Below are positions 1 through 50,734 of a stretch of DNA of 50,734 nucleotides, piece after piece (position 1 is the first letter of the stretch; each line of letters starts with the position of its first letter). The DNA is taken from positions 1-50,734 of the IMG/VR virus record IMGVR_UViG_3300037225_000234, one strand, 5' to 3'. The stretch is from a virus. The position numbers were made by a program, and so were the translations under genes. The notes below the pieces were generated by a model that saw only the letters and a list, made by a program, of their open reading frames with translations, searched no databases and was not told where the DNA came from.

Positions 1-2
1 AT

Positions 3-683
3 CTCCTCTCTTTTGGCCGTATTGATTATGACCACCGCAGTAAAATTTCACCTAAATTTATTATTGGCGAACCTATGGAAGCAAAATTTGATAGTAAAAA
101 TAATTTTCACATTAAGGGATTATTGTATAAGGGGGTGGAAATAGCGGATGACTGTTGGAAACAATTAAAAGCAGGAAACAGTCGATTAGGATGGTCGATT
201 GGGGGGCGTGTAATTGCCAAGGCAATGCAATTTGATAAATCTTTAAATAAAAGAGTATGGCGAGTAACCAATGCTCTTATAAATCACGTTGCCTTGACGC
301 CACATCCAATTAACACAGACACGTTTGCCACAATCAAGCCTTATGGTGAATGGCTCAAGTCTCTTGGCGACCCCAAGAACAATTGTTGCGGTATGTGTAT
401 GCTTGGTGGTGAAAGGATTTGTAATAAAGCGATTTCAACTGCCGGTAATACGGCATTGGGAACAAATCCAGTAATACCGCAAGACCTTGAAAAAGATGTC
501 AAGATTTTGCAGTTTTATATTAAGTCACCTAAATTCTCGTCTGACCCCAAAGAATCTATGAAATACTTTTTGGGGAAAGGCGTTGAGAGAAGCAGAATTA
601 AGGATTTCGCAAAATACATCTTAAAGAACAAGACGAAGATAGGAAAAATAAACCAAAAATTAAACCAAAAGGGGGAAAAGTAA
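3..683 (+). CDS. Prohead maturation protease, XkdF/S78-like (5' partial)
   Basis: The reading frame is open from the first bases of the window, so the gene starts upstream and the ATG at 75 is internal. The upstream part reads FGRIDYDHR, which matches the catalytic-His segment of HK97-type prohead proteases. A GWSIGGRV segment carries the likely catalytic serine, and NHVALTPHPIN matches the usual 'evSlv..PaN' end of the protease core. By family, it cleaves scaffold and capsid N-termini during head maturation. The C-terminal third is basic and rich in lysine. The next gene starts one base after its stop, and the scaffold-like and capsid genes follow, as expected for a head module. The order protease, scaffold, capsid supports the call more than sequence alone. 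Confidence 0.75.
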   Translation, partial: LLSFGRIDYDHRSKISPKFIIGEPMEAKFDSKNNFHIKGLLYKGVEIADDCWKQLKAGNSRLGWSIGGRVIAKAMQFDKSLNKRVWRVTNALINHVALTPHPINTDTFATIKPYGEWLKSLGDPKNNCCGMCMLGGERICNKAISTAGNTALGTNPVIPQDLEKDVKILQFYIKSPKFSSDPKESMKYFLGKGVERSRIKDFAKYILKNKTKIGKINQKLNQKGEK

Positions 684-684
684 A

Positions 685-1521
685 ATGGGTAACGAAAAGA
701 AAGAGGAAATAAAGTTAGACGAGACTCTTGATAAGAGTCTTGCGGAACTGGAAAAGGCTATTGACGAGGACGCAAAGTCCGATAAGCCTGCCGAGGAAAT
801 CGACAAGGCCAAGAAAAAAGAGGATGAGGACGAGGATGAGGATGCCAAGGGTAAGAAAGAGGAAAAAGAGGACGCCAAGAAAGAGGGCGACGAGGACGAA
901 GACGCCAAAGGCAAGGAAGACGAGGATGAGGATGCCAAAGGCAAAAAAGACGAGGACGAGGACAAAAAAGAGGACGAGGACGCCAAAGGCAAGAAAGAGG
1001 ACGAGGAAGCCAAGGGCAAAAAGAAAGAAAAGAAAGACGAAGAAGACCCAGATGAGGACGAGGGTAAGGAAAAGGAAAAGAGTTTCGCTGAAAAGGTCAG
1101 TGAAAAGAAAGAGATGAAAGATGCTCTTGAGGTTTCCGATTTCCTGAAAAACCTTGTTAAGTCACTTTCCGATGAACTGGCTGGATTGACCAGTCAGGTT
1201 GCTGATTTGAGGAAATCAAATCGCAAGTTCAGGGAAGCGATTGTTAAGTCTGCCGGAACGCAGAACGAAATGATTAAGAGCCTTGGAGAAAGTATTGACA
1301 GTTTCGGTGATACTGCTCTGCCGGCTAAATCAAAACAGGTAGCAACCGTCGAAAAGTCGTTCAGGAATAACGAGTCCAGCACGGAATTGTCCAAAGCACA
1401 GATTACGGACAAAATCGCCGAACTGGAATGCGACGGTAAACTTGAGCCTGGTTCGACAACCAGATTTGAGGTTTCAGGGCTGATGACACCCAATGTCAAA
1501 AAACTTGTTCTTGGTGAATAA
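685..1521 (+). CDS. Acidic scaffold-like protein with DEDEDAKGK repeats
   Basis: This 278-residue protein starts with ATG at 685 behind the GGGGGAAAAG that ends the protease gene. Residues about 45-130 are an extreme low-complexity run of Asp/Glu blocks separated by AKGKK, an imperfect tandem repeat also visible in the DNA at about 820-1070. Residues about 135-215 look like a long amphipathic helix or coiled coil. Its position between protease and major capsid, high charge and coiled coil are typical of internal scaffold proteins, which guide shell assembly and are then cleaved. No specific family was recognised, so scaffold is inferred from position and composition. A structural minor capsid protein is the alternative. 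Confidence 0.6.
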   Translation: MGNEKKEEIKLDETLDKSLAELEKAIDEDAKSDKPAEEIDKAKKKEDEDEDEDAKGKKEEKEDAKKEGDEDEDAKGKEDEDEDAKGKKDEDEDKKEDEDAKGKKEDEEAKGKKKEKKDEEDPDEDEGKEKEKSFAEKVSEKKEMKDALEVSDFLKNLVKSLSDELAGLTSQVADLRKSNRKFREAIVKSAGTQNEMIKSLGESIDSFGDTALPAKSKQVATVEKSFRNNESSTELSKAQITDKIAELECDGKLEPGSTTRFEVSGLMTPNVKKLVLGE

Positions 1522-1564
1522 GTTAAAACAATATTGAGAATTTAAGGAAAAAGGAGAAATTAAA

Positions 1565-2015
1565 ATGGAATCAATGGTAAGCCTTGCTGATTATGAAGGT
1601 CTTAATGGTTTTGGCGGAGGCAGTTTGGGTTCCGCCGAAATACTGGAAGACCTGAATAAAGCAATATCTACCGGTTATGACATTTCCAGTCAGACCGGTG
1701 GTGCGGCACTACGTCCGCAGTCTTTGGAAAGCACCCTCAAAGTGCTGACATTCCACGACCAGCACGTCAAACTCTGGAAGAAAATAAACAAAATACCTGC
1801 CTACAGCACGGCAGAGGAATACAACCGTTTAACCGAATACGGTGAAAATTCGGGTGGGTTTTTCCAGGAAGGTGGCCTGCCACGTGAAGAGGATACCGAG
1901 TATTCTCGTCAGGTAGCACTGGTCAAGTTCCTCGGAACGACAAGGGTTAATTTGGGCTCGCTGATAGCGAAAGTTATCAGGCAAATGTTGGCGAAATCGG
2001 AAAATCTCTTAATGT
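1565..2015 (+). CDS. Major capsid protein, exon 1
   Basis: ATG at 1565 follows an AAAGGAGAAATTAAA ribosome site. The exon encodes the N-terminal arm and start of the fold (residues 1-150) of an HK97-fold type major capsid protein, including the segment LEDLNKAISTGYDISSQTGG. Read straight through, translation continues about 12 codons into the intron and stops at 2051-2053. I place the 5' splice site after T2015 because 2008-2015 (CTTAATGT) pairs with 2025-2032 (GCATTAAG) with a U.G wobble at the exon end, the hallmark of a group I P1 helix. Joined to 2656, the frame is kept and gives a 489-residue protein. The splice positions are inferred from this pairing. Confidence 0.8.
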
Positions 2016-2655
2016 TTCAGATGGGCATTAAGACAATTCCGAGGGAAGGCTAATCATGGAAGCCATCAAAATAGCATATTTGGCAGGGATAATTGACGGC
2101 GAAGGATATTTCGGCGTTATTAAATCCTATGGCGAATATACTAAAGTAGATGGCACTCCGTCTCCTCGTTTCAGGGCAAAAATGGTTATAGTGAATACTG
2201 ATTTAAGGCTTATAACTGCTTGCTCTGAAATCCTCAAAGAAATTGGCGTTAAACATTACGTTAGAACTGTTATTCTTGGAGGAATGAGAAGAACTCGTTT
2301 TAATATTGAAGTTTCCGCATTAAAATCTGTTGCAAAACTTGCTGAAATAGTTTTGCCTTATCTTGTTGCAAAAAAGGAACAAGCGGAAGTAATGATTGCA
2401 TACTCAAAACTTCCTACGCTTCCTTGTAAACTTGGTAGAGGCAAAAATGAAGCAATGGTTAATGCAATAGTATTGAAACTTCAAGAGTTAAAAAAAGTTG
2501 ATTATGTCCCTGTAGAGACTGTGTGCCAAACTCCTAAAGCAAATGCTATGGAGAAGATACAGTCCGAACTGCACGGTGACGTGCAGAAGCAGGCAGAAAT
2601 GCCCTGCTCTTTAATTAGCAATAATTAAAGTAACAAAATTGCGTTACACATCCGG
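2016..2655 (+). ncRNA. Group I intron in the major capsid gene
   Basis: The capsid reading frame is broken by 640 bases containing an endonuclease ORF and clear group I core elements. P1 is 2008-2015 with 2025-2032. P7 is GACTGT (2517-2522) with ACAGTC (2559-2564), and the 3' strand lies in AAGATACAGTCC, a close match to the conserved S element AAGAUAUAGUCC. P8 is CTCC/GGAG at 2531-2553. P9 is CTGCACG-GTGA-CGTGCAG (2569-2586), with a GNRA loop. Two further hairpins carry GAAA and GCAA loops, the second with perfect 9-bp arms (2609-2630). A possible P3 is TTTGGCA (2079-2085) with TGCCAAA (2524-2530). Ending at G2655 is the only nearby choice that gives both a terminal G and the capsid frame. 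P4-P6 were not resolved. Confidence 0.88.
2056..2628 (+). CDS. LAGLIDADG homing endonuclease (intron-encoded)
   Basis: This 190-residue protein has one LAGLIDADG-type motif, LAGIIDGEG, at residues about 9-17, with the acidic residue expected to bind metal. A second conserved block (VAKLAEIVLPYLVAKKEQAEVM) is typical of this family. One motif implies that it works as a homodimer cutting a long, near-palindromic target. By family, it cuts intron-less capsid genes so that the intron is copied in. The ATG at 2056 follows GAGGGAAGG. The ORF lies wholly inside the group I intron, and its last third is also the ribozyme P7-P9 region, so the same DNA is under protein and RNA constraint. A maturase side function is possible but not shown. 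Confidence 0.85.
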   Translation: MEAIKIAYLAGIIDGEGYFGVIKSYGEYTKVDGTPSPRFRAKMVIVNTDLRLITACSEILKEIGVKHYVRTVILGGMRRTRFNIEVSALKSVAKLAEIVLPYLVAKKEQAEVMIAYSKLPTLPCKLGRGKNEAMVNAIVLKLQELKKVDYVPVETVCQTPKANAMEKIQSELHGDVQKQAEMPCSLISNN

Positions 2656-3674
2656 CGACATTGGTTCGTTCAGCCCACGGCGATATTGTCGCCTTGGAAG
2701 CACGGAACGGCACGCTCTGGTTAATGAGGGCGGTTGAACAGGGATTGTTCACTGGCAGTAGCCGGAATAACTCGCTTGAGTTTGACGGTTTTCAGAAACA
2801 GATGATTGATAATGGAAACATTATCGACGCACAGGGTATGCCTCTTTCAGAAGCACTTCTGGAAAATACTTGTGCAGTAACCGCACAGAATTTTGGTATG
2901 GTTTCTGACTGTTTCCTGTCATTGCAGGCTATCGCTAATATAGCCAAGACGTTCTTCCCACGTGAACGTGCGATGTTGCCTGCTCCGGTTAAAGGCGTGG
3001 TCGGCGTTCCAATCACCCATTTCAGCAGTCAGAACGGGATATTCAATTTCAACCCTGATGTGTTTATCAGGGAAGGGCAGGGGTCACTTGCAACTGCTAA
3101 TACCGGTGCACCGGCGACAACCGCATTGGCGATTGCGTCAGCAGATGCGGCAGGCACAACTTACCACCTGTTAGCGGTAGCATACGACTGGAAAGTTTCA
3201 GCCGTCAATTCCAATGGCGAATCACTTGCTGTTGGTGGAAGTATTGCCCAAACTGCTACTCTTGGTAGCAGGGTTGCGTTGACAATCACCATTTCGACCG
3301 CAACACCGACGACCGACCAACCGGCGGCCTCGGCATATAAGATTTACAGGAAAACAGCGACAGGGAATTATCTTTACCTGAAAACTGTTGTGCCTGCGGA
3401 TGACTCTGGTTATACGGTGGGTAATCCGACCTTTACCGTCTATGACGACGGAACATATATCGAGGGAACGTCTCCTGCATACTTCTTCGATATGAACCCA
3501 ATGCAGGTAATGTCGTTCAAGCAACTTGCACCTATTATGAAGTTGCCTCTGGCGACAATCTCGGCCGCTATCCGCTTTATGGTGCTCTTATACGGGGTGC
3601 CGATTTTGTATGCTCCTAAAAAGGGTGCGATAGTGATAAATGTGGGTAGTTCTCCGACGCCGTTAAACATCTAA
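2656..3674 (+). CDS. Major capsid protein, exon 2 (with Ig/FN3-like insertion)
   Basis: The exon continues the capsid frame: codon 151 is split across the junction, followed by TLVRSAHGDIVALEARNG, a segment typical of the capsid core. Translation from the TTG at 2661 would have no ribosome site, so this is an exon rather than a gene. Core-like sequence runs to about 3090 and resumes at about 3475 (PAYFFDMNPMQVMSFKQLAP). Between them (3096-3473) is a Thr/Ala/Ser-rich stretch with AVNSNGES and YKIYRKTATGNYLYL, which looks like an immunoglobulin or fibronectin-III type domain inserted into the shell protein. Such insertions usually face outward and decorate the capsid. The protein ends GAIVINVGSSPTPLNI at 3674. 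Confidence 0.82.
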
Positions 3675-3696
3675 CAGCGACGCTGATTTATTTTGG

Positions 3697-3718
3697 GGGT
3701 GGGTTTAACCACCCACCC
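3697..3718 (+). terminator. GC-rich hairpin after the capsid gene
   Basis: GGGTGGG (3697-3703) pairs with CCCACCC (3712-3718) across an 8-base loop, 22 bases after the capsid stop. No T-run follows on the + strand (TTAAAATAAAAAAGG), so it is not a classic intrinsic terminator. It may stabilise the 3' end of the abundant capsid mRNA or act as a partial terminator before the endonuclease genes. Confidence 0.5.
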
Positions 3719-3739
3719 TTAAAATAAAAAAGGAATATA

Positions 3740-4507
3740 ATGGAGACAGAAAAAAAGAAATATAAACGACATTATCCGCATTGCAGATTATGTGATAAGG
3801 AACTCGGTCGTTCTGATGCTGTTTTTTGCAGGCATTGTTACGACACCAATCCCGATTTATTAAAAATAAGAAGTGAAAGAATGTCGGGAAACAATAATCC
3901 GACAAAAAATCCAGTAATAGCAAAGAAAATCAGTGATGCTAAAAAAAATAAATCGTATACCGAAAAACAAATAGGCAAATGTGGATTTCAAAAAGAAAAT
4001 AAGTTAAGTAGTTTTAAGCGGTCAGAAGAAACAATAAAAAAAATAAAACATAAAAAAACGTCAGAACATTGTATTGCAATAAGTATGGCAAGATTAGGAA
4101 TAAAAAATACAAAAGACTGGTTTGGTTTTGTGACGCCCATATATCAACAATTAAGAAATTGTATGAAATATCAGGAATGGCGTCAGCAAATTTTTGTTCG
4201 TGACCATTTTACTTGTCAGAATCGTAATTGTAATAAAACAAATAAAAGATTGCACGCACATCACATTAAACATTTATCCGAACTATTAAAAGAGGTTTGG
4301 TTCTATTTGCCTTTAATGGCAGATGAAGATTTATTTAAGGCTTGTTTAGTATATGACCCCATGTGGGATATAAAAAACGGAATTACACTTTGCGAAAAGT
4401 GTCACAAAATAGAACACAGTAAAGAAAGCGGTCAGGCTTCACGCCCTAATGTGTGTGGCGATTCTCAAAAGGGGTCGCCCACACAACCGCTTTTTGTAAA
4501 TAATTAA
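3740..4507 (+). CDS. HNH homing endonuclease 1
   Basis: This 255-residue free-standing endonuclease has an N-terminal zinc ribbon (CRLCDKEL...CRHC) and a basic Lys/Asn-rich middle typical of NUMOD-type DNA-binding repeats. The C-terminal HNH domain shows FTCQNRNC, LHAHHIKHLSELL and ITLCEKCHKIEH. The HH pair and the flanking Cys pairs are the expected metal and catalytic residues. By family, it nicks or cuts a specific site to copy itself into empty alleles. It sits between the capsid gene and the head-joining genes, so it is an insertion in the structural operon. The last 25 residues (after the HNH) are unlike any HNH tail and coincide with a strong RNA structure at 4425-4493. Start ATG 3740 follows AAAAAAGGAA. 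Confidence 0.85.
   Translation: METEKKKYKRHYPHCRLCDKELGRSDAVFCRHCYDTNPDLLKIRSERMSGNNNPTKNPVIAKKISDAKKNKSYTEKQIGKCGFQKENKLSSFKRSEETIKKIKHKKTSEHCIAISMARLGIKNTKDWFGFVTPIYQQLRNCMKYQEWRQQIFVRDHFTCQNRNCNKTNKRLHAHHIKHLSELLKEVWFYLPLMADEDLFKACLVYDPMWDIKNGITLCEKCHKIEHSKESGQASRPNVCGDSQKGSPTQPLFVNN
4425..4493 (+). other. Three-way-junction RNA structure / terminator-like element
   Basis: AAAGCGGT (4425-4432) pairs with ACCGCTTT (4486-4493), enclosing two more stems: GGC-TTCAC-GCC (about 4435-4445) and a 10-bp arm TGTGTGGCGA-type (4452-4461 with 4475-4485, one bulged C). The descending arm runs into TTTTTG (4491-4496), so it could terminate transcription. It overlaps the odd C-terminal tail of HNH endonuclease 1. 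Base pairing is seen directly; the role is inference. Confidence 0.45.
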
Positions 4508-4527
4508 AACTGGCGGAGGTTAAATAA

Positions 4528-5277
4528 ATGTCAAAAGGTATTTATACGAGGACAGAAAAACATAGGACTGCCTTGAAAGTTCCTCATAAAGTCCCTCTGG
4601 ATTTTGTTCCTTGGAATAAAGGTATAAAATTGTCTGAAAAAATACGGAATAATATACGTGATGGCCATATTGGATTAAAACATTCTTCAGCAGTAAAAAA
4701 TAAAATAGGAAAAGGAAATAAATTAGCATACAAAGAAGGAAGAAGGATTTGTAAATTACCAAGCCATAAAGGCGAAAAATTATCTCAAGAGCATATAAAT
4801 AAAATTCGAGATTCAAGGAAAGATTATAAACATTCAGAAAAAACTAAAGAAAAAATGAAAGAAAGCCGAATTGAGTGGTTAAAAAAACATCCTGAATTCT
4901 TTTGTAGTGAGAATTTTCCAAAAGGCATATCGAGTAAAGGTTGGAAAGGCGGAATTACTCCGATAACAAAGTTAATTCGTCATTCTTCTAAATACAAACA
5001 ATGGCAAATGGCAGTTCGTATAAAAAAAGATTTTACTTGCAAAACGTGTAAAGAAAAAGGTGGTTATTTGCACGTCCACCATATAAAACCTTTTTCCATT
5101 TTACTGGAAGAAATAAAACAAAATTTACCGTTAATGGATTTATATGAAGGTGCAATGCAATATACTCCTATGTGGGATGTAAATAATGGCGAGATTTATT
5201 GTAAAAAATGTCACGAAGACGAACATGAAAGATTAAAGAAATTAAAAAAGGAAAACAATGTTACACCTTTACCTTAA
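4528..5277 (+). CDS. HNH homing endonuclease 2 with NUMOD3-like repeats
   Basis: This 249-residue protein starts MSKGIYTRT and carries repeated 'xxHSxETKxKIxxxxK' helices over residues about 25-110 (IGLKHSSAVKNKIGKG, DYKHSEKTKEKMKESR), the NUMOD3-type DNA-contact repeats. The C-terminal HNH has FTCKTCKEKGG, LHVHHIKPFSILLEE, then MWDVNNGEIYCKKCHEDEH. It closely resembles HNH genes at 35287 and 48455 in its catalytic domain. The ATG at 4528 follows GGCGGAGGTTAAATAA. It overlaps the next gene by 20 bases, so the following structural gene now takes its ribosome site from inside the endonuclease gene. Confidence 0.87.
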   Translation: MSKGIYTRTEKHRTALKVPHKVPLDFVPWNKGIKLSEKIRNNIRDGHIGLKHSSAVKNKIGKGNKLAYKEGRRICKLPSHKGEKLSQEHINKIRDSRKDYKHSEKTKEKMKESRIEWLKKHPEFFCSENFPKGISSKGWKGGITPITKLIRHSSKYKQWQMAVRIKKDFTCKTCKEKGGYLHVHHIKPFSILLEEIKQNLPLMDLYEGAMQYTPMWDVNNGEIYCKKCHEDEHERLKKLKKENNVTPLP

Positions 5278-5713
5278 TAGCGGACAAATTGGGGGAATTA
5301 GTGACGACCAGGGATTGTCTGGCGTATCTATATTTAATGCGTTCAAATTTGATGGAACTGCTGGTGGTGGGGGAGACATACAAGAAATACTTTTGTATAT
5401 TGCAAATGATAACACAAATTATAAATACAATACACCAGTATTGAGCCTTTCCGGTAGTGACCCTGTTGAACAAAAATCGTGGTTTACATTACTGGACAAT
5501 AAATATGTTGCCGGTGCAACACCGACGGATATTGAATGGAACACTTACGGCATAGCAGGCACTGGTGCATTAAATATTGACGATATATCCGAGGAATCTG
5601 GTTTGAATCCTGAAAGAAAGTTCTGGCTTCGCTGTTCTGTTCCGGCAGGAATAACGACAGCGAATTTGGTTGGTCTTAAAGTTTTAATACAAGCAGTCGA
5701 AGAAGAAGTTTAA
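5258..5713 (+). CDS. Virion protein of unknown function (head region)
   Basis: This 151-residue protein starts at ATG 5258 behind AAAAAAGGAAAAC, inside the end of the preceding endonuclease gene. It is beta-rich, acidic, begins LHLYLNSGQIGGISDDQG and has a GGGGDIQEILLY turn. No catalytic motif or transmembrane segment is visible. The position after the capsid gene suggests a decoration protein, head fibre base or minor capsid protein. The family was not recognised and the role comes only from position. Confidence 0.55.
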   Translation: MLHLYLNSGQIGGISDDQGLSGVSIFNAFKFDGTAGGGGDIQEILLYIANDNTNYKYNTPVLSLSGSDPVEQKSWFTLLDNKYVAGATPTDIEWNTYGIAGTGALNIDDISEESGLNPERKFWLRCSVPAGITTANLVGLKVLIQAVEEEV

Positions 5714-5724
5714 GGGAGGAAAAA

Positions 5725-6360
5725 ATGGGTGCGACACAAATTCATACACAAGATATTGCGAGCAGTGCTGTTACTTATTCTAAATTAGCAGAGGGGACTG
5801 TTTTCAGAGGCGAGGTTAGGATGGTTGCCGGAACTTTTATTCCTGCCGGATGGATACCGTGTGATGGAAAAACTCTTGGTAAAACTGGTTCTGGTGCTGA
5901 TTATGAGGGTGACGTGTATCGTGATTTATACGATATTATTATGGCACTTTTCGGCGGAACGTATGATTGGAATGGTCTTGGAAAAGTTAATCTACCTGAT
6001 ATGAAAGATAAATTGCCAATAGGTGCTTCTGGAACAATAGCCCTTGGTAGTTCGGGTGGTGCAATAACCCATACTCACGTCGTATCCGGTTCAGCAGGTT
6101 CTGCCGGTTCTCACGCCCACGAATTAGTCACAACAGGTTTAGGAACATCTTTAGTCAGATCAGGTGCTATTGGTTATGAGGGTGTGGCAGGAACGCTTTA
6201 TGAATATAGCGGTGGTGGTGCCCAAAAACCTTTTTTTGTAGGGAATCAAACAACAACCATTGCAGGTCATACTCATAGTGTTTCAGGTTCAGCATTAGCA
6301 GACGGTATTTTACCACCGTATTTAGCATTTAACTTTATAATCAGATATAAAGGAGATTGA
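5725..6360 (+). CDS. Tail-collar-domain protein (fibre tip / head fibre)
   Basis: Residues 30-100 contain GEVRMVAGTFIPAGWIPCDGKTL and KVNLPDMKDKLPIGAS, the signature of the phage tail collar domain (fibre-tip fold). HTHVVSGSAGSAGSHAHE and HTHSVSGSA follow, the His-rich loops that bind metal in short-tail-fibre tips. The last residues LPPYLAFNFIIRYKGD are the standard end of this domain. Such proteins are usually receptor-binding tips at the tail end. Here the gene sits among head genes, which suggests a head fibre or a relocated tail fibre. ATG 5725 follows AAGGGAGGAAAAA. Domain call is firm; location on the virion is unknown. Confidence 0.75.
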   Translation: MGATQIHTQDIASSAVTYSKLAEGTVFRGEVRMVAGTFIPAGWIPCDGKTLGKTGSGADYEGDVYRDLYDIIMALFGGTYDWNGLGKVNLPDMKDKLPIGASGTIALGSSGGAITHTHVVSGSAGSAGSHAHELVTTGLGTSLVRSGAIGYEGVAGTLYEYSGGGAQKPFFVGNQTTTIAGHTHSVSGSALADGILPPYLAFNFIIRYKGD

Positions 6361-6362
6361 AT

Positions 6363-6572
6363 ATGAAATGTCCAATGGGAATTATTCCAAGAGAGTGCAG
6401 AAAAGAAAAATGTCAATTATGGATGGCTCTTTTTCAGTTAGGTGCTGACGGGAAACCAATTTTGGATGAAAAGGGCAATCCAAAATCAACAGGGAATTGC
6501 AGTTTTATATGGAACGCCACACTGCAAATAGAAACGAAAAATACTCTCGTGGCATTGTTAAATAAAAAGTGA
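6363..6572 (+). CDS. Small cysteine-containing protein of unknown function
   Basis: The 69-residue protein starts at ATG 6363, 8 bases after AAAGGAG. It has CPMGIIPRECRKEKC near its start and one later Cys, so it could bind a metal. It sits between the collar-domain gene and the head-tail connector candidate. No family was recognised. Confidence 0.55.
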   Translation: MKCPMGIIPRECRKEKCQLWMALFQLGADGKPILDEKGNPKSTGNCSFIWNATLQIETKNTLVALLNKK

Positions 6573-6578
6573 GGAAAT

Positions 6579-7616
6579 ATGGCACAAAAGCAGTATGATT
6601 TTACGAGTATAATAGACAATACAAGAATATTGTTTACTTTGCCCGAACCGTTTGAAACAGGAACGGCTATAGTCACACTTAACGACGCTGTTATGCGGTT
6701 AGGTGTGGATTATACTGAATTGCCAAATACAAACCAGATACAAATGGCCGTTGCACCCACTGTCGGCAATACGCTTGTTGTATTTTATTTTCAACGCAAC
6801 GCTATCCGTGGCGTAACATCATTTACTACTGCTATGCTTAAAACTGATTATTTATTCGGATTGTCATTGCGTGACCGTGCAGGAAATCCTATTACGACCT
6901 TAACCATGCAGAACAAAATTGATATTTCTATTGCTTATTTCCAGCGTGATTTTGATATATTTATGTTGCCGACGGTGATTAAATCAAATGCGATATTAGG
7001 AACGACTGGTATGCCTCCTGAAAATGTTTATTATGATTTGATTGAACCGCCTTACGATTATAATTTGAATGATTATCTCAATTGGGGTTATTTAAGAGTT
7101 CGTCGGCGTCCAATAATTTCTGTGGAGCGAATTCGTCTTATATATCCCACTGGCCAAGAAATCATCACTTATCCAATGTCATGGTTAAAAATTTATCCGA
7201 AATTTGGGCAAATACAGATAGTCCCTCTCGCTGGTAGCTTTCGGCAATACCCCTTGCTCGGCCAAGGCGCAATGTATCTTCCACTTTTAAGTGGGTTTTT
7301 AACAAAGAGTGTTCCGTCGCTGATACACGTGGATTATTCATGTGGTTTTCCAGTCGGTCAGATTCCACCAGATTTTGCAGATATAGTTTACAAGAAAGCG
7401 GCCATCGAGGTCTTGAGAATTTCTGGTATGGCACAATTTCCAGGCGTAGCAAGTTTAACAACTGGTGCTGATGGATTGTCGGAGACAACACAATTAACAC
7501 AAACAGGCCAGACACAATTATTCGGAAGTTATATTGACGCATACCAAAAAGACATTGACGCATTTTTGAATGATTTTCGAGAGACCGAAAAAGGTATCAC
7601 GTTTGAGGTGCTTTAA
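6579..7616 (+). CDS. Putative head-tail connector/adaptor protein
   Basis: The 345-residue protein starts at ATG 6579 after GAGGAAAT. Residues 1-100 form a beta-rich unit (YDFTSIIDNTRILFTLPEPF, VTLNDAVMRLGVDYTELP). The C-terminal part has PVGQIPPDFADIVYKKAAIEVLRISG, an alpha-helical segment like that in gp6/gp15-type connector proteins that assemble under the portal. It lies between capsid and tail genes, which fits a head-tail adaptor. No catalytic motifs are visible. Assignment rests on position and helix pattern; a minor structural protein remains possible. Confidence 0.55.
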   Translation: MAQKQYDFTSIIDNTRILFTLPEPFETGTAIVTLNDAVMRLGVDYTELPNTNQIQMAVAPTVGNTLVVFYFQRNAIRGVTSFTTAMLKTDYLFGLSLRDRAGNPITTLTMQNKIDISIAYFQRDFDIFMLPTVIKSNAILGTTGMPPENVYYDLIEPPYDYNLNDYLNWGYLRVRRRPIISVERIRLIYPTGQEIITYPMSWLKIYPKFGQIQIVPLAGSFRQYPLLGQGAMYLPLLSGFLTKSVPSLIHVDYSCGFPVGQIPPDFADIVYKKAAIEVLRISGMAQFPGVASLTTGADGLSETTQLTQTGQTQLFGSYIDAYQKDIDAFLNDFRETEKGITFEVL

Positions 7617-8537
7617 ATGAAATATAAAACAAAACATACAGTAAAAACAAAAAATAAGATTTCGGAATCCGAAAGCGAAACAAAAAAGAAATTGTTTGCA
7701 GAAGGTAAATTAAAAATATGGAATAAAGGTATTCCGATGTCGGAGGCACAAAAAGATAAATTATCTAAAATCTTAACTAATGGGATTGGTAAAGCAGAGG
7801 TTACTTGTTTAGGATGTGGAATTAAATTTAAGGTTTCACCTTCAAGAATTAAAAGTGGAAGAGGGCGTTATCATTCAAAAGAATGTCAATATAAAGCAAA
7901 GTTAGGAAGTGGTATTAAAAAATATTGTCAATATTGTGGCAATCTAATTCCTGGTGATGGAGACAAGTATTGCAATAGAATATGTATGGGTCTTGCAATG
8001 TCAGGTGAAAATAGTCCAGCAAAAAGACCAGAAGTTAGAAAAAATATGAGTAAAGCCCATACAGGTTTAAAGTCTCCATTGAAAGGTATTCCAAGACCAG
8101 ATTTCCAAGGTGAGAATAATCCTTGTTATAAAAGTGGATTACCCAAATGCGAAAAGTGCGGAAAAGAATTAAGTGATTACGATAGTGAATTATGTAAAGA
8201 ACATTATTTGGAATCATTAAGCGGGAAAGGGAATCCTGCATGGCTTAATGGAATAAGTAAATTACCATATTCTTTTGATTTCGATGAGAGATTGAAGGAT
8301 TTTATACGGGACAGAGAAAAACATAAATGTCTTTTATGTGAAGTGCCAGAAAAGGAACTCGACAAAAAATTATGCGTTCATCATATTGATTATAATAAGA
8401 AAAATAGCAGTGAAGTGAATTTAGTAGCATTATGTAATTCTTGTAATATTAAAGTAAACACCAATCGCAAATATTGGGAAAATTACTTTACAGATTTAAT
8501 GATTTCCAAAATAGATTTTTCAAAAAAGGAAACTTAA
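7617..8537 (+). CDS. HNH homing endonuclease 3 with several zinc ribbons
   Basis: This 306-residue protein has a Lys-rich start, then at least three Cys pairs (CLGCGIKF, CQYCGNL, CEKCGKEL), with RIKSGRGRYHSKECQ and NRICMGLAMSGENSP between them. The C-terminal HNH reads KCLLCEVPEKEL, CVHHIDYNKKNS and ALCNSCNIKVNTNRKYW. The same HNH subtype and the RIKxGRGxY segment occur in the gene at 41288, so these two are paralogues. It is inserted exactly between two structural genes: ATG is adjacent to the previous TAA, and the next ATG follows its stop directly. By family it is a mobile site-specific endonuclease. Confidence 0.87.
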   Translation: MKYKTKHTVKTKNKISESESETKKKLFAEGKLKIWNKGIPMSEAQKDKLSKILTNGIGKAEVTCLGCGIKFKVSPSRIKSGRGRYHSKECQYKAKLGSGIKKYCQYCGNLIPGDGDKYCNRICMGLAMSGENSPAKRPEVRKNMSKAHTGLKSPLKGIPRPDFQGENNPCYKSGLPKCEKCGKELSDYDSELCKEHYLESLSGKGNPAWLNGISKLPYSFDFDERLKDFIRDREKHKCLLCEVPEKELDKKLCVHHIDYNKKNSSEVNLVALCNSCNIKVNTNRKYWENYFTDLMISKIDFSKKET

Positions 8538-9797
8538 ATGTTATCACCTATTTTAGCACAGACGAAATTTCATCCAGAACGTTTTGAATGCTTGCTATCA
8601 CGCAGGTCTTGGAAATATATTTATTGGGAACAAGCGACCAAATGTGCGTGTTACGACCAAATTACTGGCAACCCCTCATACACCTGCCAAGTCTGTCATG
8701 GCACAGGATATATTTACAGTCAGAATTTGAATGTTGAAATCAAGGATGAATTGCCGGTTCTCATAGATTCTACACATATTAAAATTCAGTGTAGCCTTGA
8801 GCCGTTCAATTTTGATAGCACAAGAACGATAATATCAGCCACAATTAGGAATGTTACGCAGTCAGTAACCTATACCGGCTTAACGTTTACTGGAAATATC
8901 ATTACAATTGGCGGTGGGTCGCCGTTACCCACAGTTGATGACCAGTTACGGGTTGACTATGTTTATGAAAGAGACCCTGACCATTCAGTAAGGGCAATAA
9001 TCACCAATGTAGACTACGAAAACGCCTTTATACCTGCTTCGGAATGGATGCAGGGTGATTTAATCGTCACAGTAAGCGATGCCTACAAAATAGGGTTCAG
9101 GGACAGGATTACCCTTAAAGACAATTTTGTGAGGTCAGAGGACACCTTACGGCGTTATGACGTGGATATTAAGGGACAATCACGGGAAATCCTGCTTTAT
9201 GACGCCACACAAGGTATAAACGAGAATCCCAAGGCTCTTGTAAGGGATAAATACAATATTTACGCACAGAACGTGGATTTCCAGATTGGGTCTAACGGTT
9301 CGATAATTTGGGTATTTACGGGTGCAAGTGGAAACAGACCAAAACACCAGGCATTTACAATATTATATAAAGGTGCTGGTTCAACAGCAGTAATGACAAT
9401 AACCAGTTCCGCATTGACTACGACAATCAATGGTGCACCAGGGCTTAATATACCTTTTGTTTCATATCCGACTTTACAGGATTTGGTTGACTATATCAAT
9501 ACTCTTGCTAATTACGAAGCGGTGATTTCATCTGACGCAACGGAAATAGATAAGCAGGTTGCGGCAAGTGAGGCGACCAATAAACTGTTACCTGTCGCCG
9601 GAGTGAGTATCAAGACTACTGCTTATCAAATATTTGGGGAAGACCGAACACAATATTCGGTTGAATATTATCATTACGCAGTTTATTCAATATGGAAACC
9701 TGTTGGGCAGGTAAGGCATCCTGATTTTGGTGCACCGTTGCCGGCAAGATATTGGGCAAGAATGTGGGAAAAAACTACGAGGACGCAAACTTTATGA
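8538..9797 (+). CDS. Structural protein with N-terminal zinc knuckle (head closure/neck)
   Basis: The 419-residue protein starts at ATG 8538 after AAAAAAGGAAACTTAA. Residues about 34-55 hold a CxC...CxxCxGxGY zinc knuckle like that of DnaJ. The remainder is beta-rich, with GDLIVTVSDAYKIGFRDRITL and a middle domain TFTILYKGAGSTAVMTITSS resembling a bacterial-Ig or fibre-type repeat. The position between connector candidate and tail completion genes suggests a neck or head-closure protein. The zinc knuckle is seen directly, but no exact family was recognised. It overlaps the next gene by ATGA. Confidence 0.55.
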   Translation: MLSPILAQTKFHPERFECLLSRRSWKYIYWEQATKCACYDQITGNPSYTCQVCHGTGYIYSQNLNVEIKDELPVLIDSTHIKIQCSLEPFNFDSTRTIISATIRNVTQSVTYTGLTFTGNIITIGGGSPLPTVDDQLRVDYVYERDPDHSVRAIITNVDYENAFIPASEWMQGDLIVTVSDAYKIGFRDRITLKDNFVRSEDTLRRYDVDIKGQSREILLYDATQGINENPKALVRDKYNIYAQNVDFQIGSNGSIIWVFTGASGNRPKHQAFTILYKGAGSTAVMTITSSALTTTINGAPGLNIPFVSYPTLQDLVDYINTLANYEAVISSDATEIDKQVAASEATNKLLPVAGVSIKTTAYQIFGEDRTQYSVEYYHYAVYSIWKPVGQVRHPDFGAPLPARYWARMWEKTTRTQTL

Positions 9798-10546
9798 TAG
9801 GTAATATCAGGGTTGATACGAGTCCGAGTTTCAAAAAGTTTCCGCAGAGAATTGCTGAAATGGTTGGACATTGGACAGAAGGCGAAAACGCCGTCAAAGC
9901 GGCTACAGTTCTTGTTCAACAGGAATGGATAAAATATATCAGTGGTAGCGAGGTAAATTATTCCGGCGGAACATTTACTATCCATAGGATGTCAGGCCGA
10001 TATGTGCAAGAGGTCACAAACGGATTGAGGTATCCTTACGAGGGCAGTAAATTGAAAGGTTGTATAGAAGTAGATTTGGCTTATGCCGATATTCTTGACC
10101 GAGGATTTTCGTCCTTTGACATGAAACCAGGATTGTTGAAAGGTAAAGATTATGTTGATATTCCATTTGAACATTCTGTTGGTGGATTGCCGTCAGAAAT
10201 TAAACAGAATATGGCTGGCGGACGATTGGCTAATATAAGAATTGGCACAGACCTTAAAACATTCCAGTTAGGGCAGAGAACAAAATTGACACCTTTGGAA
10301 AATGGGCTTACTCCTTATACATGGAGAAGTGGTTTGTATGCAGGATTAACAAGCACAGGTGCAGGACAAGCATTTACGTTCAGAAGAATTTCAAAGAATT
10401 CACCGCCGAATGCTTGGATGCACCCTGGCCAAGAACCTCGTCCAGTCACAAGGGCTTTATCTGAAAATATGGAAGCCCAAGTTTCTGAAATAATCCGCAA
10501 CGGCTTCGAGAGAGATTTGGCTAATGCTGAACGAGGAACAAAATGA
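9794..10546 (+). CDS. Tail completion / neck protein (HK97 gp10-like position)
   Basis: I choose the ATG at 9794, which overlaps the previous stop as ATGA and has GAGGA at 9778-9782, over the in-frame ATG at 9752 that lacks a ribosome site. The 250-residue product begins MIGNIRVDTSPSFKKFPQRIAEMV. It has an amphipathic helix region (ENAVKAATVLVQQEWIKYISG) followed by a beta-rich part, like minor tail proteins of the gp10 type that join head and tail. The C-terminus reads RPVTRALSENMEAQVSEIIRNGFERDL, a helix that resembles the end of that family. Assignment is from pattern and position. Confidence 0.55.
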   Translation: MIGNIRVDTSPSFKKFPQRIAEMVGHWTEGENAVKAATVLVQQEWIKYISGSEVNYSGGTFTIHRMSGRYVQEVTNGLRYPYEGSKLKGCIEVDLAYADILDRGFSSFDMKPGLLKGKDYVDIPFEHSVGGLPSEIKQNMAGGRLANIRIGTDLKTFQLGQRTKLTPLENGLTPYTWRSGLYAGLTSTGAGQAFTFRRISKNSPPNAWMHPGQEPRPVTRALSENMEAQVSEIIRNGFERDLANAERGTK

Positions 10547-11166
10547 GTATTAAAGGAACAGATTTGAAGCACGAACTTGTCAGGATTTATCAAAGAGAAT
10601 TTGCCTTGAGAAATATACAGATGACAGTTTTAAGTAGTGACCCAAGAGTTCACGCAGAGATTCCGTGCTTGGCTATAAATCGCACCAACGACTCGGAAGA
10701 TAATCAGGGTTTCAATAATTTTTACGAGGAAAAGTTTAACACGGTTGACGCTGATAACGTTTCGGATGATATTCTCTATTCAGGTTTAATGACCGAAACT
10801 TGCGAAATAAGAATGTGGACTGAAAATGCACAGATGCGTGATGACTATTATTTTACTATCAAAGAAATTGCTCTGCTTGCAAAACAGGAACTAATCCTAA
10901 AAGGATTAGGAAATATGAGAATAACCGGTGGACGGGACGAACAGGATTTTAAGACGTTTGAGCCGTATTTCATATATTGGGCTACGATTAACTTTGTTGC
11001 TCTTAATCCACTTGATGTTAAGAGGAATATTCCGGCTATTTACGGCATAATAAAGAGCATTACTGTAAACGTTATATTAGAACCGCCTCAATCAAAAGAG
11101 GATAAGATATTAGGTTTGGTTGAGACTATTTCAGAAAACGATAATATAGCACCAGTAAAAACGTAG
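10543..11166 (+). CDS. Putative tail terminator protein
   Basis: The gene is ATGA-coupled to the upstream one. The 207-residue product has a helix-rich start (LKHELVRIYQREFALR) and a central ETCEIRMWTENAQMRDDYYFTIKEIALLAKQEL segment, like tail terminators that cap the tube. It comes immediately before the tail sheath gene, the usual site of a terminator or completion gene. No conserved catalytic residues were seen. Medium certainty from synteny. Confidence 0.5.
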   Translation: MSIKGTDLKHELVRIYQREFALRNIQMTVLSSDPRVHAEIPCLAINRTNDSEDNQGFNNFYEEKFNTVDADNVSDDILYSGLMTETCEIRMWTENAQMRDDYYFTIKEIALLAKQELILKGLGNMRITGGRDEQDFKTFEPYFIYWATINFVALNPLDVKRNIPAIYGIIKSITVNVILEPPQSKEDKILGLVETISENDNIAPVKT

Positions 11167-11188
11167 GGTCTGTAAGGGAGGTGTTAAG

Positions 11189-11359
11189 ATGGAGGACAAT
11201 ATAAGCATTGAGGAATTTGGCATGAATATCGGACAAGATAAATTATGGATTCCTGCGTTACGGGTATACGCAGGGAACGAGGCCAGACCGATGGCGGACT
11301 GGAAAAGTAAACTTGAAGAATTAAAAGTAAAAAAAGAAATCAAAAAGGAGAGTGAGTAA
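11189..11359 (+). CDS. Small charged protein upstream of the tail sheath
   Basis: A 56-residue ORF begins at ATG 11189 behind AAGGGAGGTGTTAAG and ends two bases before the sheath start codon. It begins MEDNISIEEFGMN, has a middle DKLWIPALRVYAGNEARP, and ends in a Lys/Glu-rich helix (KLEELKVKKEIKKESE). Its own strong ribosome site and tight packing support it as a real gene. The function is unknown. Confidence 0.6.
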   Translation: MEDNISIEEFGMNIGQDKLWIPALRVYAGNEARPMADWKSKLEELKVKKEIKKESE

Positions 11360-11361
11360 AA

Positions 11362-12789
11362 ATGTCGTTATATTTTGATGGGGTGAATATGATTCGCCCT
11401 CAAGCAAGGGCAAGGATAGATACAAGTGGAATGACGCCGGTAGTATTGGGGTCAGCCAGTGTAGTTATGATTTTCGGGCATTCAACGGGTGGTGCTCCGA
11501 AAACAGTTCTTACGTTTTCAGACCCGAATTTAGCGGCGGCGGCTCTGCGAAGCGGAGATTTGCTGACTGCTGGAAAGCGTGCTTGGAACGCCTCGGCACA
11601 AGTTCCTGGTGCAAGCGTTATTCAGTTTGTCAGGATTGACCCTGCTGTGCAGAGTTCAATCGCATTAAAGAATGTTACGCCAGCCACTTGTTTAACTTTG
11701 ACAAGTTTGGATTACGGTGCTTGGACGATAAAACTCAATGTCAAAGTTGAGGCAGGCAGTGGAGGAAGTGGTATAAAAATCACCATTCAGGACACGTCAC
11801 AAACCCCGAATCAATATGAGGTTTATGATAATCTTGCGACGGTAGCGGCGGCAGTATTGGCCATCAACACGTTGAGCCATTTGGTTTCCGCTGTTCTTAA
11901 TTTAGAGGGAACGATTGTAACGTCGGCTTATGCGGCAATGGCCGGTGGAACTGACGGCACATCGTCAAACAACGACTGGCAGGCAGGATTTAATCTTGGT
12001 GTGACAAATCCGGCTAACCATTACGTGCCTTTGACATCTGACCCCACAGTTCAGCCGTTGACATGGGCAACAATCCCCAATGGCCGTATTTATGTCGGTC
12101 AGGCAACAGGAAGTCTGACTAAATCAGCAGTTGCGGTATTGGCAATGGCAATGAATCAGCCTAATGTCATATTCTGCTCACCGTGCATGAAACAGTTGCA
12201 GGATAGCGGTGCAGTAGCCGCAGAGCCAAGTTATTTCTTGGCCGCACAGGTTGCCGGTATGTTTGCTGGTAATCCAATTGACGAACCAATGACATACAAA
12301 TATGTCAATGCTCTTGGTGTTGAAGTTCAGTATTCCGGCCAAGACTTGGACGATTTGGATGGCAGTGGTGTTTGTGCAGTTGAGGTTGTTCCTAATCAGG
12401 GATACCGGATTGCACATTCACAGTCAACTTGGGTAACTGACCTTAATGTTACAAAACGTGAATGGTCAGTTGGCAGGATTGGCGACTTTATTAAGGCAGG
12501 ACTGTTGGCTAACCTGATTAAATTTGTTGGAAAAGGTGGCAAGGTTACGAGTATCGGGTCAATCAAGACTGCGGCCTCTTCTTACATGGACTTGGTTGAG
12601 GGTGCAGGATACATTACTGGTGGAACTGACCCCGTGACCGGATTGCTTGTTGCCGCATATCGGAACATTCAGGTTACATTTAATAGTTTAACCGGCGTTT
12701 GTGCTGTCTCGTTAGAGACAAGCCCAGTGACGCCAATCAACTATGTGCCGATTACCGTGCATTTCACGGCAGTCAATATCATAGCCTAA
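11362..12789 (+). CDS. Contractile tail sheath protein
   Basis: The 475-residue protein has the myovirus sheath layout: an N-terminal MSLYFDGVNMIRPQARARI strand, an insertion domain in the first half (ALKNVTPATCLTLTSLDYGAWTIKLNVKVE), a central Ala-rich helix region and a conserved C-terminal domain (QSTWVTDLNVTKREWSVGRIGDFI, then VTGLLVAAYRNIQVTFNSLTG). The product polymerises around the tail tube and contracts to drive it into the cell. It is followed by two tube genes. ATG 11362 follows AAAAAGGAGAGTGAG. Confidence 0.85.
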   Translation: MSLYFDGVNMIRPQARARIDTSGMTPVVLGSASVVMIFGHSTGGAPKTVLTFSDPNLAAAALRSGDLLTAGKRAWNASAQVPGASVIQFVRIDPAVQSSIALKNVTPATCLTLTSLDYGAWTIKLNVKVEAGSGGSGIKITIQDTSQTPNQYEVYDNLATVAAAVLAINTLSHLVSAVLNLEGTIVTSAYAAMAGGTDGTSSNNDWQAGFNLGVTNPANHYVPLTSDPTVQPLTWATIPNGRIYVGQATGSLTKSAVAVLAMAMNQPNVIFCSPCMKQLQDSGAVAAEPSYFLAAQVAGMFAGNPIDEPMTYKYVNALGVEVQYSGQDLDDLDGSGVCAVEVVPNQGYRIAHSQSTWVTDLNVTKREWSVGRIGDFIKAGLLANLIKFVGKGGKVTSIGSIKTAASSYMDLVEGAGYITGGTDPVTGLLVAAYRNIQVTFNSLTGVCAVSLETSPVTPINYVPITVHFTAVNIIA

Positions 12790-12809
12790 TAAAAGGAGAG
12801 TGAACAAAA

Positions 12810-13232
12810 ATGGCTGATATTACCTCGCAGAAAGTAGTAACTGGTAACGTAATCAACATCCTTATCAAAGGGTCAGTGGTTGGATTATGTCAAACCGGTG
12901 ATGGCCGTCGGAGTTTCGGGACGGAAGGCGTGTATGGTATAGGCAATTTTATGCCAACTGAACACGTTTATTTACGGTATGACGGCACGTTTACCGTTGA
13001 CCGGTTCTTTATTCGGACAGCAGACCTTAACAAACTCGGTATAGTGCTGTTAGGCAAAGACATTCTTGATTTGGGTGTTCTCGACATTGAAGTAGTTGAT
13101 GTCGTTAAGAATGTTGTTTTGCGAACATACAAAAACTGCACTTGCGGTGACTATACCGAAACGTTCAGGGCAAACGCAATAGCCGGCGAAAATGCGACTT
13201 GGCATTACTTGAGTTGCGTTTCGGCTGTGTAA
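12810..13232 (+). CDS. Tail tube protein, copy A
   Basis: The 140-residue protein starts at ATG 12810 after AAAAGGAGAGTGAAC and lies directly downstream of the sheath, the standard place of the tube gene. It contains VYGIGNFMPTEHVYLRYDGTFTVDRFFIRTADL and ends YKNCTCGDYTETFRANAIAGENATW, a pattern of strands closing a tube-ring fold. It is a clear paralogue of the next gene (same start MAD, RRxF, FFIR, LGLxDIEV and ETFRANAIAGE). One is likely the tube subunit; the other may be an initiator, terminator or second tube component. Confidence 0.75.
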   Translation: MADITSQKVVTGNVINILIKGSVVGLCQTGDGRRSFGTEGVYGIGNFMPTEHVYLRYDGTFTVDRFFIRTADLNKLGIVLLGKDILDLGVLDIEVVDVVKNVVLRTYKNCTCGDYTETFRANAIAGENATWHYLSCVSAV

Positions 13233-13249
13233 TCTGAAAGGAATCGGCT

Positions 13250-13756
13250 GTGGCTGACGTAGTAAGTCAAAGTGTTGTTACTGGTGTCGTTCTCCAACTT
13301 GTGATTGGTGGGGTAACTATTGGCCTCGCACAAGAGGTTGAAGGACGACGCCAGTTCAATACCGAACCCATTTGGGGAACAGGTTGTTTTCTGCCTCAAG
13401 ATATTGTTATGCAACGATATGTAGGGCAGATAAGCGTTAGCCGATTCTTTATCAGATACGCAGATTTGGAAAGTTTAGGGCTTGTAGGGTTAGGTGACGA
13501 TGTTTTGAGAATGGGTTTAATTGATATTGAAGTTCACGATACACGAGTCCAAGAAGCAGTTGGAATATCAACTATAAATCCAGAAGGAACATCGGGAAAA
13601 ACAGACAGGATTTTACGGACATACCAAAATTGTATTTGTTTTGATTACGTTGAAACATTCAGAGCAAACGCAATTGCCGGTGAAAGGGCGTCATGGTTTT
13701 TCCAGAAATGCGTATCAGAGGCAGGGTCAACAAAGGGGACATTTCAGAAAACGTAG
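13250..13756 (+). CDS. Tail tube protein, copy B (paralogue)
   Basis: This gene starts with GTG at 13250, seven bases after GAAAGGA. The 168-residue product aligns end to end with copy A: SQSVVTGVVLQLVIGG against SQKVVTGNVINILIKG, RFFIRYADLESLGLVGLG against RFFIRTADLNKLGIVLLG, and a shared ETFRANAIAGE. It carries an extra acidic loop (VQEAVGISTINPEGTSGKTDR) before the final strands and a longer C-terminus. The GTG start may lower its yield relative to copy A, fitting a minor tube-tip or tube-end subunit. That role is inference. Confidence 0.7.
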   Translation: MADVVSQSVVTGVVLQLVIGGVTIGLAQEVEGRRQFNTEPIWGTGCFLPQDIVMQRYVGQISVSRFFIRYADLESLGLVGLGDDVLRMGLIDIEVHDTRVQEAVGISTINPEGTSGKTDRILRTYQNCICFDYVETFRANAIAGERASWFFQKCVSEAGSTKGTFQKT

Positions 13757-13792
13757 GAATTAGAATAAAAAATTAAAGGGGAGGGCGTGAAG

Positions 13793-14278
13793 ATGACAGA
13801 GAATATGAAAAAAGAAATGAAATTGGGAAAGCCGATTGCCGATATGTCGGAATCGGAATTAAAAGCGGTTCAGGAAGAAACACTTAAAATCGCCGGTGAG
13901 AATATTAACAAAGGCGGTAAATTCACCAAGGTTATTACGGTTGATTGGGAAGATTACAAGGGCGAAATAATCATTCACCGGCCGACAATAACCGAGGACA
14001 GGGAAATAGGAATCAGATATGCGAGATACAAGCAGGACACGAAAGATGTTGACCCAATTACGGATAATATATCTTTGTATCTTGCTACGTTTGACGTTAT
14101 TGTTGATAAAGCACCTGATTGGTTTAAACCAGCGGAAATGTATGAATATGAGTTTTTAGAATACATTTGGGGGGAATACGCCGAATGGCGGAATACGTTT
14201 CGCAGATTTGACAAGGAAAAATATAGAAAAGATAGCACGGCAATCAATCCAGCGGAAGTTGTGGTGGATACAGAGTAA
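13793..14278 (+). CDS. Tail assembly chaperone, short form (gpG-like)
   Basis: The ATG at 13793 is preferred over the GTG at 13787, because GGAGGG lies at 13780-13785. The 161-residue product is acidic and helical in its second half (LATFDVIVDKAPDWFKPAEMYEYEFLEYIWGEYAEW). It sits between tube and tape measure genes, where tailed phages encode the chaperone pair made by ribosomal frameshifting. These chaperones coat the tape measure during tail assembly and are not in the virion. A second frame, open from 14160 to 14525, overlaps its end and contains a GGGGGG slip site at 14169-14174. Confidence 0.7.
   Translation: MTENMKKEMKLGKPIADMSESELKAVQEETLKIAGENINKGGKFTKVITVDWEDYKGEIIIHRPTITEDREIGIRYARYKQDTKDVDPITDNISLYLATFDVIVDKAPDWFKPAEMYEYEFLEYIWGEYAEWRNTFRRFDKEKYRKDSTAINPAEVVVDTE
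14169..14174 (+). other. Candidate frameshift slip site in tail chaperone gene
   Basis: The run GGGGGG lies in the chaperone frame as TGG-GGG-GAA. The downstream open frame is displaced by +1 (equivalent to -2). A P-site GGG tRNA can move +1 or -2 on this run and still pair perfectly, then enter the frame open from 14160 to 14525. The run lies about 100 bases before the short-form stop, the usual arrangement in tail chaperone genes. Confidence 0.55.
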
Positions 14279-14525
14279 CTGGAAAGTATTGCCGACAAGT
14301 AAAGCGTTTTTGGATTTAACGGATGAGCAGATAGAATTATTGTTTGAGCATTATCTAATAGATAATCCTCAATTAAAACAGATGGCAGGGGAACATTTTG
14401 AGAATCCCCTTTACGACGAAATGGAAGCAAAACTGGTGACGGACGTGAACGAATTGATGAAAGAGAAAAAAGAGGTAAATGTCAGAGAAATTGATATTCC
14501 TGAAATTAAGATTAGGAAACGATAA
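14175..14525 (+). CDS. Tail assembly chaperone, frameshift extension (gpT-like)
   Basis: This frame has no convincing start (only a TTG at 14208, with no ribosome site), yet it is open from 14160 and ends just before the tape measure. It encodes a helical acidic tail including KAFLDLTDEQIELLFEHYLIDNPQLKQ and MEAKLVTDVNELMKEKKEVNVREI. If reached by slippage at 14169-14174, it would give a fusion of about 243 residues (127 from the short form plus 116). This matches the G-GT strategy known in many tailed phages. The direction (+1 or -2) cannot be told from sequence. Confidence 0.6.
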   Translation, partial: NTPNGGIRFADLTRKNIEKIARQSIQRKLWWIQSNWKVLPTSKAFLDLTDEQIELLFEHYLIDNPQLKQMAGEHFENPLYDEMEAKLVTDVNELMKEKKEVNVREIDIPEIKIRKR

Positions 14526-14527
14526 AA

Positions 14528-16513
14528 ATGCAAAAAATCATTATAGACGCAGACATAAGAGGCACAGAAAAAATAAGAGGCCTTGGACGAGATTATGGCA
14601 GTATCAATAAAGCCATAGATGGCATTACTCGTGGTTTCAAGAAAATGTTTGGAGATACTAAAAAACCTTTTGACGACCATTTAAAAACACAAACATTGCT
14701 TGGAATAAAAATAAATGGAATTAACGCTTCATTAAGAAATCAGGAAAAATTATATAAAGAACAATTGGCTACAATGCAACAAATGAAAAAACAGGGGTAT
14801 CCCGAAGATGTTATTTCAAAAGTAGTAAATACTGGTGCTATTCAAAAATACGAGGGATTCCTTAAACGCAGAGCACAATTAGAAGAGAAATTAGCACGGA
14901 CAATGGCCTATGGACAAGAACAAGAGGCTGGTGGGCTTGAAGGCGGTGCGGTTGGTGGGCGAGGCGGTGGCGGTGGTGGTGCAGGTGGTGGTGGCAGGGG
15001 TGTAAGAGGTTTTGCAAGGGCATTATTGGGTGGAACAGCCACTGTAAGTATGGGTGCGGCCTCTGTTGGATTAACTATGTTTTATACTGCTTTACGCAAA
15101 ACCCTTACTGAATTGGTAGCGGAAGAACAAATACTAACTGAATTAGCACCCCGTTTGGTTGACGTTAATACAGGTTTTTCGGGAACAGGAAAACAAATAG
15201 AACAACTCCGGCAAGGTATAGTTTCGACGGCGGCTGAAATGGGTTATAGCGGACGGGAAGGTCTGGCTGTTGCCAATGCGTTTACTAAATTAACTGATTC
15301 CATGCCAGACGAAAAAACGATAATGCGTATGTCGAGGGCTTATGGCGTAGCATTACCTAAAACAGCACAGGATATGGCAATGCTTACTCGATACGCACCA
15401 AGCGGATTATCTCAAAAAACCATGGCAGATTCAATCGTTGCAGGCATAGAAAAATCAGGAATGGGTAAACGTTCCGAAGAATTTATGCAGTCGGTAGTTA
15501 CTGCTGTTCAGGATTCATCAAAACGTTTAGCAGAAGTTGACCCTCGTATGGTAACGGCTGTTATCGGAGCAATAAATCAAACCGGTATTCCTGCGTTTCG
15601 TGGTATGGGTGCGTTAAATGTCATTCAAGGTTTAGAAAATATATCAAGAAATCCAAGTGAAGGAGCGTTAGCATTACAAACACAGTTGATAATGAGAAAT
15701 CCGGAAAGATACGGCGGAAAACAAGGAATGGGTGGGACAGAAAGGGCTTGGCTGGCTGAAAAATTGAAAGACCAGGCAGTAACAACACAAGCAGGATGGA
15801 GAATGACTATTGACGAAATTAAATATTATACAACAGGTAGAACCAAAGAAGAGGGTATGTTTTTTCTTAAAAAGGCTATGGGAGATACAATATCTGCTAC
15901 TCAAATGGAAAGATTATATCAGCCCTCCAAGCAATATCCAAAAGGATTTCTCAAATCACTCGATAAAATACCGGAGGACGAGCAATCCCAACGCTTTCAG
16001 GATGTAATGGAAGGGCGTTTAGATACGGCAGAAAGAACTAAAGCAGTAAGATGGGGAAAGATTTGGAACAGGACTCAAGCGGCACTGTCTCTTGAAGGTG
16101 AAATTGCCAGCGGTATTGGTCTTTGGGTTGCTGAACAGCCTTTTGCTGGTTTAGATAAGATAAAGGAAGAATATAAACAAGTGTTAATGACACCACCACG
16201 TGAAAGAATGAGAAATTTGATACGAACAGGTGAGCAATCAATATTTGGAGAAAGAATATCAGGAATGATGCAACAACGTGAATATGATAAAATTGAACCA
16301 GGTAAAGGAACACCGCCAACAGGACAAGCAAAAGTCGGTGGAAATACTATTATTATAAATGTTACCGCTGGCAAAGAAAGAGCATTGAGTGAAATGATTT
16401 CAGAAGCATTAAAGAGTGTTAAAAAAGAATTAGGAACACCAGAAGACCAAATCGTTAATACGAGTCCTTGGGCTACGTATGGCGGAGTAGGAATAGGAGC
16501 AGTAAGAGGATAA
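14528..16513 (+). CDS. Tail tape measure protein
   Basis: The 661-residue protein starts at ATG 14528, just after the chaperone extension. An N-terminal helical part (to about residue 130) is followed by a Gly-rich linker (residues about 137-160), then a hydrophobic segment TATVSMGAASVGLTMFYTAL, and a long helical region with DMAMLTRYAPSGLS and WAEKLKDQ-type helices. The protein sets tail length and enters or crosses the membrane during ejection. At 661 residues it predicts a relatively short contractile tail. Position after the chaperone pair and before the baseplate hub supports the call. Confidence 0.78.
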   Translation: MQKIIIDADIRGTEKIRGLGRDYGSINKAIDGITRGFKKMFGDTKKPFDDHLKTQTLLGIKINGINASLRNQEKLYKEQLATMQQMKKQGYPEDVISKVVNTGAIQKYEGFLKRRAQLEEKLARTMAYGQEQEAGGLEGGAVGGRGGGGGGAGGGGRGVRGFARALLGGTATVSMGAASVGLTMFYTALRKTLTELVAEEQILTELAPRLVDVNTGFSGTGKQIEQLRQGIVSTAAEMGYSGREGLAVANAFTKLTDSMPDEKTIMRMSRAYGVALPKTAQDMAMLTRYAPSGLSQKTMADSIVAGIEKSGMGKRSEEFMQSVVTAVQDSSKRLAEVDPRMVTAVIGAINQTGIPAFRGMGALNVIQGLENISRNPSEGALALQTQLIMRNPERYGGKQGMGGTERAWLAEKLKDQAVTTQAGWRMTIDEIKYYTTGRTKEEGMFFLKKAMGDTISATQMERLYQPSKQYPKGFLKSLDKIPEDEQSQRFQDVMEGRLDTAERTKAVRWGKIWNRTQAALSLEGEIASGIGLWVAEQPFAGLDKIKEEYKQVLMTPPRERMRNLIRTGEQSIFGERISGMMQQREYDKIEPGKGTPPTGQAKVGGNTIIINVTAGKERALSEMISEALKSVKKELGTPEDQIVNTSPWATYGGVGIGAVRG

Positions 16514-16516
16514 AAT

Positions 16517-18406
16517 ATGACAGATTTAGGACAGAGAGCGTTATCGTCGGTTGATATATTCCGACCAAGCATAAGAATTAACATTTATGCTACTGGCGGA
16601 ACATTGAATCTTGTCAGTGGGAATAGCGATGAAACCCTTATTTCGTGTCAGACATTCAAGGACATTTCTCAACCAGCAGGACAATTCATTATTCATTTGG
16701 TTGACCGTTTACGCTATGACACAAGAGTCAAACCTATGGACGTTGTTTCAATTTCTATGAGTAATCATTTAAGTTACAATTCAAGGGTAAACAATAGTCG
16801 TATTAAATATAACGAAAGCGTAACCCACGCCACTATGATAGGATTGGTTGACAGCGTTAAACGTAAACGTGTTATTGACCCTCAATCCGGTAAACCACAG
16901 GTTTTTTGCGAAATACGAGGCAGGGATTTTGGTAAATTATTAGTAAAGCACCAAATAAGATATTTACCTTGGCTTGTTGGGAATCAAAGTGGTGCACAAA
17001 TGAGTCAAGCCCTTAAATCCCAGATGACTTGGTTAGCAAGTGGGCTTACAAGTGAGGGGGATATTGCGAAACTTTTACAAGACACAATACGCCATTTGCT
17101 TACACAGGGAATAAAAATGCAATTCAATGTAAAAAATCAGACTATTGATATAGATAATTTATTTTCTTATCGTTTCAGCACAGGATTGGGATATTTACCA
17201 TTCAGCAAAACTTTACAAAGCCAAATTGGAGCATTCTGGTCAATATTACAAGGGTATGCTAATTTGCCATGGAATGAAATTTGGATTGATACTGTTAATG
17301 CTCCGGAACAGGTTATACCAAATTCAATTTGCAATTTTGATTTCTCAAGTCCAATTGGCAAAGATATACCTATATTTAATCCCATAACAGGGAAACCAGA
17401 AAAAGATGAAAAAGAAAAAGATATTACGAGGTTAGATACAACTCCACCAACCGAGACGTTACGACAAATATGGGGAGAGATGATAAAAGAGCCTGATGCT
17501 TTAACCAAGGGTTCAGGAAAATATCAAGAATTAGCGGACAAATACCCCCAATTTTTCTTTAAGCCTACACCAGTAGATTCGGAAGGAAACCCGAACCTTA
17601 CTGAATTAAACACCAGACCAAAAGACATAAATGTTCTGCCAGCGACGACAATAGACGAGTCTTATGTTATGATATTCTGTCGTCAAACGCCTTTTGATGA
17701 CAACAGATGGGAATCTTTAAAAGAAAATCGTTCTTTGCAAATTGTTAATGACGACATTATAGAACAAGATTTAGGAATACAAGACCACGAAGTTTTTAAC
17801 TATTTCTGGGTTCAGCCAGTAATGGCAAGTGTGCCAATGGAAATACAAATGAAACAAATAGGAATATATCCTATTATGATTTCCCAAAGTTTCTTGCCGG
17901 ACACAGAATTAGATGCGAATTCCAATATTCAAGATTACACTAAAAATCCTAAAAATTGGGATAAGCAAGGTAATCCCATTAAAATACCGCCACAAGACAT
18001 TCCAAGTGCGATTGAAAAATACGGCCTTAATGCGTTAGAACTTGAAACAAGTGCGTGGCAATGGAACAAAAAACAAATGTCAATAATTACGGAAATTGCT
18101 AATCAATATATGCTTGCATTAGCAAATTGGAATAAATGGAATGCAGAATTGATTTCTGGCACTTTAACAATTAAAGGTTGTCCCGATTTACACGTAGGAG
18201 ACGTTTTGTATAACAAAGACGAAGGAATGTGTTATTATGTTGAATCTGTTTCAAATACATATATTCAATATCAACAAATTGTTACGACACTGTTTCTTAC
18301 AAGAGGTCAACCGTGGGATAAGAGTAGTGGGAAAAAACAGATTGAGTGGGGAGATGCTTTGAATATACCCACTTCGCCAATAAATCAGCCTATACCGGAT
18401 AAATAG
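16517..18406 (+). CDS. Baseplate hub-like protein
   Basis: The 629-residue protein starts at ATG 16517 after GAGGATAAAAT. The N-terminal part (RINIYATGGTLNLVSGNSDETLISCQTFKDISQPAGQF) is beta-rich and resembles the first domain of gpD/gp27-like hub proteins. The C-terminal part has ISGTLTIKGCPDLHVGDVLYNKDEGMCYYVESVSN, a small barrel typical of hub proteins of this group. It lies between tape measure and spike gene, which is the hub position. It would form a ring that joins the tail tube to the central spike. The family match is by pattern, not by exact motif. Confidence 0.6.
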   Translation: MTDLGQRALSSVDIFRPSIRINIYATGGTLNLVSGNSDETLISCQTFKDISQPAGQFIIHLVDRLRYDTRVKPMDVVSISMSNHLSYNSRVNNSRIKYNESVTHATMIGLVDSVKRKRVIDPQSGKPQVFCEIRGRDFGKLLVKHQIRYLPWLVGNQSGAQMSQALKSQMTWLASGLTSEGDIAKLLQDTIRHLLTQGIKMQFNVKNQTIDIDNLFSYRFSTGLGYLPFSKTLQSQIGAFWSILQGYANLPWNEIWIDTVNAPEQVIPNSICNFDFSSPIGKDIPIFNPITGKPEKDEKEKDITRLDTTPPTETLRQIWGEMIKEPDALTKGSGKYQELADKYPQFFFKPTPVDSEGNPNLTELNTRPKDINVLPATTIDESYVMIFCRQTPFDDNRWESLKENRSLQIVNDDIIEQDLGIQDHEVFNYFWVQPVMASVPMEIQMKQIGIYPIMISQSFLPDTELDANSNIQDYTKNPKNWDKQGNPIKIPPQDIPSAIEKYGLNALELETSAWQWNKKQMSIITEIANQYMLALANWNKWNAELISGTLTIKGCPDLHVGDVLYNKDEGMCYYVESVSNTYIQYQQIVTTLFLTRGQPWDKSSGKKQIEWGDALNIPTSPINQPIPDK

Positions 18407-18415
18407 GGGAATGAA

Positions 18416-19222
18416 ATGGATTATACACGTAAAATTCAAAATTTGTTAGGCGGTTATACGAAATCAGGGGAAATGCTTCGTATGATGCAAAATAATGCCA
18501 GTTATATTTTATTTGGCACGGTCATAACAGTAAAATACGAAAGCCAACTTATTGAAATCCAAACAAATGGTGGTAAGTATTGGTGTCGCCAGATTAAATC
18601 AAAAGCATCCGTAAATGCTGGCGAAATAGACTATCCTAATTTTGGAGATATTGCTGTTGTAGCGTGTATGGGTGGTAAATCCGGTAGCCCGATAATATTA
18701 GGATATATGGATAGACCTACACCTGAAAACACAATAGTAATGGACGAAAATAAAGCACCGACTTATTTGGATAATAAGAGCAGATATTATTGGAAACACG
18801 AAACTGGCAGTTTCAAACTTCTCGATAAATTAGGAAATTTCCTAATGTCATTTTTTAGGAAAGCGACACAGGAAACTGACCCTGCAATTCCTAATCTTGA
18901 TATAGAATTAGATAATTCAGGAAATCTTAATATAACCCTATACGAAGCAGACGGCACTACGCCGGCAATGTCTTTCACATCAGACCAGAGTGGAAACGTA
19001 GTAATAACGTCGGCAACCAGTCTTAAATTGGGCGACAGTTCGGCAATTCAAAGGTTAATAGATGAAAGACTTTGTGCTGTGTTCAATGGTCATACTCATT
19101 TAGCCATGGGTGCACCTTGCAGTCCGCCGGTTACTGGCTCTGCTATGCCGGATTTTATTGGTGATACGGATATTCCAAATGTTCAAACAGCAGTAATGAC
19201 GTTAAAAACAAAGGGAGATTAA
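18416..19222 (+). CDS. Baseplate spike / assembly protein (gpV, gp5 OB-fold-like)
   Basis: The 268-residue protein starts at ATG 18416 after GGGGAATGAA. Residues about 30-105 (FGTVITVKYESQLIEIQTNG, DIAVVACMGGKSGSPIILGYMD) form an OB-fold signature of gpV/gp5-like spikes. A middle part is beta-helical in character (NLDIELDNSGNLNITLYEADG, SDQSGNVVITSATSLKLGD). The end has HTHLAMGAPCSPPVTGSAMP, a His/Cys-containing tip region. The spike pierces the outer layer of the cell when the sheath contracts. It follows the hub gene directly. Confidence 0.75.
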   Translation: MDYTRKIQNLLGGYTKSGEMLRMMQNNASYILFGTVITVKYESQLIEIQTNGGKYWCRQIKSKASVNAGEIDYPNFGDIAVVACMGGKSGSPIILGYMDRPTPENTIVMDENKAPTYLDNKSRYYWKHETGSFKLLDKLGNFLMSFFRKATQETDPAIPNLDIELDNSGNLNITLYEADGTTPAMSFTSDQSGNVVITSATSLKLGDSSAIQRLIDERLCAVFNGHTHLAMGAPCSPPVTGSAMPDFIGDTDIPNVQTAVMTLKTKGD

Positions 19223-19780
19223 ATGCCACTGATTGGAGGTTCATCAATAGCAGGAACGGGGTTGGCAGGGTCTATTGCCAACGCTATGAGGGCAGTATTT
19301 CCTAATTTTACTTTGACTGACCCTAATTCCCCTGTTTCGATAGATTCTATATCAGAAGGCATTGCTACATATATAAATACTGGTGGTAGTGGTGGTGGAA
19401 TCGTTATAGAAGGCACGGCTGAAACTGATGACAGCGTTTTAGCGGGTCAAGTATTAACATTAAAAAACACAGGACACGTAGGACTTGCAAAAGCAGACAA
19501 TATGGCAACAGCCAATGTCTGTGGATTGGCAGAGATAAATATTTCAGCGACTTTACCCTGCACTTTTGTTATTGATGGTAATGTGGTTTTAGCAGATTGG
19601 ACAAATGTTGTAGGAACGCCAAATTTAGTTGTAGGTGCAACATATTATGTAAGTAATATTACTGCTGGTCATTTAACTACTATAGCACCGACAATAGTCG
19701 GCCAATATGTTATAATAGTAGGGCAAGCAATAACAAATCTGGTTTTGGCTGTAGAGATAAGCCAGAGGATACTTTTATAA
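19223..19780 (+). CDS. Tail appendage protein with DUF2190-like domain
   Basis: The 185-residue gene starts at ATG 19223, adjacent to the spike stop, after AAGGGAGATTAA. Residues about 75-180 form an all-beta unit (SVLAGQVLTLKNTGHVGLAKADN ending GQAITNLVLAVEISQRILL). This resembles DUF2190-like capsid-cement or fibre-associated domains: 'VGATYYVSNITAGHLTT' is the typical 'Gd.lYws..aGklt' element. The next gene has the same unit, so they are related. The role as a spike- or fibre-attached trimer is inferred. Confidence 0.5.
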   Translation: MPLIGGSSIAGTGLAGSIANAMRAVFPNFTLTDPNSPVSIDSISEGIATYINTGGSGGGIVIEGTAETDDSVLAGQVLTLKNTGHVGLAKADNMATANVCGLAEINISATLPCTFVIDGNVVLADWTNVVGTPNLVVGATYYVSNITAGHLTTIAPTIVGQYVIIVGQAITNLVLAVEISQRILL

Positions 19781-19803
19781 ATTTTAAAAAGGGGGAATGA
19801 ATT

Positions 19804-20268
19804 ATGGCAATGAGAAAACCGTTAGTAATAGTAGCAGGGCAAATAGAGCAGTTGCAATCAGGGGATACGATAGATGCACCAGCAGAAGGTGTGGTTTCTT
19901 TAACTAACGCCAATGCCAGTCCTATTACAATAGGTATGGTGGTCTATTCATCAGCGACGGGAAGTGTAGATTTAGCAAGTGCGGCCGCTTCAGGAACAAT
20001 GGGTGTTATAGGATTAGTTTATGACGCTTCGATAGCAGCGGCAACACCTGGTGGAATAATAACCAGTGGTGTATTGACTTCAGCAGATTGGACAGCAGTG
20101 GTGGGAACAGCAACTTTAACATCAGGTTCTGTTTACTATTTATCTGATACTGTTGGAAAGATTACAGCCACTCCTCCGACAGCAGTTGGACATTATGTTG
20201 TTCCAGTTGGAAGAGCAATATCAACGACAGAATTGAAGTTGAATATATTGGATGCAATACTGTTATAA
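19804..20268 (+). CDS. Tail appendage protein, DUF2190-like paralogue
   Basis: The 154-residue protein begins MAMRKPLVIVAGQIEQLQSGDTID, a common start of short tail-fibre proteins. It then carries the same beta unit as the previous gene (SGSVYYLSDTVGKITATPPTAVGHYVVPVGRAIS and a final NILDAILL against EISQRILL). ATG 19804 follows GGGGGAATGAATT. The head-to-tail order of these paralogues suggests duplication of an adhesin module. No catalytic residue was seen. Confidence 0.5.
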   Translation: MAMRKPLVIVAGQIEQLQSGDTIDAPAEGVVSLTNANASPITIGMVVYSSATGSVDLASAAASGTMGVIGLVYDASIAAATPGGIITSGVLTSADWTAVVGTATLTSGSVYYLSDTVGKITATPPTAVGHYVVPVGRAISTTELKLNILDAILL

Positions 20269-20277
20269 GAGGGGAAT

Positions 20278-20514
20278 ATGCCAATAAGTTACGAAGCACC
20301 ATTAGTCATAAAAGGTGGGCAGGTTCAACAATTACCGGCCGCAGACGGCATAATTATACCTGCCCTTACTTTGGGAAGTGGTTCAGGTATCCTTCATGCA
20401 GTTTCTGGAGTAACAACTCCTTCAAATATAGTAGATGCAGATGTAGATGATAATGCATCAATAAAATTAACCAAGTTGAATAGTTTAAAAAGATTTGTGG
20501 AGGTAATGTCCTAA
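20278..20514 (+). CDS. Short fibre-like protein
   Basis: The 78-residue product starts EAPLVIKGGQVQQLPAADG, the same short motif as the start of the previous gene (KPLVIVAGQIEQLQSGD). The end is VDADVDDNASIKLTKLNSLKRF, a typical fibre repeat linker ('iadaDIaddAaIa.sKL'). It is preceded by GAGGGGAAT and overlaps the next start by one base (TAATG). It may be the N-terminal anchor of the following fibre protein made as a separate chain. Confidence 0.5.
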   Translation: MPISYEAPLVIKGGQVQQLPAADGIIIPALTLGSGSGILHAVSGVTTPSNIVDADVDDNASIKLTKLNSLKRFVEVMS

Positions 20515-21530
20515 TGATAATAATGGATACGGTTGGTGATTTAATAAAAGCCGAGGCATCAGCGGCTTCTGCATTAACAGTAACTTTGTATGGTATATCA
20601 ACAGCGACAGGAGTAGACACCTATAAGAAGTTAGGGCAGGGAGCATTGACGGGTGCGGGGACACAGGATACTTTATATACTGTTCCTGCGTTAACATCAG
20701 CGGTTGTTTCTCTTATTGTGATTGCCAATATAAGTGCGACAGCAAGAACAGTAAACTTATGGCACGTTCCGAATGGTGGTGCTTATGGTGATGCAAATGC
20801 CTTATTGAAAGGAGTAAATGTTCCAGCGAATACGACAATAGTTTGGAACAAAGGAGAGATAACAATAATTCCTCCAGCAAACGTGAACTCTCCAAACATA
20901 ACTGGAAATGTTACAGTAAATGGAATAATAAAATTAGGGGATGGTGGGATAACTAATTACGTAAACATTACAGCAGCGGGGGTAGTTACTTATCTTGGTT
21001 CAGCAAGACCAAAGAAATCAATAGTTCTTACTGCGGCTGGTGGATGGCCTTCAACTACTTTAGGTTGTGCGGCAAATGCTTTGGTTGAAAGTGCAACTAA
21101 TAAAGTCAATACTTATTTCCTTGATTTTGCTTATGCGGCAGGAGCAGAAAGTTATGCCGAGTGGACAGTAGCAATGCCTGAAGCCTGGGATGGTGGAACA
21201 TTAACAGCGGTATTTTATTGGACAGCAAATGACGCAACTAGTCATACAGTAATATGGGGTATAGCAGGCAGGGCATATTCAGATATTGATACGATTGACC
21301 AAGCATACCCGGCAGGAGTAGAAGTCACAGATACTGATACAGGGACAGCATATCAAGTTCTAATATCAGCCACAACAGCAGCGATAACAGTTTCAGGAAC
21401 TATTGCACCTGCTGGTGGACAATTAGTTCAATTTAGAGTTTATAGGTTGCGGGGTGGAACAATGAATGCAGCGGCGGCAAGACTGATGGCAGTTAAACTT
21501 AAATATACAATAACAGGGGAGAGCGATTAG
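20514..21530 (+). CDS. Putative tail fibre / adhesin
   Basis: The 338-residue protein starts at ATG 20514 within TAATG, behind GGAGG at about 20499. It has an Ala/Thr-rich beta region (TVPALTSAVVSLIVIANISATARTVNLWHVPNGG), a short repeat NVNSPNITGNVTVNGIIKLG, then a beta-sandwich region (SYAEWTVAMPEAWDGGTLTAVFYWTAND) resembling carbohydrate-binding fibre tips. The function is likely host surface binding. The family is not recognised by name. Confidence 0.5.
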   Translation: MIIMDTVGDLIKAEASAASALTVTLYGISTATGVDTYKKLGQGALTGAGTQDTLYTVPALTSAVVSLIVIANISATARTVNLWHVPNGGAYGDANALLKGVNVPANTTIVWNKGEITIIPPANVNSPNITGNVTVNGIIKLGDGGITNYVNITAAGVVTYLGSARPKKSIVLTAAGGWPSTTLGCAANALVESATNKVNTYFLDFAYAAGAESYAEWTVAMPEAWDGGTLTAVFYWTANDATSHTVIWGIAGRAYSDIDTIDQAYPAGVEVTDTDTGTAYQVLISATTAAITVSGTIAPAGGQLVQFRVYRLRGGTMNAAAARLMAVKLKYTITGESD

Positions 21531-21532
21531 TC

Positions 21533-22405
21533 ATGTCATTACCTACAGATGCGGAACATTGGTATTTAGATGATAGTGCAGCAAATAATACTGTTGCTGC
21601 ATTTATAGGAACAGCGGGAACAATGCTTACTTCTGCAGGAGCAGCACTTAATACCAGTTTAGTGTCAGTTGCCGCTACAAAGGCAGCACTTGTCAATGGA
21701 TTTAGTTTTACAAAATACAATAGCAATGACCCAAATTATATCAGCGTGCCATATAATGCCGCTTATAATGTTTCTGATAATTTAAGTGTATCGGTATGGT
21801 TTCAATTAGATACAGGATTTGGAAATGGTGTGATAGTGGGGCGTTGGACAAGTGACTTGTGCTGGGAATTCCAAGTTCGTAGTGATAATTACGCCAATGG
21901 ATTTTTCTTTGCTATTAGGGCACCCGGGGGAACTATATATTATCCAGGACTAGCATCTAATTATTCATGGAGTAGTGGAGCAAATCAAACGGGGACATTG
22001 TATCATATTGTAGGAACTTTTGCAGCAGGGTCAGTAAATATATATATCAATGGCGCTCTGAACAAGCAAACAACAATAGCAACGTCAACAATTAAAACGG
22101 GGACAACAGACCCGATAAGGATGGGCAACGTCGGCGATGGAAATAACATGAAAGGTTGGATATATGAAGCGAGAGTTTATACGGGAACTGTTCTTTCTCT
22201 TGCAAATGTTCAGTATCTATATAATTCAGGTAATGGTACACAGGCAGAATTGCCATCAGCATATCAACCAAGATTAGGTGCGTCATTAGGCACACCGTTT
22301 ATGTATTTGAAAAAGAAATTAATTTCAATTCCGAAAAAACAAATAATTCGACCTTCAGAACAAATTACTGTGATGGATAGAAGAATATGTTTAGGGCGGT
22401 CTTAA
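21533..22405 (+). CDS. LamG / concanavalin-like domain tail protein
   Basis: Residues about 60-235 form a LamG-type jelly-roll: LSVSVWFQLDTGFGNGVIVGRW, TLYHIVGTFAAGSVNIYINGALNKQ, PIRMGNVGDGNNMKGWIYEARVYTGTVL. This fold binds sugars and is common in phage adhesins. A basic Lys-rich C-terminus (YLKKKLISIPKKQIIRPSE) follows, perhaps an anchor. ATG 21533 follows GGGGAGAGCGATTAG. The role in receptor binding is inferred from the fold and the surrounding fibre genes. Confidence 0.65.
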   Translation: MSLPTDAEHWYLDDSAANNTVAAFIGTAGTMLTSAGAALNTSLVSVAATKAALVNGFSFTKYNSNDPNYISVPYNAAYNVSDNLSVSVWFQLDTGFGNGVIVGRWTSDLCWEFQVRSDNYANGFFFAIRAPGGTIYYPGLASNYSWSSGANQTGTLYHIVGTFAAGSVNIYINGALNKQTTIATSTIKTGTTDPIRMGNVGDGNNMKGWIYEARVYTGTVLSLANVQYLYNSGNGTQAELPSAYQPRLGASLGTPFMYLKKKLISIPKKQIIRPSEQITVMDRRICLGRS

Positions 22406-22444
22406 AGTCAATCGAAACGAATTAAAATTAGGGGGTAGGGGTAA

Positions 22445-22504
22445 ATGGCAAACGTAACAGGAACAATAGCATTTCACTGGCACGCAATCGGTTTAATAGT
22501 CTAA
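22445..22504 (+). CDS. Possible 19-residue peptide
   Basis: ATG 22445 follows TAGGGGGTAGGGGTAA, a strong Shine-Dalgarno-like run, and encodes MANVTGTIAFHWHAIGLIV before a stop. A strong ribosome site for so short an ORF is odd. It may be a real small hydrophobic peptide or a translational coupling leader for the next gene. Confidence 0.3.
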   Translation: MANVTGTIAFHWHAIGLIV

Positions 22505-22521
22505 ATTAAAGGGAGATTGAT

Positions 22522-24579
22522 ATGTCTTTATTACCATCAGGAAATTTTGAGATAACACCGCCGTCAATTGAGGCAATAAGCGAATTTGACAACGTAAATC
22601 AAATTCTTGAGGCGACATATCCTACTAAAAATTACAGATTTGAGATTTATAAAATAGCAACTGCGAAAGTGGGATGGGCGAGTTTAACCACTGTTCTCGC
22701 ACAAGTTGACCTTTCAATCAATCCACAGGAATACGTTGTCCATGAACCTACACGTCAGTCGGTCACGCAGACTATTGGTGGTGCTTGGGTAGATTACTAT
22801 GGATTAGGATTGCCACGAATATCGTTAAGCGGAACAACCGGTTGGTTGCCATTCTCAAGGCGTAACGACCCTAAAACCAAAGATTCCAGAACCGGATTTA
22901 AGCCTACTGGTTTAATAGATTTCATTATGTTGCGAAATCTCATATTCCGGCAATATGCTATTTTATTACAAGATTCAAACATTGTAAATTTTGCACAACG
23001 TGTTCAAGACCAAATGCAATTAAGATTTTACGCTTGGGATACGCACGATTATTATATTGTTTTAATTGATGATTTCTCATTGAGACGGTCAGCACAGAGA
23101 CCGTTGTTATACGATTACCAAATCACAATGACGGTTATAGGTTATGTAAACCATCAATCCGTTAAAAACGACCCGTTAATTGCCATATTCAAACCTTATC
23201 AAAGAATAGACAAAATATCCGATTCTATTACTACCCAATTATCGTCATTGCAAGAATGGCAACAGACAGTCGCTAAATATTCTAAAGCAGTTTCGGATGC
23301 GATTGCTCTTGTAACATCACCATTGACATTCCTGAATCAGCAATTACAAACAGGGCAACAATACATAAACGCAACGCTTAAAGGCGTTCAGGATATTACC
23401 CAATCTTTAAGGGATGTAGGAACTTTGATTGAGAATACTCTTTCAATTCCCCTTGACATAAGAAACGCAATAATTTCTACTGTTCGTGGATTGTATTGTG
23501 CCACCATTGGTCTTTTATCGCCAGACGTTTATCAGCAATGGTGGGGAAACTTAACAGACAACGCACCTTGGGGACACGGTAATTGCTCGTCAACTATGAT
23601 TTTGCCGGCCAGTCCTATTGAGGCCATGGGTATTGTCGGCACAACTGGTCATAACAGCATTCTTAAAGACAGGACTGTTCAGGGTGCAATCAGCCTTAAA
23701 AATGCCATGATACAAGAGGGCGATACCGTTGAATTGATTATGCAACGAGAAGGTGCAGTTGGTCAAGTAGCGAGCATTTGGCAGGAAATTGTAACAATAA
23801 ACAATCTTGAATATCCTTATATTGTTCAGGACGTTAATTTCCAGAAAAATGTTCAAGCAACAGGAAAAGTTACTTTCTATGGTGTTAATGGCACAGTAAT
23901 ACCTATTGGAACAAAAGTCGTAACTGTCGATGGAATAGAATTCCAAACAATTCAGGAAGGAATTATTGGAATAACAGGTCAAATAGATATTCTAATTCAG
24001 GCGTGTTCAGCAGGCGAATCTGGTAATGTTGACCCTTACACTATAAATCAACTTGTAAACCCCATTACTGGTGTTAGTTCTGTTTTGAATAAACAATCAA
24101 TATTGGACGGTAAAATATGGAAAGTTTTAGTGCCAGGCGATAATTTACAACTTCCTATTTTATTGACTGATAATTCAACCTATTCTCAAAAGACAAATAT
24201 TTTAGAATGGAATTTGTTCGGTATTGATATGGCTCTTGCCGACGATGGGGATTTAGTCCCTGACCCAACAGGTGATTTGGACGTAGTTGCCGGATTGGAT
24301 AATATGAAAACTGCTGTAAAAGATAGGTTACAGGTAGAACAAGGTGCGTTAATTAAACATCCCGAATATGGAACGCCAATTGAAAGAATAATAGGAAAAC
24401 CTGGGGATAAATACAGACTGGAAATAGCAAGAGTTGAGGTTGCTCGGTCATTGTCCGCAGATATTAGGATTAAGAATACTCAAGTAGTCAACGTGGAAAT
24501 AGAAAACCAGACAGCAAACATAGAACTTAATTTAACATTAGTTGACCAAAAAAGTCAGAATGTTATGGTTCAAGTATAA
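22522..24579 (+). CDS. Baseplate protein with C-terminal gp25-like domain
   Basis: The 685-residue protein starts at ATG 22522 after AAAGGGAGATTGAT. The N-terminal third (LAQVDLSINPQEYVVHEPTRQSVTQT, SLSGTTGWLPFSRR) resembles the LysM/peptidoglycan-spanning or tube-baseplate linking proteins of XkdP/gp53 type. The last 115 residues (GDLDVVAGLDNMKTAVKDRL, IKHPEYGTPIERIIGKPGD, EIARVEVARSLSADIRI) match gp25/W-like baseplate wedge domains. The fusion of a linking protein to gp25 is unusual; it is normally a separate small gene before the J-like gene, and here it directly precedes J. It would nucleate the wedge and start sheath assembly. Confidence 0.65.
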   Translation: MSLLPSGNFEITPPSIEAISEFDNVNQILEATYPTKNYRFEIYKIATAKVGWASLTTVLAQVDLSINPQEYVVHEPTRQSVTQTIGGAWVDYYGLGLPRISLSGTTGWLPFSRRNDPKTKDSRTGFKPTGLIDFIMLRNLIFRQYAILLQDSNIVNFAQRVQDQMQLRFYAWDTHDYYIVLIDDFSLRRSAQRPLLYDYQITMTVIGYVNHQSVKNDPLIAIFKPYQRIDKISDSITTQLSSLQEWQQTVAKYSKAVSDAIALVTSPLTFLNQQLQTGQQYINATLKGVQDITQSLRDVGTLIENTLSIPLDIRNAIISTVRGLYCATIGLLSPDVYQQWWGNLTDNAPWGHGNCSSTMILPASPIEAMGIVGTTGHNSILKDRTVQGAISLKNAMIQEGDTVELIMQREGAVGQVASIWQEIVTINNLEYPYIVQDVNFQKNVQATGKVTFYGVNGTVIPIGTKVVTVDGIEFQTIQEGIIGITGQIDILIQACSAGESGNVDPYTINQLVNPITGVSSVLNKQSILDGKIWKVLVPGDNLQLPILLTDNSTYSQKTNILEWNLFGIDMALADDGDLVPDPTGDLDVVAGLDNMKTAVKDRLQVEQGALIKHPEYGTPIERIIGKPGDKYRLEIARVEVARSLSADIRIKNTQVVNVEIENQTANIELNLTLVDQKSQNVMVQV

Positions 24580-24591
24580 GGAGGAATAATA

Positions 24592-26064
24592 ATGAACTAT
24601 GTGGTAAAATATTTCAATACAATAACGGCGAGTATGATAAATTACTTCGCAGGAATTCAAAATAAAATTACAGATTTTAATGTCGGTTCAAGAATTCGCA
24701 CGATTTTTGAAGCAACCGCACTTGAAATTGAGACCGTTTACTACCAAATATATCTTGGTCTTCAAAGTTCAATTGATACTGCGGTTTATCAATCATTCAA
24801 TTTCCCATTGTTGCCATCACGCAATACGGTAGGCGTAGTAAGATTTTCTCGTGCTGTTCCTGACCCTACCGTAGATTACGATATTCCGGCAGGAACAACT
24901 GTTTCAACTGTGGCAACAACCACGTCGCCTGCGTTAAGTTATCAGACGATTAGTAAAGTAACGCTTTTGCATAATACAACTTCAATTGATGCTACGGTAA
25001 TATGTTTGACAACGGGTTTAATAGGAAATGTTATTGCGAACCAAATCACTATTTTATCCACCGCACCGACAGGAATCGAGGCAGTAACCAATGCTAATGC
25101 GTTTACTACTGGTCAAAATACTGAAACAAGCGACCAACGTAAAGCACGTTTTCAGCAATACATAGCCAGTTTATCAAAGGGAACGTTGCCCGCACTTGAA
25201 TACGGTGCAAAAACCGTAACAGGAGTTATTGACGCACACGCATTTGAAAGTCCTCTTATTCATTGTTTCGCTTACGATTTAAGTATTACCACGTTCACCG
25301 ATAACAGTTTTGAGGCGAATATGCCCTCTGGCGTGCCGTTCTATGCGTTTCCTAATCCTGCTGGTGTAGGCGATTGTATGTATGTCGGAAACGTTAATAA
25401 GTTCGCTTCTATGAGGGTCGATTTATCGCTTGGCCTTGTGGGAAATACAGTAGTTTGGGAATACTGGAATGGTTCAAATTGGGTAACGTTGACCACGACT
25501 GATGATACCAGTTTTCTTGCGAATGATGGCCTTGTAAGGTGGACTGTCCCAAGTAATTGGGTAAATAATACTGTTAATGGCGTTAATGAGTTTTGGGTCA
25601 GATTAAGAATCACAACTAATAGTATTTCCCAAATTCCTAAAATATTCCAAATTATGTTACCGCCATTTGCAGGCATTATAAATGTTATTGTCTATGACGT
25701 TTCTCTTACCGCACCCTCGGCACTCATAAGTGCTGTTCTTACTGCATTAGAGGATTACAGGGCAAGTGGCATCAAGGTTACGGTAATAGCACCTATTGTG
25801 ACTTACATAGATTTTGATATTGTTTTGAGAATAGACCCACAAGCGGATGCTGTTACAACTAAAAACAATTTGGCACAAGCCATTTCAGATTTTCTTAATG
25901 GGTTTACTCTGGATAGGGATTTGATTTTGTCAGAACTGATACAATATATTGAGAACTCTGACGTGAATATAGTTGAAACAACAATGGTCACACCGGCACA
26001 GGATTATTTTACGGGAAGCAATGAATTATTAAGAGCCGGAACTGTAACGGTAACTAATGTGTAA
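24592..26064 (+). CDS. Baseplate J-like protein
   Basis: The 490-residue protein starts at ATG 24592 after AAGGAGGAATAAT. Key segments of the J family are present: FNVGSRIRTIFEATALEIETVYYQIY-type start, VPDPTVDYDIPAGTTVSTVA, GLIGNVIANQITIL, and TNANAFTTGQNTETSDQRKARF. The C-terminal half includes a beta-domain inserted after residue 225 (NTVVWEYWNGSNWVTLTTTDD), then the usual VIVYDVSLTAPSALISAVLTALEDYRASGIKVTVIAP. It builds baseplate wedges together with the gp25-like domain. Confidence 0.85.
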   Translation: MNYVVKYFNTITASMINYFAGIQNKITDFNVGSRIRTIFEATALEIETVYYQIYLGLQSSIDTAVYQSFNFPLLPSRNTVGVVRFSRAVPDPTVDYDIPAGTTVSTVATTTSPALSYQTISKVTLLHNTTSIDATVICLTTGLIGNVIANQITILSTAPTGIEAVTNANAFTTGQNTETSDQRKARFQQYIASLSKGTLPALEYGAKTVTGVIDAHAFESPLIHCFAYDLSITTFTDNSFEANMPSGVPFYAFPNPAGVGDCMYVGNVNKFASMRVDLSLGLVGNTVVWEYWNGSNWVTLTTTDDTSFLANDGLVRWTVPSNWVNNTVNGVNEFWVRLRITTNSISQIPKIFQIMLPPFAGIINVIVYDVSLTAPSALISAVLTALEDYRASGIKVTVIAPIVTYIDFDIVLRIDPQADAVTTKNNLAQAISDFLNGFTLDRDLILSELIQYIENSDVNIVETTMVTPAQDYFTGSNELLRAGTVTVTNV

Positions 26065-26099
26065 AGGATAAATTATGACAAATAAGAGGATAAAATAAA

Positions 26100-26606
26100 A
26101 TGACCCCACGGGATGATGATTTTTCGAGCACAGTGTTGGACAGCAAGTGGACTTGGTTTTCAGGAGGAACAGGTTCTACTTATAGCCTTACTGACTGGTT
26201 AGGCAGTCTTTCTATTTATGCTAATAATCCTACTGAATTCGGAACTGCACCAACCCAAAATCTTAATAATATTCCTTATATTATAGAAAACAACATAAAT
26301 GATAATTATGCGGTTGAGGTCAATATCACCAAATTTATTGCCGACGGAACGATTGGTGGACATATTGCCGGCATTCTGATTAAAAAAGATAATAACAATT
26401 TCGCTGTTCTTGTTAAGAAATATTGTGGGTCAGGTAATCCATCCAAAGTTTCGCTTTATGAATGTATTGCCGGAACAATGACTTTAATTCTGCCAGAAGC
26501 GGTATTTGCTGATGATACGAATATACTTTTGCGGTTGGAATGGAAAGACGGACAATTAACCTGTTTTTATCGTAGTTCAGAAAATCCTAATTGGATAGAA
26601 TTATGA
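26100..26606 (+). CDS. Beta-sandwich (DUF1349/LamG-like) tail protein
   Basis: The 168-residue protein starts at ATG 26100 after AAGAGGATAAAATAAA. The segment DDDFSSTVLDSKWTWFSGG is a typical start of DUF1349/LamG-like sandwiches ('ddFn...ld.kW'), followed by GHIAGILIKKDNNNFAVLVKKY and ILLRLEWKDGQLTCFYRSSENPNW. It ends abruptly at NWIEL, so it may be a single-domain adhesin or a truncated one. It lies between J and the two fibre genes and likely binds sugar on the host. Confidence 0.55.
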   Translation: MTPRDDDFSSTVLDSKWTWFSGGTGSTYSLTDWLGSLSIYANNPTEFGTAPTQNLNNIPYIIENNINDNYAVEVNITKFIADGTIGGHIAGILIKKDNNNFAVLVKKYCGSGNPSKVSLYECIAGTMTLILPEAVFADDTNILLRLEWKDGQLTCFYRSSENPNWIEL

Positions 26607-26625
26607 AAAATAAAGGTGAACTAAA

Positions 26626-28086
26626 ATGGCATTAGAAAATTTCACTACATATACTACGGTTGACACGTTTTCACAATTAACTGTTACGGCAAATAATATT
26701 ACTCAAAATAATGGCGATTGCCAAAATCCAGCGTATGTTTATAAGGATGAGGGTGGAGTATATTTTGGTGATTTTACGCATAAATTTACAATAGTTCTTT
26801 CCCGTGGTAGTGGTTCACCCTTTTTAGCACATTGGGCGATTGCTAACAATGTAGCAAGTTTATACCAACTCACACAATATATTTATATGGATGCCTTTTA
26901 TGCTGTAGGCCATTGGGAATTAGGATATTACGATAGTGGAGCGCATCACGCCGGCACAGGTTTTGCTGTTCCTGATGGGACTTATTACGTAACTGTAATA
27001 AGAACCGGTTTGACAACAATATTATTTAATATCTATTCTGATTCAGCAAGAACAATTTTGGTTTATACTTTTGGCGGAACTTGCATAAATACTACTTTTC
27101 GTTATGTTTACGGATTTAATAATTATGGTAACAACACTTTTATAGGACTTAATTCTAACCAAACGCAAGACCTTAATTTAACAGGAGCATATACTGATTG
27201 GACGAAATCTTTATCCGATAGTCAAGGGTCAAGTGACGCATTAACTAAAAAAGTAGGAAAATCTTTATCAGATAGTCAAGGGTCAAGTGACGCATTAACC
27301 AAAAAGGTTGCGAAACCTTTATCAGATAGCGTTTCTGAAAGTGATGGTATAATATTAAATATTGGAAAGGGTATAACTTTATCAGATAGTATTTCCGAAA
27401 GCGATTCAATAATGAAGGACAGTATAAAAGACTTGAATGATGGTGTCTCTGAAAGTGACGCAATAACAAAAGAAAATGCAAAATCTTTATCAGATAGCGT
27501 TACCGTAATTGATACCGAGGTAAGTAATCTTGAATTGACATTAACAGAAAACGTTTCCGTAAATGAGGCGTTGGTAAAAGGCGTCAAGAAACTGTTTTCC
27601 GATAGTATCCATCCTACTGATGCCTCGCCTGCTCCTTATCCAGACGACCATTACAATCAAGCACAAATAGGTTTGTTTGGTTGCAGGTTTACGGGTGATG
27701 GTTCGACCTATCCTAATCCTATTGTAAGATTTAATTATATTCACGTAAGGCGGTTACGGGATATTACAGTTAATTGTAATATGTTAATTGACGTTACGAA
27801 TATTATAGTGGTGAATTGTGATATGGAAATTGACGTTAGGAATTATCTGCCTGTAACAGAATTTGAGGTTAGACAACATATTTTTGAACCAATCATATCT
27901 CTTTACTGGGAAAATCCTGTTGACGCTAATTTTATTTCAACAATTATTATAAGGAAAATGGGTTCTTATCCGGTCAATGTAAACGACGGAACAGTCGTAG
28001 TGGAAACGACTGCGGAAAGTTTTGACGATACATTCCCAACAAAGGGGAAAATATATTATGGAGCATTTGCGAAATATGTTGCATAA
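26626..28086 (+). CDS. Tail fibre 1 with SLSDSxSESD repeats
   Basis: The 486-residue protein has three parts. Residues 1-185 form an N-terminal beta-sandwich starting MALENFTTYTTVD that closely resembles the N-terminus of fibre 2 (MAYQDFTTYTKVD). Residues about 190-330 are imperfect repeats of KSLSDSQGSSDALTKK and SLSDSVSESD. A C-terminal part (HIFEPIISLYWENPVDANFISTIIIRKMGSYP) resembles an Ig/fibronectin-like strand pair. The Ser/Asp repeats probably form a long stalk. A 203-bp block is shared with fibre 2. ATG 26626 follows AAAGGTGAACTAAA. Confidence 0.6.
   Translation: MALENFTTYTTVDTFSQLTVTANNITQNNGDCQNPAYVYKDEGGVYFGDFTHKFTIVLSRGSGSPFLAHWAIANNVASLYQLTQYIYMDAFYAVGHWELGYYDSGAHHAGTGFAVPDGTYYVTVIRTGLTTILFNIYSDSARTILVYTFGGTCINTTFRYVYGFNNYGNNTFIGLNSNQTQDLNLTGAYTDWTKSLSDSQGSSDALTKKVGKSLSDSQGSSDALTKKVAKPLSDSVSESDGIILNIGKGITLSDSISESDSIMKDSIKDLNDGVSESDAITKENAKSLSDSVTVIDTEVSNLELTLTENVSVNEALVKGVKKLFSDSIHPTDASPAPYPDDHYNQAQIGLFGCRFTGDGSTYPNPIVRFNYIHVRRLRDITVNCNMLIDVTNIIVVNCDMEIDVRNYLPVTEFEVRQHIFEPIISLYWENPVDANFISTIIIRKMGSYPVNVNDGTVVVETTAESFDDTFPTKGKIYYGAFAKYVA
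27403..27605 (+). repeat. Fibre repeat block, copy 1
   Basis: This 203-bp block (from GATTCAATAATGAAGGAC to CTGTTTTCCGATAG) reappears at 28793-28995 at an offset of 1390 bases, with about two mismatches. It codes the same stretch of stalk repeats in both fibre genes. Confidence 0.9.
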
Positions 28087-28099
28087 GGGGGAATATTAA

Positions 28100-29635
28100 G
28101 TGGCGTATCAAGATTTTACTACATATACGAAAGTTGACCTTAATCCTAATCACTTTTACAGTATAACGGCGACAAGGATAACTCACCAAAGCGATTGTAG
28201 TTACGTGGCGTATGTTTATTTAGATAAAGGTGCAGGTCATTTTGGGGATTTTACACATTTAGTTGACGTATTTCCTTCATCAACCTCACTTTACGCCGGT
28301 TGGCAAGCGGCTCAATGGATGTTATCAAACAGCGTAGATTCTATGTCTAATCTTATTGCTAACGGAAATGATTTTATGGCTGTTTACTTTGAGGCAGTCC
28401 AACCAGGGCAAACTGCTTATTGGTGGAGGTTCGTATCTAAAAATTACGGAACATACTCTTGGCAAGATACTGGCCAAAACATAGGTGGGGGGACTAAACG
28501 TTACTTAAAAATAGTAAGGTCAGGGTCAACAATAACAATTTATATTTACAGTGATGTGGCCAGAACAATTTTGGTAACTTCATTTGGTGGGACTTGCGAA
28601 ACAACAACATATCGATATGTCTATGGTTGGAACGATTATCAAAATGGTGTAGCTGTAGGAGGTTACGTAGAAAATTTGGATTTAGGTGTAGAATCAACCA
28701 ATTGGACACAAAGTTTATCGGATAGCGTTTCAGAAAGCGACAGCATGGTTATTACAAGAAGTTTGAGTTTGTCGGATAGTGTTTCTGAAAGTGATTCAAT
28801 AATGAAGGACAGTATAAAAGACTTGAATGATGGTGTCTCTGAAAGTGACGCAATAACAAAAGAAAATGCAAAATCTTTATCAGATAGCGTTACCGTAATT
28901 GATACCGAGGTAAGTAATCTTGAATTGACATTGACAGAAAACGTTTCCGTAAATGAGGCGTTGGTAAAAGGCGTCAGGAAACTGTTTTCCGATAGCGTTG
29001 TTCCCACAGACGTTGAAGTTCCTGTTTTGTCGTATTACACTTATCCGGCTTATGACGCAACAATGCCGATATTGCTTTCAATGTATAGGAATGTCACAGC
29101 CAGATTTACTACGCTTTACAATTCAATTGCCTATGGCTTGTTTTACAGTCTGGCAAGGGCAATAACACAATTAGCCGAGATAGATTGGGTTACAGCAATG
29201 AAACAAATGAATATTAAAACCGCTACAAATAATTTTCTTGCATTATGGGGAAGTTATTTCGGTGCAAAACGGTATTCCGGCGAAAGCGATTTTGCTTATT
29301 CAAGCAGAATTATTAAAAGAGTTACTGCACCACGTAACATTGAAAGTGCTATACTGGACGCTGTTTTATCAGTAGGCGGCGTTTTCTTTGCGGAAATCAA
29401 AGAACAACTTGCAGGTTCAATGTTTATAGGGTATTCTTATATTGGGTTTGACGGTGCACCTGGCTACGAGCAGATGTCCGATTTTATAAGTGGTGGAATA
29501 GGCGAAACACCATTTTTCTTTGTGGTTTTTGTTAAAATAAAGAAAAATACTAATTTTCGGGCAATTCTTGATGCAATTAACGATAATCGAGCAGGTGGTA
29601 TGAATTATGTAGTTCAGATATTGGAGGAAATTTAA
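28100..29635 (+). CDS. Tail fibre 2 with C-terminal gpI/DUF2612-like domain
   Basis: The GTG start at 28100 follows GGGGGAATATTAA. The 511-residue protein carries the same N-terminal domain type as fibre 1 and the same SLSDSVSESD stalk. The C-terminal 200 residues are different: MYRNVTARFTTLYNSIAYGL, TAMKQMNIKTATNNFLALWGSYFGAKRYSGESDFAYSSRIIKRVTAPRNIESAILDAVL. This matches baseplate/tail proteins of the gpI/DUF2612 type, which follow gpJ in P2-like phages and connect fibres to the baseplate. So the gene fuses a fibre stalk to a gpI-like baseplate domain, in the place expected for gpI. Confidence 0.62.
   Translation: MAYQDFTTYTKVDLNPNHFYSITATRITHQSDCSYVAYVYLDKGAGHFGDFTHLVDVFPSSTSLYAGWQAAQWMLSNSVDSMSNLIANGNDFMAVYFEAVQPGQTAYWWRFVSKNYGTYSWQDTGQNIGGGTKRYLKIVRSGSTITIYIYSDVARTILVTSFGGTCETTTYRYVYGWNDYQNGVAVGGYVENLDLGVESTNWTQSLSDSVSESDSMVITRSLSLSDSVSESDSIMKDSIKDLNDGVSESDAITKENAKSLSDSVTVIDTEVSNLELTLTENVSVNEALVKGVRKLFSDSVVPTDVEVPVLSYYTYPAYDATMPILLSMYRNVTARFTTLYNSIAYGLFYSLARAITQLAEIDWVTAMKQMNIKTATNNFLALWGSYFGAKRYSGESDFAYSSRIIKRVTAPRNIESAILDAVLSVGGVFFAEIKEQLAGSMFIGYSYIGFDGAPGYEQMSDFISGGIGETPFFFVVFVKIKKNTNFRAILDAINDNRAGGMNYVVQILEEI
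28793..28995 (+). repeat. Fibre repeat block, copy 2
   Basis: Near-identical second copy of 27403-27605, in frame within fibre 2. The low divergence, compared with the much more different N-terminal domains of the two genes, indicates recent duplication or ongoing gene conversion. Confidence 0.9.
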
Positions 29636-29637
29636 TT

Positions 29638-29751
29638 ATGAAAAAAATAAATAGATGCGTAAATTTTGGAATTGTTATATTAAATGAGGTAAGAGATAAA
29701 AAAAATGGCCTAATAAACACAAAAATTAAATTCTCAAAAGGAGGGTATTAA
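29638..29751 (+). CDS. Small basic protein of unknown function
   Basis: A 37-residue ORF (MKKINRCVNFGIVILNEVRDKK...) starts at ATG 29638, after TTGGAGGAAATTTAATT, and ends just before the next gene. Its 3' end also holds the ribosome site AAAGGAGGG for the following gene. A good start site supports it, but length is marginal. Confidence 0.4.
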   Translation: MKKINRCVNFGIVILNEVRDKKNGLINTKIKFSKGGY

Positions 29752-29752
29752 G

Positions 29753-31249
29753 ATGAGTAAAACTTTATTTAACAACTACGAACAACTGGATTTGGCATTA
29801 GCACAATCCTTGGCTGATTTACCACAGGCAGAACTGTTTGATTTAGTCAGGCGGTTATTGTTTGCCGGCGATTACCGGATAAATGGCGGATTGGTTATTT
29901 CAACCACACCTGCCAGTGCACAATGTGTATTGGAAATCGGTGATTTTGTTAAGGGCACTGGTTCTTTTTACAGCCTGCTTTCTAACGCAACTCTGAACAT
30001 ACTTTCAGGAACAGAAAGCCAGGCAGGAAACATTTGGGGAACGGGTCTTGCGGCTGACGGCAGTGACCCAAGAAAAGATATTATTTGCATAAACTATCTT
30101 GCCAAAGACGGCACGCTGGCGACCAAGAATTTCATTGACCCGACAACCAATCCGCCAACGCAATACACGCAATTAGTAGATACGATTACTGAACGTTCCT
30201 ATACTATCGCTGTTATACACGGAAGTCCTAATCCGTCGCCTGCTGAACCTGCTGTTCCAAGTGGTTATCTTAAATTAGCGGTAATAACAGTTCAGGCAGG
30301 TGCAACGGTTATCAACCCTGGTAATATCATAAATACCACTGTAAATAACCTGACACGATTGGATTTGTTTATGGCGACACACGGAATGGATACTATCGCA
30401 ACGGATTTTCTGCACAGTTCCGGCGTGTTCAACGGTTATCTCGCTTCAATGTTAGTTACAGAAGCAAGCCCACAATCTATGGCGGTAATAATAAGTGCAG
30501 GTAGATTGATGAGTGAGGGATATTTGGTTGATTTAACAACTGACCTGACAAAAGCCGTTGACCCTGTGTCCTATGTTGACGTTGTTGACGAGGTAGTGGA
30601 CTTTTCAGGTGGAAACACACAGTCATTGGTTGAAGATACAACTCCGCCTCATTTGGTAAGAGGTAGTGGTGTTGATGTAACCGATTCAACTGGAACAGTC
30701 CATTATATTGTTACTTACGACGCTGACGAATCCGGACAGGTATGTATTAAAACAGTAACTGCACAGATTAAGAGGATTGATACAGCCAACGTGCCGGATA
30801 GCGTAAAAGTTGATTACCGATATTACCTGCCTCGATATGACATTGTTGAGGTAAACTGGACGAACTCAACATTTACAATTAAAAGCGGTGTTCCCTTACA
30901 TACGCCGGCCGTTCCTGCTACAGATACCGATAATATGAAACTGGCTGATATATATGTTGGCGAGGGTATTACTATAATTGTAGATGCCAATATAACCGAC
31001 CGTAGAACATTCATTCCTAATTTGGATAATATTGTGCCGGTCAGGGAAGTTCCGGTGGGAACACCTAACAGTATCTTGCTCACGTTCACTATTACTTATC
31101 CGGCACAGGGAAATCAAATTGATGTTTATAGGAACGGCTTGAGATTAAGGCCGACAGATGACTACACTTTCAGTGGCACTACGATAACAATGGTTATCGC
31201 ACCCTCTACCGGTTCAAACCTTTACGTAGAATATATGAGAGCATTTTAA
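29753..31249 (+). CDS. Phage tail/appendage structural protein (DUF4815-like)
   Basis: The 498-residue protein starts at ATG 29753 after AAAGGAGGGTATTAAG. A start like LFNNYEQLDLALAQSLADLPQAELFDLVRRLLFAGDYRINGGLVIS resembles DUF4815-type virion proteins; the middle has DYRYYLPRYDIVEVNWTNSTFTIKSGVP, typical of proteins that attach fibres. The C-terminus (ITYPAQGNQIDVYRNGLRLRPTDDYTFSGTTITMVIAP) is a fibre-tip repeat often found at receptor-binding ends. A role in fibre assembly or host binding is inferred. It is the last structural gene before the lysis cassette. Confidence 0.55.
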   Translation: MSKTLFNNYEQLDLALAQSLADLPQAELFDLVRRLLFAGDYRINGGLVISTTPASAQCVLEIGDFVKGTGSFYSLLSNATLNILSGTESQAGNIWGTGLAADGSDPRKDIICINYLAKDGTLATKNFIDPTTNPPTQYTQLVDTITERSYTIAVIHGSPNPSPAEPAVPSGYLKLAVITVQAGATVINPGNIINTTVNNLTRLDLFMATHGMDTIATDFLHSSGVFNGYLASMLVTEASPQSMAVIISAGRLMSEGYLVDLTTDLTKAVDPVSYVDVVDEVVDFSGGNTQSLVEDTTPPHLVRGSGVDVTDSTGTVHYIVTYDADESGQVCIKTVTAQIKRIDTANVPDSVKVDYRYYLPRYDIVEVNWTNSTFTIKSGVPLHTPAVPATDTDNMKLADIYVGEGITIIVDANITDRRTFIPNLDNIVPVREVPVGTPNSILLTFTITYPAQGNQIDVYRNGLRLRPTDDYTFSGTTITMVIAPSTGSNLYVEYMRAF

Positions 31250-31264
31250 AAAAGGAAAATAATT

Positions 31265-31699
31265 ATGAGTGACGAAAAAGAAAATCAAGAAAATTGGAAC
31301 AGACGAGAACTGGATAGGGATGCCAAACAAAACATTCAAGGCATTCAAAAAGATATAACTCTGATAAAACAGTATATTGTCAAGGGAGAACAACGAGAAG
31401 AATCTCTTGCGAAGATAGTAGCAAAACATGACAATATACTTTATGGCAACGGAAAAGAGGGCATAGTAATTTCTGTGGCAAAATTAGTTGATACGGCACA
31501 CGCATTGGCAGATGATATGTGGAATAAATCAAATGGAATAGGTTTTAAATTGGATTCTATTATGGCAAAGAAAAAAGATTATGATGAAGCCGTTAAAGCC
31601 ATAAATAATTTAACTATCAAGGTTGGGATAGTCAGCGGTTTTATTGGCGGAGTTTTTGGTCTTATTGCAGGATTTCTTGAGAGGATATTCCATAAATGA
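31265..31699 (+). CDS. Membrane protein with coiled coil and C-terminal TM (XhlA-like)
   Basis: The 144-residue protein starts at ATG 31265 after AAAAAGGAAAATAATT. Residues 1-115 are charged and helical; residues about 121-140 (IVSGFIGGVFGLIAGFL) form one membrane segment near the C-terminus. Size and layout resemble hemolysin XhlA or accessory lysis proteins. It opens the lysis gene cluster and is ATGA-coupled to the next gene. Function is inferred from architecture and position. Confidence 0.5.
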   Translation: MSDEKENQENWNRRELDRDAKQNIQGIQKDITLIKQYIVKGEQREESLAKIVAKHDNILYGNGKEGIVISVAKLVDTAHALADDMWNKSNGIGFKLDSIMAKKKDYDEAVKAINNLTIKVGIVSGFIGGVFGLIAGFLERIFHK

Positions 31700-31851
31700 G
31701 CAACAAAATCAGGACAGAGGAAAAATGTCCAAAATGCGAGACATTTCTTGATAAAGAGTTTTGGGGTGCGACAAATGGGAACGAAGATTGGCTTTATGTC
31801 TGTTTAAAATGTGGGTATTTTATTATAAAGAACGAGAAAAAGGAGGAATGA
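31696..31851 (+). CDS. Small zinc-ribbon protein
   Basis: The 51-residue ORF starts at ATG 31696, overlapping the previous stop (ATGA). It contains CPKCETFLD and CLKCGYFII, two CxxC pairs spaced as in a zinc ribbon. A longer overlapping frame in this stretch is a shadow: the next gene's ribosome site AGGAGG (31841-31846) lies at the end of this ORF. Its function in the lysis cluster is unknown. Confidence 0.55.
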   Translation: MSNKIRTEEKCPKCETFLDKEFWGATNGNEDWLYVCLKCGYFIIKNEKKEE

Positions 31852-31853
31852 AA

Positions 31854-32183
31854 ATGGTAATGAAACTACTAAATAAAATCAATAAGAGTATTGACCCTGT
31901 AACAAAAGACCGTATATCACGATTAGTGTTTGGTGGAAAATTGGTTCTGTGCGTTTTGCTTATAATTCTTAAATATCTGCAACCCTCGTTTAACGATTAT
32001 GTTTTAGGATTATTGATTTTGGTTCTTATTTTGGCTCGCTCTCTTGATAGTCTGAATATTTCAACACCTTGGCTTACTATCACTGGTGCTGATTATGTAA
32101 AGGAACAGGTAAGACTTAAATCCGAAAGTGCGAAAAGTTCTACGCCACCGGAAACGACAAATGGGGTAAGTCCCAATGCTTAA
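31854..32183 (+). CDS. Putative holin with two membrane segments
   Basis: I place the start at ATG 31854, seven bases after AGGAGG (31841-31846), rather than at upstream starts that would overlap the zinc-ribbon gene. The product is about 109 residues with two hydrophobic segments (LVLCVLLIILKYL and YVLGLLILVLILARSL), a short basic N-terminus and a polar C-tail. This is the class II holin layout. It lies just before the amidase and overlaps it by 8 bases. The C-tail ends TTNGVSPNA, echoed by TTNGISPK in the second holin-like gene downstream. Confidence 0.6.
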   Translation: MVMKLLNKINKSIDPVTKDRISRLVFGGKLVLCVLLIILKYLQPSFNDYVLGLLILVLILARSLDSLNISTPWLTITGADYVKEQVRLKSESAKSSTPPETTNGVSPNA

Positions 32184-32907
32184 TACAATCAAGGCATTTT
32201 TCAATTGTCTTTTAGGAATTCTCAAAAACGAAAAGACAATGAAAATTAACGTTATTGCACCCAACCCGACCCCACAAGAGGTCGGACAACCGGCGGTAGG
32301 GGAAAGGGTGTCTTTACCCCCTACCGCACCTGTTGATACAACGCCTCTGAAATCTCAATATGATAAAGCCGTAGAACAACTGGTCAATCTTAATGGTAGT
32401 CGTCCGTGGACTTGGATAGTAATTCACCACAGTTCCAACAAGGACGGGATAACTCACGAATGGGATGCGATTAGGAATTACCATACCAATTGGCGTTTAG
32501 ACGGTGGAATAATCACATTTCAGGAAGCATTGAAATTGCAGGCACAGGGTAAGGTCGTCATAGCACCTTGGGTCGATATTGGTTATAATTTTGGAATATC
32601 ACACGATGGCGATACTTATAATTATCAAGTTGGGCGTTCATTAATTATACCTGGTGCACACGCAATAAATTTCAATCAAAAGGCTATTGGCATTTGCGTT
32701 TGCGGTAATTTTATGAAAGTGTCGCCAAATGAGACGCAACTGGAAATGTTGGTTGCACTTATCAAGTATTTAATGAAGCAATTTAATATTCCAGTAAACA
32801 ACGTTGTCGGTCACAAAGAAACTTACACCATATTAAAAGAACCAATAGGGACAGAGTGTCCTGGTGATAAGTTTGATTTGGATGACCTACGGAAAAGGCT
32901 GGCTTAA
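32176..32907 (+). CDS. Endolysin: N-acetylmuramoyl-L-alanine amidase (Amidase_2)
   Basis: The 243-residue protein contains the amidase-2/T7-lysozyme zinc site: WIVIHHSSN (first His), VVGHKET (second His) and GTECPGDKF (Cys). It cuts the bond between muramic acid and L-alanine in peptidoglycan. The start at 32176 gives a hydrophobic N-terminus (LNTIKAFFNCLLGIL) which might act as a signal anchor; an in-frame ATG at 32239 would give the bare enzyme. A Pro-rich linker (residues 28-55) separates it from the catalytic domain. Adjacent to the holin candidate. Confidence 0.85.
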   Translation: MLNTIKAFFNCLLGILKNEKTMKINVIAPNPTPQEVGQPAVGERVSLPPTAPVDTTPLKSQYDKAVEQLVNLNGSRPWTWIVIHHSSNKDGITHEWDAIRNYHTNWRLDGGIITFQEALKLQAQGKVVIAPWVDIGYNFGISHDGDTYNYQVGRSLIIPGAHAINFNQKAIGICVCGNFMKVSPNETQLEMLVALIKYLMKQFNIPVNNVVGHKETYTILKEPIGTECPGDKFDLDDLRKRLA

Positions 32908-33071
32908 TGTATTGTGGAAGATGCGAAAAGGAGATTGAACCAAAAATAATTAAAGGAAAAGTTGAGAAACAGAAAGTCATAAAATATTATTGCAGTCTCT
33001 GTGGCACTTTCTTGAAAATTGAATTTCAGGAGAATAAAGTCGCAGAAAACAATTCAGAAGAGGGGGAATAG
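32907..33071 (+). CDS. Small zinc-ribbon protein
   Basis: The 54-residue ORF (MYCGRCEKEIEPK...YYCSLCGTFLKIEF) starts at ATG 32907, overlapping the amidase stop by one base (TAATG). Two CxxC pairs fit a zinc ribbon. An acidic tail follows. Its end contains the GAGGGGG ribosome site of the next gene. Confidence 0.55.
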   Translation: MYCGRCEKEIEPKIIKGKVEKQKVIKYYCSLCGTFLKIEFQENKVAENNSEEGE

Positions 33072-33073
33072 AA

Positions 33074-33535
33074 ATGAAAAAGTGGATTTTGGCTTTTATA
33101 GTTTGCCTGCTTGTCGCAAGTCCAGTGGTGGCACTTGCGGATGGGACAACGGCAGGAACAACTCTTTCGCCAACGGAAAATTTGGTGCTTAAATTTTTCC
33201 CAAGTTTCCCGACGCTTTGTGGAGATTATTTTTACAGTATTTCTGACGGTGCTTCCGCCATTGGTCTTACTACTACACTGGCAAATTGGCGGTTTCTTAC
33301 TTTGAAAACAGGGTATATTACACAGATTACTGGTTTTCCTAATCCTTCAAATATAGCATTACTGGATTTGCAGATAGACCTGAATACCCTATTGTCGAAA
33401 GATAAAATAGTGACAATTTGGAAAGATTTACTTAATATTTCGCTTGGGGTGTGGTCAGGATTAGATTTATCTCAAGACCCTGTAAAGGTTAAGTGGGGTA
33501 TCAATGCAACAATAATTCAACTTTACTTTAATTAG
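33074..33535 (+). CDS. Secreted protein with signal peptide, beta-rich
   Basis: The 153-residue protein starts at ATG 33074 after GAGGGGGAATAGAA. Residues 1-22 (KKWILAFIVCLLVASPVVALA) are a classical signal peptide with an ALA-D cleavage site. The mature part has alternating hydrophobic stretches and ends VKVKWGINATIIQLYFN, a strand like the last strand of outer-membrane barrels. It may be a small periplasmic or outer-membrane protein used in lysis or surface change. No spanin lipobox is present. Function not recognised. Confidence 0.6.
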   Translation: MKKWILAFIVCLLVASPVVALADGTTAGTTLSPTENLVLKFFPSFPTLCGDYFYSISDGASAIGLTTTLANWRFLTLKTGYITQITGFPNPSNIALLDLQIDLNTLLSKDKIVTIWKDLLNISLGVWSGLDLSQDPVKVKWGINATIIQLYFN

Positions 33536-33573
33536 GAATTAAGAAAAATTAAGAAAAAAGGAGAGTGATTAAG

Positions 33574-33933
33574 ATGGATTTGAATAGTTTGTTGAATGGT
33601 GGTCTGATTTTTAAGATAGTTGTTGGAATACTCGGTATTTTGGGTATCGCCAAATATTTTAAGAACAGAGCCATACAGAAATGGGCGAATTTAGCATTTA
33701 AAATTGTAGAAGAAGCGGACAGAATCAATATTGCGGAAGGCGACAAAAGCAAAATTCTCGACAAAATTTCTATGTTCTCTGAAAAGTTCACAGAACTGAT
33801 GAAAAATGCCGGATGGTTAGTTTTGACAAATTCCGATATAGAACAGGCTCAAAATATTGCCAAGGCCATAAATGTTATTTATGAAAATGGTAAGGCTTTG
33901 GTTTCTACGACAAATGGAATAAGCCCAAAATAA
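33574..33933 (+). CDS. Holin-like protein (LL-H-type layout)
   Basis: ATG 33574 is chosen because GGAG lies ten bases upstream; the GTG at 33565 has no spacing for a ribosome site. The 119-residue product has one N-terminal membrane segment (IFKIVVGILGILGIAKYF) followed by a charged helix-rich domain (FKIVEEADRINIAEGDKSKILDKISMF), the layout of LL-H-family holins. Its end reads ALVSTTNGISPK. The last codons form CCC-AAAA, followed by a stop and a strong stem-loop, so a longer -1 product may also be made. Confidence 0.6.
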   Translation: MDLNSLLNGGLIFKIVVGILGILGIAKYFKNRAIQKWANLAFKIVEEADRINIAEGDKSKILDKISMFSEKFTELMKNAGWLVLTNSDIEQAQNIAKAINVIYENGKALVSTTNGISPK

Positions 33934-33986
33934 CAACGCCGACCAGTATTGACTTTCAGTCAAGAACTGGCATATTGGCAACGGCG
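33924..33986 (+). other. Candidate -1 programmed frameshift element
   Basis: A perfect slippery heptamer C-CCA-AAA occupies 33924-33930, immediately before the in-frame TAA. Six bases later a stem-loop starts: CGCCG (33937-33941) with CGGCG (33982-33986), CCAGT (33943-33947) with ACTGG (33966-33970), and TTGACT (33949-33954) with AGTCAA (33958-33963). Heptamer, spacing and structure match known -1 frameshift signals. The -1 frame is open to 34214. Confidence 0.55.
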
Positions 33987-34214
33987 GTAGATGGGAAAAC
34001 GTCCTTTGAAAAGGCGACTTTTATGGCTATTGGGGGCATAAGCGATAGACTTCACGCTGACCTCGTTGGAAACGGGCTACGTATAGGCTTGGGTGCTTGT
34101 TTTGACGTGTTTAAGGGTGTAGATGTAGGAATCTATGCTACCACTCCATTTAATCCATTTAAGGCTCTTTTTAAGGAGATTAACCCTGCAATTGGGATAA
34201 CGGCAAGATTTTAG
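33930..34214 (+). CDS. Beta-strand-rich extension of the holin-like protein (by -1 shift)
   Basis: This frame is open through 33900-34214 but has no ATG or ribosome site; the first usable start is TTG 33975. It encodes DGKTSFEKATFMAIGGISDRL, LRIGLGACFDVFKGVDVGIYATTPFNPF and ends INPAIGITARF, with a terminal Phe as in outer-membrane barrels. With the -1 shift at 33924-33930, a fusion of about 213 residues (119+94) would form. Alternatives: a remnant of a barrel gene, or a separate gene with a TTG start. The choice needs mass spectrometry. Confidence 0.4.
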   Translation: MTTPTSIDFQSRTGILATAVDGKTSFEKATFMAIGGISDRLHADLVGNGLRIGLGACFDVFKGVDVGIYATTPFNPFKALFKEINPAIGITARF

Positions 34215-34372
34215 CAACACCAGAGGCAAGCCAGTCCTCCGGTCTTACCGCCGAGAGGCAAAAACGGGGTTTCCACCCACCGCAGTTTCGAGGGCGAGAC
34301 GAAAGTTTCGCCCTCTCGCCTATCCATTCCTAATAGTCGAACCGGTCAGATAAAGATAGTTGAAAATAATAC
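34215..34372 (+). other. Non-coding region with strong hairpin
   Basis: No gene is seen in this stretch. It holds an 11-bp stem with a GAAA loop (34290-34315, GAGGGCGA pairing with TCGCCCTC plus inner pairs), not followed by a T-run. It also has a motif CACCAGAGGCAAGCCAG (34218-34234) that recurs with small changes at 44642-44659. It separates late (structural and lysis) genes from the first early promoter, so it may be the end of the late transcript or a structured leader. Confidence 0.5.
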
Positions 34373-34401
34373 TTGACAAATCTGTCATAATATGTTATAA
34401 T
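34373..34401 (+). promoter_or_regulatory. Near-consensus sigma-70 promoter P1
   Basis: TTGACA (34373-34378), 17-base spacer, extended -10 TGT-TATAAT (TATAAT at 34396-34401). It precedes the small gene at 34430. The spacer shares ATAATATGTTATAATAT with promoter P3. Confidence 0.88.
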
Positions 34402-34429
34402 ATGTTTGAAAGTTGAGAGAGGAGGAAAA

Positions 34430-34621
34430 ATGGGAATGATAGTTCACGAATTTTATAACGGACACAGAGAAAAAATTTGCGTTGCCTCGGTAGCAATCGA
34501 AAGAGAATTGGCATATCAGCGTGGAGTTTTCAAGGAAAAAGTTGTTAAACCATATTCCGTGATAAGACGTGAGAACAAAAACAGAAAAACAAATATCGTT
34601 GAGGTTGAAAATGAAAAATAA
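34430..34621 (+). CDS. Small early protein
   Basis: ATG 34430 follows GAGAGGAGGAAAA and lies 29 bases after the P1 -10 box. The 63-residue product is basic (VVKPYSVIRRENKNRKTN) with no motif recognised. An upstream in-frame TTG at 34406 is ignored because it lacks a ribosome site. As the first gene after a consensus promoter, it is probably an early host-takeover or regulatory protein. Confidence 0.6.
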   Translation: MGMIVHEFYNGHREKICVASVAIERELAYQRGVFKEKVVKPYSVIRRENKNRKTNIVEVENEK

Positions 34622-34657
34622 AACAAATCCTGATAAACTGGATTTCAGAAGTCCTCA

Positions 34658-34915
34658 ATGAAAAAGAACAAGGGAAAAAAGAAATATAAAATAACAATAA
34701 CTCTTTCCGCACAAGACTATGTATTATATACATCTGCTTTTTCAATAGAAACGGCAATGACCAATGCTGTTCATCAAATGTTTAAATTAAAAGGCAAAAA
34801 TGGTTTATGGATTAACCTACGATACTATACTATACCTCAATGTATTGTTGGTGTCTTGATACAAAATAATCTTATACAGATAACAGAGTTAGAGGAAAAG
34901 GTGGTGTTGCCTTAA
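34658..34915 (+). CDS. Early protein of unknown function
   Basis: The 85-residue product starts at ATG 34658. It has a Lys-rich N-terminus, KITITLSAQDYVLYTSAFSIETAMTNAVHQMF, which looks like a beta-strand and two helices, similar to small DNA-binding proteins. Translation start is weak, without a clear SD. It is adjacent to the next gene: stop and ATG are contiguous. Confidence 0.45.
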   Translation: MKKNKGKKKYKITITLSAQDYVLYTSAFSIETAMTNAVHQMFKLKGKNGLWINLRYYTIPQCIVGVLIQNNLIQITELEEKVVLP

Positions 34916-35101
34916 ATGCCTAAATACGTTGTGGTAAAGTCAATCCGAGATTTGTGTAAGATGAATAACAGGCAGTCCAGCAAGCAACTGGTTGATTACT
35001 TGGACAGGGAAATCCACAAGAAGTTAGAATACCTAATCTCTGTCACACCACGTCGGAAACGGGTTATACCTTATGAGGGTGAGGGGATAAAAGCGAAATG
35101 A
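34916..35101 (+). CDS. Possible histone-fold DNA-binding protein
   Basis: The 61-residue product starts MPKYVVVKSIRDLCKMNNRQSS, has a long central helix (KQLVDYLDREIHKKLEYLISVT), then RRKRVIPYEGEG. The order and short loop (R-K-R-V-x-P) resemble single histone folds of archaea and the short bacterial histone-like group with the VVKSKVKEY start. If correct, it would coat or bend phage DNA. The match is from memory of the pattern, not a search. Alternatives: a ribbon-helix-helix-like regulator or unrelated helix protein. ATG 34916 follows GGTGGTGTTGCCTTAA. Confidence 0.45.
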   Translation: MPKYVVVKSIRDLCKMNNRQSSKQLVDYLDREIHKKLEYLISVTPRRKRVIPYEGEGIKAK

Positions 35102-35110
35102 AAAATATAC

Positions 35111-35139
35111 TTGACAAACGTATAGTATTATGCTATACT
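35111..35139 (+). promoter_or_regulatory. Sigma-70 promoter P2 with inverted repeat
   Basis: TTGACA (35111-35116), 17-base spacer, TGC-TATACT (35134-35139). GTATAG (35120-35125) and CTATAC (35133-35138) form a 6-bp inverted repeat across spacer and -10 box, a likely operator. It drives the 44-residue protein and HNH endonuclease downstream. Confidence 0.87.
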
Positions 35140-35155
35140 ATTAACAGAGGATAAT

Positions 35156-35290
35156 ATGAAAACACCTATATCGGTAAGAATAGAAATTAACCTGTGGAAT
35201 TGGGTTAGGAAATATTGCAAGAAAAATGGATTGACTGTAACAGGCTTAATAACAAGATTCTTTGTTGATTTGAGGAATAAAAATAAATGA
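35156..35290 (+). CDS. Ribbon-helix-helix-like small DNA-binding protein
   Basis: The 44-residue product (KTPISVRIEINLWNWVRKYC, NGLTVTGLITRFFVDLRNK) has the strand-helix-helix layout of Arc/MetJ repressors: a short beta strand with alternating polar residues, then two helices. ATG 35156 follows ACAGAGGATAAT, 16 bases after the P2 -10 box. It overlaps the HNH gene by ATGA. It may repress its own promoter through the inverted repeat. Confidence 0.6.
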   Translation: MKTPISVRIEINLWNWVRKYCKKNGLTVTGLITRFFVDLRNKNK

Positions 35291-35985
35291 AAAAAAACGG
35301 AAATTGGAAAGATAGATTGTCTGTGTGCAAAAAATGCGGAAAACAAGTAAAAAGTTATTATGCTAAATTTTGTAAAAAATGTTGGGGAAAAAGCATTAAA
35401 GGTAAAAATCATCCAAATTGGAAAGGTGGTTGGAAAAATAATTTTCCAAAATGTAATAAATGCGGGAAACAAGTAAAAGATTGTTATGCTAAATTATGCC
35501 AGAAATGTTTATTAGAAAATCGAAAAGGTAAAAATAATCCTAATTATAGACACGGAAAAACAAAATGCAAAGAATGCGGAACGCAATTAACAGGTTATAA
35601 AATAAAAAAATGTAAAAAATGTTGGAGTAAAGGTGTTAAAGGTAAAAACAATTGGAATTGGAAAGGTGGAATAACTCCAATAAAGAAACGATTAAGGCAG
35701 TCTTTTGAATATAAGCAATGGCGTCAAAAGAATTCAATTCGATTTGATTTCACTTGTCAAGAGCCAAAATGTAATCAACGGGGTGGAAAATTACACGTTC
35801 ATCATAAAAAATCTTTTTCTGTTTTAATGCACGAAGCCCACGATTATATGCCCTTATTAGATTGGTATGATGCGTGTCTTAAATATACTCCTTTGTGGGA
35901 TATAAATAATGGGATAGTTTACTGTAAGGATTGTCATAGAAAAGAACATAAAAGGCTTAAAAATTTAAAGAAAAATAAAAAATGA
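35287..35985 (+). CDS. HNH homing endonuclease 4
   Basis: The 232-residue protein has four similar CxxC...CxxC ribbon units (CKKCGKQVKSYYAKFCKKC, CNKCGKQVKDCYAKLCQKC, CKECGTQLTGYKIKKCKKC) separated by KGKNHPNWKGG-type turns. The C-terminal HNH shows FTCQEPKCNQRGGKLHVHH, KSFSVLMHEAHDYMPLLDWYDA and GIVYCKDCHRKEH. It is overlapped on both sides by ATGA junctions, upstream with a ribbon-helix-helix gene and downstream with the recombinase. So an endonuclease is fully wired into an early operon. Confidence 0.87.
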   Translation: MKKNGNWKDRLSVCKKCGKQVKSYYAKFCKKCWGKSIKGKNHPNWKGGWKNNFPKCNKCGKQVKDCYAKLCQKCLLENRKGKNNPNYRHGKTKCKECGTQLTGYKIKKCKKCWSKGVKGKNNWNWKGGITPIKKRLRQSFEYKQWRQKNSIRFDFTCQEPKCNQRGGKLHVHHKKSFSVLMHEAHDYMPLLDWYDACLKYTPLWDINNGIVYCKDCHRKEHKRLKNLKKNKK

Positions 35986-36902
35986 ATAATAATAATATAG
36001 TTCTTTGCCAATTTTTGTCTAATAAGCAGTCTATGCAAACAAAACTTGCTTATAAATATGAATTACAACGATTTTTTAAAATACTCAATGATAAAAATTT
36101 CCAAGAAATCACATTTGAAGACTTGATGCTTTGGAAAAATTCTATTCAACATAAAGCAACGAGTAGTCAAGCGAGAGGTATAGTATGTTTAAAAGAATTT
36201 TTTAAATTTTGTAAACAAATGGCACTAATAGAAATGAATCCTGCGGAATATATTACCTCACCAAGAGTGTATCAAAAAGAGCCAGAAATATTAAATGTGG
36301 TTGAGTCGAAGAAACTGATGAAAATGATTGAGATAGATGTAAACACGGTTCTTAATCTCAAGATTAGGAATCGGGCAATAGTTACTATTCTACTTGGATT
36401 AGGATTAAGAGTGGGCGAGGTCGTCAACCTGAACATTGGTGATGTGTTTCAACAGAACGGCTATGACGCTTTGAGGGTTTATGGTAAGGGCGGTAAGGAA
36501 AGGATTATTCGTATGACGAACACTATACGGGATTTCGTCTTGGAATATATAAAGACTGAACGGCAAGGCGTGGCGAATAATGAACCTCTGTTCCTTGGCG
36601 AATCCTTTAACCACGGTAACGGTCTGGCACGTATAAGAATAAAGATTCCGGCAATCGAAAGGATAGTTGACTACTATGCCAAGATGGGCGAATTCAAAAA
36701 AAGGATAACGCCTCACACGTTAAGGCATACGTGCTTTACCCTTGAATTGACACACGGTGCTAATATAAAGGAAATCCAGTATCAAGCCGGTCACGAGAGT
36801 ATCGAGACCACCCAAAGATACCTGCATATCTTGGATAAAATGAAGAATTCGGCGTCCGAGAATCACCCGTTATTCGCAGATTTCAAGGAGGCAGAAAAAT
36901 GA
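35982..36902 (+). CDS. Tyrosine recombinase (integrase/Xer-like)
   Basis: The 306-residue protein has an N-terminal core-binding domain (SMQTKLAYKYELQRFFKIL, QARGIVCLKEFFKFC) and a catalytic domain with R in LGLGLRVGEVVNL, K in KGGKERIIR, HTLRHTCF (H-x-x-R), and GHESIETTQRYLH (H and Tyr). No arm-binding domain is seen, so it resembles XerC/D or compact integrases. It may integrate the phage or resolve genome dimers. It is ATGA-coupled at both ends. No attachment site is identified. Confidence 0.85.
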   Translation: MNNNNIVLCQFLSNKQSMQTKLAYKYELQRFFKILNDKNFQEITFEDLMLWKNSIQHKATSSQARGIVCLKEFFKFCKQMALIEMNPAEYITSPRVYQKEPEILNVVESKKLMKMIEIDVNTVLNLKIRNRAIVTILLGLGLRVGEVVNLNIGDVFQQNGYDALRVYGKGGKERIIRMTNTIRDFVLEYIKTERQGVANNEPLFLGESFNHGNGLARIRIKIPAIERIVDYYAKMGEFKKRITPHTLRHTCFTLELTHGANIKEIQYQAGHESIETTQRYLHILDKMKNSASENHPLFADFKEAEK

Positions 36903-37099
36903 GTAATCCAAAATATAATTATTGGCAAGAAACGTATGGACAAAAAAGCAACGAATTCATTGAAGGCGTTATTGTCGGCGTGCAAACGTATGCAGTATGG
37001 AAAGACGGTCAGCAGTTGGTTGGCACAACGCAAAGACCGCTGAAAGATGTCCTGCAAGAAATAAAAGTAGGAATGGGATATAAGGCGGAGGGAAAATGA
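36899..37099 (+). CDS. Small early protein
   Basis: The 66-residue ORF starts at ATG 36899 (ATGA overlap; AAGGAGGCAGAAAA upstream). It begins SNPKYNYWQETYGQKSNEFIEGV and ends with a basic helix. No motif was recognised. Confidence 0.5.
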   Translation: MSNPKYNYWQETYGQKSNEFIEGVIVGVQTYAVWKDGQQLVGTTQRPLKDVLQEIKVGMGYKAEGK

Positions 37100-37305
37100 G
37101 TTGGAATATCGAGGACGTTCAGAAAGGCGACTACATGAGATTCAAAATACCTACAAGGTCAAGCGACGGTAGCCGTGGTAGTGTGTCGGTCTATGGCTAT
37201 GTCAAAGAGACCAGAGAAAGACAACAGGCTGTTATTTTAGAAAATGGATGGCTTATTCATACAAAAACCGAATTGATAGAACATAGAAAAGGGGGACGAA
37301 AATGA
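37096..37305 (+). CDS. Small SH3-like early protein
   Basis: The 69-residue ORF is ATGA-coupled at both ends. Its sequence (SWNIEDVQKGDYMRFKIPTRSSDGSRGSVSVYGYVKETRERQQAVI) is a series of short beta strands like a small SH3 or KOW-type barrel. The function is unknown. Confidence 0.5.
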   Translation: MSWNIEDVQKGDYMRFKIPTRSSDGSRGSVSVYGYVKETRERQQAVILENGWLIHTKTELIEHRKGGRK

Positions 37306-37505
37306 ATAAAGAACTAATGAAATCGGCAGGGTTCGGAAAAGAGGTTAAATTGGTTGAACAACACAAATGTCCATTTTGCAAAAAGAAAGTGAACGAAAAG
37401 GATTTTAGGGATGAGTTGAGCAGAAAAGAATATAAAATTTCCGGTCTTTGTATGAAATGCCAAGATAAAATGTTTGGGGGTGCTGATAATGAGCAAAATT
37501 ATTAA
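37302..37505 (+). CDS. Small zinc-binding early protein
   Basis: The 67-residue ORF (MNKELMKSAGFGKEVKLVEQHKCPFCKKKV...GLCMKCQDKMFGG) starts at ATG 37302 after AAAGGGGGACGAAA. Two CxxC pairs (CPFC, CMKC) with a helical spacer fit a zinc ribbon. It is followed closely by further small early genes. The role is unknown. Confidence 0.6.
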   Translation: MNKELMKSAGFGKEVKLVEQHKCPFCKKKVNEKDFRDELSRKEYKISGLCMKCQDKMFGGADNEQNY

Positions 37506-37704
37506 GAAAGTTTGGTTTTCTGGATTTGAGTGTTTTGGGGTTGTTGTTATTGAAACTAAAATGGGGGAACGAAAAGCATACATAAAAACCGTTAAGGGGG
37601 AACACGAGGACGAGGATGCACAGGATATTGCTGAAAACGGTCTGCCTATATATAAGGAACATTTGACAATTATTCTTGATGCTTTAAATAAAAAGGGGGA
37701 ATGA
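37489..37704 (+). CDS. Small early protein
   Basis: I place the start at ATG 37489, behind GGGGGTG, rather than at the TTG 37474, since only the ATG has a ribosome site. The 71-residue product (SKIIKKVWFSGFECFGVVVIETKMGERKAYIKTVKG) is a beta-meander with an acidic end (EHEDEDAQDI). It overlaps the preceding and following genes. No family recognised. Confidence 0.5.
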   Translation: MSKIIKKVWFSGFECFGVVVIETKMGERKAYIKTVKGEHEDEDAQDIAENGLPIYKEHLTIILDALNKKGE

Positions 37705-37976
37705 AAATGATAAGTCCAGAAGTTTTGGAAAATTCAAAAATAGAAAGAACGGAAAATATAAGAAAAGATTTTTGGGTTTTTGGCATACAACTTTGTGGGG
37801 GTCACATTAAGCAAGAGGGTCAATTATATCCGTTCTTTTTTGTGCTTGGCAGTCCGGCAACTCATTGGGATGATAAGTATTATCCTAATTTTTACAGATA
37901 CGAATTGATATTGACCTTGTTCGGAAAGCCTTTAATTAACTGGAAAGGGGGTAAATATGAAAATAGGAAAGTGTGA
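37701..37976 (+). CDS. Early protein of unknown function
   Basis: ATG 37701 (ATGA overlap) or ATG 37707, both after AAAAAGGGGGA. The 91-residue product has aromatic-rich, beta-like stretches (DFWVFGIQLCGGHIKQEGQLYPFFFVLG) and a basic end. It overlaps the next gene by 20 bases. No family recognised. Confidence 0.5.
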   Translation: MKMISPEVLENSKIERTENIRKDFWVFGIQLCGGHIKQEGQLYPFFFVLGSPATHWDDKYYPNFYRYELILTLFGKPLINWKGGKYENRKV

Positions 37977-38805
37977 TGAGTGCAATAGACACCACGTTAT
38001 AACGGTCAAATGCGATACTGGCATCACCGACAGTAAAGGTAAGCCCGTTGACCGGTGGCTCTGCGAGTATTGCATTAAAGAACTGAATATGCTGTTTCTT
38101 GTCATAAAGACGGCGAAAATTTTGGATAAAGAGTATCGAGATGCCGGTTACAGTGCTTCCAATTTCAGCAAAGTCTTTCCTATAACCGTTGATGGGCTTG
38201 AGATTGACCTTTTGCCTAACGGCACTTTGATAGGCCGGCTGAATGGGATTTCTATGTTCCTTGACACCCATAAAGGCTTTGATATTAGGAAAACAGGTCA
38301 ACCGGCGTGGACTGTTGAGACTGCCGAGTCAATGGCTTTAACGAACCCGAATCAGTTTACCATAAAAGGATTCCTGGATACGTTAGGACGTATGAAAAAG
38401 TCGATTGTTGAAATGGCCGGCAGAAACGAGATAGTCAAATACGGTAACTTTAATTTCTCTATGGCTATGTTGCGGTATATGCAGAAAATGGATGAAAACA
38501 ATATGAAAATGTTTGCGTTCAAGTGTGGCGTATGCCACAAGAGCAGGATTTTCTTTTCTGACAAGGTGAATGCGTTTGATGAAATTGAATGTCCAGTCTG
38601 CGGTTACAAGGAAAAGCCAATGGAAAAGGTATGCTTCCTTATGACAAGGCACTTGATTGATACTTTGCTGAAAGACCATATCCAAAGGGAATATGCTACG
38701 CCAGAGGAACTGCAAGAGAACATAAAGGACGACAATGATATTTTCTACTACGTTTTGATGTTTGAAACATTTTTGAATTACCCGTGGGGAACAAAAATAA
38801 AATGA
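37957..38805 (+). CDS. Zinc-finger early protein
   Basis: The 282-residue protein starts at ATG 37957 after AAAGGGGGTAAAT. It has CDECNRHHVITVKC...CEYC near the start and CGVCHKSR...CPVCGYKEKP in the middle, i.e. two zinc ribbons, with a helical segment between. The composition is that of a DNA- or RNA-binding early protein. No enzymatic motif is visible. Confidence 0.6.
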   Translation: MKIGKCDECNRHHVITVKCDTGITDSKGKPVDRWLCEYCIKELNMLFLVIKTAKILDKEYRDAGYSASNFSKVFPITVDGLEIDLLPNGTLIGRLNGISMFLDTHKGFDIRKTGQPAWTVETAESMALTNPNQFTIKGFLDTLGRMKKSIVEMAGRNEIVKYGNFNFSMAMLRYMQKMDENNMKMFAFKCGVCHKSRIFFSDKVNAFDEIECPVCGYKEKPMEKVCFLMTRHLIDTLLKDHIQREYATPEELQENIKDDNDIFYYVLMFETFLNYPWGTKIK

Positions 38806-38808
38806 GAC

Positions 38809-38837
38809 TTGACAAAACAAATATAATATGTTATAAT
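38809..38837 (+). promoter_or_regulatory. Near-consensus sigma-70 promoter P3
   Basis: TTGACA (38809-38814), 17-base spacer, extended TGT-TATAAT (38832-38837). The spacer ATATAATATGTTATAATATA is nearly identical to that of P1. It drives the ribbon-helix-helix gene at 38862. Confidence 0.87.
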
Positions 38838-38861
38838 ATACAAGAGAGGGGTGAAAAGTAA

Positions 38862-39050
38862 ATGTCGAAAAAACAAGGTGGACAAATTACGGTTTATGTG
38901 TCACCAGAGGATTTGCCGGTTCTGGAACAATTGGAACGGGTAAAAATGTCGCAGGGAATTTCCATTTCCAAAATCGTAATAATGTCGTTAAGGTCGTATT
39001 TGCCTATTCTTAATAATATCAACAAGAAAGCTACGATAACAAAAAAATGA
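38862..39050 (+). CDS. Ribbon-helix-helix (Arc-like) regulator
   Basis: The 62-residue protein (GGQITVYVSPEDLPVLEQLERVKMSQGISISKIVIMSLRSYL) has a beta strand with alternating residues (QITVYVS), then helix-turn-helix of the RHH type. ATG 38862 follows AGAGGGGTGAAAAGTAA, 24 bases after P3. A likely repressor of early promoters, possibly of P3 itself. A second RHH gene follows behind its own promoter. Confidence 0.7.
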   Translation: MSKKQGGQITVYVSPEDLPVLEQLERVKMSQGISISKIVIMSLRSYLPILNNINKKATITKK

Positions 39051-39062
39051 CAAAAAGAAAAC

Positions 39063-39091
39063 TTGACAAATAAAAAGGATAATGATACACT
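39063..39091 (+). promoter_or_regulatory. Sigma-70 promoter P4
   Basis: TTGACA (39063-39068), 17-base spacer, TGA-TACACT (39086-39091), a weaker -10. It lies 10 bases before the start codon of the next gene. Confidence 0.75.
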
Positions 39092-39101
39092 AATAACACT
39101 T

Positions 39102-39374
39102 ATGAAAGATAATGATAAAAACATAACTGAAAATCAAGACGAAAGAAAGCCTATCAATATTACCGTATATCTTGCTTCTGACCATGAAGACGACGTTGCC
39201 CTCAAGAAAATAATAGAAACTATTGCCATCAATGAGAACCGAACAATCAGTGATTGCGTCCGACTGATGCTTTGGCGTGTAGCAACTGATTATGCTATGA
39301 AAAACCCTTTGGTAAAAAGCATTATAGACCGAGAAAAGCCTCCAACAAACAACCCTTTTGGATTAGGAATATAA
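39102..39374 (+). CDS. Second ribbon-helix-helix-like protein
   Basis: The start is placed at ATG 39102 because the upstream TTG 39063 is itself the P4 -35 box. The 90-residue product has PINITVYLASDHEDDVALKKIIETIAINENRTISDCVRLMLWRVATDY, the strand-helix-helix pattern of RHH proteins, with an acidic N-terminus. No SD sequence precedes it; with the -10 at 39086-39091 the transcript would begin only a few bases before the ATG, so it may be leaderless. It probably acts as a dimeric repressor. Confidence 0.65.
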   Translation: MKDNDKNITENQDERKPINITVYLASDHEDDVALKKIIETIAINENRTISDCVRLMLWRVATDYAMKNPLVKSIIDREKPPTNNPFGLGI

Positions 39375-39375
39375 A

Positions 39376-40185
39376 ATGGCTGACGACGAATTGACTCTTG
39401 CTGATTTGGCCGAGGAACGAGGTCATTATTCGCACAGTTCGGTCAATACCTATGTTCGGTGTCCTTATCAATTCCTATTCAGGTATATTTTAGGAAAGAA
39501 AATACCACCTCCGAGTGCTCTTGTCGTAGGTTCAACGGTTCACGAAACATTGGAATATAATTATAAACAGAAAATAGAGAGTTTTACGGATATTCCCGTT
39601 TCTAAAATTCAAGAAAAATGGGCGTCACAATGGGAACTGAATTTAAAAAAAGGCATAGAATTTGAAGAAGGAGAGACCAGGGAATCTTTACTTGATGAGG
39701 GCATAAAATTAGTAGCAGGCTATCAAGAGGTTGTAGCACCGACGATACAACCTGTTGTTGTGGAAGAAAGTTTTACTTTGATTTTTCCTAACGTCAGTAA
39801 GCCAATTATTGGGAAGATTGATTTAATTGATGATAAAGACGCTATAATAGACCACAAAACGGCAGGAAGAACCCCGACACAGGACGTGGTTGATAAAGAT
39901 TCCCAACTATCGATGTATTCGCTCGCATTCTATGAAAAATATCGCACCCTTCCTAAAAACTTAATTTTATCTTACCTTGTCAAAACCAAGAAGCCACAAT
40001 ACCCGCAGTTGGAAACAAAAAGAACGCTTGACAATTTTGTAGCATTAAAACACAATGTAGCACAGGTTGTTCGTTGCATTGAAAATGGTATATTTTTTCC
40101 TAATCCGCATAATTATTTTTGTTCAAAAGGTTCTTGTGGTTACTACCCTCTTTGCGAGGGTGGTAAGATAAAGGTGAAATACTAA
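39376..40185 (+). CDS. PD-(D/E)XK nuclease, RecB/Cas4-like with Fe-S cysteines
   Basis: The 269-residue protein has YSHSSVNTYVRCPYQFLFRYILG (first Cys), GSTVHETLEY, IIGKIDLIDDKDAIIDHKTAGRT (catalytic D...DxK), QLSMYSLAFYEK (QxxxY) and a C-terminal CSKGSCGYYPLC. The four Cys typically bind an iron-sulphur cluster in AddB/Cas4-type nucleases. It processes DNA ends, probably in phage recombination or DNA replication. No CRISPR array is present, so it is not Cas4 acting in adaptation here. ATG 39376 follows GGAATATAAA. Confidence 0.85.
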   Translation: MADDELTLADLAEERGHYSHSSVNTYVRCPYQFLFRYILGKKIPPPSALVVGSTVHETLEYNYKQKIESFTDIPVSKIQEKWASQWELNLKKGIEFEEGETRESLLDEGIKLVAGYQEVVAPTIQPVVVEESFTLIFPNVSKPIIGKIDLIDDKDAIIDHKTAGRTPTQDVVDKDSQLSMYSLAFYEKYRTLPKNLILSYLVKTKKPQYPQLETKRTLDNFVALKHNVAQVVRCIENGIFFPNPHNYFCSKGSCGYYPLCEGGKIKVKY

Positions 40186-40463
40186 TGAGAATGAAAAAAG
40201 ATATGGATAAAGATTTGAGGTTTTACAATCATATTTCTATGAAAGAAGCAAACAAACTACATAAAGAAAGAACAACTCAATTATATAAAATTGTAACTGT
40301 TAATTGGACTTGTGCAACAGAAAATGGAAAAACAAAACATAATAAAGTTCATTATAACGAATATATTACAACAATAGAAAAAATGGATAATTGGATATTA
40401 AATTGTGATGGACAAGTTTGGGAAGAGATTATTTCTGTTGAAAAAATAAAGATTGGGGGATAA
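40185..40463 (+). CDS. Early protein of unknown function
   Basis: The 92-residue product starts at ATG 40185 (TAATG with the preceding stop), with in-frame alternatives at 40191 and 40203. It is basic and polar (HKERTTQLYKIVTVNWTCATENGKTKHNKV) without recognised domain. The short genes following the nuclease probably belong to one transcript. Confidence 0.5.
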   Translation: MRMKKDMDKDLRFYNHISMKEANKLHKERTTQLYKIVTVNWTCATENGKTKHNKVHYNEYITTIEKMDNWILNCDGQVWEEIISVEKIKIGG

Positions 40464-40603
40464 ACTATGGTGCGGATTGTGTGCCGGCTCGTATGGGTCG
40501 GCGAGAAATCAATACGCCAGTAGTATAAATTACGGGATATATACCGTGAGAATTCAGTTGCAACTGGATTTCCCCATTAAAATTAAAAAAGGAGGGCGTG
40601 AAG

Positions 40604-40996
40604 ATGAAAAAGTTAATAGGAATAGTAGTGGTAATAGGATTGTTGTTGAGCATTAGCGGTTGTGCATCAATGTTAAAAGGAACGAAAGGCTCTGTGTCTT
40701 TCAGTTCAGAACCTGCCGGAGCAAAAGTTTTAATCAATGGTTTCCAGTCCGGCGTAACGCCTTGCACAATTGAAATGAATAGCGGAAATTCATACAATGT
40801 TACTATGAAAAAGGCCGGATATGATGATGGTTATTATCTGATAGTCAGCAGTTTCAAATCCGGCTGGTTATTCATAGATGTTCTTTGCGGAGGCTTCCCT
40901 GCAATATTTGATGCTGTTACGGGTTCGTGGAATGACCTTACACCGTCGGCAGTCAAATGTTATTTAGAAAAAGAAAAAACAGGGCAAGAGAAATAA
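40604..40996 (+). CDS. Lipoprotein with PEGA-like domain
   Basis: The 130-residue protein starts at ATG 40604 after GGAGGGCGTGAAG. Residues 1-20 (KKLIGIVVVIGLLLSISGC) are a lipoprotein signal with ISGC lipobox. Residues about 30-70 (SVSFSSEPAGAKVLINGFQSGVTPCTIEM) form a PEGA domain, the short beta-repeat of surface lipoproteins. The end is LTPSAVKCYLEKEK. It may be a superinfection exclusion or surface-altering protein made early in infection. That role is inference. It suggests a host with a lipoprotein system. Confidence 0.75.
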   Translation: MKKLIGIVVVIGLLLSISGCASMLKGTKGSVSFSSEPAGAKVLINGFQSGVTPCTIEMNSGNSYNVTMKKAGYDDGYYLIVSSFKSGWLFIDVLCGGFPAIFDAVTGSWNDLTPSAVKCYLEKEKTGQEK

Positions 40997-41021
40997 TAAA
41001 ATTAAAAAGGAGGGCGTGAAG

Positions 41022-41144
41022 ATGGGTAAGTTGCCAAAACATAAATACGTTGAAAGGATTGAGGTTCGTCCAGGTATTTATGAGTATTTTACGGACGTTA
41101 ATGGAAAGAAAGTAAAGAAAAATAAACAGAAAAAGAAAAAATAA
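41022..41144 (+). CDS. Short basic protein
   Basis: The 40-residue product (MGKLPKHKYVERIEVRPGIYEYFTDVNGKKVKKNK...) starts at ATG 41022 with the same leader as the lipoprotein gene (GGAGGGCGTGAAGATG). Similar short basic proteins are often virion-associated structural fragments ('YEYFTDVNGKKV' resembles the linker of phage minor head proteins). The end is Lys-rich. Function unknown. Confidence 0.5.
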   Translation: MGKLPKHKYVERIEVRPGIYEYFTDVNGKKVKKNKQKKKK

Positions 41145-41145
41145 C

Positions 41146-41174
41146 TTGACAAGAGTATATTATTATGGTATAAT
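41146..41174 (+). promoter_or_regulatory. Near-consensus sigma-70 promoter P5 with inverted repeat
   Basis: TTGACA (41146-41151), 17-base spacer, extended TGG-TATAAT (41169-41174). TATTAT (41161-41166) and ATAATA (41170-41175) form a 6-bp inverted repeat. The ATG of the next gene begins six bases after the -10 box, so the mRNA probably starts at the AUG. Confidence 0.88.
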
Positions 41175-41180
41175 ACTAAT

Positions 41181-41291
41181 ATGAAAAGAGAAAAGTGCTT
41201 GAGATGCGGACATAAATGGGTCAAACGACAAGATATGCCTATAGTATGCCCGAAATGTAAAACACCGTATTGGAATAAGGAAAGAAAATGA
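41181..41291 (+). CDS. 36-residue zinc-ribbon protein, copy 1
   Basis: The product MKREKCLRCGHKWVKRQD...CPKCKTPYWNKERK has two CxxC pairs and the CGHKW motif of a compact zinc ribbon. Compared with the protein at 48345 it is nearly identical, and both immediately precede an HNH gene with overlapping stop/start. The ATG is six bases from the P5 -10 box, without a Shine-Dalgarno, so translation may be leaderless. A role as a regulator of, or helper to, the homing endonuclease is inferred. Confidence 0.65.
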   Translation: MKREKCLRCGHKWVKRQDMPIVCPKCKTPYWNKERK

Positions 41292-42139
41292 ACGGTAAAC
41301 CTAAATGTGTGGATTGCAAAAAAACACTAACACATTACAGCAGAAAAACTAAAAGATGTTGGAATTGTTCCGTAATATGGCGGAAAAGAAAAAATCATCA
41401 CGGTTGGCTTGGTGGAAAAATAACTGTAATATGTAAAAATTGTAAAGAACCATTCGATACTTACCCTTCAAAAATTAAAATAGGTAGAGGAAAATATTGT
41501 GGTAGAAAATGCCACGGAATAGCAATGAGTAAAAACAATGTTGGTAAAAGCAATCCTCGATATAAAAAAGGAAAACCTCATTGTATAGATTGCGGAACAC
41601 CATTAACAACCTACGGACATAAAAGATGCCAAAAATGTTGGGGAAAATGGCACAGAGGTAAAAATCATTCATGTTGGCAAGGAGGATGGAAAAATAAACT
41701 GCCAAAATGTATTGACTGCGGAAAACAAGTTAAGGGTTTTAATGCTAAAAGATGTCCCGAATGTGGTGCAAAAGAAAACGGCAAATTACATTCAAAACAA
41801 AATCATCCTAATTGGCAAGGCGGAAAATCATTTGAACCTTATTCGCCAGAATTCACTCAAGTATTAAGACGAATAATCCGAAATAGGGACGGCCATAAAT
41901 GTCAACTTTGTGGTGTGCCAGAAATTGAATGCGTAAAAGCATTGCACGTTCATCATATAGATTACAATAAAAAACATAGCCATCCGAGTAAACTAATATC
42001 ATTGTGTGGCAGTTGTAATATTAAAGTAAATGTAAATAGAAAAAAATGGGAAAAATATTTTAAAAATTTAATTAAAGAAAAGTATGGAGATTTGTATGGA
42101 TTGAACAAAATTCAAAAGGGAGGGATGATTTATGATTAA
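41288..42139 (+). CDS. HNH homing endonuclease 5 with zinc ribbons
   Basis: The 283-residue protein has five or more Cys-pair units (CVDCKKTL...CWNC, CKNCKEPF, CIDCGTPL...CQKC, CIDCGKQVKGFNAKRCPEC) and KIKIGRGKYCGRKCHGIAMSK. Its C-terminal HNH (KCQLCGVPE, LHVHHIDYNKKHSHPSKL, SLCGSCNIKVNVNRKKW) aligns with HNH endonuclease 3 at 7617. It overlaps the mini zinc-ribbon gene (ATGA) and the next gene by 8 bases. Confidence 0.87.
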   Translation: MNGKPKCVDCKKTLTHYSRKTKRCWNCSVIWRKRKNHHGWLGGKITVICKNCKEPFDTYPSKIKIGRGKYCGRKCHGIAMSKNNVGKSNPRYKKGKPHCIDCGTPLTTYGHKRCQKCWGKWHRGKNHSCWQGGWKNKLPKCIDCGKQVKGFNAKRCPECGAKENGKLHSKQNHPNWQGGKSFEPYSPEFTQVLRRIIRNRDGHKCQLCGVPEIECVKALHVHHIDYNKKHSHPSKLISLCGSCNIKVNVNRKKWEKYFKNLIKEKYGDLYGLNKIQKGGMIYD

Positions 42140-43280
42140 GGGTTTGAGTGATAAGAGAAGATTGCCTCGCATAGGTAAAGTGCATTTAGGTATCAAAGTC
42201 AAAAATGATAAAGGAAATGAATATCCGACTGCGACGGATTATTTTGTCGTTACGGAGGATGACAATACTCCAGCGTCAGCAGTAACGGCGTTCAAAAAGG
42301 TTTACGGGGATAATCCGAAAGTAATAAATATTATTCTACCGTCGGATGACCAAAATCAAGTCTTTTCTCAATTTTACAAATGTTACGGAAAGTCACGAGG
42401 ATTAAAATGCAAGGGGGATGGTATTACCGCTATGGCAATTAACGAAAATGGTGAAATGATAGAAAAGAAATGCCCTTGTATAAATCTTACTGGTGATGCT
42501 GAAAAAGGAATCAAGAAAAGTTGTCGGCAGGTTGCAAGTCTTCAATTCCTTATCCCCGACGTGGCAAACATCGGCGTTTGGCAGTGCGATACTGGCAGTG
42601 TTAATTCTATAATAGCAATAAATTCCTCGATTGAACTTTTTAAAGGAGTTTGTGGAAAAATCGTAGGTTTACCACTTAAACTATCTTTAAATGCTCAAGA
42701 GGTCGTAGTCGCTGGCAATAAGAAAACGATACACGTCTTGGCCTTGAACCTGAATGAGAGTCTTGTTAATGTTATGAAACGTCAACAAGCAGTCCAGTCT
42801 GGTGGAACACCGTCAGTATTACTGCCGTCAGCCGACGATAAACCTACCGACCTATATCCTGATAAAGATGAGGAAACTGGCGACCATCTCGAAGCAACGG
42901 ATGCGGATATACCTGCCGAGGCAATTGAGGAAGAGCCTGCACCGGCCAAACCTGCGTCAGCACCGTCAGCAAAGCCTGTTACGCCGGCAAAGGCGACACC
43001 TGCACAGCCGGCCAAGGTTACTCCTGCGTCACCGGCACAGCCAGGACAAACGCCAAAGCAGGATGATGATATACCTTTGGATTCACTGCTGAAAGAGCCA
43101 GAAAAACCAAAAGAACACATCTGCAAGAAATGCGGAAATTTAATGGTTTTCACTGAAGGATTTGTTTCAAAAATAAATCCTGCAACAAAGACGACAGAAT
43201 GTCCAGAAGGAAAGCCATGGGGAAAAATTTCCGGCTGGAAATGTGTGCCATGCAACATTTTAGTTCCAAATAAAAAGTAA
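42132..43280 (+). CDS. Recombination-directionality-factor-like (phiC31 gp3-type) protein
   Basis: The 382-residue protein starts at ATG 42132, after AAAAGGGAGGGATGATTT. LPRIGKVHLGIKVKND, YFVVTED, FKKVYGDNPKVINIILPSDDQNQVFSQFYKCYGKSRGLKCKGDG and KKCPCINLTG match the pattern of gp3-like proteins, which control excision in some phages and include a zinc-binding Cys cluster. A Pro/Ala-rich linker (residues about 270-315, PAKPASAPSAKPVTPAK) leads to a C-terminal zinc ribbon (CKKCGNL...CVPC). The presence alongside a tyrosine recombinase suggests excision control, but gp3 acts on a serine integrase. The family is also often annotated as a metal-binding protein. Confidence 0.55.
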   Translation: MIKGLSDKRRLPRIGKVHLGIKVKNDKGNEYPTATDYFVVTEDDNTPASAVTAFKKVYGDNPKVINIILPSDDQNQVFSQFYKCYGKSRGLKCKGDGITAMAINENGEMIEKKCPCINLTGDAEKGIKKSCRQVASLQFLIPDVANIGVWQCDTGSVNSIIAINSSIELFKGVCGKIVGLPLKLSLNAQEVVVAGNKKTIHVLALNLNESLVNVMKRQQAVQSGGTPSVLLPSADDKPTDLYPDKDEETGDHLEATDADIPAEAIEEEPAPAKPASAPSAKPVTPAKATPAQPAKVTPASPAQPGQTPKQDDDIPLDSLLKEPEKPKEHICKKCGNLMVFTEGFVSKINPATKTTECPEGKPWGKISGWKCVPCNILVPNKK

Positions 43281-43298
43281 AAAAGACGACCGGACAGG

Positions 43299-43676
43299 AT
43301 GATAATGATAAAAACAGAATTTGATTTTAACCAGAAATCCCTTGCTGAACAGTCAGCACTGTTTCCGCATATTGCCTGTCCGGTTATGTGGGAAAGCAAG
43401 GGATTTCCTATTTGGCGGTCTGGTCGGGTCTTGGGTCTTTGGGGTGTCCTTAATGCCGAAAGACATTCTCAAGAGAAAAGGCTCGAACCCGACCGACCGT
43501 TTATAAGAATTTGGGGTTTAAAGTCGGGGTCTGGAAGGGCAAATGGAATATCGATACCGCCTGACCCCTTGCGAAATGGTGGTTCGGTCGGGTCAGGGCG
43601 TAGAATAGGAATAAAAGCCAGAATAGGATTGGCTGACGTTACCGCCCGACCACCGTTTTTAGGAATCCTAATATGA
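43299..43676 (+). CDS. Doubtful ORF / possible regulatory region
   Basis: A 125-residue ORF starts at ATG 43299 (or 43305) and ends in an ATGA overlap with the initiator gene, which supports translation. But from about 43400 composition (Arg/Gly/Pro-rich, e.g. GRANGISIPPDPLRNGGSVG) is unlike the neighbours, and a second frame is open. It may be a real linker gene, or an untranslated stretch between two gene blocks. Its GC is higher than surroundings. Confidence 0.3.
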   Translation: MIMIKTEFDFNQKSLAEQSALFPHIACPVMWESKGFPIWRSGRVLGLWGVLNAERHSQEKRLEPDRPFIRIWGLKSGSGRANGISIPPDPLRNGGSVGSGRRIGIKARIGLADVTARPPFLGILI

Positions 43677-44620
43677 AATATTTTCCCCACGATATAGATT
43701 CGTCTGGCGACCCAAAACTTCAACATTTACACTATGAAATGGGGTGCGAGGGCACAGGTATTTATTGGCGTCTGGTTGAGCAACTTTACAGGGAAAACGG
43801 GTATCTGCCAATCAATAGAATTCCCGTTTTGGCTCGAACTTTGAGAATTTCACCGAGCAAATTGACGAAAGTGTTGAACGGTTTCGATTTATTCCAGAAA
43901 GACGACGAAAGGTTCTGGTCAAAAGCGTTGAACAAGAGATTAGCCCACATAATCGATAAGTGTAATAAAGCCAAGGAAAATGCTAAAAGTGGGTGGGCTA
44001 AAAGATATGCGGACGCAGAGCAGACGCATAGCGGACGCAAAGCGGACGCAAAGCACCCGCTATGCAAAGGCAATGCTAATATAATAAACGATACTATAAT
44101 AAACAATAAAGAAGCAACTACAGCAGAAATTTTTTCTTTGGACGACCTACAAACTGAAAAAGCCGAAAACCCGAAACCAGAGTCACCTACCTTGTCGGGT
44201 AAGAAAAAGAAATCCAAGTTTACCCTGACACAGGAACAGATTGACCTTGGTTGGAAAACGTGGGGGAGGGAACTTGCGACTTTAAGAAGCATACCCGATT
44301 ACCCTTTCGATGAGAATGTTGATATTGACCATCTTAACGAATTGTCAAAAAAGTTTCCCCAAATTAACTTTTATGAGTTAATTTTTGAATTGAAGGCATG
44401 GTTAAGAGATAAACCGCTTGAAGAAAAAAGTCATCCAAGAGGTCGGCTTTTGAATTGGTGTAAGCGTAGAGTTAAGGGGTGGCCGGTTAAAGAGCCGATA
44501 GTTTCGCCTGATGGGAAAACTCACCGTGAAGGCGAAATGAGGAAAACAATGGAAAACGGGAAATTAAAGGTCGAGATTTGGGAAGGTTCTCAATGGCAAT
44601 CCGTAACCATAGCAGATTGA
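43673..44620 (+). CDS. Replication initiator, DUF4373-type (DnaD-like)
   Basis: The 315-residue protein begins YFPHDIDSSGDPKLQHLHYEMGCEGTGIYWRLVEQLY, the classic DUF4373 (Lin1244/Lin1753-like) N-terminal winged-helix start, followed by NRIPVLARTLRISPSKLTKVL. Residues about 110-140 form a short basic linker coded by tandem 11-bp repeats. The C-terminal half (WKTWGRELATLRSIPDYPFDENVDIDHL, FELKAWLRDKPL, LNWCKRRVKGW) is the helical region that recruits helicase. It lies before the primase-helicase gene. By analogy with lambda O, it should bind the iterons inside its own gene. Confidence 0.75.
   Translation: MKYFPHDIDSSGDPKLQHLHYEMGCEGTGIYWRLVEQLYRENGYLPINRIPVLARTLRISPSKLTKVLNGFDLFQKDDERFWSKALNKRLAHIIDKCNKAKENAKSGWAKRYADAEQTHSGRKADAKHPLCKGNANIINDTIINNKEATTAEIFSLDDLQTEKAENPKPESPTLSGKKKKSKFTLTQEQIDLGWKTWGRELATLRSIPDYPFDENVDIDHLNELSKKFPQINFYELIFELKAWLRDKPLEEKSHPRGRLLNWCKRRVKGWPVKEPIVSPDGKTHREGEMRKTMENGKLKVEIWEGSQWQSVTIAD
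44009..44111 (+). other. Candidate replication origin: 11-bp iterons plus AT-rich tract
   Basis: Five tandem 11-bp units run from 44009 to 44063: GCGGACGCAGA, GCAGACGCATA, GCGGACGCAAA, GCGGACGCAAA and GCACCCGCTAT (last two degenerate by eye). The period is one helical turn and is not a multiple of three, so protein repeats are not the cause. An AT-rich tract (44072-44111) follows directly. Iterons plus AT-rich DNA inside an initiator gene is the lambda-type origin layout. Confidence 0.6.
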
Positions 44621-44690
44621 CACGTTCTGTGAGTTTAAACGCACCAGACGCCAAGCCAGAGGGGTTTAATAGGACTTGTAGGGGTAAGTT
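44621..44690 (+). other. Intergenic leader before primase gene
   Basis: This 70-base gap carries CACCAGACGCCAAGCCAG (44642-44659), a close match to CACCAGAGGCAAGCCAG at 34218-34234. The ribosome site AGGGGTAAGTT leads into the GTG at 44691. The repeated motif has no obvious gene. Confidence 0.4.
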
Positions 44691-46754
44691 GTGATATTCA
44701 AAACAATAAAAGACAAAATTGACTTAAAAACATATCTTTCAAAATATCTAAAATTTAATAAAGATTTCGCTTTGTGTCCGTTCCACGAGGAAAAAACGCC
44801 TTCTTTCTTTTGTAAGGATGGCGATACTTCATTTCATTGTTTTTCTTGTGGCATTTCAGGCGATATATTTGATTTTATAGAAAAGCATCTTGGATATAGC
44901 AAAATGGATGCCATTAAATTATTAGCAGAAGAACTTGGTGTGAGACTAAATGAGGGAGACCAAAAATACGCCAAAGATGTTCAGGAATTACAGGAAAAAA
45001 ATATACGTATTGTTTCTCAATTCAAAGCAAATATTTCTCAAGCAGAACAATATCTTGTAAGTCGAGCCATATCATCAGAAATGTCGAACAGATTCGACAT
45101 TGGATATGACCCAAGTAGGAACGCCATTTATTTTCCTATTCGTAATCGTCATAATAAAATTGTAGGAGGTTCATTTAGATATATCGTTCCCGCAGATGGA
45201 CAGCCAAAATATCGCAACACGGCTTCTGATGTTTATGGCTATTTCAAAAAATCTGAAATTCTATATAATTTGGCATCTGCACGCAATGAGATTAAAAAAA
45301 AGAACACTCTTTATATTGTTGAAGGTTACGTAGATGTTATTAGTTTGGTGCAAATCGGATTGGATAATTCGGTCGGTATGCTTGGCAGTTATATCACAAA
45401 AGAGCAGGCAACAATATTAAAAGAATTTATAAATCAGGATTGTCAGATAGTTTTAATTCCCGACAATGATGAGGCTGGACGCAAAAGCATTGAAAAGAAC
45501 TATTTACTTTTAAGGGCATTTTTTTCGGAGAACTCAATCAAGGTAGCACAAATGCCGGACGACAACAAAGATTTTAATGAGTATTTCGTTAAAGTAAAAG
45601 CAAAATATCCCGACGTAGAATTAAATTATTTATATGAGGATTTTGAGTTTGTTAGAAATCCTATATTTGCGGAAATCGAACTGGTTCGACAAATTGTGTC
45701 AGAGGAAAATTTGGATGTCCAACAGCAGTATATCAGGATTAAAAAATTTATTGAAACAATTAGGAAAAATCCAATTATTTATGAAAGTTGTCTTGATGAA
45801 TTAAGTAAATTATGGAATAAAAAACGAGAAATCATTGAAAGTTATTTTGGTAATGTGAAAGACATTACTACAACGACCTTTGTTTCGGATATTATGGAAA
45901 TGGTTGATAAATACACATATTTTGTAAAAAATGTTGATAATCAGAGAATAAAATTGGGGTATAAAGACCTTAATAGGATGATAAGAGGAATTAACCCTGG
46001 TGAGGTTTTATTTATTACTGGTAGAGCAAGCGTTGGGAAAACGGCCTTCATTCTTAATTTGTTGAGTAAAATCACAAAAAATCAAAATGTTAATGCTCTT
46101 TTCTTTTCGCTTGAGCAACAGAGTGAGCAAATTGCAGAGAGAATGCTCGCTATGGCCAATAATCGTTTTGCTTGGGAAATTGAGAAAATGTTCAAAGAGG
46201 ATGACGCCGAAATAACAGATGTTATTCGTAAATACATTGATGAATTCAAAGGTATTTGTGTTGTTGACAAAGATAGTTTGACTATTGAAAATATTGAGCA
46301 GATAATTTTGCATAATAATATTTTGAAAACACCAGCCCAAATTGTTGCTATTGATTATCTTGGATATATAAAAACTCCTCATTCAGATAATCCGTATGTA
46401 GCCACCAGTAATCTTGCCAAGGAACTCAAGGCTCTTGCAAAACGTCTTAATATAGTTCTTATAGTGCTCAATCAGTTGAGCCGTGAAGGTGGTTCTGGTG
46501 GCGTGCCGGTAACAATGAGAATGTCAAGGGACAGTGGGGTAATTGAGGAGAGTGCGGACGTGCTCCTCGGTATGTGGAGACCCGACCTTGCGGAGGGGCT
46601 TACACAACAGGAAAAAGATAATTTAGTAAAAGAGGGAAATTTTCACATTGAGGTTCTTAAGAATCGGTCTGGCCGGACGGGTAAAGTAACCCTGCATTTA
46701 AATCACGAGACATTAAGATTGTCCGATATAGTCTGGACGCAGGCAGGAGTATAA
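44691..46754 (+). CDS. Primase-helicase fusion (DnaG TOPRIM + DnaB)
   Basis: The 687-residue protein starts with GTG 44691. It has a CHC2 zinc finger (C29, H32, C50, C53), a TOPRIM domain (YIVEGYVDV near residue 207, IPDNDEAGR near 255) and a DnaB-type helicase (Walker A GRASVGKT near 443, VAIDYLGYI near 552, ALAKRLNIVLIVLNQLSREGG). It primes and unwinds DNA in one chain like T7 gp4. It is the main replication enzyme of the phage, next to the initiator. The Walker A sequence GRASVGKT keeps the needed G-K-T. Confidence 0.9.
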   Translation: MIFKTIKDKIDLKTYLSKYLKFNKDFALCPFHEEKTPSFFCKDGDTSFHCFSCGISGDIFDFIEKHLGYSKMDAIKLLAEELGVRLNEGDQKYAKDVQELQEKNIRIVSQFKANISQAEQYLVSRAISSEMSNRFDIGYDPSRNAIYFPIRNRHNKIVGGSFRYIVPADGQPKYRNTASDVYGYFKKSEILYNLASARNEIKKKNTLYIVEGYVDVISLVQIGLDNSVGMLGSYITKEQATILKEFINQDCQIVLIPDNDEAGRKSIEKNYLLLRAFFSENSIKVAQMPDDNKDFNEYFVKVKAKYPDVELNYLYEDFEFVRNPIFAEIELVRQIVSEENLDVQQQYIRIKKFIETIRKNPIIYESCLDELSKLWNKKREIIESYFGNVKDITTTTFVSDIMEMVDKYTYFVKNVDNQRIKLGYKDLNRMIRGINPGEVLFITGRASVGKTAFILNLLSKITKNQNVNALFFSLEQQSEQIAERMLAMANNRFAWEIEKMFKEDDAEITDVIRKYIDEFKGICVVDKDSLTIENIEQIILHNNILKTPAQIVAIDYLGYIKTPHSDNPYVATSNLAKELKALAKRLNIVLIVLNQLSREGGSGGVPVTMRMSRDSGVIEESADVLLGMWRPDLAEGLTQQEKDNLVKEGNFHIEVLKNRSGRTGKVTLHLNHETLRLSDIVWTQAGV

Positions 46755-46755
46755 A

Positions 46756-47355
46756 ATGCCGAGATTAAACAATTTTAGGAAAAGTATTCCAAGCAAGAAT
46801 GACGAGATATTTACTCCGCCTATTCTCGTTAAGCCTATTATCAAATATTTAAAATCAGGTTCGACTATATGGTGTCCATTTGATACAGCCGATAGCGAGT
46901 TTGTTCACCAGTTAGGCGATGCAGGTTTTTCTGTTATCTATACTCATTTATGGACTGGTCAGGATTTTTTTCATTATGAGCCTGATAAAGAATTTGGGGA
47001 ATATGATTACATTATTAGTAATCCCCCATTCAGCCGTAAATTAGAAGTGCTTGAAAGATTATATCAATTGGATAAACCGTTTGCTATGGTATTAGGATTA
47101 CCTATTTTGAATTATCAGGAAGTTGGTGCATTTTTTATCAGCAAACATAGCGACCTGCAATTATTGATATTTGATAAAAAAGTTTCATTTAACGGAAACA
47201 CCTCCAGTTTCAATAATAGTTATTTTTGCCGGAAATTATTACCAAAAGATATTATATTTGAGCATTTAGAACATAATAATACAAAAGAAAAGTTTGAACC
47301 GTCCAGAATGTTTTTAAATGCTAAAAAGAAAAAAGCACAGCCGGAGTTAATATGA
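46756..47355 (+). CDS. Methyltransferase-like protein (NPPF motif)
   Basis: The 199-residue protein contains DEIFTPPILVKPIIKYLKSG, a degenerate cofactor region (WCPFDTADSEFV), and YDYIISNPPFSRK, the NPPF motif of N6-adenine methyltransferases. The middle (PFAMVLGLPILNYQEVGAFF) fits this fold. It may modify phage DNA against restriction. It lacks a clear FxGxG motif, so it could be a minimal or inactive enzyme. ATG 46756 follows CAGGAGTATAAA. Confidence 0.6.
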   Translation: MPRLNNFRKSIPSKNDEIFTPPILVKPIIKYLKSGSTIWCPFDTADSEFVHQLGDAGFSVIYTHLWTGQDFFHYEPDKEFGEYDYIISNPPFSRKLEVLERLYQLDKPFAMVLGLPILNYQEVGAFFISKHSDLQLLIFDKKVSFNGNTSSFNNSYFCRKLLPKDIIFEHLEHNNTKEKFEPSRMFLNAKKKKAQPELI

Positions 47356-47444
47356 TAGGATTTTTATTTGATGGCAGAATAATGTATTGGTTTGATAAGT
47401 CATTTCCGTTTTTACATATCAGAAAGGGGAAAAGGATAAAATAA
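47352..47444 (+). CDS. Small basic protein
   Basis: The 30-residue ORF (MIGFLFDGRIMYWFDKSFPFLHIRKGKRIK) starts at ATG 47352, overlapping the previous stop (ATGA), and ends as TAATG with the next gene. It is basic with aromatic residues. Coupled overlaps on both sides support it; function is unknown. Confidence 0.4.
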   Translation: MIGFLFDGRIMYWFDKSFPFLHIRKGKRIK

Positions 47445-48301
47445 TGTTCTTGAAGATAGGCAAAATTTCTTTTCGGCTTAATTGGAAACAGGAAATGAAA
47501 ATGGAATTAAGCCGTTTCTTGGAATTATCCATGAGGATTAAGAACGCCATAAGGGTTTTTGATATGGTTATCCGGCATATAAGCAGGGTGACAGCATTGT
47601 TAGCGATATTATTGCTGTTAATAATTATTTGTTCAACAGAAATTATTCGTCATCAAGTTCAACTTTACCAAGACGCTGTAAACCAAAACAATATTTTGCA
47701 GGCAAAATATAAATGTTCTCTTGAAGATGCACGGGCTATTACAGAAAAGATGAAAGAGCAGGATATGGCATTATTATCCGAACAAGACAAATTCAAAAAA
47801 CTCAAGACACAGGAATATCGTGACCGGCAGTTGCTTGCCATTGGACAATATTATATTGACGAGGCTTACCGTAGCAGTCCTAATAAAAAGTATTTACAAT
47901 ATGAGTGGTGGAATAAGTGCATAGATATAGCACAAGAGTATGAATATCTTTGGGTTGGTAAAACGGATATAAACAAGACGTGGTTTATGGTTGGTATATT
48001 CGTAGTGGGAAGTGGCTGGAATCCTAATCAAGTTTATAATGCGAAAAACGTAGATAACAGCATCGATTATGGGTTGGGGGATATGAACAGTAAAAATGTA
48101 GGGCTTCTTAAATTTCTGCCAGTAAAATTAAAAAATAGAGATTATAAGACCGACCCCGAAACATCAGTAGCGTGGAGAGAAATATGGTTTGCTAATCAAA
48201 TAAAAATTGGAGGTATATGGGAAAGATTTTCTTATTACGATAAAAAGAGTGACGATAAGGGTTGGGACGTTTATTATAGATTAAAACAAATTCGACCTTG
48301 A
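47444..48301 (+). CDS. Membrane-anchored lytic-transglycosylase-like protein
   Basis: The 285-residue protein starts at ATG 47444. A basic amphipathic N-terminus is followed by a membrane segment (VTALLAILLLLIIICS, residues about 49-65), a coiled coil (HQVQLYQDAVNQNNILQAKYKC), and a C-terminal domain with WFMVGIFVVGSGWNPNQVYN...NSIDYGLGDMN. This resembles the ESGxNPxAV...S.GLGQ pattern of SLT transglycosylases, but the catalytic Glu is Gly (VGSGWNP). So it may be a binding-only or atypical peptidoglycan protein. It lies in the early region, away from the lysis genes. Confidence 0.55.
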   Translation: MFLKIGKISFRLNWKQEMKMELSRFLELSMRIKNAIRVFDMVIRHISRVTALLAILLLLIIICSTEIIRHQVQLYQDAVNQNNILQAKYKCSLEDARAITEKMKEQDMALLSEQDKFKKLKTQEYRDRQLLAIGQYYIDEAYRSSPNKKYLQYEWWNKCIDIAQEYEYLWVGKTDINKTWFMVGIFVVGSGWNPNQVYNAKNVDNSIDYGLGDMNSKNVGLLKFLPVKLKNRDYKTDPETSVAWREIWFANQIKIGGIWERFSYYDKKSDDKGWDVYYRLKQIRP

Positions 48302-48330
48302 CAATAGTATATTATTATAGTATACTATTG
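48298..48330 (+). promoter_or_regulatory. Sigma-70 promoter P6 with 10-bp inverted-repeat operator
   Basis: TTGACA (48298-48303), 17-base spacer and TATACT (48321-48326). CAATAGTATA (48302-48311) and TATACTATTG (48321-48330) form a perfect 10-bp inverted repeat covering the -35 edge and -10 box. A dimeric repressor bound here would block the promoter. It precedes the second mini zinc-ribbon and HNH pair. Confidence 0.87.
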
Positions 48331-48344
48331 GTGGGAGGGATAGA

Positions 48345-48455
48345 ATGAAAAAGGAAAAATGTTTAAGGTGTGGACATAAATGGATAAAGAGACAAGATAA
48401 ACCGATTGTGTGTCCCAAATGTAAAACGCCTTATTGGAATAAGGAAAGAAGATAA
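48345..48455 (+). CDS. 36-residue zinc-ribbon protein, copy 2
   Basis: The product MKKEKCLRCGHKWIKRQD...CPKCKTPYWNKERR starts at ATG 48345 after GGTGGGAGGGATAGA, 18 bases downstream of P6. It differs from copy 1 (41181) at only a few residues. The stop overlaps the next HNH ATG (TAATG). Unlike copy 1, it has a Shine-Dalgarno, so the two copies would be translated differently. Confidence 0.68.
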   Translation: MKKEKCLRCGHKWIKRQDKPIVCPKCKTPYWNKERR

Positions 48456-48994
48456 TGCCTAAAGGTATTTATGTAAGAACAGTCGAAATATTAAAAAAAC
48501 AATCAAGATTAGGAAAACATTTTACTCAAAAAGGTCTTGAGAATTTAAGGGAAAGTCATAAAGGACAAATAGCGTGGAATAAAGGGGTAAAAGGAATGAA
48601 AAGTCCATTTTTGGGTAAACATCATTCCGAAGAAAGCAAAAGAAAAAATAGAGAAAAACATATAGGCAATAAATATAAATTAGGAAAAGGACACAAAACT
48701 CCAGCAAGGATACTTATAAGAGAAAGCAATAAATATAAAATATGGAGACAATTAATTTATTTACGTGATGATTTTACTTGTCAAGATTGTGGGCAAAGAG
48801 GCGGAAAATTAGAAGCACATCATCATAAAAAATCATTTAGTCTATTGATAAAAGAAGCCTGTGATTTTCTGCCATTATTGTCTATTTATGATGCTGTGAT
48901 GACTTATAGTCCTTTTTGGGATATAGATAATGGAAAAACATTATGCAGGGGATGTCACGATAAAACGAAACCAGGAAGACCTAAAAATGTGTAA
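48455..48994 (+). CDS. HNH homing endonuclease 6
   Basis: The 179-residue protein starts [11 protein letters not shown], like HNH endonuclease 2, carries one NUMOD3-like stretch ([18 protein letters not shown]), then [47 protein letters not shown]...[32 protein letters not shown]. It is a compact version of the same family as HNH 2 and 4. The gene follows the mini zinc-ribbon gene and overlaps the downstream HNH remnant. Confidence 0.86.
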
Positions 48995-49208
48995 AAAAAC
49001 AAGGGGGAAAACATTTTTACGAGCAGACCATATTAAACCTTTTTCAGAATATCCGGCATTAAGATTTGCAATAGATAATGGCAGAACGCTTTGTGATAAC
49101 TGTCACAAGAAAACAGATACTTATGGAATAAACATAGAAAAAATAAAATTATGGCGTCTCAAGACTATAAAACCTTTAAAGAATGATAACGAAAGTAAAC
49201 AAAAGTAA
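48987..49208 (+). pseudogene. HNH endonuclease remnant (C-terminal part)
   Basis: From ATG 48987 the sequence [43 protein letters not shown] is the last part of an HNH domain: DHIKPF and CDNCHKKT are intact, but the first Cys pair keeps only one Cys and all DNA-contact repeats are gone. It overlaps the stop of HNH endonuclease 6. This fits the 5' part of an older HNH gene being replaced by the arrival of HNH 6. It could still be translated. Confidence 0.6.
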
Positions 49209-49229
49209 ACAAGAATAAGGGAGGATAGA

Positions 49230-49304
49230 ATGAGTAAGTGGAATAGGCGTCGCAGGAACAGATTACGCAGACGGCAGATGAAACGCAGACAAAGGGGGGA
49301 ATGA
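49230..49304 (+). CDS. Arginine-rich 24-residue peptide
   Basis: ATG 49230 follows AAGGGAGGATAG and encodes MSKWNRRRRNRLRRRQMKRR plus four residues. A strong ribosome site and tight packing support translation. The charge suggests nucleic-acid binding. Confidence 0.45.
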   Translation: MSKWNRRRRNRLRRRQMKRRQRGE

Positions 49305-49305
49305 T

Positions 49306-49464
49306 ATGTATGATATAATATTGATAATTTTAGACGGTATAGCCATAGCCGTTATAGGATTTGTTGTTGGGCTTATAGTGGCTGGACGTAAGGGTAGTTA
49401 TCGAGATGGTTTTAATAATGGTTATGACGCAGGTTTTTCTGACGGTAAAAGGGGGAAAAATTAA
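49306..49464 (+). CDS. Small membrane protein with GYxxGxxDG motif
   Basis: The 52-residue ORF starts at ATG 49306 after GGGGGGAATGAT. Residues 3-28 (DIILIILDGIAIAVIGFVVGLIV) form one membrane segment; the tail is RDGFNNGYDAGFSDGKRG. A shorter relative lies at 49907 (GYFNGYGKGIKKGYKIG). Function unknown; such short membrane proteins with Gly repeats may act in membrane association. Confidence 0.5.
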   Translation: MYDIILIILDGIAIAVIGFVVGLIVAGRKGSYRDGFNNGYDAGFSDGKRGKN

Positions 49465-49465
49465 A

Positions 49466-49681
49466 ATGGGAATAGCCCAATTTTTTCATCGAATGATTTT
49501 TCCTAATGATTATCTTTATATAAAATGTCCTCCTGGTTTAAGAATTCATTATTATTATGAATTTTTATCAAAATGTAAAAAATGTGGAAAATATTTTACT
49601 GATAAAGGATTTGAGTTACATCTTGATTGGTGTAACTATACATATAAAAAAAAGAAAAAAAGAAAGAAGGGGGTGAAATAA
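49466..49681 (+). CDS. C2H2-like zinc-finger protein
   Basis: The start at ATG 49466 is chosen rather than 49406, which lies inside the previous gene. The 71-residue product has CKKCGKYFTDKGFELHLDWC, a C-x2-C...H-x3-C zinc finger, followed by a Lys-rich tail. The first part (FHRMIFPNDYLYIKCPPGLR) is unassigned. Probably binds nucleic acid. Confidence 0.6.
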   Translation: MGIAQFFHRMIFPNDYLYIKCPPGLRIHYYYEFLSKCKKCGKYFTDKGFELHLDWCNYTYKKKKKRKKGVK

Positions 49682-49682
49682 A

Positions 49683-49868
49683 ATGGAAAAGTTAGAGTTG
49701 AAATATCGCTTGGTTAAGGGCAAGAAAATATATCACCTTGTTTTAATCGAGGGAAAAAAGAAAAGAGTTGGCATTGACTGGGTTGTAGAACATCTTGGGA
49801 AAGGTTGGATTTGTAAACCAGTTGGGAAAGATTGGGCTTATCAACCATTAAAAAAAGGGAGAAAATAA
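49683..49868 (+). CDS. Small basic early protein
   Basis: The 61-residue ORF starts at ATG 49683 after GGGGGTGAAATAAA. It is a beta-rich basic protein (YRLVKGKKIYHLVLIEGKKKRVGIDWVVEHLGKGW). No motif recognised. Confidence 0.5.
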   Translation: MEKLELKYRLVKGKKIYHLVLIEGKKKRVGIDWVVEHLGKGWICKPVGKDWAYQPLKKGRK

Positions 49869-49906
49869 TATGACTTCTATTCCAATATGGGGGGATATTT
49901 TTAACA

Positions 49907-50020
49907 ATGGTTGTTGGTTGTGTAATAGGAGGTTGGGTTTGTTATCAAATAGGTTATTTCAATGGCTACGGAAAAGGAATTAAGAAAGGTTATAAAATAG
50001 GAACGGGGAGGGATATTTAA
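49907..50020 (+). CDS. Small membrane protein with Gly/Tyr repeats
   Basis: The 37-residue ORF (MVVGCVIGGWVCYQIGYFNG plus YGKGIKKGYKIGTGRDI) starts at ATG 49907, with GGGGGGAT upstream, and ends TAATG with the next gene. A short hydrophobic segment precedes a GYxxGxxxG pattern. It resembles the protein at 49306 in layout. An overlapping ORF from 49870 exists in another frame and is less likely. Confidence 0.4.
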   Translation: MVVGCVIGGWVCYQIGYFNGYGKGIKKGYKIGTGRDI

Positions 50021-50604
50021 TGTCTAAAGAAAAAGAGGAACAGAAAGAACAGAAAGATTTGGAAATTCAAGGGGAAATTGCTCATAAGTTGAATCAGCAA
50101 ATCTTGCAATTAACGCAAGACACGGCAAAGAACTTTCTTTTGCTTGGCCAATTATTTTTTACAATTCAGAAAAATAAGTATTACGAAACTCTTTCATATT
50201 CAACTTGGGAAGAATATTGCGGAAGTTTATCATGGGATAGGTCTACTGTATTTTCTTTGATTAAAATTTACAGAATATTTGTCTTGGAACGAAAGATAGA
50301 TATAGAAAAACTTTCACAAATCCATTATAGTAAGTTACTCCAAATTTCTCCGGTTTTAAATGACAAGAATCAAGATGAATTGCTGGAACAGGCATCCACA
50401 TTAAGTCGGTCGGATTTAAGAAAAGAGGTTGAAGTCCTAAAAACCAAGCCAGGACATTTGTTGACAAAACTGGAATTGGATGGGAAAGAAAATGTAATAG
50501 ATGAAATTAAGAAAAATTGTCCTATTAGCCGTGGTTCGATTTGCCCTTTCATAAAAAAATATCCTCACGAAGTTGTAAGACAATATTTAGATAGAAAAAA
50601 ATGA
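50020..50604 (+). CDS. DUF3102-like early protein (possible ParB-like helix bundle)
   Basis: The 194-residue protein starts at ATG 50020 after GGGGAGGGATATTTA. It has an acidic N-terminus, LLLGQLFFTIQKNKYYETLSYSTWEEYCGSLSWDRSTVFSLIKIYRIF (like the 'gk.L.eik....y...g.f..w...n..iS...a..li...' of DUF3102), then a helical middle and QDELLEQASTLSRSDLRKEVEVLKT. The C-terminus has two Cys (CPISRGSICPF). It may regulate DNA-related functions. Not certain. The gene is ATGA-coupled to a RusA-like gene. Confidence 0.5.
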   Translation: MSKEKEEQKEQKDLEIQGEIAHKLNQQILQLTQDTAKNFLLLGQLFFTIQKNKYYETLSYSTWEEYCGSLSWDRSTVFSLIKIYRIFVLERKIDIEKLSQIHYSKLLQISPVLNDKNQDELLEQASTLSRSDLRKEVEVLKTKPGHLLTKLELDGKENVIDEIKKNCPISRGSICPFIKKYPHEVVRQYLDRKK

Positions 50605-50734
50605 ATGAACTTAAATTAACTTTACCTATTCCCGTGAGTGTAAATCATTGTTACGGAATGCGGACGACTTCGATTAGGACACGCAGAGGATTTAGGAATA
50701 TTCCTATTCGTTACACGACAACTGACGCAAAGAA
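50601..50734 (+). CDS. RusA-like Holliday junction resolvase (3' partial)
   Basis: The gene starts at ATG 50601, overlapping the previous stop, and runs off the window. The N-terminus MNELKLTLPIPVSVNHCYG matches the RusA start ('i.lplpPsvNh.Y'), a dimeric enzyme that cuts Holliday junctions. Only about 44 residues are visible, so the acidic catalytic residues are not yet seen. It fits with the recombination genes upstream. Confidence 0.6.
   Translation, partial: MNELKLTLPIPVSVNHCYGMRTTSIRTRRGFRNIPIRYTTTDAK

Follow-up and report, generated by a model that had tools for sequence, protein, structure and literature searches.

A Predicted Mobile Group I Intron with a LAGLIDADG Endonuclease Reading Frame in the Major Capsid Gene of an SPO1-like Phage

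Judged from its DNA, the SPO1-type major capsid gene of the virus described here is interrupted by a group I intron that contains a LAGLIDADG homing-endonuclease open reading frame (ORF). The gene lies in IMGVR_UViG_3300037225_000234, a linear virus record of 50,734 bases that we analyzed in full (hereafter, the window) and that is perhaps a fragment of a phage genome. All window features described below are on the plus strand. The best-supported splice sites follow T1947 (5′) and G2641 (3′), which would define an intron of 694 nt (1948–2641). This assignment is drawn from empty-site relatives, an enumeration of splice pairs, the fold, and a covariance model built without the window. We consider it very likely that the major capsid gene of this SPO1-like phage harbors a mobile group I intron that is spliced at T1947/G2641. 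Introns in capsid genes have already been published, and here the boundaries proposed in an earlier note on this DNA are corrected.

Results

The open frames at 1565–2053 and 2661–3674 both match PHROG 752, the major head protein (E = 1.9e-24 and 7.1e-56, respectively). PHROG matches place the head genes in the order known from SPO1: a piece resembling a maturation protease comes first, followed by a scaffold-like gene and then the major capsid gene. Genes that match tail and baseplate proteins lie downstream. The scaffold-like protein (685–1521) contains a long charged repeat of the EDEDAKGKK type.

The RNA between the two capsid pieces can be folded into a group I core that comprises P3 to P9, J8/7, and the guanosine site in P7, with canonical bases in every assigned pair. 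P1 (1944–1959) pairs GGGU (1944–1947) with GCUC (1956–1959) and thereby presents U1947·G1956 at the 5′ splice site. This helix is only 4 bp long, includes two wobbles, and appears in the unconstrained minimum-energy fold with a pair probability of about 0.5. It is followed by P2 (1961–1980, 8 bp, GAAA tetraloop), the 5′ strand of P3 (UUGGC, 1988–1992, five canonical pairs with GCCAA at 2525–2529), P4 (1997–2042; UCGGAA at 1997–2002 with UUCCGA at 2037–2042), P5 (2007–2033; 2007–2015 with 2025–2033), and the 5′ strand of P6 (GGGA, 2043–2046, with UCCC at 2507–2510). P7 and P8 lie within 2515–2565: P7 pairs 2515 and 2517–2521 with 2560–2565, leaving A2516 bulged, and P8 pairs 2531–2534 with 2550–2553. 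J8/7 reads AAGAUA (2554–2559), and the conserved element AAGATACAGTCC spans 2554–2565. P8 and J8/7 presumably resemble those of the Azoarcus tRNA intron (IC3). P9, P9.1, and P9.2 occupy 2569–2630, and GNRA loops close four hairpins (P2, GAAA; P9, GUGA; P9.1, GAAA; P9.2, GCAA). The 3′ tail UAACAAAAUUG (2631–2641) ends in omega-G and, together with G2630, gives GUAACA.

An unconstrained minimum-energy fold of 1936–2655 recovered 10 of the 11 expected helices, including the P7, P8, P9, and AAGATACAGTCC that the earlier note had pointed out. The missing helix is P3, which is pseudoknotted and therefore expected to be absent. P4 and P7 were each one pair short, and the other recovered helices were complete. 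The fold has a z-score of −8.9, and none of 20 shuffled sequences folded as low. Pairing of the 3′ exon with the internal guide (P10) is common, not universal, among group I introns; by eye, only C2642–G1955 pairs beside P1.

The Rfam covariance search that had been set as a check matched the intron, but the RF00028 score of 31.4 bits (E = 5.3e-6 in a 901-base search, 3e-4 for the whole window) is below the gathering score of 50. This gathering score is a detection threshold and not a defining feature of group I introns. The low score is probably due to the 460-nt loop of P6; the sub-threshold alignment begins at 2358, inside the endonuclease ORF. A covariance model from 14 relatives, with the window left out, found 2506–2640 at 109.6 bits as its only hit in 50,734 bases. 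The relatives in this model share with the window an 18-base motif by which they were selected. At 2 bits per position the motif explains at most about 36 bits, so the greater part of the score comes from other positions. Together with the PHROG 752 halves and RF00028, this model bears out the claim that a group I intron splits the major capsid gene.

Relatives of the 3′ half were collected with the motif AAGATAYAGTCCGAACTG, which was taken from the window and found in 67 viral stretches. Selection required an AGAGAC-like P7 and a G(T/C)AACA tail: from 69 hits including the window, 35 were dropped for a long P7–P8 segment, eight for lack of the P7 motif, eight for lack of the tail, and one as a duplicate, leaving 17. 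L110 and L145 were then excluded because P7 had been located wrongly, and L088 and L143 were retained despite doubtful 3′ ends, giving an alignment (A2) of 15 rows. Of its 473 cells, 87.3% are paired, or 85% (338 of 398) if the five P7 pairs fixed by the selection motifs are excluded. Both bases change at 23 of the 34 pairs. Each of five covariation measures was reached by none of 500 shuffles, and controls with slid partners were 32–38% paired. Related sequences can beat shuffles without any structure, but here many pairs change in both bases. P9.2 is the weakest helix (62–67% of cells paired). The GUAACA tail occurs in 14 of the 15 rows, a count made after the eight hits without G(U/C)AACA had been removed. 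The sixth P7 pair was counted over 51 hits (69 minus 10 without AGAGACT within 120 bases and eight duplicates): it is A-U in 41, G-C in six including the window, and unpaired in four.

For P4 and P5, a search pattern that fixed UCGG and CCGAG of P4 and GACAA of J5/4 gave 23 matches, of which 20 were listed; two longer overlapping versions were dropped and L131 was trimmed, which left 18 rows, 17 of them distinct (A4). In these 17, 97.6% of 170 cells are paired, as are 98 of 102 without the four pattern-fixed P4 pairs. P5 and the free P4 pairs vary with compensation; the fifth P4 pair is U-A in 13 rows, A-U in two, and G-C in two. Two of five measures failed to beat the shuffles here (reached by 123 and 137 of 500). 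Because motifs from the window served to select the relatives, part of their agreement is by construction. Three of the viral contigs (L101, L121, and L122) each hold four group I 3′-half matches, some of them weak, within one short stretch.

The weak P1, the lack of a convincing P10, and the sub-threshold Rfam score could also describe a degenerate intron that no longer splices, so that the capsid gene would be broken or supplied by another copy, for which a linear record of 50.7 kb, perhaps a fragment, leaves room elsewhere. Both exons are open and conserved, however, and the ribozyme core is intact and shows compensatory base-pair changes among relatives. We therefore regard loss of splicing as very improbable.

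The placement of the splice sites draws on two intronless capsid relatives in viral contigs, L008 (79% protein identity over query residues 1–471) and L009 (69%), which span the junction as TRVVTHP(A/M)TLVRSAHG. The predicted 5′ exon (1565–1947; codons 1–127 and two bases of codon 128; PHROG 752) is collinear with both. The predicted 3′ exon (2642–3674, stop codon included) begins C GTT ACA CAT CCG GCG ACA, encoding VTHPAT, of which VTHP is kept in relatives; bases 2643–2666 translate as VTHPATLV. At this position the L008 gene reads STR-V-VTHPATLVRSAHG (STR-V-VTHPATLV) and the L009 gene NTR-V-VTHPMTLVRSAHG (NTR-V-VTHPMTLV). T1947 joined to C2642 gives TTR-V-VTHPATLVRSAHG, a junction without gaps relative to either gene. 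The spliced message would read AGG GT/C GTT ACA across the exon boundary (...AAGGGT/CGTTACAC) and encode a capsid of 471 residues, the junction falling at about residues 124–134 (GTTRVVTHPAT). PHROG 752 covers residues 23–466 of this product with 301.1 bits, a near-full-length match to the SPO1-type capsid.

We enumerated splice pairs with the 5′ site in 1900–2055 and the 3′ site in 2560–2700, which yielded 3,520 in-frame pairs and 2,077 proteins, and scored these against a profile of 61 distinct capsids. The profile sequences came from the 79 uninterrupted genes among 80 loci, out of 450 relatives found. The product of T1947/G2641 ranked first of 2,077 (555.9 bits), and this pair was also the best among those with U and G at the ends (runner-up, 548.6 bits). 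Judged by protein fit alone, the boundary could move by about 2 nt: shifts of 1–2 nt change the score by no more than 1.2 bits, and the protein from T1948/C2642 is identical. Among these near-equal shifts, T1947/G2641 was chosen because group I introns have U before the intron and G at its end, and because U1947 forms the U·G pair in the folded, if short, P1. The 3′ tail GUAACA..., common to relatives, agrees with G2641, with the proviso that rows lacking it had already been removed. The 80th capsid locus, L055, contains an in-frame TAG (3598–3600, codon 200) in a gene that is otherwise full-length; this codon may be a sequencing error, a mutation, or a stop-codon reassignment.

The earlier note had instead predicted splicing after T2015 and at G2655, a capsid of 489 residues, and a junction peptide at residues 148–156. 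The sites supported here lie 68 nt and 14 nt further upstream, and the former 3′ boundary had put the bases encoding VTHPAT mostly inside the intron. T2015/G2655 does restore the frame, and the helix 2008–2015/2025–2032 with a terminal U·G, which had been taken for P1, exists. It matches P5 of the relatives, however, is enclosed by P4 (1997–2002/2037–2042), and is surrounded by P2, P3, and P6. With splicing after T2015, the exon would retain P2 along with the 5′ strands of P3, P4, and P5, and the core would break. The 489-residue product carries an 18-residue insertion that is unique in the alignment and lacks VTHP(A) in a comparison with five named-phage capsids. It ranks 918th of 2,077 (517.0 bits) and scores 276.8 bits against PHROG 752, compared with 301.1 for T1947/G2641. 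The empty-site alleles L008 and L009 also speak against it, and we give these boundaries practically no chance.

To survey the insertion site, we ranked relatives by their match to the 5′ exon only, a ranking in which an intron carries no penalty, and examined 80 of the 302 found; many of these contigs also belong to the set of 80 from 450 capsid relatives. Seventy-five are uninterrupted, and the other five run off the contig but are open past the site. Among the 80 of 302 relatives examined, the window alone has an intron at this site. A covariance model that included the window detected no intron in 81 other loci (L001, introduced below, and the 80 capsid-relative loci), nor in the L008 and L009 records. 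The 3′ exon protein, as a query against viral contigs, returned no relative. A scan for sequences in which the 3′ exon follows the intron tail yielded two contigs; tblastn found no capsid match in either. A distant capsid relative on L146 (minus strand, about 10213–10833; PHROG 752, E = 3.9e-10) contains a tandem pair of group I introns, located upstream of or inside the 5′ part of the capsid gene, with Rfam scores of 65.9 and 44.6 bits (the second below gathering). One of the two adjoins a LAGLIDADG-type ORF.

The loop of P6 contains a predicted single-motif LAGLIDADG homing-endonuclease ORF of 190 amino acids (2056–2628). It matches PHROG 5046 (E = 3.6e-12), and its match to Pfam LAGLIDADG_3 is just under the cut-off (E = 3.8e-4; 21.1 bits compared with 22.5). 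The motif, LAGIIDGEG, retains the acidic catalytic position. PHROG 5046 is labelled as an HNH endonuclease, yet the matching window protein bears a LAGLIDADG motif, so the description of this family may be wrong or mixed. A structure predicted from two sequences is of low confidence (pLDDT 46.9). With the endonuclease protein as query, L001 was the sole relative in viral contigs (31% identity); searches of the phage collection with the endonuclease and with DNA gave no match.

The ORF starts 9 nt past the 5′ strand of P6, its Shine-Dalgarno-like sequence GAGGGAAGG (2041–2049) overlaps that strand, and its final 122 nt overlap the 3′ core from the 3′ strand of P6 to P9.2. L001 ends where the window ORF meets the 3′ strand of P6, and the window ORF runs about 40 codons further, through P7 to P9.2. 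This extension fits the "core creep" described by Edgell and colleagues (in the relevant part of PMC3073962). The capsid frame enters the intron for 106 nt, including its stop codon at 2051–2053, which ends 2 nt before the endonuclease ATG. The ribozyme is thus almost wholly covered by coding frames, capsid to 2053 and endonuclease at 2056–2628 in another frame. According to a passage of PMC3073962, a stop codon closely follows the 5′ junction in most group I introns. By a simple estimate, 34–35 codons stay open by chance with a probability of about 20%, so the open capsid frame alone is no proof of design. An intein or translational bypass could also be suspected from a capsid frame that reads 35 codons beyond the last intact exon codon, but the stop at 2051–2053 and an endonuclease in another frame exclude the usual intein, and with a group I core present we find this hardly credible.

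Discussion

The intron anatomy, the exon reconstruction, and the empty site can be read from the sequences compared here, whereas catalysis, splicing efficiency, endonuclease activity, and homing are put forward from established knowledge of the family. In the mechanism that we propose, the capsid-gene transcript would adopt the group I core fold, and an external guanosine would then attack after U1947. The 3′ OH released on U1947 would in turn attack after G2641, joining the exons as AGG GT/C GTT ACA so that the message encodes the 471-residue capsid. Translation of unspliced RNA would yield the LAGLIDADG protein. In co-infecting phages, this enzyme would cleave intron-free capsid genes at the insertion site, and repair of the cut allele would copy the intron in.

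The capsid frame is open from P1 to the 5′ strand of P6, its stop lies 2 nt before the AUG, and the ORF continues through the 3′ core. This arrangement led us to a further reading, a speculative one that we rate as rather unlikely, in which the capsid gene and its intron form a translation–splicing switch, with capsid and homing enzyme as mutually exclusive outputs of one transcript. Folding, and thus splicing, would hide the endonuclease start, whose Shine-Dalgarno overlaps P6, while ribosomes that translate on past the end of the capsid exon would open up the core and pass translation to the endonuclease through stop–start coupling. Because frames cover almost the whole ribozyme, the interplay between translation and splicing is directly testable in a capsid gene.

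One of the closest published cases is mycobacteriophage LittleE (Cluster J), whose major capsid gene contains an intron that is most likely group I according to its authors; the relevant sections report spliced RNA (by RT-PCR) and a capsid N-terminal sequence across the junction (PMC3706429). LittleE shares with the window a split capsid gene, an exon-final U, an intron-final G, and, in the text, a LAGLIDADG-like ORF. It differs in being a Mycobacterium phage, in an ORF on the opposite strand (HNH in the figure legend), and in an 819-bp insertion; the paper also cites lactococcal phage Tuc2009 (PMC3706429). Group I introns in capsid genes are also described, in the portion consulted, for crAss-like phages, which unlike the window phage belong to a different phage order (PMC7886860). 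That a highly expressed late gene depends on splicing, as the earlier note had emphasized, can thus be fairly inferred and is known already from these phages (PMC3706429, PMC7886860).

Bastillevirinae, which like SPO1 are Herelleviridae, share group I introns with ORFs for HNH, LAGLIDADG, or other endonucleases, according to passages of a survey (PMC11878797). Its LAGLIDADG_2 case lies in a DNA polymerase gene, unlike that of the window, and the word capsid is absent from the main text of the survey (PMC11878797). Among the titles and abstract openings of the papers listed by the literature searches, none reports an intron in an SPO1-type capsid gene. The LSU intron of Synechococcus lividus has, like the window, a LAGLIDADG ORF that overlaps P6/P7/P3/P8/P9 by "core creep"; there the overlap is 81 nt and the ORF sits in P8 of an intron in an rRNA gene, compared with 122 nt and P6 here (excerpt of PMC3073962).

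The correction of a base-level splice prediction yields the likely capsid protein of this phage; without splicing, its two pieces would be annotated as separate genes. The case also adds a putative mobile intron with natural empty sites in the gene of what is usually the most abundant virion protein.

Three HNH-like genes lie near the capsid gene of the window (3740–4507, 4528–5277, and 7617–8537), all with Pfam scores slightly below the cut-off. The first two share 41% identity over 106 residues and sit between the capsid gene and the next gene, an interval of only about 135 nt in L008.

Follow-up and report, generated by a model that had tools for sequence, protein, structure and literature searches.

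The layout in which an iteron origin lies inside a gene is already known from several replicons. In lambda, ori lies within gene O, with iterons in the middle of the gene and an AT-rich tract downstream of them (PMC7466680). In the RepA_N initiator of pSK41, the sites recognized by the N-terminal winged helix-turn-helix (wHTH) domain of ~120 amino acids are situated centrally in the gene that encodes it; the origin itself codes for a linker that the protein can do without, and a separate C-terminal domain follows (PMC5703833); RepA_N sites are semi-palindromic repeats that converge on a poly-A tract (PMC7145576). In SPP1, oriL is located in gene 38, where direct repeats and an AT-rich unwinding element lie inside the phage initiator gene (PMC6316719). 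Moreover, in the hybrid initiators of pPR9 and pUSA03 the plasmid N-terminal domain and its origin have been swapped together for a phage-type pair, and the minireplicon works (PMC5703833), so that an N-terminal domain and its in-gene origin can be regarded as a portable module.

The DNA considered here, referred to as the window, is the whole viral record IMGVR_UViG_3300037225_000234 (50,734 nt, ~50.7 kb). It contains phage genes, namely those for a tail-sheath protein, an integrase, and a recombination-directionality-factor-like (RDF-like) protein. Neither the full initiator nor the primase-helicase, used as queries against viral contigs, returned near kin of this phage, and no DNA similar to the window was present in the phages collection. 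The GC skew has zero sign changes across the window and, as almost all of its genes are on the plus strand, it is uninformative for or against an origin. Regarding mobile elements, at least six ORFs resemble HNH-type endonucleases when their sequences are read (3740-4507, 4528-5277, 7617-8537, 35287-35985, 41288-42139, and 48455-48994), and a weak group I intron match (2358-2586 within the region 2056-2628; 31.4 bits, under the gathering score of 50) overlaps the end of an ORF read from its sequence as LAGLIDADG-like and sits between two ORFs resembling one split gene. The HNH-type ORFs, as probable homing endonucleases, amount to an unusually high load for a 50-kb phage.

The locus is centered on one gene (Table 1), which the initial annotation had taken for a DUF4373 initiator, an assignment upheld by the domain matches and by the primase-helicase gene that adjoins it on its downstream side. 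The protein matches PF14297 (Lin1244_N, formerly DUF4373) with E 7.1e-13 and 49.5 bits against a gathering cut-off of 25, and phrog_2562, annotated as "replication initiation protein", with E 6.9e-17. It also matches DUF1376 weakly (E 0.0022), which suggests that DUF1376 and Lin1244_N are probably sister domains. In an AlphaFold2 (AF2) model built with 39 related sequences, the pLDDT is ~93-97 over residues 11-110 and falls to 38-52 over residues 121-180, a segment encoded by the last part of the array, the AT-rich tract and the DNA beyond. The top structural hits for residues 6-90 are almost without exception nucleic-acid-binding domains of the winged helix-turn-helix or winged-helix type, with modest Z values of 5-6, and a DNA-binding fold is likely for the modeled N-terminal domain, without a specific relative. 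A profile search of solved structures with the initiator yielded no relative. As for the C-terminal domain, residues 201-263 are 38% identical to gp79 of the Arthrobacter phage DanielleIgnace (L011), a stand-alone protein of 118 aa encoded beside a DNA helicase, as if this domain were there a separate gene.

Table 1. Features of the initiator locus, with positions in the window
Feature	Position	Strand	Basis
Initiator gene, 315 aa: N-terminal Lin1244_N domain, disordered linker, C-terminal domain	43673-44620	+	PF14297, phrog_2562
Residues 3-118, modeled as the winged-helix N-terminal domain plus a long helix behind it; likely iteron-binding part	43679-44026	+	AF2 model, structural matches
Iteron 1, GCGGACGCAGA	44009-44019	+	Read directly; repeat search; shuffle test
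Iteron 2, GCAGACGCATA	44020-44030	+	Read directly; repeat search; shuffle test
Iteron 3, GCGGACGCAAA	44031-44041	+	Read directly; repeat search; shuffle test
Iteron 4, GCGGACGCAAA	44042-44052	+	Read directly; repeat search; shuffle test
Degenerate fifth unit, starting at 44053 with GCACCCGCTAT and containing CCGCTATGC at 44057-44065	44053-44065		Sequence comparison
Junction word GGCAATGC, between iterons and AT-rich tract	44069-44076	+	Sequence; same place in relatives L014, L018, L019, L022
AT-rich tract with a weak period of 5/15 bp, a candidate for the unwinding element	44077-44112	+	A+T content; TRF period 15; lag analysis
Primase-helicase fusion (CHC2 zinc ribbon, Toprim, DnaB_C)	44691-46754	+	Domain matches; phrog_239 DNA primase/helicase, E 7.7e-66

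Within this gene, the consensus GCRGACGCANA occurs in four direct copies between 44009 and 44052, reported by TRF as period 11 with 4.0 copies and by the repeat search as four copies spaced exactly 11 bp. The initial annotation had described five such units, and this stands for the four direct copies only: the fifth agrees with the consensus at 6/11 bases when read as a direct copy, whereas its 9-mer CCGCTATGC matches GCATAGCGG at 44026-44034 exactly in inverted orientation, so that four direct units and one inverted unit describe the array better. The successive copies fall in codon phases 0, 2, 1, 0, and 2, and all three frames are used. The tandem score of the array is 23. The highest value among 2000 synonymous-codon shuffles was 13, as it was among 2000 codon-order shuffles, and none of either kind (0/2000) reached the observed value; no other array of the window whose period is not divisible by 3 scores as high. 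Selection on the repeats acts on the DNA and not on the protein. Elsewhere in the 50.7 kb, the core GCRRACGCA is found only as three isolated single sites (13170, 13664, and 32703 minus strand).

Past the junction word the DNA becomes rich in A and T, reaching 78% A+T over the 60 nt of 44080-44139 compared with ~58% for much of the initiator gene. The earlier description of the array as being out of phase with the codons and adjoining an AT-rich tract was correct on both points. The lag-5 value of the tract is 0.49, which was reached by 4/2000 codon-order shuffles and by 214/2000 synonymous ones, so the 5-bp period of the window's own tract, a short AT-rich variant, is suggestive and not significant against the synonymous shuffles.

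The resemblance to lambda ori is one of arrangement, since in both cases the iterons are placed centrally within the initiator gene, an AT-rich tract follows on the same downstream side, and the coding strand is A-rich in that tract. The units differ, because lambda has four iterons that are each a 19-bp imperfect inverted repeat spaced ~20-24 bp apart (lag peaks at 20 and 23 in the lambda record, L428), whereas the window has four contiguous 11-bp units and a period of 11. In addition, the lambda tract, though A-rich on the coding strand, does not show the 5-bp periodicity at the strength found in the relatives of the window gene described below, and gene O is followed by the loader gene P where the window initiator is followed by a primase-helicase. 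The architecture modeled for the window protein, with a probable wHTH N-domain, a central linker coded by the candidate origin region, and a separate C-terminal domain, recalls that of the RepA_N protein of pSK41; the units in the window gene are 11-bp tandem repeats rather than semi-palindromes converging on poly-A. Compared by description, SPP1 oriL resembles the window in having direct repeats and an AT-rich element within the initiator gene, and differs in that SPP1 uses the helicase loader gp39 with the helicase gp40. The phage-type N-terminal domain of pPR9/pUSA03 is pfam13730, unlike the Lin1244_N domain found here. At E<=0.01, the window initiator matched neither PF06970 (RepA_N) nor any O-like PHROG. 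A second PF06970 search at E<=1e-3 was likewise empty, although its control genomes gave no match either, which leaves the weight on the first search. RepA_N and lambda O were absent among the listed fold matches of its modeled N-domain, an absence that carries no weight as evidence. By analogy, and as far as the sequence goes, the candidate origin of the window may work like lambda ori/O and the RepA_N plasmids, being homologous to neither by sequence.

The same layout was found in relatives of the initiator gene, gathered as two sets. Set 1 comprised ~46-47 non-redundant genes, including that of the window, from viral contigs and phage records, while set 2 comprised 68 further genes collected afterwards and separately from prophage/genome contigs, mostly of Bacteroidota and Bacillota, to which the same measures were applied. 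When read side by side, nearly all relatives show short repeats right after the N-domain, followed by a purine tract of the AAAGG/AAAGT type. Against synonymous shuffles, set 1 gave z=6.8 at lag 11 in the first 60 nt past the N-domain and z=9.4 at lag 5 in nt 36-96, with a series at lags 5, 10, 15, and 20, and the C-domain stretch of the same set held nothing comparable; set 2 gave z=8.1 at lag 11 (nt 0-96) and z=12.1 at lag 5 (nt 60-120). These relatives are not phylogenetically independent and the z-scores overstate their independence, so more weight should be given to the fact that two sets collected separately agree. A significant linker array, with 11 as the commonest period, is present in 84/118 genes, compared with 25/118 for control stretches in the N-domain and 11/112 in the C-domain. 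Thus, across the 118 relatives, codon choice shapes an 11-bp period in the linker directly behind the N-terminal domain, and an A-rich tract with a 5-bp period comes next. In the canonical Lin1244/Lin1753 proteins ("MARPxKxGLDYFPLD..."; L461, L468, L471, L476, L498, and L528) a 5-bp AAAGN tract after the N-domain appears in the protein as repeated KESKV.

The iteron word itself is shared as well. The core GCRRACGCA has 18 matches in the linkers of 45 set 1 relatives and 9 in ~250 kb of flanking DNA; none of 300 permuted patterns reached 18 linker matches, and none gave more than 2. In set 2 it has 24 linker matches in 12 genes, distributed over the frames as 8/6/10, compared with 13 elsewhere, and CAATGC, part of the junction word, is 12-fold enriched in the linkers of this set. 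The genes whose linkers are most like that of the window have unrelated C-terminal domains (normalized score <=0.07). Partial Mantel correlations with the linker words are 0.217 for the N-domain and 0.189 for the C-domain, both significant and so similar that they do not separate which domain is the binder.

Searches by DNA pattern, with no protein in the query, led back to the same genes. When 2.9 million viral contigs were scanned for three 11-bp iterons in a row, the triple was present in at least 119 of them; among the 120 matches listed, 76 lie in genes scoring with the HMM of the window N-domain, mostly at residues 102-143, and the remaining 40 ORFs of at least 100 aa include 31 matching DUF1376 and 33 matching the PHROG "primosomal protein", so that at least 107/120 of the matches listed are located in genes of the Lin1244_N type or of the related DUF1376 type. 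The control, a reversed pattern of equal composition and spacing, occurred in 27 contigs of the whole collection, 0 of them in Lin1244_N-type genes. The combination of GCAATGC with four AAAGN units gave 115/120 matches in Lin1244_N-type genes. With (AAAGN)x6 alone, 84/109 sense ORFs were recognized by the N-domain HMM and 20/21 of the remaining long ORFs matched phrog_2562, which makes ~104/109 of them replication initiators. After the removal of near-duplicates the three pattern sets retain 63, 65, and 86 distinct flanks, and the design is thus repeated in phage genes of this kind by the hundreds. DUF1376-type phage proteins (e.g., L207, L220, and L253) have GCRRACGCA arrays of 11-bp period right after the N-domain, at the same place as in the window gene, so that intragenic origins probably extend to the DUF1376 family.

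Because the repeats are conserved at the DNA level, occupy a fixed place in initiator genes of diverse phages, share a word among N-domains of one superfamily and irrespective of unrelated C-domains, precede an A-rich tract, and recall three systems with this layout, we consider that the array and the tract very probably form an intragenic iteron origin of this phage, or one of several, inside the initiator gene, with a probability of about 0.83. The lambda-like origin proposed in the initial annotation agrees with everything that could be checked in sequence, i.e., the family, the neighboring gene, selection at the DNA level, recurrence, the pattern search, and the wHTH fold, all of which were as expected. 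We infer that the initiator binds at the array and that melting, helicase recruitment, and the start of replication take place there. In the proposed mechanism, the Lin1244_N initiator would bind the four 11-bp iterons through its winged-helix N-domain; with units spaced by roughly one turn of the helix, the protomers would be bound on one face of the DNA and could assemble into one complex. This complex would strain or wrap the DNA and open the AT-rich tract just downstream. The replicative helicase would then be recruited by the C-terminal domain together with the disordered linker that precedes it, and the likeliest candidate for this helicase is the product of the adjacent primase-helicase gene of the phage.

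Other readings of the array must be weighed against an origin. Iteron initiators often autoregulate, and the array could be an operator through which the initiator represses its own operon or controls copy number, with replication starting elsewhere; such binding would leave an identical sequence signature. This is nevertheless unlikely, as the array is ~340 bp inside the coding sequence, a scan for promoters and terminators near it gave no enrichment over shuffles, and the A-rich periodic tract that follows the array throughout the family is more in keeping with unwinding than with repression. The leader that separates the initiator from the RDF-like gene (43281-43672) is a second candidate, either as a regulatory site or as the true origin, and in the latter case the in-gene array would be a secondary binding site or a site for termination or handcuffing, comparable to the SPP1 gp38 sites oriL and oriR. 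The leader is predicted to fold far below shuffles (RNA MFE -139.9, z -4.24) and has two perfect inverted repeats, of 13 nt (43334-43346/43395-43407) and 10 nt (43289-43298/43375-43384), which cross each other and so would be alternatives or a pseudoknot; it has no match in Rfam, Pfam, or PHROG. However, it contains zero copies of the iteron core, and the recurrence across the family was established for the in-gene layout, which makes this reading highly improbable. An ORF of 125 aa without a database match (43299-43676) overlaps the start of the initiator as ATGA. Finally, it is scarcely credible that the linker protein is merely of low complexity and the DNA pattern a by-product of peptide repeats, which are common in disordered segments such as that of the AF2 model, since 11 is not a multiple of 3, the copies in three frames encode different peptides, and protein-preserving synonymous shuffles abolish the signal (0/2000; set-wide z 8-12), and this reading was rejected on the synonymous and codon-order shuffles.

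For the intragenic origin, the fresh element is the 5-bp tract, which is weak in the window itself. It is conceivable, as a tentative proposal, that a two-part in-gene origin code is common to the Lin1244_N/DUF1376-type initiator genes of phages, in which 11-bp iterons of one helical turn are followed by a strand-specific purine tract of half a turn (5 bp, AAAGN) acting as an unwinding and helicase-loading signal. As part of this code, the AAAGN tract might be, on a similarly speculative analogy, a counterpart of the 3-nt DnaA-trio that repeats at a different step, 5 bp in place of 3 nt. We found no published account of Lin1244_N/DUF4373 origins, or of the repeat patterns that mark them, in the open-licence PMC literature, and the novelty is provisional given that the search was limited to such papers.

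For hundreds of phages and prophages with unmapped origins, from Bacillota, Bacteroidota, and other groups, these findings would provide a sequence rule that locates the origin from a single gene. The pairing of an N-domain with its in-gene origin may be of use for compact portable replicons, and the locus offers a test case in which a reading frame and a replication origin would be optimized on the same bases. Moreover, the 5-bp tract would be a concrete, testable candidate signal for unwinding or helicase loading.
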